DNA of 23,195 bases from a virus. Of this stretch, positions 1 through 23,195 are shown one piece after another. A model generated the notes under the pieces. That model saw only the letters and a program-made list of their open reading frames with translations. It searched no databases and was not told the origin of the DNA. The stretch's first letter is position 1; each line of letters starts with the position of its first letter. A program made the translations under genes and the position numbers. The stretch covers positions 1 to 23,195 of IMG/VR virus record IMGVR_UViG_3300035034_000417. One strand, 5' to 3'.

Positions 1-2
1 AG

Positions 3-146
3 GAGAATATTTATAATGTAATGGCAGCAGGAAGTTTAGCAAAATATAGCGGATCAGGTCAAGCAATACCGTCCACCAGTTACTCCCTACTTGACATAGG
101 TACGGAGTATAAAGACGACGACAATATAATTAAAAAGAATGACTAG
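3..146 (+). CDS. C-terminal end of an unknown gene, 5' cut by the window
   Basis: An open frame enters from the left edge and stops at TAG 144-146. It gives at least 47 residues, ending DDDNIIKKND. An ATG at 21-23 (MAAGSLAKYSGSG...) could start a 41-residue protein, but the frame stays open to the window edge, so the tail of a longer gene is equally likely. Its stop overlaps the tape measure start by 8 bp (ATGACTAG), which points to translational coupling and membership of the virion operon. No family is recognised. A tail or baseplate role is only suggested by position. Confidence 0.55.
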   Translation, partial: ENIYNVMAAGSLAKYSGSGQAIPSTSYSLLDIGTEYKDDDNIIKKND

Positions 147-2694
147 AGAAATAGACTTTAAAATAAAAATAGAAAATAAGGATGCTAATAATGCTCTGGA
201 TACTGTTGAAAAGTTAGAACAAAAACTGGCGGATCTAAAGTCCAGTGCTTCCAAATTAGATATAGGGTCTGCACAATTTAAAAAGGCTCAGAAAGAAATA
301 CAAGAAGTTACTGACGAGCTTATAGATGTTGGAGCTGCTGCTGCAGCATCAAATAAAGATCTTGATGCCTTTAAAGACAACCTAGGAAAGGCAGGAAAGG
401 ATGCTTCTAAATCTAAAGAGCAAATTAAGGATCTTTCAGGAGAAGTTAAAAATACAGGTAAAGAAGCCTCTTCTATGGGTGATTCCTTTGATCTTGCTGG
501 CGGTAAAATAGACGAAGTTTCAGGTGGAGCAGTATCAGGACTTATGTCCATATTTACTGCTACTAAAACTGCAGTAGTTGGTATGAACGCCTTAAAAGTG
601 GCGGTAGCAGCTACTGGTATTGGTCTATTAGTTATAGCTGTAGTTGCATTAACCCAAGCATTTTCAAGATCTTCAGAAGGATCAGATACTTTAACTAGGA
701 TAATGGGGCAACTTTCTGTTGTAACTAACGTTATTTTAGATTTGTTTGCTGATTTAGGGGAACTAATAATATCTGTATTTGAAGATCCACAAAAAGCTTT
801 AAATGCCCTTGGGGATTTTTTAAAGAAACAACTTATAAACAGAGTAGAAGGGCTTTTAGAATTAATTCCTGCTTTAGGATCTGCTTTGGTAAAGCTATTT
901 TCAGGAGATTTTTCAGGGGCAGCCGAAGAAGCTGCTAATGCTTTTGGTAAAGCTGCTTTAGGAGTAGAGGATATAACTACTAAATTAACAGATCTTAGAA
1001 AGGGAACAGCTGAATATGCAGCTGAATTAAAAGCTTTATCTGATAGACAAGCTCAAGCTGATAATAAAAACATTAAGGCTAAAGAGTTGGAAATTGAACT
1101 TCTAGAAAAAAGGGCAACTACTGAATCTGAAATTGAAAAGCTTAGGAATAAGGTAGCTGATGAACTTGGTATTTCTGCAGAGGAGAGAATACAAGCTTTA
1201 CAGGCCATTGCCGATAAACAAAATAGTCTAAATAATTTAGAATTAGAAGCTTCTAAGTTAAGAAGTGATGCTTTGTTACTCCAAGCCAAAGGAACTAAGC
1301 TTACTGATGAGGAAAGAACTGCAATTGCTGAAGCTAAAGCCGAAGTTATAGCATTTCAAGGTGAAAGGAATCGAATAGAAACTGAAAGACTTGATGGGGA
1401 AAGAGGATTTAGGGTAGAGGCTTTAGCTAGAGAGAAAGAATTCAATGAAGCCCGACTAGATGCTTATAGAAATACTGAGGATAATATAATTGCAGCTACC
1501 GCGGCTAGAATAGCTAATGAACAACTCGCACTTGAAAGAGAACTTCAGGATGTAATTAATAACGAGGAACTAAAAGGGAAAGCTAAACTGGATGCGGTAG
1601 CTGCTGCAGCAGAAGCCATTGTAGCTAATGAGAAAGAAGCTTTAGAAGAGCAACTAAAAGCTAATGCTATTTCTCTTGATAGACAAATCGCTGACACCTT
1701 GTCTAATACAACTCTTATAGATTCTGAAAAAAGAGATTTAATAGAGTCTCTTAGAGCTACTGCAGAGCAAGAAGATATAGCTGCGGAAGCCGAGTATAAT
1801 AACAGACTTCTCGATAGAGAGAAGCAAGCTATTTTAGATAGGAACAGCGCAATTACAGAATTTGAAGCGGCCCTTGCAGAAGCTAGAGCCGCTGGGGTTC
1901 AATTTGAAGAGCCCGAACCAGCGGCTAATGATTTTGGTGCACAATTACAAAAGGCAAGGGAAGAGTCCGAAGCCCTACTAGAACAACAACTAGAATCTGA
2001 TGCTACCCAGCGGGAAATTCAAAAAGCTAAGTTAGATGCTGATTTAATAGATCAACAAGAATATGAGGAGGAACTCCAAAGGATAAAGACTAATAGTGCA
2101 GGTGTGCAAAAGCAAATTGCTGATGATCTTGCTAATCAAGAGGGGGGAATACGGGAAAGGGAAATAGAATCTTATATAGAATTAACCCGACAAGGATTTC
2201 AAAATGTTCAAATTATAGCAGAAGCTTTTGGTAAAAAAGGAGAAGAGATCGCTAGAGCAGCTTTTGAAGCACAAAAGGTTGTTAATATAGCTACTACTTT
2301 GATCGATACTTATAAATCCGCTGTATCTTCTTATGCTTCCTTATCCGGAATCCCTGTAGTAGGTCCTGCACTTGGGGGATTAGCAGCTGGTGCAGCAGTT
2401 GTCAGCGGAATAGAACAGGTTAATAGAATTAGGAAGACACAGTACAATTCAACTAATGTAGACACTTCTCCTACTCCGACTCCCAATATAAGTTCTGGTG
2501 CTTTACCTACAACTGGTGAACCTTCTACACCTAACTTTAGTTTATTTGGTACTGGGGGTAATACTAATATAGGTGAGGATTTAGAGAATTCTAACGGAAC
2601 GAATCCCCAAGTAATTCAAGCATTTGTTTCAGAAACTGATTTAAGTTCTACTAACAGAAGATTAGATACAATAAGACAGCAGTCGGAATTATAA
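139..2694 (+). CDS. Tail tape measure protein
   Basis: An 851-residue protein with the typical tape-measure build. It has a long charged, Ala/Glu/Lys-rich helical body (coiled coils at about 10-110 and 280-690), a hydrophobic helix at about 153-175 (VAVAATGIGLLVIAVVAL), and a second apolar Gly/Ala-rich segment at about 718-768 (GIPVVGPALGGLAAGAAVV). The C-terminus is Pro/Ser/Thr-rich and probably disordered. Tape measure proteins fill the tail tube, set its length and are ejected with the DNA. At the usual 0.15 nm per residue this one predicts a tail of about 125-130 nm. No peptidase or lysozyme domain is visible. The ATG follows an A-rich leader (AATATAATTAAAAAGA) and overlaps the upstream gene. 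Unusually, the chaperone-like and tube-like genes lie downstream of it rather than upstream. Confidence 0.9.
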   Translation: MTREIDFKIKIENKDANNALDTVEKLEQKLADLKSSASKLDIGSAQFKKAQKEIQEVTDELIDVGAAAAASNKDLDAFKDNLGKAGKDASKSKEQIKDLSGEVKNTGKEASSMGDSFDLAGGKIDEVSGGAVSGLMSIFTATKTAVVGMNALKVAVAATGIGLLVIAVVALTQAFSRSSEGSDTLTRIMGQLSVVTNVILDLFADLGELIISVFEDPQKALNALGDFLKKQLINRVEGLLELIPALGSALVKLFSGDFSGAAEEAANAFGKAALGVEDITTKLTDLRKGTAEYAAELKALSDRQAQADNKNIKAKELEIELLEKRATTESEIEKLRNKVADELGISAEERIQALQAIADKQNSLNNLELEASKLRSDALLLQAKGTKLTDEERTAIAEAKAEVIAFQGERNRIETERLDGERGFRVEALAREKEFNEARLDAYRNTEDNIIAATAARIANEQLALERELQDVINNEELKGKAKLDAVAAAAEAIVANEKEALEEQLKANAISLDRQIADTLSNTTLIDSEKRDLIESLRATAEQEDIAAEAEYNNRLLDREKQAILDRNSAITEFEAALAEARAAGVQFEEPEPAANDFGAQLQKAREESEALLEQQLESDATQREIQKAKLDADLIDQQEYEEELQRIKTNSAGVQKQIADDLANQEGGIREREIESYIELTRQGFQNVQIIAEAFGKKGEEIARAAFEAQKVVNIATTLIDTYKSAVSSYASLSGIPVVGPALGGLAAGAAVVSGIEQVNRIRKTQYNSTNVDTSPTPTPNISSGALPTTGEPSTPNFSLFGTGGNTNIGEDLENSNGTNPQVIQAFVSETDLSSTNRRLDTIRQQSEL

Positions 2695-2704
2695 TATATA
2701 AGAT

Positions 2705-3250
2705 ATGATAAGAATAAATTTAGAGGGTAGTGAATTTAAGCTTCGTAATCTTTGGTCGGAGATAACATTAGGTGAATTGGAGCAAATCCATTCCCTTCTG
2801 AAAGGAAATAGCTTTATCTCCAATTGGAAGAGAATAATAAACCTTCTATCTTCTTGGCCTGAATCAGAAATGGCTAAATGGAATACTAAGGATTTTGTAA
2901 AATTGACAGATCTTATCTTACCCTTGGATGATATAAAGCTTCAAAATGGAATTCAAACCCTTTCTATAGGAGAAAGAAGATTTATCTACGAGCCAAATAA
3001 GATGACAGCTAGAGTAGGCAGGGACATACAGAAAGCTTACTTTAATGAGGACCATTTTTCTTTAATCATGTCTACTGTATTTAAGGAGATAGGTAATTCT
3101 AATTCAGACTGGGAAACTATAAAAGAAAGGGCTTCTTGTCTAAAGGAAGCTACTGCTGATAATTTTATTTCTATTCTTTGGATGCTAAATGCTCAGGTGG
3201 TAATGAACTTAAATAAAAAGATACAACGTGAAGTTAAAACATCTTCTTGA
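2705..3250 (+). CDS. Probable tail assembly chaperone (first of an overlapping pair)
   Basis: 181 residues, mostly helical, opening with a short beta-like stretch (MIRINLEGSEFKLRNLWSEI) and then TLGELEQIHSLL. This W-x-E-I-T-L-G-E pattern is common at the start of tail assembly chaperones. It sits 10 bp after the tape measure gene, and the next gene overlaps it in another frame, which is the usual arrangement for chaperone pairs. Such proteins coat the tape measure while the tube polymerises and are absent from the virion. The assignment rests on context and general look; no signature motif was found. Confidence 0.5.
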   Translation: MIRINLEGSEFKLRNLWSEITLGELEQIHSLLKGNSFISNWKRIINLLSSWPESEMAKWNTKDFVKLTDLILPLDDIKLQNGIQTLSIGERRFIYEPNKMTARVGRDIQKAYFNEDHFSLIMSTVFKEIGNSNSDWETIKERASCLKEATADNFISILWMLNAQVVMNLNKKIQREVKTSS

Positions 3251-3941
3251 AATTAATTCACTAGATTCTACTTCTTTCGATACAGAGATTGATTGGCAAG
3301 TGGAGGTTGTGTCTATTTTAAATGATCTAGATCCTGAGGAAATATACGAATGGCCTTTGGATAGGTTAGAAGTGGCTTATATAAAATTTAAAGAGGACTT
3401 AGAAAGGAAACATTCACCTGTAGAGTGTCTCGAATTTCCGGAATTTAAGCTTCATGCTTTACCTTTTAATAGCATAACTCTAGGTGCTTATATTGATTTA
3501 GAGGTATATTCTTCTAAAGCCGACTCCATAGCCAAAGGACTTTCTATATTGTATAGAAAAAAGATAAATGAAGGGGATCAATTGCATCCACCAGAATTTG
3601 AAAAATATGGTATGTGGGTTAATCATAGACAGAAGATATTTTTAGATTCCGAGCTTATCTCTATAATGGGTAGATGGGACGAATGGATAGAATATAGAAA
3701 AAATCTTATGGAAAGGTATCAAGGACTTTTCGATAATTACCAGGGGGAAGATCCAGAAGATGAGTCTGCCCTTACTAAGGCTCAACTTGAAAAAATAAAA
3801 AGGGAAGAAGCTCAACAAAAAGCTTTTTCTTGGGAAAAAACAATACTGTCTTTATGTAATTCAGATGCTAGTAGATTTAATTACATTCTGAATCTACCAG
3901 TTATTATGGTATTAAATATTATGGCAGCAAAAAAAGGATAA
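3228..3941 (+). CDS. Probable second tail-chaperone-like protein, GTG start
   Basis: 237 residues, acidic and helical, with no membrane segments. A central part (LHALPFNSITLGAYIDLE, about 76-93) again shows the S-I-T-L-G-x-[FY] pattern seen near the start of the previous protein. The frame opens after a stop at 3210-3212. The first usable start is GTG 3228, inside the last 23 bp of the upstream gene, so coupling or a +1 frameshift are both possible. The C-terminus is Ala/Lys-rich (NIMAAKKG). By position between tape measure and tube-like gene it should assist tail assembly. The true start is uncertain, and it could also be an unrelated structural protein. Confidence 0.45.
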   Translation: MKLKHLLEINSLDSTSFDTEIDWQVEVVSILNDLDPEEIYEWPLDRLEVAYIKFKEDLERKHSPVECLEFPEFKLHALPFNSITLGAYIDLEVYSSKADSIAKGLSILYRKKINEGDQLHPPEFEKYGMWVNHRQKIFLDSELISIMGRWDEWIEYRKNLMERYQGLFDNYQGEDPEDESALTKAQLEKIKREEAQQKAFSWEKTILSLCNSDASRFNYILNLPVIMVLNIMAAKKG

Positions 3942-3945
3942 TAAT

Positions 3946-4464
3946 ATGGCTTGTAACGAATTAATGGGTATAGAAAAGGAATGCACAAATAATCTAGGAG
4001 GTGTTAGAGAGATTTATTTAATTTCAGTATATCAAATAGAAAATATAGTATATACCGCTGGAATAATAACTGAAATAAATTTAACAGAAGGAGATTTTGC
4101 TAGGTATGAACCCCCAAACCTTTCTGCTAATTATGATGTTACATACTCTATAGATTCCCTCGGTGTAATAGAATATGAACATAGGATAAATTTTTCAATT
4201 TCCAAAAGACTAAATTCTAAAAACGTAGAACTTCAGAATCTAGCGGGAGGAAATAGGGAAATGGTAGCTATTATTTTAGATTCAAATGAGCAATGGTGGT
4301 TATTGGGAGCTTACTCTGGGCTTACTCTTGATACCTTATCTGGGGGTTCTGGGACTTCATTAAGCGACGGCTCTCAATACAATCTAACTTTGTCTGGAAT
4401 ATCTCCAGTTATGGAAGCTTCTATTTCCCCCGCTTCTATCCCTTCTATTATACCAGAGAAGTAA
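3946..4464 (+). CDS. Tail-tube-like structural protein, MACNE family copy 1
   Basis: 172 residues beginning MACNELMGIEKECTNNLGGV. It is a paralogue of the protein at 6682-7215. The two share MACNE-x2-GI-x-K-x-C-x3-N-x-GGV at the start, a D-x-NE-x2-W stretch at about 110-117 and a GGSGT motif near residue 133, followed by a G-x-x-Y/L-LT strand. The sequence looks all-beta, as tube and decoration proteins do. The likely role is the tail tube or a tube-related protein, since it lies between chaperone-like and capsid genes. Which paralogue builds the tube cannot be decided from sequence. The start is preceded by AAAAAAGGATAATAAT, 4 bp after the previous stop. Confidence 0.55.
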   Translation: MACNELMGIEKECTNNLGGVREIYLISVYQIENIVYTAGIITEINLTEGDFARYEPPNLSANYDVTYSIDSLGVIEYEHRINFSISKRLNSKNVELQNLAGGNREMVAIILDSNEQWWLLGAYSGLTLDTLSGGSGTSLSDGSQYNLTLSGISPVMEASISPASIPSIIPEK

Positions 4465-4497
4465 TTTACAAAATAAAATCCAAATTACTTATAATAT

Positions 4498-5655
4498 ATG
4501 AAATTACCTATTTATAACATAACATTCGATCCAACGGAATTCGAAAGTGGAATAGATATGATCGCTATCACAGAAGATCCTGCTATTGAGGTATTTGCAC
4601 TTAAGTTTAAGTCACATTCAAAAGACGTAATAAGTTCATTTCATTTTGATAACGAAAAGCAGATAATTGCTGGCCCTGTTGCTATCCCAGATAAACCCAT
4701 TTACAGAAAATCTAAAGAACTTGGGGAATACTATGCAGTATTTACCAAGGAGGTAATAGAAAGAATGGCTGAGAAATTCAACGAAGAGCAAAGAGTTATT
4801 AAGTTTAATTCAGAGCACGACGAAAATAAGCCAATAGAAGGCTTTATTAAAGGATCTTGGTTAATAGAGGATACGGAAAAAGACAAAGCTAACTTTTATG
4901 GCTTTACTGATTTACCAATAGGTACTTTCTTCATAGAAGCTAAGATAACTGACCCGGAGCAATGGAAAGAAATCAAAGAAAAAGAAAATGTTGGTTTCAG
5001 TCTAGAAGGTCTTTTAGGTATAACTGAAGCACAATTCAAATCCCAAAAGGATAATACAAATAAAACAAAAAACATGAAGAAAAATAAATTTTTTGCTACC
5101 ATGTTAACTACTAAGAAAACTTTTAACAAGACTACTAAGAAATTCGAACAAACCTTAGTTCAGTCAGAAGAAGAAATACTAGTTGTTGATGAAGGTATGG
5201 AAACTGGAAGTGATGTAGAAGTCATTTCAGAAGACGGTGCAATAGTTACAGCTCCAGACGGGGAATATGCTTTACCAGATGCTGGTAAAACTATCGTAGT
5301 ATCAGAAGGTTCTATTTCAGAAGTTACTGATGTGGAAGTACTGCAAGAAGAGGTGGAAGAAGTAGAGATGGAAGCTGAAGATTCTAAAGAAGAAGAAATG
5401 GAAGCTGAAGATACTAAAGAAGATTCTAAAGAAGAAGAAATGGAAGCTGAAGATACTAAAGAAGATTCTAAAGAAGAAGAAATGGAAGCTGATGCTGAAA
5501 TAATTACTAAGATGGTAGAAATGGAAGCTAGAATAGAAGCTTTAGAAGCTATGTTAGCAGAAGATGATTCTGATTTTAATAAGAAAAACAAATTTAGCTT
5601 AAGTAGAGATCTACAGACTAAGTCTGAAAAGCTTTCCTTCGTTAAATCATTATAA
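4498..5655 (+). CDS. XkdF-like prohead protease fused to a scaffold-like acidic tail
   Basis: 385 residues in two parts. Residues 1-185 resemble XkdF-type prohead serine proteases: IIAGPVAIPDKPIYRK (56-71), YYAVFTKEVIERMAEKFNEE, then FNSEHDENKPIEGF with likely catalytic His107, then NVGFSLEGLLG with likely catalytic Ser168. From residue 193 on comes a lysine-rich start, a beta-like stretch (APDGEYALPDAGKTIVV), a strongly acidic repeat (about 288-333) and a C-terminal coiled coil (MVEMEARIEALEAMLAE). That second part has the character of a scaffolding protein. The gene stands directly before the capsid gene, as maturation proteases do. It would cleave scaffold and capsid partners inside the procapsid. 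The family call is by motif; the catalytic residues are inferred. Confidence 0.75.
   Translation: MKLPIYNITFDPTEFESGIDMIAITEDPAIEVFALKFKSHSKDVISSFHFDNEKQIIAGPVAIPDKPIYRKSKELGEYYAVFTKEVIERMAEKFNEEQRVIKFNSEHDENKPIEGFIKGSWLIEDTEKDKANFYGFTDLPIGTFFIEAKITDPEQWKEIKEKENVGFSLEGLLGITEAQFKSQKDNTNKTKNMKKNKFFATMLTTKKTFNKTTKKFEQTLVQSEEEILVVDEGMETGSDVEVISEDGAIVTAPDGEYALPDAGKTIVVSEGSISEVTDVEVLQEEVEEVEMEAEDSKEEEMEAEDTKEDSKEEEMEAEDTKEDSKEEEMEADAEIITKMVEMEARIEALEAMLAEDDSDFNKKNKFSLSRDLQTKSEKLSFVKSL
5074..5655 (+). CDS. Possible internal in-frame scaffold product
   Basis: Inside the protease gene, Met193 (ATG 5074) is preceded by ACAAATAAAACAAAAAAC, the same A-rich leader found before independent genes in this window. 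It begins MKKNKFFATMLTTKK, immediately after the protease domain. Starting there would give a 193-residue acidic scaffold-like protein without the protease. Phage lambda makes scaffold Nu3 from inside its protease gene C in just this way. The leader is seen; separate translation is inference. Confidence 0.4.
   Translation: MKKNKFFATMLTTKKTFNKTTKKFEQTLVQSEEEILVVDEGMETGSDVEVISEDGAIVTAPDGEYALPDAGKTIVVSEGSISEVTDVEVLQEEVEEVEMEAEDSKEEEMEAEDTKEDSKEEEMEAEDTKEDSKEEEMEADAEIITKMVEMEARIEALEAMLAEDDSDFNKKNKFSLSRDLQTKSEKLSFVKSL
5389..5492 (+). repeat. 42-bp tandem repeat in the protease/scaffold gene
   Basis: Two exact 42-bp units (5389-5430 and 5431-5472) plus a 20-bp partial third copy. Each codes EEEMEAEDTKEDSK. 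A diverged fragment (GAAGCTGAAGATTCTAAA) precedes them. The units make a highly acidic stretch of the scaffold-like tail. Identical codons suggest recent expansion by slippage. Confidence 0.85.
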
Positions 5656-5689
5656 AATAAAATTTAAAAAATAGGCTTATCCACCTATA

Positions 5690-5720
5690 AAAGGATTATA
5701 AAATAAAATAAAATAAAAAG
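5690..5720 (+). promoter_or_regulatory. A-rich translation leader of the capsid gene
   Basis: The start of the capsid gene is preceded by a run of AAAAT units (ATAAAATAAAATAAAATAAA). There is no Shine-Dalgarno sequence. Bacteroidota messages commonly use A-rich leaders to initiate translation, and this is the longest such run in the window, fitting the most abundant virion protein. The rest of the 65-bp gap holds a weak 5-bp inverted repeat (ATAGG...CCTAT, 5671-5688). Confidence 0.5.
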
Positions 5721-6638
5721 ATGAAAAAATACAAATTTGCAATCGTCGATAATACTGTTTACACAGGAAAGGACGCGCTAGATTTTTACAGCTCAGCACT
5801 TTTAGAAGGTGGATCTACTTCTTTATTTAGATTAGTTCCTAACGTAAAGTCTAAGATTAAACTTCCTTCATATAATGCAGGAGAAATTATAAAAGATGAA
5901 GGTTGCGCATGGTCACCATCAGGTGAAGGTACTCTTGACCAAAAGTCTTTTGAAGTATGTGGAAAAGACATTCAATTAGAATTGTGTGCTACTACTTTCG
6001 AAAATAACTTCCTTGGTGAGCTTATGAGACCAGGATCAAACACTGGTGAAGTAGCTCCTCCTGATTTTCTTAACTATATGACTGGAGAAGTTGCTAGAAA
6101 AGTACAGAACGATTTAGAAGTTGCTGCATGGCAAGGTGATGTTGATTCTGTTTCTGGATACCCATTCACTATTTGTGATGGTATTAACAAAAAAGCAGCT
6201 GCTGATGCAACTGTAATTGATGTAACAGGGGAAACAGTAACACTCGCAAATGTTATTGCTGAGATTACTAAAGTTTATAACGCAATTCCTGCTACTATCA
6301 TAAACTCTCCAGATTTGAGAATATTCGTATCTGATAATATCGCAAGATTGTACCAACAAGCTGTTGCAACTGCATCTAACGAAGCTTACTACGTTGGAGC
6401 TAAAGAAGCTAACTTCTTAGGTATACCTTTCGTAGTTGCTCAAGGTCAACTACCAGATGTTATGTTAGCTGGTGTTACTACTAACTTCGTACTTTTAACT
6501 GATTTACTTTCAGATGAGCAAGAACTTAATGTAATTCCTCAAAATGCAGTAACAGGAACAAGAACAGTTAGAATTGCCGGATCTTTCAAAATAGGATTTG
6601 ACTTTTTAGTTGGTTCAGAAGTAGTATACTACGCATAA
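5721..6638 (+). CDS. Major capsid protein
   Basis: 305 residues, about the size of a mature HK97-fold capsid subunit. It follows the protease gene after 65 bp and has the longest A-rich leader here. Visible features are an N-terminal arm (FAIVDNTVYTGKDALDFYSSALL), a segment GSNTGEVAPPDFLNYMTGEVARKVQNDLEVAAWQGD (about 108-140) resembling the long spine helix region of capsid proteins, and a beta-rich C-terminal half ending ...VRIAGSFKIGFDFLVGSEVVYYA. That ending is typical of the last strands of the fold. It has no N-terminal delta-domain extension, so scaffolding is probably supplied by the acidic tail of the upstream gene. It forms the icosahedral shell. The identification is by context, size and ending rather than by an exact family match. 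Confidence 0.85.
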   Translation: MKKYKFAIVDNTVYTGKDALDFYSSALLEGGSTSLFRLVPNVKSKIKLPSYNAGEIIKDEGCAWSPSGEGTLDQKSFEVCGKDIQLELCATTFENNFLGELMRPGSNTGEVAPPDFLNYMTGEVARKVQNDLEVAAWQGDVDSVSGYPFTICDGINKKAAADATVIDVTGETVTLANVIAEITKVYNAIPATIINSPDLRIFVSDNIARLYQQAVATASNEAYYVGAKEANFLGIPFVVAQGQLPDVMLAGVTTNFVLLTDLLSDEQELNVIPQNAVTGTRTVRIAGSFKIGFDFLVGSEVVYYA

Positions 6639-6681
6639 TTTAGTAACTACTAATTAAAAATAAAAATAACAACTAGAAAAT

Positions 6682-7215
6682 ATGGCATGTAACGAAATAT
6701 TAGGTATAGCTAAAGATTGTTTAGGTAATGCTGGAGGAGTATCCAGAATTTGGCTAAATAACGGAGATGCTATCGATATGAGCACGGTCACTTATGATAC
6801 TGATGAAACAGTATCTGCAGCTGATTTAGCTCCAGGAGCAACAGGATTTGTTGAATTTCAATTTAATCCGAATGTGAGTTCATTTACTGATAATATACTT
6901 GTAGATTTAACAACTTCTTCTACATTTTACGATCAGATAGTTAGCTTACAGCTTAGCAGAAGAGAAGCAATTAAGAGACAAAGAATTCTTTTAATTGCTG
7001 ATGGACAACCACCTTTAACTATGATGGTGAAGGATGCAAATGAAAACTATTGGATCTTTGGTCTGAGAGAGGACAAAATGTATCTAACTGGATCAGAAGG
7101 TGGATCAGGAACACTTAAAACAGATCTTAACGGATATGTTTTAACGTTTACCGCACAGTCCGCATTCCCTGCCTTTGCAATAGAGGAATCCGTTGCTCTC
7201 GCTTTGGCATCGTAA
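6682..7215 (+). CDS. Tail-tube-like structural protein, MACNE family copy 2
   Basis: 177 residues, starting MACNEILGIAKDCLGNAGGV. It is a paralogue of 3946-4464, with a similar N-terminus, a DANENYWIFGL segment at about 118-128 and GGSGT near 139. The composition is beta-rich, as in tube proteins. The gene has an A-rich leader (TTAAAAATAAAAATAACAAC) and is closed by the best mid-operon terminator. This suggests it and the capsid gene share an abundant transcript, as expected of the major tail tube protein. An alternative is a capsid decoration protein. Confidence 0.6.
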   Translation: MACNEILGIAKDCLGNAGGVSRIWLNNGDAIDMSTVTYDTDETVSAADLAPGATGFVEFQFNPNVSSFTDNILVDLTTSSTFYDQIVSLQLSRREAIKRQRILLIADGQPPLTMMVKDANENYWIFGLREDKMYLTGSEGGSGTLKTDLNGYVLTFTAQSAFPAFAIEESVALALAS

Positions 7216-7240
7216 GATCCAAGCTTCAAAATAAAATAAA

Positions 7241-7272
7241 AGTCCATCTACAATACGTGGATGGACTTTTTT
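7241..7272 (+). terminator. Rho-independent terminator after the capsid/tube genes
   Basis: An 11-bp stem (7241-7251 with 7257-7267, one G-U pair) encloses the 5-nt loop AATAC and is followed by a T run. It lies 25 bp after the second MACNE gene, so it would separate the abundant capsid-tube message from the portal genes or cause partial read-through. Confidence 0.88.
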
Positions 7273-7287
7273 AATTAAATAGGAAAA

Positions 7288-7653
7288 ATGCTTAATATAA
7301 ATAAGGAACTTCAAAATATAATTCACCCGACATTTTCAGAATTAATGGTAAATCCCTTGGGTGAAATTAGACTTCAATTCAGAAATGAGATGGACAATTC
7401 TCTTATAAGGAGTTGCTTACTTTCGGGTGTGGATAATGAATCCCCTCATATAGTTAGATTCGATACATATTCTATAATGGTTCTTCCAGAAGATGAGGTA
7501 AATCCGGATACTAACGAGATCTCCTTTTCGAAAAATGGGTTTTGGGAATATGAAGCTTTTGAATTACTTCCGGATGATATGGTAAGATCAATAGAAATTG
7601 GAAGATGTAATGTAACCCTTCCTCAAGTGTCTATTCCTGGCGTTTATAAATAA
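7288..7653 (+). CDS. Unknown small virion-operon protein
   Basis: 121 residues, soluble, acidic, with alternating beta-like segments (GEIRLQFRNEM, HIVRFDTYSIMVLPEDEV, RSIEIGRCNVTLPQV). There is no signal peptide or membrane helix. It starts 15 bp beyond the terminator and is followed by the portal gene after 11 bp. A head-neck or minor capsid role is plausible from position only; the family is not recognised. Confidence 0.6.
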   Translation: MLNINKELQNIIHPTFSELMVNPLGEIRLQFRNEMDNSLIRSCLLSGVDNESPHIVRFDTYSIMVLPEDEVNPDTNEISFSKNGFWEYEAFELLPDDMVRSIEIGRCNVTLPQVSIPGVYK

Positions 7654-7664
7654 AATAAAACTTA

Positions 7665-8837
7665 ATGAAATTATTTAATTTTTCCAGCAAAGAAAAGCCT
7701 AAAATGGCTAAAAATACTTTTTATACTGGCAATACGAGGCCGGGTCAATTGGCAATAGCTAAAGACCAGGATTTTTCAAGACCCTACATTAACACTCATG
7801 GGGGTTCGGAGTATGTTATATTCGGAGAAGACAATCTATATCCTTATGTTCTTCTGGAACTATTTCATTCTTCAGCATTTCATAGAGCTATAATGGAGTT
7901 TAAGACTAGAACTATTATGGCGGATGGACTTAAGATAACCTCTTCAGACACTTCTACTAAGGGAAAGATGGAAGCGGAAAAAGTTCGTTCTATTTTAAAT
8001 AAAGCATTTTTTAGAAGATTCGTACAAGAATATCTTATTCACGAAAGGGTTTATATTAAAGTAAATAGAAAAGATTCTACTTATTACAATAACATTGTCA
8101 TTGTCCCAGCGGAAACTATTAGATCTACTAATTTATTTAGAGAGCATAACGAAGGCTTTATTCAAGCTGACTGGAAAAGAGGATCTAGGGATAGACAGTA
8201 TATTAAACCTTTTGATAAATACAACAAAAAGGATAACATACAGTTAATTCAATATCAAGAACTAACCCCTGGGTTTGATATCTACGCAGTGCCTGGGTAT
8301 ACTTCAGCAGCTGATTGGATTTGGTTAGATTCTCAGTTTGCTTACTTCCAAAAGCAAAATATGCAAAACTCCCTTAATCCTTCTGCTATAATTAAGATCT
8401 ACGAAAAGTTTGCAAATTCACAACAAGAGAAGGAGTACATAGAAAATCTACAAGAATCGTTTATCGGAGCTCAAAATGCTGGTAAGGTTATGACATTTGT
8501 AGCTTCTGGTAAGGAGCTTGCTCCAGATATTACCATGGCGGAGCCCAATAAGTTAGATAAGTCTTTTGCCTCTGCCCAAGAGAATATAGTAAAGAATGTA
8601 TCGCGTGCTCATTTGATCAACCCAGCACTTATGGGAATAGAGTCAGCAGGTAAACTTGGAACAACTAACGAGCTAAATGAAGCTTTTACTTTATTTAATG
8701 AAGTTTGGTTGGATTCTAACCAGGATGTAATCCAGGAGAACTTGCAAGATCTTATACAAAAAATGGGATATGCTAATTTAGATGTAAAGATCCTAAGGAA
8801 GGACTTATTTTTGGAATCTATTTCTGCAGAAAATTAA
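7665..8837 (+). CDS. Portal protein
   Basis: 390 residues, in the range of compact HK97-type portals. Telling segments are an early helix with FHRAIMEFKTRTIMADGLKI (about 72-91), VIVPAETIRSTN in the middle, a polar stretch RAHLINPALMGIESAGKLG and a C-terminal helical part TNELNEAFTLFNEVWLDSNQDVIQENLQ. The pattern 'choose a start site, then NPALMG..., then a long helix' is common in portals of Bacteroidota phages. The portal forms the dodecameric DNA gate at one capsid vertex and docks TerL during packaging. Here it lies after the capsid gene and 7.6 kb before the terminase, an unusual split. The gene has an A-rich leader, AAATAAAATAAAACTTA. Confidence 0.85.
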   Translation: MKLFNFSSKEKPKMAKNTFYTGNTRPGQLAIAKDQDFSRPYINTHGGSEYVIFGEDNLYPYVLLELFHSSAFHRAIMEFKTRTIMADGLKITSSDTSTKGKMEAEKVRSILNKAFFRRFVQEYLIHERVYIKVNRKDSTYYNNIVIVPAETIRSTNLFREHNEGFIQADWKRGSRDRQYIKPFDKYNKKDNIQLIQYQELTPGFDIYAVPGYTSAADWIWLDSQFAYFQKQNMQNSLNPSAIIKIYEKFANSQQEKEYIENLQESFIGAQNAGKVMTFVASGKELAPDITMAEPNKLDKSFASAQENIVKNVSRAHLINPALMGIESAGKLGTTNELNEAFTLFNEVWLDSNQDVIQENLQDLIQKMGYANLDVKILRKDLFLESISAEN

Positions 8838-8852
8838 AAATAATAAAATAAG

Positions 8853-9350
8853 ATGAGTAACTTTATTACAGAAAATTACATAAAAGATAATTCCCCAGTA
8901 ACTGATAATGTAGATCCAAAGGATTTGTCCTCTCATATTACTGCAGCTGAGCATAATTTTTTAAGACCTATACTTGGATCTCAGTTCTATGACGAGTTAG
9001 TTGCTAAATTTAGTAATCAAACCCTTTCACCTGATGAGATTCTCCTAATGGAAAGATACATTCAGCCAGCAGTTCTTTGGAGAACGATAGCTTTAGCTCT
9101 GCCTTGGATCCAATACAATCTAAGAAATAAGGGACTTATGGTTAATACAGACGACGCTGCTGCTGCAGCAGACTTCGCACAAGTAAAATTCATGTTAAAT
9201 GAGGCTGGGGGTAGAGCAAATATTAATGAAGATCTTTTAGTTAAGTTTCTAACTAAGAATTCGAATGAGTTCCCGGAATACAAAGACCAGGACGGGCTTA
9301 CTCCTCCTGAAGGGGAGGAACCCAATTCTTCTAATTTGTTATTTTACTAA
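8853..9350 (+). CDS. Head-tail connector / head-completion protein (DUF6712-like)
   Basis: 165 residues, mostly helical. The N-terminal half (ITAAEHNFLRPILGSQFYDELVAKF... MERYIQPAVLWRTIALALPWIQYNLRNKGL) resembles the helical connector proteins that follow portal genes in Bacteroidota phages (DUF6712-like, gp6-like). Such proteins form a ring below the portal and join head to tail. It follows the portal by 15 bp behind an A-rich leader (AAAATAATAAAATAAG). The C-terminal 25 residues are Pro/Glu-rich and probably flexible. Confidence 0.65.
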   Translation: MSNFITENYIKDNSPVTDNVDPKDLSSHITAAEHNFLRPILGSQFYDELVAKFSNQTLSPDEILLMERYIQPAVLWRTIALALPWIQYNLRNKGLMVNTDDAAAAADFAQVKFMLNEAGGRANINEDLLVKFLTKNSNEFPEYKDQDGLTPPEGEEPNSSNLLFY

Positions 9351-9362
9351 AAATAATATGAG

Positions 9363-9974
9363 ATGAAAATGGAAAATTTGTGGAAAGGGACAATAGTCTT
9401 GGTTGCATCATTTTTAGCTCCAGTTAAAGGTATAGTAATAGCAACGATAGTAGTAGTACTTTTTGATTTATTAACAGGCGTATATGCTTCTTGGAAAGAG
9501 TCAATACCTATTACATCTAATAAGCTTGGTAAAATAATTCCAAAGCTTCTTCTTTACAATTTAACTATCCTGTGTGTCTACCTACTGGATCAGCATATCC
9601 TAGGGGAATTTGTTCTATTTTTCTCCAATATTTCTTTATTCGCAACCAAAATTATAGGGATGGCTATTTTCATGGTCGAATTTACCTCTATAATTAACAA
9701 TGTTGAAAGGTCTCTAAAGATCCAATTCCTTCCAATATTTAGAGGATGGATGAAAACGATACGTACAGAAGCTTCTAATGTGTCAGCAATATCTGATGAT
9801 GTAGCAAACATTAGTAGAAATATAAGAAGATCTGGCAAGGATCCAGAGGATAGGAATGGACATTTAAGAGGTGGTGAAGGTCACTTTGGAAATAATTATA
9901 ACTACTTTCCACCAGGAGAAACTGGAGGAACCGGTTCTCCTCTACCTCCAGAAGGGCATCCTCCAATATTTTAA
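9363..9974 (+). CDS. Holin (phage holin family 4-like) with a Gly/Pro-rich tail
   Basis: 203 residues. Hydrophobic segments lie at about 9-41, 60-77 and 81-112. The key block FDLLTGVYASWKESIPITSNKLGKIIPKLLLYN matches the toxin-secretion/lysis holin family (Holin_4). Holins make inner-membrane holes that free the endolysin at lysis. After the membrane part comes a polar helix, then an unusual tail of about 45 residues rich in Gly, Pro and Asn (GETGGTGSPLPPEG). No endolysin gene is seen beside it. It is the last gene of the left virion operon. ATG 9363 was chosen because it follows AAAATAATATGAG; an alternative ATG lies at 9369. Confidence 0.8.
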   Translation: MKMENLWKGTIVLVASFLAPVKGIVIATIVVVLFDLLTGVYASWKESIPITSNKLGKIIPKLLLYNLTILCVYLLDQHILGEFVLFFSNISLFATKIIGMAIFMVEFTSIINNVERSLKIQFLPIFRGWMKTIRTEASNVSAISDDVANISRNIRRSGKDPEDRNGHLRGGEGHFGNNYNYFPPGETGGTGSPLPPEGHPPIF

Positions 9975-9975
9975 C

Positions 9976-10004
9976 GAAACAATCTCCCCGTTTAATCATA
10001 TATA
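9976..10004 (+). promoter_or_regulatory. Promoter-like element A (GAAAC-16-CATATATA)
   Basis: GAAAC (9976-9980) stands 16 bp before CATATATA (9997-10004), just after the holin stop. The same pair recurs at 10763 and 10929. Any transcript would run only into the terminators at 10023-10090. The promoter role is inferred from recurrence and spacing. Confidence 0.35.
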
Positions 10005-10022
10005 GATTGCATTCATAATAAA

Positions 10023-10046
10023 TAGATCAGTCGGTCTAGTTTTTTT
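10023..10046 (+). terminator. Weak terminator-like hairpin
   Basis: TAGATC (10023-10028) pairs with GGTCTA (10033-10038), including one G-U pair, around the loop AGTC. It is followed by G and a run of T. The stem is only 6 bp, so it is probably leaky; the stronger hairpin follows at once. Confidence 0.35.
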
Positions 10047-10054
10047 AAATATAA

Positions 10055-10090
10055 AAAACCCCCGGAGAGCTTATTAACTCCGGGGGTTTT
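10055..10090. terminator. Bidirectional terminator between holin and HNH genes
   Basis: A 13-bp stem AAAACCCCCGGAG / CTCCGGGGGTTTT (10055-10067 with 10078-10090) with a 10-nt loop. T runs flank it on both strands, so it can end the plus-strand late operon and the convergent minus-strand HNH gene. Confidence 0.9.
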
Positions 10091-10108
10091 CTTTTGGAAG
10101 GGTTCTTT

Positions 10109-10654
10109 TTATATAAAAGAAGGGTCTTCAAATTTAAATTCATTTTGAGCTTTTATATACTTCTCTCCCGTATGAACTTTAAATCTAACGATCTTAGTAA
10201 CGAAATGTCTTTTAATTTGAAAGTGATGTGATATAGAAGAAATAGCAACTCCAGCTGAATAAAGTATTCTCATCTTAGCTACATCTACAGGAGGTATATT
10301 TGCATTAACGTCTTTCATACTAAATCGAAGGTTCTCCTTATGTGAAATCCATTCCAAATTTGAAACGTGATTATTTGATGTGTTCCTATCCTTATGATTA
10401 ACTTCTAAACTAGGATGAGCCTTATCCAAAAAAGCATTAGCAACTAATCGATGTACATATCTATAGTTCTTTTGTCCTTTGCCTATTTTTAGGTGGACCC
10501 TCTGATATCTATGGTTTGCTCTACCTCCTGTGGCATGTGATTTTATTATATCACCGGTATAGCCATTTTTAACTTCACCCTCATCTGATATAAGATAGTT
10601 TGTCTCCTGACCGTTTAATTGGATGGCCTTCCATTTTGAATCTTGCATTTTCAT
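10109..10654 (-). CDS. HNH homing endonuclease (NUMOD4-HNH type)
   Basis: 181 residues, the only convincing minus-strand gene in the window. The N-terminus (WKAIQLNGQETNYLISDEGEVKN) is a NUMOD4 DNA-binding motif. The HNH core is YRYVHRLVANAFL, then EVNHKDRNTSNNHVSNLEWIS (His68, Asn86-His87, Asn94/95). The C-terminal part (DVAKMRILYSAGVAISSISHHFQIKRHFVTKIV) looks like a helix-turn-helix specificity module. Free-standing enzymes of this type nick or cut DNA at a specific site and spread by repair. It lies alone between terminators, facing the late operon, so it is probably a mobile insertion in an intergenic region. ATG 10654 was chosen because it follows TTTTTAAAAATAATT; a GTG at 10672 would add six residues. 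Confidence 0.88.
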   Translation of the reverse strand: MKMQDSKWKAIQLNGQETNYLISDEGEVKNGYTGDIIKSHATGGRANHRYQRVHLKIGKGQKNYRYVHRLVANAFLDKAHPSLEVNHKDRNTSNNHVSNLEWISHKENLRFSMKDVNANIPPVDVAKMRILYSAGVAISSISHHFQIKRHFVTKIVRFKVHTGEKYIKAQNEFKFEDPSFI

Positions 10655-10739
10655 AATTATTTTTAAAAACACCAGTCGGGATGTTTACTTCTTATATATT
10701 ACCATTAGTACAAACTTCTTGGAGCAATTGCCCTTTCGA

Positions 10740-10762
10740 ATCGTTAGATTATTGTTAAAGTT
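10740..10762 (+). repeat. 23-bp direct repeat, copy 1
   Basis: The repeat starts ATCGTTAGATTATTGTTA and ends GTT. It matches copy 2 (10893-10915) at 22 of 23 positions. It abuts GAAAC of promoter-like element B. It could be an operator for a phage regulator or an upstream promoter element. Confidence 0.8.
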
Positions 10763-10792
10763 GAAACAAAGGTTTATATTCTGACATATATA
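10763..10792 (+). promoter_or_regulatory. Promoter-like element B (GAAAC-17-CATATATA)
   Basis: GAAAC (10763-10767) and CATATATA (10785-10792), 17 bp apart, directly downstream of repeat copy 1. Transcription would begin near 10799 and meet a terminator at 10828-10857, giving a very short RNA. Confidence 0.4.
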
Positions 10793-10798
10793 GGATGT

Positions 10799-10857
10799 AA
10801 CTTATTTTTAGTCTCTGACAGTTATAAGGGCCAGTTTTGAACTTCTGGTCCTTTTTT
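10799..10857 (+). ncRNA. Possible short RNA or attenuated leader
   Basis: If element B is a promoter, the product up to the terminator is only about 60 nt and has no ORF of note. It may be a small regulatory RNA, or a leader whose terminator is relieved by antitermination to reach the replication genes. This is inference from promoter-terminator spacing alone. Confidence 0.25.
10828..10857 (+). terminator. Rho-independent terminator between the two promoter-like elements
   Basis: GGGCCAG (10828-10834) pairs with CTGGTCC (10845-10851), one G-U pair. The loop is 10 nt, followed by a run of six T. Two more A-T pairs can extend the stem. Confidence 0.75.
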
Positions 10858-10892
10858 GTGGTAATTTAGTTAGAACCTCCGTACACCAAGGT

Positions 10893-10915
10893 ATCGTTAG
10901 ATTATTGTTAGAGTT
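10893..10915 (+). repeat. 23-bp direct repeat, copy 2
   Basis: Same as copy 1 except for one A-to-G change near its end. It starts 55 bp before the CATATATA of element C, while copy 1 starts 45 bp before that of element B, a difference of about one helical turn. Confidence 0.8.
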
Positions 10916-10928
10916 CGTAGAATGACCC

Positions 10929-10955
10929 GAAACTTTACGTCATGTTGCATATATA
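10929..10955 (+). promoter_or_regulatory. Promoter-like element C ahead of the replication genes
   Basis: GAAAC (10929-10933) and CATATATA (10948-10955), 14 bp apart, followed by AT. Transcription would start near 10962, leaving a short A-rich leader before the ATG at 10980. It is the best-placed promoter for the replication operon. Confidence 0.45.
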
Positions 10956-10979
10956 ATAGACAACAAACAAATAATCATT

Positions 10980-11258
10980 ATGAGACAAATAAAACAATTA
11001 CCTTTTAATTCTAAAGACTGGAGAGGAGACGTAAGAATATCTAGACTTAATCTACAACAAAAAGGCTTCTATCTAGAGTTAATGAATGAATGTATATTAA
11101 CTGAATCTGATAGACTAAAACTAGATTTGAATTATTATGCTAGACTATTCAGAACGAGAAATACCTCAATATCAAATGTACTAGGGGTATTACAAAAAAC
11201 TGGGCTATTAAAAATAGAGAATGATATTATAATACTTCATATCATGGAGGAATATTAA
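10980..11258 (+). CDS. DUF1376-like replication-associated protein
   Basis: 92 residues. The start PFNSKDWRGDVRISRLNLQQKGFYLELMNEC follows the pattern of DUF1376 proteins (aromatic, D-W, then a run ending L-x2-Q/E-x-G-x-Y-x-x-L-x-x). These are winged-helix-like domains found in phage replication regions. The later part (YARLFRTRNTSISNVLGVLQKTGLLKIENDIIILHIM) also fits a winged helix. It is the first gene after the control region and precedes the initiator by 32 bp. A DNA-binding or replication accessory role is likely; a specific activity is unknown. Confidence 0.65.
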   Translation: MRQIKQLPFNSKDWRGDVRISRLNLQQKGFYLELMNECILTESDRLKLDLNYYARLFRTRNTSISNVLGVLQKTGLLKIENDIIILHIMEEY

Positions 11259-11290
11259 TATAAAACAGAGACTAAAAATAAAGAATTAAA

Positions 11291-12316
11291 ATGAGCAAAA
11301 AACAAGGATGGATAAAGATCCACAGAGACCTACTAGATTCTAACTTCTGGAAACTAGCAAAAGGAGAAAAGCTTTCTAAGAGAGAAGCTTGGCTAGAAAT
11401 ACTACTTCTAGCTAATCATTCTACCTCTAAATTTATGAATAACGGGATTATAACTATAGTGGAAAGAGGTCAATTAGCTAGGACTAAAGTTGCACTCTCA
11501 AAACGTTGGAATTGGAATATAAAAACGGTAAGAAAATTCTTAAAAAAGCTAGAAAGTACCCAACAGATTACTCAAGAGATATCTAACTCTACTACTATTA
11601 TAACAGTGGTTAATTATGAAAAATATCAGAATTTAGAGGTCCCCCGTACCCAACAGAGTACCCAACAGAGTACCCAACAGAGTACCCAACAGAGTACCTA
11701 CATACAAGAATGTAATAAGAATATACTAAAGAATGTAAAAGAACAACAAGCACCGGACGAGCCGGATTTGTGTGTTGAGAATCTTGATAAGCTTTCAGGA
11801 AAGAATGAAAGAGATATTAGTAAAGATCCTTTAGGTGAGTATCAATTTACCGAACCTTTAGGGCAATCTATCCTAATGGAAATAGATAAGGAATCAGAAT
11901 GGTCATCTTTCATAAAGCTTTATCCTTCAGAAGGTGATATGGGGCTAAAAAACAAATCAGGAAGAGGGGCAGCTAAAAAGAGATTTTTTAAGTTCTCTCC
12001 AGATGATAGGCTTAGAATTGTTCAAGAGCTTAAAAATGCTCAGCCCTTCATATTGAAAAATAGTTATTTAAGCTGGATGTCAAGTCTACTTAAGAACAAT
12101 ACTGAAGCAAATTCGTTAATTGAGAAGATTAGAGCTATAAAACCTACAGTAGATAATTCAAAGACTAAAGGACATCGTATGATGGACATGCATCAAGGCT
12201 CGCTTAAGCCTGATGGCACTAAGGATTATTCTAAAGCACCTCCAGGCACTAATGTTAATGTTATAGATGGTAATGCAAGAATTGCTGAACTTCGAGCAAA
12301 AGGAATGATAAAATAA
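11291..12316 (+). CDS. Replication initiator / replisome organiser (DnaD or lambda-O-like)
   Basis: 341 residues. The first 110 form a winged-helix unit: GWIKIHRDLLDSNFW, then SKREAWLEILLLANH, and later RGQLARTKVALSKRWNWNIKTVRKFLKKLE. This architecture is common in phage replication initiators. A repeated STQQ linker follows at about 119-135. The C-terminal part (EWSSFIKLYPSEGDMGLKNKSGRGAAKKRFFKFSPDDRLRIVQELKNAQ) is helical and could contact the helicase loader. The gene directly precedes the DnaC-like gene, the order seen for initiator and loader in many phages. DNA encoding the linker carries 12-bp iterons, suggesting the origin lies inside this gene, as in lambda O. The family name is tentative. 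Confidence 0.7.
   Translation: MSKKQGWIKIHRDLLDSNFWKLAKGEKLSKREAWLEILLLANHSTSKFMNNGIITIVERGQLARTKVALSKRWNWNIKTVRKFLKKLESTQQITQEISNSTTIITVVNYEKYQNLEVPRTQQSTQQSTQQSTQQSTYIQECNKNILKNVKEQQAPDEPDLCVENLDKLSGKNERDISKDPLGEYQFTEPLGQSILMEIDKESEWSSFIKLYPSEGDMGLKNKSGRGAAKKRFFKFSPDDRLRIVQELKNAQPFILKNSYLSWMSSLLKNNTEANSLIEKIRAIKPTVDNSKTKGHRMMDMHQGSLKPDGTKDYSKAPPGTNVNVIDGNARIAELRAKGMIK
11556..11738 (+). other. Candidate replication origin inside the initiator gene
   Basis: The 12-mer GTACCCAACAGA occurs once at 11556-11567 and four times in tandem at 11646-11693. An AT-rich stretch follows (11699-11745), with AGAATGTAA repeated at 11707 and 11730. Iterons inside the initiator gene beside an AT-rich unwinding region is the layout of the lambda origin. 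Origin function is inferred. Confidence 0.45.
11646..11698 (+). repeat. 12-bp tandem iteron-like array
   Basis: Four exact tandem copies of GTACCCAACAGA and a partial fifth (GTACC). They code S-T-Q-Q. All copies use the same codons. The spacing places each copy about one helical turn apart. Confidence 0.9.
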
Positions 12317-12348
12317 TAATTACATTTAAAAATAAACAAATAAAAATC

Positions 12349-12951
12349 ATGAACACACTAGAAATAAACAGAATCGAATTAGATACACTATTAGAAATTC
12401 AAAATTGGTCCGCTTTAGGTTTAGACCCGTATAAAGGGCTTCTCCTTCATGGTAATATAGGAACTGGTAAGACTACATTCTTTCTTGATAATTTTTTTCC
12501 TACCCTAGATAAACAACTTCATTTTGGCTCTCGTGAAGGTAGGTTCTCAGGAAATGTTAAGACTTTAGTTAGAGAACTTAAGAGAGCAGCGGCAGCCAAA
12601 GAAGAAAACGCATACTCAAAAATGCAGGAGTATTATCTATCCCATGGTATGTTATTAGATGATCTCGGTAGAGAGGCTAAAGACGTTAAGATTTATGGTA
12701 ATAGTGAACAACCTGTTGTTGATCTTTTAGAGAAATATTATGAAGGATTTAAAACTAGTATAAATTTTTATAAGGAAAGAGGAATAGGGAATGCTCCGCA
12801 TAAATACGTACAAGCTAAATTAATACATGCGACTTCCAATATGTCTCTTGAGGAACTTTCGGCATCTTATGACTCCTATTTGTTTGATAGAATGAAAGAA
12901 ATATTTAATTTCGTATCTGTTCAGGGGGGATCTTTAAGAGATGAAACCTAA
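12349..12951 (+). CDS. DnaC-like helicase-loader ATPase
   Basis: 200 residues of an AAA+ ATPase of the DnaC/IstB type. It has Walker A GNIGTGKT (35-42), Walker B MLLDDLG (101-107), sensor 1 ATSN (161-164) and an arginine finger region SYLFDRMKEIF (Arg181). This is close to the DnaC pattern ...SRM.EM. Loaders open the host DnaB ring and place it on DNA; no helicase gene is seen in the window, so host DnaB is the probable partner. The N-terminal helicase-binding part is short. The gene follows the initiator by 32 bp and the next small ORF overlaps its end by 11 bp. Confidence 0.85.
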   Translation: MNTLEINRIELDTLLEIQNWSALGLDPYKGLLLHGNIGTGKTTFFLDNFFPTLDKQLHFGSREGRFSGNVKTLVRELKRAAAAKEENAYSKMQEYYLSHGMLLDDLGREAKDVKIYGNSEQPVVDLLEKYYEGFKTSINFYKERGIGNAPHKYVQAKLIHATSNMSLEELSASYDSYLFDRMKEIFNFVSVQGGSLRDET

Positions 12952-13057
12952 ATGGTCCGGCCCGAAGGATGTACCCTTCATTAAAGATCCAGAAGAGAGG
13001 AGAATCCAATATGCAATAGACATAGAGAAGCTAATAGAGAAGCATAAGAATATATAA
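12941..13057 (+). CDS. Small unknown ORF (38 residues) overlapping the helicase loader
   Basis: Starts at ATG 12941, overlapping the loader stop by 11 bp, and encodes MKPKWSGPKDVPFIKDPEER... ending EKLIEKHKNI. Charged and helical in its second half. Overlap and same-strand context support a real coupled gene, but it is very short and has no recognised relatives. Confidence 0.5.
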   Translation: MKPKWSGPKDVPFIKDPEERRIQYAIDIEKLIEKHKNI

Positions 13058-13082
13058 AGAACTAAAAATAACTAATTATGAA

Positions 13083-13343
13083 ATGCACATTAAAGAAGGA
13101 ACAGAAGACTTACACACAGCACATATTATAAGTACATACTTAAGAATGAAGAAGCTTATAAAGAAGCAAGAAAAACAAATCGATATACTTAGAGAGAAAC
13201 ATAAGATCAAAATACAAGAATTACAATTTGAAGCTGATGAAGCTTTCCTACAATCTTTTAATGGTCAGAAGGAAATTAAATCACAATTGGCTCTTTTAGA
13301 AAGAATACATCCAAAAAAGAGCCCTGAAGATAATGGTAATTAA
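13083..13343 (+). CDS. Small coiled-coil protein of unknown function
   Basis: 86 residues, highly charged, with a likely coiled coil at about 20-70 (RMKKLIKKQEKQIDILREKH...). No catalytic motif, signal or membrane segment. It closes the replication operon. The start ATG 13083 has an A-rich leader (CTAAAAATAACTAATT). An alternative ATG 5 bp upstream opens only a 17-codon ORF in another frame. The function is unknown; a replication accessory or regulator is possible. Confidence 0.6.
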   Translation: MHIKEGTEDLHTAHIISTYLRMKKLIKKQEKQIDILREKHKIKIQELQFEADEAFLQSFNGQKEIKSQLALLERIHPKKSPEDNGN

Positions 13344-13443
13344 ATTATTTTTCTTATATTAGCCTTATAATTCAAACAAGGTCTTAATTTTAACTAACCC
13401 TCCGTTTAACTATGGAGAAAATAAACAACAAAAAAACAACATT

Positions 13444-14046
13444 ATGAAAAGCTTAACAAGATTACTCGTAATTTTAACCCTCTCTATAGGTTTTATTTCC
13501 TGTGAGAAGGATATTGTAACTCCAGGAGGGGACAGGATCTTTCCTTTAGATCCTACAGACTTTACGACGAATCCCAATAATACGGAATCCCCTGCAGGGA
13601 AGACCTATGGATACTATGGGATCCATAGGTATGAAAATATGTCATTAGTTAATGAGTACTTTATTTTAGATACTCTTTTTCATGAGGGCCTAATAGGACC
13701 AGATTCTTTATCATATCCTGAAACTTACTGTGTAACTAGATTCACATTTGAGGAGGACGGGGACTTTATTTACGATCTTTATGATATTATTGATGGACAA
13801 ATTAATACCATGTTTGGACTTAAGATATCTGGTGAATGGTCTTTAACCCCAGATTCTCTATTTAATACTAGAGATTTAGAGGAAAGATGGAATTCAGATC
13901 CAACACCAAACATGATTCTAATGGATCTAGAACCTGTTTTCCCCCTCAGAAGCTTATACCTGATCAAAGGGCAATTTCTATTTAGATATTATATTAACGA
14001 AGAAGACGGTATGATTTTTATCCAGTCTTTCAAGGAGGTTCAGTAA
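13444..14046 (+). CDS. Phage-encoded lipoprotein of unknown function
   Basis: 200 residues with a clear lipoprotein signal: basic start MKSLTR, hydrophobic stretch LLVILTLSIGF and lipobox FISC with Cys20. The next residues (EKD) are acidic/charged; charged residues after the cysteine can direct lipoproteins to the surface in Bacteroidota. The mature part is acidic with alternating strands (YGYYGIHRYENM, RFTFEEDGDFIYDLYDI, GLKISGEWSLTPDSL, YLIKGQFLFRYYI), suggesting a small beta barrel or lipocalin-like fold. It stands alone, 100 bp after the replication genes, and ends before a strong terminator, so it is probably its own unit. Superinfection exclusion, as by the T5 lipoprotein Llp, is a reasonable guess. 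The 100-bp leader shows no convincing promoter. Confidence 0.8.
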   Translation: MKSLTRLLVILTLSIGFISCEKDIVTPGGDRIFPLDPTDFTTNPNNTESPAGKTYGYYGIHRYENMSLVNEYFILDTLFHEGLIGPDSLSYPETYCVTRFTFEEDGDFIYDLYDIIDGQINTMFGLKISGEWSLTPDSLFNTRDLEERWNSDPTPNMILMDLEPVFPLRSLYLIKGQFLFRYYINEEDGMIFIQSFKEVQ

Positions 14047-14058
14047 CCCCGATACCTA

Positions 14059-14072
14059 GGGGAGGCCTCCCC
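14059..14072. repeat. Perfect 14-bp GC palindrome
   Basis: GGGGAGGCCTCCCC is fully self-complementary and lies 12 bp after the lipoprotein stop, in otherwise AT-rich DNA. It is not followed by a T run, so it is not a terminator. It might be a protein-binding site. Confidence 0.6.
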
Positions 14073-14118
14073 AATATGCCCCGTACCCTTTCCGTAACAT
14101 AGTTTTAATTAAGGTCTA

Positions 14119-14160
14119 AGAAACCCCAAGTCTAACAAGACTTGGGGTTTCTCTTTTTTT
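14119..14160 (+). terminator. Strong Rho-independent terminator after the lipoprotein
   Basis: A perfect 15-bp stem AGAAACCCCAAGTCT (14119-14133 with 14138-14152), loop AACA, then C and seven T. It isolates the lipoprotein unit from the late operon. Confidence 0.93.
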
Positions 14161-14188
14161 CATTCTGATATATACTTAGCAGTATAAT
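14161..14188 (+). promoter_or_regulatory. Possible promoter of the sigma/terminase/tail operon
   Basis: Between the terminator and the next gene, two AT-rich -10-like motifs stand close together: TGATATATA (14166-14174) and TATAAT (14183-14188). ATTCTGA before the first also precedes CATATATA in element B. No GAAAC is present at the expected distance, so this promoter would be of another class. Position requires a promoter here; the exact boxes are uncertain. Confidence 0.3.
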
Positions 14189-14198
14189 TAAAATTAAA

Positions 14199-14441
14199 AT
14201 GGAAACGGAAGAAGCGGAAATGAAATATGGATCTTATTACAAACTTGGTGTCTTACTAATGAACTTTCGTAAACTAGCTTTTGCTTACGAGGATGAAATA
14301 TTTGGGGATTATATACTTCATAAGAACCAAAAGTCAGAGGTATACCATACTTACTTAGAAAATCATAAGGAATACCAATCACTAATCACTTGCATAGCTC
14401 AGGTAAAACTATGGAGAAAGAAATTCAGTCATGAGAAATAA
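14199..14441 (+). CDS. Unknown small protein, first gene of the late operon
   Basis: 80 residues, helical, with many Tyr and Lys. No recognised motif. It starts after an A-rich leader (ATAATTAAAATTAAA). Its end overlaps the next gene by 11 bp, so the two are coupled. Confidence 0.55.
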   Translation: METEEAEMKYGSYYKLGVLLMNFRKLAFAYEDEIFGDYILHKNQKSEVYHTYLENHKEYQSLITCIAQVKLWRKKFSHEK

Positions 14442-14835
14442 CAGTCGGTCTATCGAAGAATTCAGAAGAGTCAAAAACAAAATAGTAACAGAGTTATTTC
14501 AGTTATTCAATGAGGGAAAGAACCCAACAGAAGTAGTTAAAATTACAGGGTGCTCTAAGAACCAAGCTTACTATCAATGGAGAAAATACCATGGGAAAGT
14601 AGCTCCTTCAGATTATGGGGAGGTAAAAAAAAGATCAGGATCATATAATTCTGTTAAGGTAAGATCCCAGACCACAGAGTATTTCAGGATGATTAAAAAG
14701 ACATTCAATGCTTCAACTACCCCAACCTCTTTTGAGTCTATCCCTAATATTGAACTATGGCTCGAAAGACTAAATAAAGCTTTACCAAAAATAAATGAAA
14801 TCGAAAATGCGAAAAGAAAAACCAAAAAGTACTAA
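14431..14835 (+). CDS. HTH-containing putative DNA-binding protein
   Basis: 134 basic residues. Residues about 20-55 (IVTELFQLFNEGKNPTEVVKITGCSKNQAYYQWRKYHG) form a helix-turn-helix of the kind seen in resolvases, regulators and terminase small subunits. The basic C-terminus ends NAKRKTKKY. Because a better TerS lies next to TerL, this is more likely a regulator. It overlaps both neighbours and sits one gene before the sigma-like factor, suggesting joint control of late genes. Confidence 0.6.
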   Translation: MRNNSRSIEEFRRVKNKIVTELFQLFNEGKNPTEVVKITGCSKNQAYYQWRKYHGKVAPSDYGEVKKRSGSYNSVKVRSQTTEYFRMIKKTFNASTTPTSFESIPNIELWLERLNKALPKINEIENAKRKTKKY

Positions 14836-14953
14836 ATTGACCCACTCTGAATTTAATGAAAAACTAAAGGCCCTAAGAATTACTTTAGATAAACTAGCCG
14901 AAGAAGTGGCTATTCAAAAATTAGAATCTAATATTGACGAAGATTGCATTTGA
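14807..14953 (+). CDS. Small unknown ORF (48 residues) bridging two genes
   Basis: ATG 14807 to TGA 14953 encodes MRKEKPKSTKLTHSEFNEKL... ending ESNIDEDCI. It overlaps the HTH gene by 29 bp and the sigma-like gene by 20 bp. It fills the gap between them with no other candidate, and it is charged with one probable amphipathic helix. Position in a tight operon favours a real gene. The function is unknown. Confidence 0.55.
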   Translation: MRKEKPKSTKLTHSEFNEKLKALRITLDKLAEEVAIQKLESNIDEDCI

Positions 14954-15419
14954 TCAGTGGTGCTCGGAAAACTATGAAATACTCATTCCGATGCTAGAAA
15001 GAAAGTATCCAAAATGTAAAGGATCGGTAGCTAAAGATTTCTCAGATTTCTATGAGCATATTGTAACAAAACATTTAGAGAAGCTAAAAGATCCAAAGGG
15101 TTATCTTTATCAGTTTATATTTAATCGATATTATAGATACTTCCAAAGGGTAGAACTACTGAAGTTCCTACCTATCCTCCCAGATGCACCCGAAGAGGTT
15201 CAAGGGGACAATAAAATATTAGATATTGCGGAAGGTGCTATTGCTTCTCTTGGATTAGATGATAGAAGACTCTATGACTACTATTTTGTTCAGGGACTTT
15301 CAGGAAGAGCTATTGGAAGAAAACTTAAAATATCACATACTGGAGTTCATACCCAACTAAATGCCTTAAAGGCGAAAATAAAAAAACAAATATGCTTACA
15401 GTTATCCCTTTTGGATTAA
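14934..15419 (+). CDS. Sigma-70-like (ECF-type) transcription factor
   Basis: 161 residues. The middle (DFSDFYEHIVTKHLEKLKDPKGYLYQFIFNRYYRYFQR, about 35-72) resembles sigma region 2, and the C-terminus (LGLDDRRLYDYYFVQGLSGRAIGRKLKISHTGVHTQLNALKAKIKKQI) is a region-4 helix-turn-helix. Together they give the two-domain layout of ECF sigma factors. Phage sigma factors redirect host RNA polymerase to late or middle promoters. It precedes packaging and tail genes. The only start near the frame opening is TTG 14934; the frame is closed by a stop at 14922, and the next Met is at residue 20. The call is by overall pattern, and a plain HTH regulator cannot be excluded. Confidence 0.65.
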   Translation: MTKIAFDQWCSENYEILIPMLERKYPKCKGSVAKDFSDFYEHIVTKHLEKLKDPKGYLYQFIFNRYYRYFQRVELLKFLPILPDAPEEVQGDNKILDIAEGAIASLGLDDRRLYDYYFVQGLSGRAIGRKLKISHTGVHTQLNALKAKIKKQICLQLSLLD

Positions 15420-15658
15420 CCATTATCCTTCTTATATTTACAGCATCTCCGATTATACGTCTGAGAGCCTTCCTTAGTTCGCTTCTACCTTTTGAATGGA
15501 TGCGAACACTAATAGATTGTCCTCAATGTTCCTCCTTTTGGATCGCACCATTTATTTGGTTTGCTTTCCCTTACATACCCCCAGTCCTCGTTTATTCTGT
15601 TTACATCTGTGGACTAGTAACCGTAATAGAATATTTAAAATTAAGATCAGAAGAATGA
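15392..15658 (+). CDS. Small membrane protein with a DUF1360-like CPQCSSFW motif
   Basis: 88 residues with hydrophobic segments at about 3-18 and 48-75. Between them is LIDCPQCSSFWIAPFIW, which resembles the D-C-x2-C-x2-F/W motif of DUF1360 membrane proteins. It overlaps the sigma-like gene by 28 bp. A role in membrane or lysis function is possible but not shown. Confidence 0.6.
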   Translation: MLTVIPFGLTIILLIFTASPIIRLRAFLSSLLPFEWMRTLIDCPQCSSFWIAPFIWFAFPYIPPVLVYSVYICGLVTVIEYLKLRSEE

Positions 15659-15909
15659 AACAAATAGAAAATAAAACAACCGAAGAGCTTCAGGAGGATC
15701 TAGATAAGATCTTTATCGGTAAAGAAGCTTATGCTTTAGGTAAGTCCCTGCCTCAAAAGGTTCTAAAGGATCTTTTCAACCTTTATAATTCCTTTTACGG
15801 AGCATCAGAATACTCGTACTTCTGTGGCTCTTGCAGGAGTAAAGTCTGGAAAGGAATTGGTCCTATTGAAGTAAAAATATTAGAAATCCTCGATGGAAGA
15901 AAAGAATAG
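15655..15909 (+). CDS. Small CxxC protein of unknown function
   Basis: 84 residues from ATG 15655, which overlaps the previous stop as ATGA. A longer reading from 15496 was rejected because it is only the shadow of the membrane protein. It contains GASEYSYFCGSCRSKVWKGI, a CxxC knuckle with only two cysteines, and a Glu/Lys-rich N-terminus. It overlaps TerS by 17 bp. It might bind zinc as a dimer or assist packaging; no family is recognised. Confidence 0.6.
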   Translation: MKQIENKTTEELQEDLDKIFIGKEAYALGKSLPQKVLKDLFNLYNSFYGASEYSYFCGSCRSKVWKGIGPIEVKILEILDGRKE

Positions 15910-16402
15910 TTTAGATTACTCCGAAGAGGAGGAAAGACTTCAGAGGGAAGTTATAAATGAAGTGAGGTCCGAATCTTCAGAGATAGTTCATATACCTAAC
16001 TTGGAGATTCACCAACACGGAGAAGCTGTAAGAGTTAGATACGAAAAGGTGGCTACTATGTTATTACAGGGTTATACTTCAAGACAGATCATGGACAAGT
16101 TTGCTAAGGAATGGGGAATCGAAAGAGACTCCGTAAGGGTAAATTATATACAAGCGACTCGTAAACTTATGCAGAATGACGTAAACCTTTCATTTGATGA
16201 AATGGTAACTGATATCTGGATGAAGTACGATTACATCTATAAAAGATTTATGGAAGAGGATAACACTTGGGGTATGAAAGCTACCCTTGATGCTAAGCTT
16301 CGAATGTTAACAAACACTGGTATGACTAATGATGATCTCGGCCCTGTTAGAGTAATAGAGATAAGTATAACTAAACCCCCGGAGGATAAAGATGAGGAAT
16401 AA
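15893..16402 (+). CDS. terS: Terminase small subunit (TerS-like)
   Basis: 169 residues directly before the large terminase, overlapping it by 11 bp. The middle (YEKVATMLLQGYTSRQIMDKFAKEWGIERDSVRVNYIQATRKLM, about 50-93) is a helix-turn-helix that would bind the packaging site. Helical oligomerisation segments follow (IWMKYDYIYKRFMEEDN). TerS recognises phage DNA and stimulates TerL. The call rests on position plus HTH. Confidence 0.7.
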   Translation: MEEKNSLDYSEEEERLQREVINEVRSESSEIVHIPNLEIHQHGEAVRVRYEKVATMLLQGYTSRQIMDKFAKEWGIERDSVRVNYIQATRKLMQNDVNLSFDEMVTDIWMKYDYIYKRFMEEDNTWGMKATLDAKLRMLTNTGMTNDDLGPVRVIEISITKPPEDKDEE

Positions 16403-17579
16403 GACAGGCAAGCTCCAAATTGAGGGTACGGTTGTATTCCAAAAGAATTACGATGCTCTATTTAAAGAAGACGAGGTTAGATTTATAGTAAACCAAGGGG
16501 GAACTAGATCTTCAAAGACCTATTCAATCTTACAATTATTAGTTGTCTATGCTTTTTCAAAACCCAAATCTCGGATTGCTATCTATAGAAAGTATAAGAC
16601 TTCTGCAGGTAATTCAGCTCTGCCCGACTTACTTCAGATAATACAAGATCTTGGAATATGGAAGCATATAACATTCAATAAATCTACTGGGACCTTTAAG
16701 TTTCCCGGGGGTTCTATTATAAATATCTTCGGAGCAGATGACAATCAGCAGCTAAGAGGTAGAAAATACGACCTTGTATTTCTAAATGAGGCTAACGAAT
16801 TAGGCTATGATGATTTCTTACAGATAAACATGAGGACAAGGGACAAAGTACTCATAGATTTCAATCCCTCCGATCCGTTTTCGTGGATCCATGAAAGACT
16901 ATTAACTGACGAAAAGGCTATTCTTATTAAGTCTACCTATTTAGATAATGGATATCTACCAAAAGCTCAGGTTAGAGAAATAGAAAATCTAATAAATATT
17001 GATGACAACTATTATAGAATCTATGTGCTCGGTGAATTACCAATTGGGAACGAGTTTATATTCCCTAAAGTCTATTCTACTCCATTTCCTAAGGACTTAG
17101 ATTTTGTATATGGTATGGATTTCGGATTTAATGATCCAACAGTTATAGTTCAAGTTGCTATAGATGATACAAGACTTTATATAAAAGAGGTTATGCACGA
17201 ATCTTGGTTAAACTCCGAACAAATGATTCAAAGAATGTCCGAGCTAGGAGTAAATAGGGGCAAGCTAATATTTGCAGATTCAGCTAGACCAGAGTTAATT
17301 GATTCAATCAAAATAGCAGGCTGGCCGATCTATAAATGTTCTAAAGGTGCTGGCTCTGTTGCTCTTGGTTTGGATTTACTTAAGAGACATGAGATCCATA
17401 TTGATCCAACCTCCGCTATAACTTATTCTGAATTTCGAAATTACAAGTATAAAATGTACAAAGGAAGAGTGACAGAGTCTCCCCAGTCTTTTAATGACCA
17501 CTCAATAGATGCTACTAGATATGGTGCGACAGAAATAAAAGCAACTTCTGGTCCAAGAACTTCATTTTATTCTTTTTGA
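16392..17579 (+). CDS. terL: Terminase large subunit (Terminase_3 type)
   Basis: 395 residues with both activities visible. The ATPase has Walker A GGTRSSKT (36-43) and Walker B YDLVFLNEAN (126-135). The nuclease has YGMDFGFNDPT (Asp243), LIFADSARPELI (Asp296) and SFNDHSIDATRYG (Asp369, Asp373), the acidic residues that hold metal in RNase-H-like terminase nucleases. It pumps DNA through the portal and cuts the concatemer. It overlaps TerS by 11 bp. The portal is not next to it, as it usually is, but 7.6 kb upstream. Pac or cos strategy cannot be told from this sequence. Confidence 0.95.
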   Translation: MRNKTGKLQIEGTVVFQKNYDALFKEDEVRFIVNQGGTRSSKTYSILQLLVVYAFSKPKSRIAIYRKYKTSAGNSALPDLLQIIQDLGIWKHITFNKSTGTFKFPGGSIINIFGADDNQQLRGRKYDLVFLNEANELGYDDFLQINMRTRDKVLIDFNPSDPFSWIHERLLTDEKAILIKSTYLDNGYLPKAQVREIENLINIDDNYYRIYVLGELPIGNEFIFPKVYSTPFPKDLDFVYGMDFGFNDPTVIVQVAIDDTRLYIKEVMHESWLNSEQMIQRMSELGVNRGKLIFADSARPELIDSIKIAGWPIYKCSKGAGSVALGLDLLKRHEIHIDPTSAITYSEFRNYKYKMYKGRVTESPQSFNDHSIDATRYGATEIKATSGPRTSFYSF

Positions 17580-17614
17580 AATAACACAACGAACTTTAAA
17601 TATACCTATAATAT

Positions 17615-18067
17615 ATGAAAACATACAATCAGATACTTTCTATCCTTTCGGACTTTGTACAGAATCATCTCATCCTCAATTCTTTTGGTCATGGAACTGC
17701 TTCCCAATTAAACTCGTTCATACAGAACAGGACGGAGGTTCCTCTTTTATATGCAACTATAGAAAATATAGTGGTCGGGGGAAATTCAATTGATTACTTT
17801 ATAAAATTCACAGTCATAGATTCAAGAGGGAAAGATCAAGACAATCTAACGGATATCCAATCAGATACCGCACAGTTGCTAATAGATCTAAGATCCTATT
17901 TAATTAATTCTGGTCCTGCAAATTCGATATGCACCTTTAATTCAGAGACAGCTAGACTCTCTCCCCTAGTAAATGTAACGAATGATTGGTACTCTGGTTG
18001 GGAAAGCATATATAAAATAAATACAACTCTGATCGAATCAGATTGTTACATTCCAATTTCTGAATAA
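17615..18067 (+). CDS. Probable tail-completion / tail terminator protein
   Basis: 150 residues. The segment LLYATIENIVVGGNSIDYFIKFTVIDSRGKDQ...DIQSDTAQLLIDLRSYL, a beta sheet followed by a helix, resembles tail terminator or neck proteins of Bacteroidota phages. It would cap the tail tube for joining to the head. Context: it follows TerL by 35 bp and touches the next gene (1 bp overlap, TAATG), a common head-tail joining pair. The family is uncertain. Confidence 0.5.
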   Translation: MKTYNQILSILSDFVQNHLILNSFGHGTASQLNSFIQNRTEVPLLYATIENIVVGGNSIDYFIKFTVIDSRGKDQDNLTDIQSDTAQLLIDLRSYLINSGPANSICTFNSETARLSPLVNVTNDWYSGWESIYKINTTLIESDCYIPISE

Positions 18068-18444
18068 TGGCAAAATATAGAGTACCTCGAAAATTTGAAA
18101 GGGCACTAGTTAAGTCTCTTAAAGATACTATACTAAGAATAGCCCTTGTTGATACTGGAGCTTTATATGATTCTATCGAGGTTCAAATCGATGTTGTCTT
18201 ATCGGCAAGATCAGTGGATCTAATTATACAAGTTTCTTCAGAAGACTACGCTAAATATTTAGTAGAACCGTTTGATATACTTGGAACTTGGGAGTCAGAA
18301 ACAAATTTCAATGAAGTTATTGGGGATGTTATTATCGATTATACTAACTTCCTTTTTGATTCTGAGGGAATACGAACCGCGGTTAATATAGAATATAACT
18401 TAGAGGTGAGGCTAAATAATTCAAATTGGTTTTACCAAGGATAA
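18067..18444 (+). CDS. Probable head-tail joining protein (HK97 gp10-like)
   Basis: 125 residues. VDTGALYDSIEVQIDV (28-43) followed by an EDYAKYLVEPF stretch (59-69) is the characteristic D-T-G-x-L-x-x-S ... Y-A-x-x-x motif of HK97 gp10-like neck proteins. Such proteins connect head and tail or complete the tail. It starts in the stop of the preceding gene, so the two are coupled. Confidence 0.6.
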   Translation: MAKYRVPRKFERALVKSLKDTILRIALVDTGALYDSIEVQIDVVLSARSVDLIIQVSSEDYAKYLVEPFDILGTWESETNFNEVIGDVIIDYTNFLFDSEGIRTAVNIEYNLEVRLNNSNWFYQG

Positions 18445-18459
18445 AATAATTTAAAAGAA

Positions 18460-19914
18460 ATGTCAGTAACACTTATCTCCGCACCACAAAAGTTTGCACC
18501 AGCATACAACCCAATGGTGTATGTATTTGATTCTACTAATAAGAATCTCCCGGGCTTTAAATATGAAATACAACTACTTCTAAATGATCTAACGGTTGTT
18601 AAGAAAGTTCTAGTTTCCCCTAGGATAGGTGATGGCCTTGGTTTATTTGATGTAGGTAAAGCTTTACAGTCTTATCTAACTAATGAAAGGCCAGATTCAC
18701 AAAATGAAGATGCAGTCTCTTCTTATATTGGATATAGAATTCAAATATGCGAGGTCTTCTCAGCATCTTGGGATTTTGATAGATGGGATCTAATCTCAGG
18801 CTCATCTAATTCAAATAGAATACTTCTTACATCTTCAGTAGCTCATTCATTTGAAGCTGGGGATTCTATCTTTGCAGAACTTGATGTAGATCCAAACCCA
18901 AACCCATTTTTTTCTCTTTCAGGAATCCCTGGATTTCATGTTGTATATGATGTTCCTAATTCCTTTTCTATCGTTCTACCATATTTAGTAACTGCAGTAG
19001 GTGATCCCGGACCTGGTGATTCATTTGGAGGTAAGATAACATTTTCTAATAAAGGATCTTTACCTTCGAGCTCGTGTCAATCTTTATTAGGCCCTTTAAT
19101 TGCTTTCAATGCAGCTTGGTCATTTGATTCTTTTCCTTCTTTTGATATAGAGGATATTACTTTAAATAATGTGGAACCGAATAAGGATCTACTTACAACT
19201 CTTCCTTCAGTGTTTACTGTTTCTCCAGAAACCCAGATGGTAATTAATATCCCATACACTGAAGACGGAGATCCACAAGGGGTTCCTGCTGGTGTTGTAT
19301 TTTTTAATGATGATGAGACTCGGACAGTAGAACTAAACGGACCATTCCCAATTACAACTATAGGGGTAGGACCTGCTAACTTAGATTCAGGTTCGTGGGT
19401 TGGAGGTTCAGCAGCTATCACTGATGCAGCTTCCTATAAATTTCATGTTTATAATGTGGGCCTTTCTAGGTTATCTAATATTTATGAAATCAAAATAGAT
19501 AGAAGTTGCTCCCGGTTTCCAAAAAAGGAGATTCTATTCCTAGATAGGAAGGGTTCACTCGGATCATTTTATTTTTCATATCTATCTAAAGCTAAAACCT
19601 CGATTAATAGAGGAGTAGCTACATTTACAAATGGGGAGTACATCGAACCATTCTATAAAGGAGGTAAGTCTGTTCTAGGGGTTTCAGTCGAGACTACTAT
19701 TGATTTAAATACTGCTTGGTTAACAGTACCGGAATCTATTTACTTCCAAGAATTACTTTCTACCCCAATGGCTTACATGAAGGATGAGAATGGAACCATT
19801 ACAAAAGTTGTTGTAACTAATACTTCTGCAGAGAGAAGACTTGGATTTGATAATAAAAATATTAGATATTCCATAACCGTTCAGTCGGCAAACAATAATA
19901 TGATCAACTGGTAA
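18460..19914 (+). CDS. Tail/baseplate structural protein of unknown type
   Basis: 484 residues, beta-rich, no signal peptide, with many Ser/Asp/Pro turns. Segments such as KFHVYNVGLSRLSNIYEIKIDRSC and EILFLDRKGSLGSFYFSYLSKAKTSI recall large tail proteins of Bacteroidota phages, where a 'LxFLNRxGxxxxF' motif is frequent. It follows the neck genes and is followed directly (stop TAA, then ATG) by the hub-adhesin gene. A distal tail or baseplate role is likely. The exact function is unknown. Confidence 0.6.
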   Translation: MSVTLISAPQKFAPAYNPMVYVFDSTNKNLPGFKYEIQLLLNDLTVVKKVLVSPRIGDGLGLFDVGKALQSYLTNERPDSQNEDAVSSYIGYRIQICEVFSASWDFDRWDLISGSSNSNRILLTSSVAHSFEAGDSIFAELDVDPNPNPFFSLSGIPGFHVVYDVPNSFSIVLPYLVTAVGDPGPGDSFGGKITFSNKGSLPSSSCQSLLGPLIAFNAAWSFDSFPSFDIEDITLNNVEPNKDLLTTLPSVFTVSPETQMVINIPYTEDGDPQGVPAGVVFFNDDETRTVELNGPFPITTIGVGPANLDSGSWVGGSAAITDAASYKFHVYNVGLSRLSNIYEIKIDRSCSRFPKKEILFLDRKGSLGSFYFSYLSKAKTSINRGVATFTNGEYIEPFYKGGKSVLGVSVETTIDLNTAWLTVPESIYFQELLSTPMAYMKDENGTITKVVVTNTSAERRLGFDNKNIRYSITVQSANNNMINW

Positions 19915-22900
19915 ATGACAAGTACATACATTCAAACAGAATTAGGTAGACTAACCCCACTTAAGGGGACTGCTGTCCCTATTAATAAATCTATTGCTGA
20001 AATTAGAGATCTTTCTAAAAGAACGGGGGGATTTTCTAAGACTATTATAATAGCTGGGGATAAAGAAGCTAATTTGGTATTCGGGCATTACTATGATGTA
20101 AACTTAGTATCTACGAGCTTTAATCATAAAGTAAAAGTACGGGCTCAGATAATACAAGAGGACCAAAGCATCTTTGAAGGTTATATGAGGCTACTTTCTG
20201 TTAATAGAATATCTCCTACCTCAGGTGGCTTAGATCAGGGTATAGAATATGAAATAAACCTTTCTGATACGACAGGTTCATTCTTTCAGGATATAGGAGA
20301 TGGACTTATGTCAGCTCCTCATACGAGATCTCCAGAGTTTAACGAGGAGGAGGCACCAAATTCTCCTCAATTTTCACCCGGATTAGATATTTCATATTTA
20401 GATCATACTTACAGTATGGCTAATATAGAGGAGACTCTAGATCCAAATTGGAATGTAGACGATGGATATAAGTATGTTTGGTCTTATTTAAGAGATTCGG
20501 GAAATTATAAGATCCAAGATTTCATGCCTGCTGTGTATGCTAAGGTTTATTGGGATCAGATATTTGCTTCTGCTGGATATTCTTATAGCTGGCCAGAGTT
20601 AGCCGACCCATCATTTAGGTTCGATAAGATTCTTATTCCTTATACTAAGGGAGCTTTAGAAAATACTGAGGAAATATTTTCACAAGGAAGAGCAGTAGTA
20701 GCTAGATCCCTTAATTTAACTAGAGCAGCGGCTTCTAATATTGGTAATGACTTTGCTGGATTCGTAGGAGTAGATCCAACTTTGGTATTTGCTGATTCGG
20801 TTATTTTAGACGAAGGATCAAATATGAATCCTGCCCTAGATACCTATACCCTTCCGTTCTTTCAGAATGTAAATCAATTCTCTCTAGATTTTAAAATGTC
20901 TTTCCAATGGCAGCTTGTTAATCAGGCTACCGAAGCTATTAGATTTATAGAAGGTATAGACGATTTCGTTGGGGGCTCCTTTTTTTTACGCCCAACTATT
21001 TCTGTTCGGAATATAACAGCCTCTAGTACCTTCTATAACGGGGAAATAATTTCTGTACCTCAGTCCGCTAAACTATCTTTGCATAGATCTACTTTAGATT
21101 TTAATAACGGGGAGGAATATCCACCATTTTCAGTTTCAACTTTAGCTAGTGAAGCTTCTGGTAATACAGAATTTGAATTGGATTTAACAATACCGTGCAA
21201 TCAAATTGCAGAACCTGGGGATGAGATCCAAGTTTCAATTGGATGGAAAGTAGACTTTAATAAAACGGTACAGCTTGGATCAAGACCATCTACAGGAGTT
21301 CCGTTTACTATTCAACCAGGGGCTATACTAATGGTAGTAGACCAATTTCAGATTTCGTTTATCCCAACTGTATCTGAACTAACTGAGGGCTTAGAACTTT
21401 CCATGAATGCTATGATCCCTGCGATAAAGAAAAGGGACTTCATTAAAGGGTTTTTAAATCATTACAATCTATACACTGATGTTGATCCTTCTGATCCAAA
21501 TAATATCCTCATATCTGGTAGGGATTCCTTTTATGATGAAGGGGAAGAATACGATTGGACGGATAAAATATCTACAGATAGAACATCCAATATCACATTC
21601 ACAATAGAAGATACTGGAAAGTCTAAGATATTAACTTATAAAGAAGGTAAGGATGAACTAAATGTAGGATATCAAGATGTAACGGGAGAGACTTATGGAC
21701 AAGTTCGTTATATTTTTGAAGATGAATTTGCTAAAGGAGATTCTACTATTGAGGTTCCCTGGGAGCCTACCCCTTTAGTTAAAAATTATTTAGGGCATTA
21801 CGTAAATGGTTATAACGCACAAACACTTAAAGCGGGAATAAAGGTTCTATATGATGGCGGACCAATAGACGATGAGTCAGGAAATATTATAAGATATCCA
21901 GTTATTAGATACGGCCTAGTATCTAACGAGGCGATAGAGAATGATAGAAACGTAGAAACAAATCCACAGCTTAAATGGTTATCAGCTTATAATTATTCCG
22001 GACATTTCGATAATCCACTAAACCCAAATTGGGATCTAAATTTTAACGTATGTGCTTATTATTTTTATAATGATTGGAATTCTGGTCTGGGAGATTTCAA
22101 TGGGATTACAGCTAATAATATGTTCTCTTTACATCATTCTAGAACATACAACCAACTAGAAGACGGTAAAATACTAGAGGGATACTTTCACTTAACTTCT
22201 TCTGATATTTCTACAATTAGATTAAATGATAGGGTATTCATTCAGGATTCCTGGTGGAATATTCTTCTTATACAGGATTACAACGCTAATGAAAGAGGTC
22301 TAACTAAAGTAAAACTTATATCAGTAGATCCACTACAGGGATTTAGCACTTTTAAAAGTGGGAGAATATCAGGAGGAACCTCATTTGGAACCGGGATTAA
22401 TTACGTTGGTGAAAAAGTACTAAGATCCCCATATAGACCTAATAAAGCTTCTAAATTCCTACAGCCATTAAAGGATCTTGCCAAAAGCCAATCTAACGAA
22501 GACAATATAAATCACTCAAACTCTGGAGATGTTACCATCCAAGGAACTGATAATATTATAAATGAAGGGGTTAATAATGTTCTAGTTGTTGGAGATAATA
22601 ATACAGTAAATGAGGTTTCCAATGTTATTGTCATAGGTAACGGAATTGATGTCGATCCCGAAATACCTCAGCCCGCTATCTACTTGGGTGATGTAATATT
22701 TACCGAGAATGGTATAACTGGAGCTGGAGCTACTGGCTGGATTAATTCATTGGGAATAAATAATGTTATTTTCTCAGATAGTGTACCGGATCTAACCTCT
22801 GGTATCGTTCCAGAAGATTTTTGGTGGGATACTTCTAGACAACAGCTAGCTATTCAGTATGTTGATGTTGACGGGGTTCAATGGGTCTTAGTAGCTGATA

Positions 22901-23195
22901 GAGGCCTTTCAGGAGCTACAGGAGCTACAGGAGCTACTGGTTCTTCAGGAGCAACAGGATCTACTGGTTCCTCGGGGGCTACAGGAGCAACAGGAGCTAC
23001 TGGTTCTTCAGGGATAGATGGAACAAGTGGTTCTTCAGGGATAGACGGAACTTCAGGAACAAGTGGATCTTCAGGAACAAGTGGATCTTCAGGAGCAGAT
23101 GGATCTTCAGGAACAAGTGGATCTTCAGGAGCAGATGGAACTTCAGGAACAAGTGGATCTTCAGGAGCAGATGGAACTTCAGGAACAAGTGGATC
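19915..23195 (+). CDS. Baseplate hub-like tail protein fused to a collagen-like adhesin, 3' cut by the window
   Basis: At least 1093 residues, open to the right edge. The N-terminus (VPINKSIAEIRDLSKRTGGFSKTIIIAGDKEANLVFGHYYDVNLVSTSFN) matches the pattern of hub-like baseplate proteins in Bacteroidota phages (P-I-N-x-S-I-x-D-I-R ... S-K-T-I-x-I-x-G). A long beta-rich middle follows. At about 868-910 a short repeat (VTIQGTDNII, VLVVGDNNTV, VIVIGNGID) looks like a triple-stranded fibre. From Gly997 the protein is a run of Gly-X-Y triplets without proline. The gene probably joins tail tip to receptor-binding fibre. It starts directly after the previous stop. The end and receptor-binding tip lie outside the window. 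Confidence 0.75.
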   Translation, partial: MTSTYIQTELGRLTPLKGTAVPINKSIAEIRDLSKRTGGFSKTIIIAGDKEANLVFGHYYDVNLVSTSFNHKVKVRAQIIQEDQSIFEGYMRLLSVNRISPTSGGLDQGIEYEINLSDTTGSFFQDIGDGLMSAPHTRSPEFNEEEAPNSPQFSPGLDISYLDHTYSMANIEETLDPNWNVDDGYKYVWSYLRDSGNYKIQDFMPAVYAKVYWDQIFASAGYSYSWPELADPSFRFDKILIPYTKGALENTEEIFSQGRAVVARSLNLTRAAASNIGNDFAGFVGVDPTLVFADSVILDEGSNMNPALDTYTLPFFQNVNQFSLDFKMSFQWQLVNQATEAIRFIEGIDDFVGGSFFLRPTISVRNITASSTFYNGEIISVPQSAKLSLHRSTLDFNNGEEYPPFSVSTLASEASGNTEFELDLTIPCNQIAEPGDEIQVSIGWKVDFNKTVQLGSRPSTGVPFTIQPGAILMVVDQFQISFIPTVSELTEGLELSMNAMIPAIKKRDFIKGFLNHYNLYTDVDPSDPNNILISGRDSFYDEGEEYDWTDKISTDRTSNITFTIEDTGKSKILTYKEGKDELNVGYQDVTGETYGQVRYIFEDEFAKGDSTIEVPWEPTPLVKNYLGHYVNGYNAQTLKAGIKVLYDGGPIDDESGNIIRYPVIRYGLVSNEAIENDRNVETNPQLKWLSAYNYSGHFDNPLNPNWDLNFNVCAYYFYNDWNSGLGDFNGITANNMFSLHHSRTYNQLEDGKILEGYFHLTSSDISTIRLNDRVFIQDSWWNILLIQDYNANERGLTKVKLISVDPLQGFSTFKSGRISGGTSFGTGINYVGEKVLRSPYRPNKASKFLQPLKDLAKSQSNEDNINHSNSGDVTIQGTDNIINEGVNNVLVVGDNNTVNEVSNVIVIGNGIDVDPEIPQPAIYLGDVIFTENGITGAGATGWINSLGINNVIFSDSVPDLTSGIVPEDFWWDTSRQQLAIQYVDVDGVQWVLVADRGLSGATGATGATGSSGATGSTGSSGATGATGATGSSGIDGTSGSSGIDGTSGTSGSSGTSGSSGADGSSGTSGSSGADGTSGTSGSSGADGTSGTSG
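22903..23195 (+). repeat. Collagen-like Gly-X-Y repeat
   Basis: 32 consecutive triplets up to the window edge. Early ones are mostly GAT and GSS, later ones GTS, GSS and GAD. No proline occurs. Codons are nearly identical (GGA with ACA, AGT, TCT/TCA), giving 9- and 18-bp DNA repeats. Such stretches form trimeric stalks in phage fibres and vary in length by slippage. Confidence 0.92.

Follow-up and report, generated by a model that had tools for sequence, protein, structure and literature searches.

The window (the whole stretch of viral DNA analyzed, 23,195 nucleotides) contains an initiator gene with short direct repeats and an AT-rich tract inside its coding sequence, followed on the same strand by a helicase-loader gene. 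The features on which the analysis rests are the following.

11291–12316, + strand: initiator (replisome organizer) gene, 341 aa; PF09681 and phrog_2514; winged helix (aa 1–115), disordered linker, C-terminal helices
11480–11542, + strand: helix-turn-helix codons (aa 64–84); AlphaFold2 (AF2) helices 66–73 and 77–89; array similarity across the family tracks these columns
11556–11579, + strand: upstream iteron block, one perfect and one degenerate 12-mer; own-array match found family-wide; codon choice p=0.002
11612–11629, + strand: codons of the NYxxYQ motif (aa 108–113), anchor of the family alignment
11646–11698, + strand: iteron array, 4.4 tandem copies of GTACCCAACAGA (TRF, 100% matches), at the start of the disordered-linker codons
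11699–11745, + strand: AT-rich tract with AAGAATGTA and AAGAATATA words, 79% A+T and of low duplex stability, a probable DNA-unwinding element
12349–12951, + strand: AAA+ helicase-loader gene, DnaC-like, counterpart of lambda P (phrog_3277, E 6e-10)

The initiator gene and its neighbors

The product of the 341-aa gene matched PF09681 (phage replisome organizer, N-terminal domain) with 30.8 bits against a gathering cut-off of 23.3, over profile positions 1–118 of 121, and its PHROG matches were phrog_2514 (E 5e-25) and phrog_186, families named "DnaD-like helicase loader". This family membership bears out the original prediction that the gene encodes a replication initiator. The NCBIfam model TIGR01714 (phage_rep_org_N) scored 21 bits, below its curated cut-off of 49.8. 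We ruled out a DnaD-domain protein, since no DnaD/DnaB_2-type domain appeared among the Pfam matches up to E 1 and the "DnaD-like" PHROG name derives from the N-domain.

In an AlphaFold2 model built with 48 family members, the winged helix (aa 11–110) had a mean pLDDT above 90 in every block, aa 127–205 formed a disordered linker, and the C-terminal helices were more poorly predicted. The winged helix resembles the DNA-binding domain of CAP (CAP-like wHTH, Z 8.9 over 79 residues); a Foldseek search with this domain returned nothing below E 0.001, and the solved structures reached by sequence search were mostly winged-helix regulators of a generic kind. From these CAP-like matches the fold is therefore clear, though no solved initiator stood out. 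Additionally, tblastn with the N-domain against the O proteins of IME10, HK022, HK620 and their relatives gave weak matches (E 3e-6 to 3e-3, 25–29% identity).

Upstream of the initiator gene and in the same direction, a 92-aa ORF (10980–11258) bears a weak likeness to the winged-helix N-domain (DUF1376, the phrog_9327 primosomal protein, phrog_186/2514) and may be a truncated paralogue or a regulator of the initiator. An HNH/NUMOD4 endonuclease-like gene (10109–10672, − strand) adjoins the replication module on the strand opposite to its neighbors. An Rfam search matched nothing, and a scan for promoters and terminators gave no signal beyond that of shuffled sequence, promoter-like sites in 10600–13500 being no commoner than in the shuffles. 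Cumulative GC skew rose almost monotonically through the window, following the coding strand, with only a shallow dip at 9.5–11 kb; the curve, which had been proposed as a check on the location of the origin, does not locate one and lends the prediction no support.

Iterons and AT-rich tract within the coding sequence

Exact search and TRF confirmed the reported arrangement of five exact 12-mers, four in tandem and one 78 bp upstream. Copies of GTACCCAACAGA lie on the + strand at 11556–11567, 11646–11657, 11658–11669, 11670–11681 and 11682–11693, with no further exact copy on either strand of the whole window, and the array runs five bases past 11693. All five share one reading frame of the initiator gene. 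The statement that all copies keep the same codons holds with one exception, the codon that opens the first array copy, which is CGT (Arg) because the 12-mer begins at codon position 2. Since the unit in the window is 12 bp long and in frame, the array taken alone could be a peptide repeat.

Directly after the isolated copy, at 11568, lies a degenerate copy, TTACTCAAGAGA, with 3 mismatches, so that the upstream element is a pair with 12-bp spacing; this block lies where the gene encodes the last part of the recognition helix and the first strand of the wing. When the 355 nt upstream were replaced by first-order Markov versions, the unit appeared in any rotation in 1 of 20,000. The upstream S-T-Q-Q is spelled AGT ACC CAA CAG, a choice with a probability of 0.002 under the window's own codon usage.

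The AT-rich tract with a repeated 9-mer that had been noted after the array is real. Its 79% A+T compares with 65% for the whole window, the 40-mers that start at 11700 and 11710 rank in the window's least stable 2–3%, and the 9-mer AAGAATGTA occurs at 11706 and again at 11729 in a different reading frame, with AAGAATATA at 11718.

Conservation in close relatives and across the family

An exact 24-mer array search of viral contigs returned only the near-identical L004, a relaxed pattern added only two known relatives, and a search of genome contigs with the N-domain gave one distant match. The array holds five copies in L003/L004 (98% in the initiator gene), four in L001 and three in L002. Every array copy in L001 and L002 reads CTACCCAACAGA, in which base 1 has changed from G to C and serine to threonine, and the upstream copy is still GTACCCAACAGA. 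A change this uniform indicates turnover of the array by slippage or conversion, in which the upstream copy takes no part; furthermore, as base 1 changed in the array only, the two blocks need not be strictly identical.

Whether relatives keep STQQ and freely change its codons had been set as the test of selection at the DNA level, and the outcome favored such selection. In L001 and L002 the serine was replaced and the other codons stayed the same, and between the window and L001 there are 0 synonymous changes in codons 77–178 (102 codons), compared with 31 over the 153 codons of the C-terminal part (permutation p<1e-4). With only three close relatives found in IMG/VR, this silence could also stem from recombination of a block, since the first 60 codons, too, carry only 2 synonymous changes. 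L001 and L002 share only 11290–12926 with the window, at about 86%, their flanks being unrelated and the homology beginning at the start codon; judging from these borders, the initiator–loader pair is exchanged as a cassette. Seven amino-acid changes between the window and L001 are packed into the helix-turn-helix, at aa 63–82 (11477–11536), and these changes, taken with the change of array base 1, suggest that reader and site may have changed together.

The wider comparison used 95 dereplicated representatives, below about 75% identity, drawn from named phages and IMG/VR. A tandem array significant against shuffles was present in the 110 nt after the NYxxYQ motif in 91 of the 95, with periods of 11 (40 genes), 12 (15 genes) or else multiples and near-multiples. 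As 11 is not a multiple of 3, such an array cycles through all three frames, which indicates that the repeat is one of DNA. The sequence of the iteron unit differs between phages of the family, and iteron similarity follows helix-turn-helix similarity once the remainder of the domain is allowed for (partial r 0.23; 0 of 5,000 Mantel permutations as high), where, as relatives are not independent samples, the p-values of this comparison and of the others overstate significance. Co-variation of this kind would be expected if this helix reads the unit, and aa 64–84 should accordingly be regarded as the predicted reader of the iterons.

For the upstream block, the stretch of wing codons from 78 to 12 nt upstream of NYxxYQ was scored against each phage's own array and against those of other phages. 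The mean score was 12.2 against own arrays and 8.2 against others', with 9.05 the best of 10,000 permutations (p<1e-4), and a scan that slid along the gene located the own-array excess only between roughly 60 and 30 nt upstream of the motif. Forty of the 57 strong upstream matches are out of frame, in 83 of the 95 genes (with p<=0.05 in 41) native upstream codons matched better than their synonymous shuffles, and the opposite-strand control gave almost no excess (6.6 vs 6.3). The distances that separate the upstream block from the first array copy it matches group around 57, 68, 79, 90 and 101 bp; the two blocks thus keep a phase, which may come partly from shared ancestry rather than selection. 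By this comparison the isolated copy of the window is one instance of a second block that recurs in the family, a recurrence that supports the earlier view that it is not a slippage product.

A tract of the form ACAAACAA(G/T)AATG usually follows the array in the family and exceeds synonymous shuffles, with AAGAATG observed 46 times against 14 ± 3 expected and AATAATG 67 times against 40 ± 4. The word A(A/G)NAATG lies 3' of the array in 61 of 95 representatives, and the consensus aligned on it is ACACAAACAA.AATGATAA. Translation of the tract word is mostly N/K-N-D/E/V; five members use another frame, among them the window, where it is read as Q-E-C.

A candidate embedded origin and its phage

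Taken together, these results make it probable, at roughly 85% in our estimate, that 11556–11745 is a theta-replication origin embedded in the initiator gene and composed of bipartite iterons and an AT tract. The order of winged helix, iterons in a disordered linker, AT-rich tract and helicase-loader gene supports the likeness to lambda O put forward in the original prediction. In the mechanism that we infer from this layout, several initiator molecules would bind the direct 12-bp iterons through the winged helix, both at the main array, with its four or more copies, and at a second block some 80 bp upstream, which comprises one or two copies and is placed in the wing codons of that very DNA-binding domain. 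The resulting nucleoprotein complex would span or loop the 78-bp spacer and would strain and open the AT-rich tract directly after the array, and the loader encoded by the neighboring gene would bring the replicative helicase of the host to the strand thus opened.

An iteron origin inside an initiator gene is of a kind already known, as in lambda O and SPP1 gene 38. Direct repeats within the coding sequence of the initiator, an adjacent AT-rich tract and a helicase-loader gene in the same module were all found here, which makes the window a further member of that kind, and the earlier heading was therefore right in substance. In lambda and the Stx phages the location of the origin inside the initiator gene is established, and lambda likewise has direct-repeat iterons in mid-gene, then an AT-rich tract, with a helicase-recruiting gene downstream (PMC7466680); it differs in having four longer iterons (annotated at 18 bp), no upstream block, and P instead of a DnaC-like AAA+ loader, whereas the window has 12-bp units in two blocks. 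The annotated rep_origin of HK620 overlaps the same part of its O gene. Compared by description, Bacillus phage SPP1, for which such a location is likewise established, has an organizer, G38P, that binds direct repeats in its own gene (oriL), an AT-rich DNA-unwinding element and a phage-encoded loader, but also a distant oriR and its own helicase (PMC6316719). In Staphylococcus phage 80alpha, ORF20 was not complemented in trans, suggesting an embedded ori, and ORF20-21, of which ORF21 is DnaC-like, were necessary and sufficient for replication (PMC5499656); the 80alpha record annotates a putative origin inside ORF20, which differs from the window in lacking the NYxxYQ motif, in an array period of 30 bp and in having only a weak upstream match. 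PF09681-type organizers of Firmicutes and Vibrio phages (e.g., phiPVL orf46) share the N-domain and the placement of arrays, wing-codon block and ACAAACAA(G/T)AATG tract, and differ in their mostly 11-bp iterons, in iteron sequence and in C-domains. The searchable literature, which did not extend to the main review and the primary SPP1 papers, yielded no earlier description of a two-block layout.

It is conceivable, if rather unlikely, that the origin comprises the array and AT tract only and that the upstream copies are functionless remnants or products of slippage or gene conversion. The array of the window's lineage has clearly been homogenized (G to C in all copies of the unit, copy number 3–5), the O genes of lambda, HK620 and CobraSix have no upstream block, and lambda replication in vitro required only the two iterons beside the AT tract (as cited in PMC7466680). 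However, homogenization of the L001 and L002 arrays was not copied upstream, and the block stands at a fixed place in a folded domain, with biased synonymous codons, in many phages below about 75% identity. Moreover, in Stx phages the outer iterons, although bound only weakly, are essential in vivo (PMC7466680).

The view that the array encodes an (S/T)TQQ peptide repeat in a flexible linker, its DNA repetition being a by-product of recent slippage, draws on the in-frame period of 12, the predicted disorder of the linker and the identity of the array copies, which could be recent. We rejected it as extremely improbable on account of the 11-bp, out-of-frame periods of most relatives; it also sits poorly with an amino acid that changed as the other codons stayed, with an upstream copy that uses the array's codons (p=0.002) and with AT-tract words in excess of synonymous shuffles. 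Initiators of iteron replicons often autoregulate, and the sites do lie within the operon, so that the repeats might instead be operator sites for repression or attenuation of the operon by its own initiator and not a replication origin. With the blocks 265–410 nt inside the gene, promoter-like sites no commoner than in shuffles, and a low-stability tract after the array that better fits an origin, we consider this very unlikely.

Beyond the embedded origin of the window, we regard as evenly balanced the proposition that a large class of phage initiators, in Firmicutes, Proteobacteria and probably Bacteroidota phages, has a bipartite origin with a second block in the wing codons at preferred spacing, the recognition domain and its site overlapping and switching specificity together. 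A rule that takes NYxxYQ codons, an 11–12 bp array and the ACAAACAA(G/T)AATG tract in this order, and a block matching the array between 60 and 30 nt upstream of the motif, should locate the replication origins of many uncultured phages and prophages by sequence alone. The layout also provides a case, open to experiment, in which the DNA that encodes a protein domain is a candidate site for binding by that domain; initiator specificity and origin would then have to evolve together as a single cassette.

The product of ORF 5721–6638 matches only phages of Nonlabens (Flavobacteriaceae), at 27%, and the best terminase matches are mainly phages of Bacteroides and Parabacteroides, at about 33%; these matches weakly support the description as a Bacteroidota-type phage, and a Bacteroidota host is only indirectly indicated. 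Nonlabens phage P12024S, the closest named phage by the 5721–6638 product, has no such initiator. Elsewhere in the window, collagen-like Gly-X-X repeats (units of 9, 18 and 36 bp) run from 22910 to 23195 and past the window end and match NCBIfam collagen-like adhesin models, the product probably being a tail-fiber-type protein. ORF 4498–5655 contains a 42-bp in-frame tandem repeat (5377–5492, 2.8 copies, 100% identical) that encodes an acidic EEEMEAED stretch. Two paralogous genes (3946–4464 and 6682–7215) flank ORFs 4498–5655 and 5721–6638 and have a common MACNE...GI start, where their DNA similarity is 73% over 62 nt.
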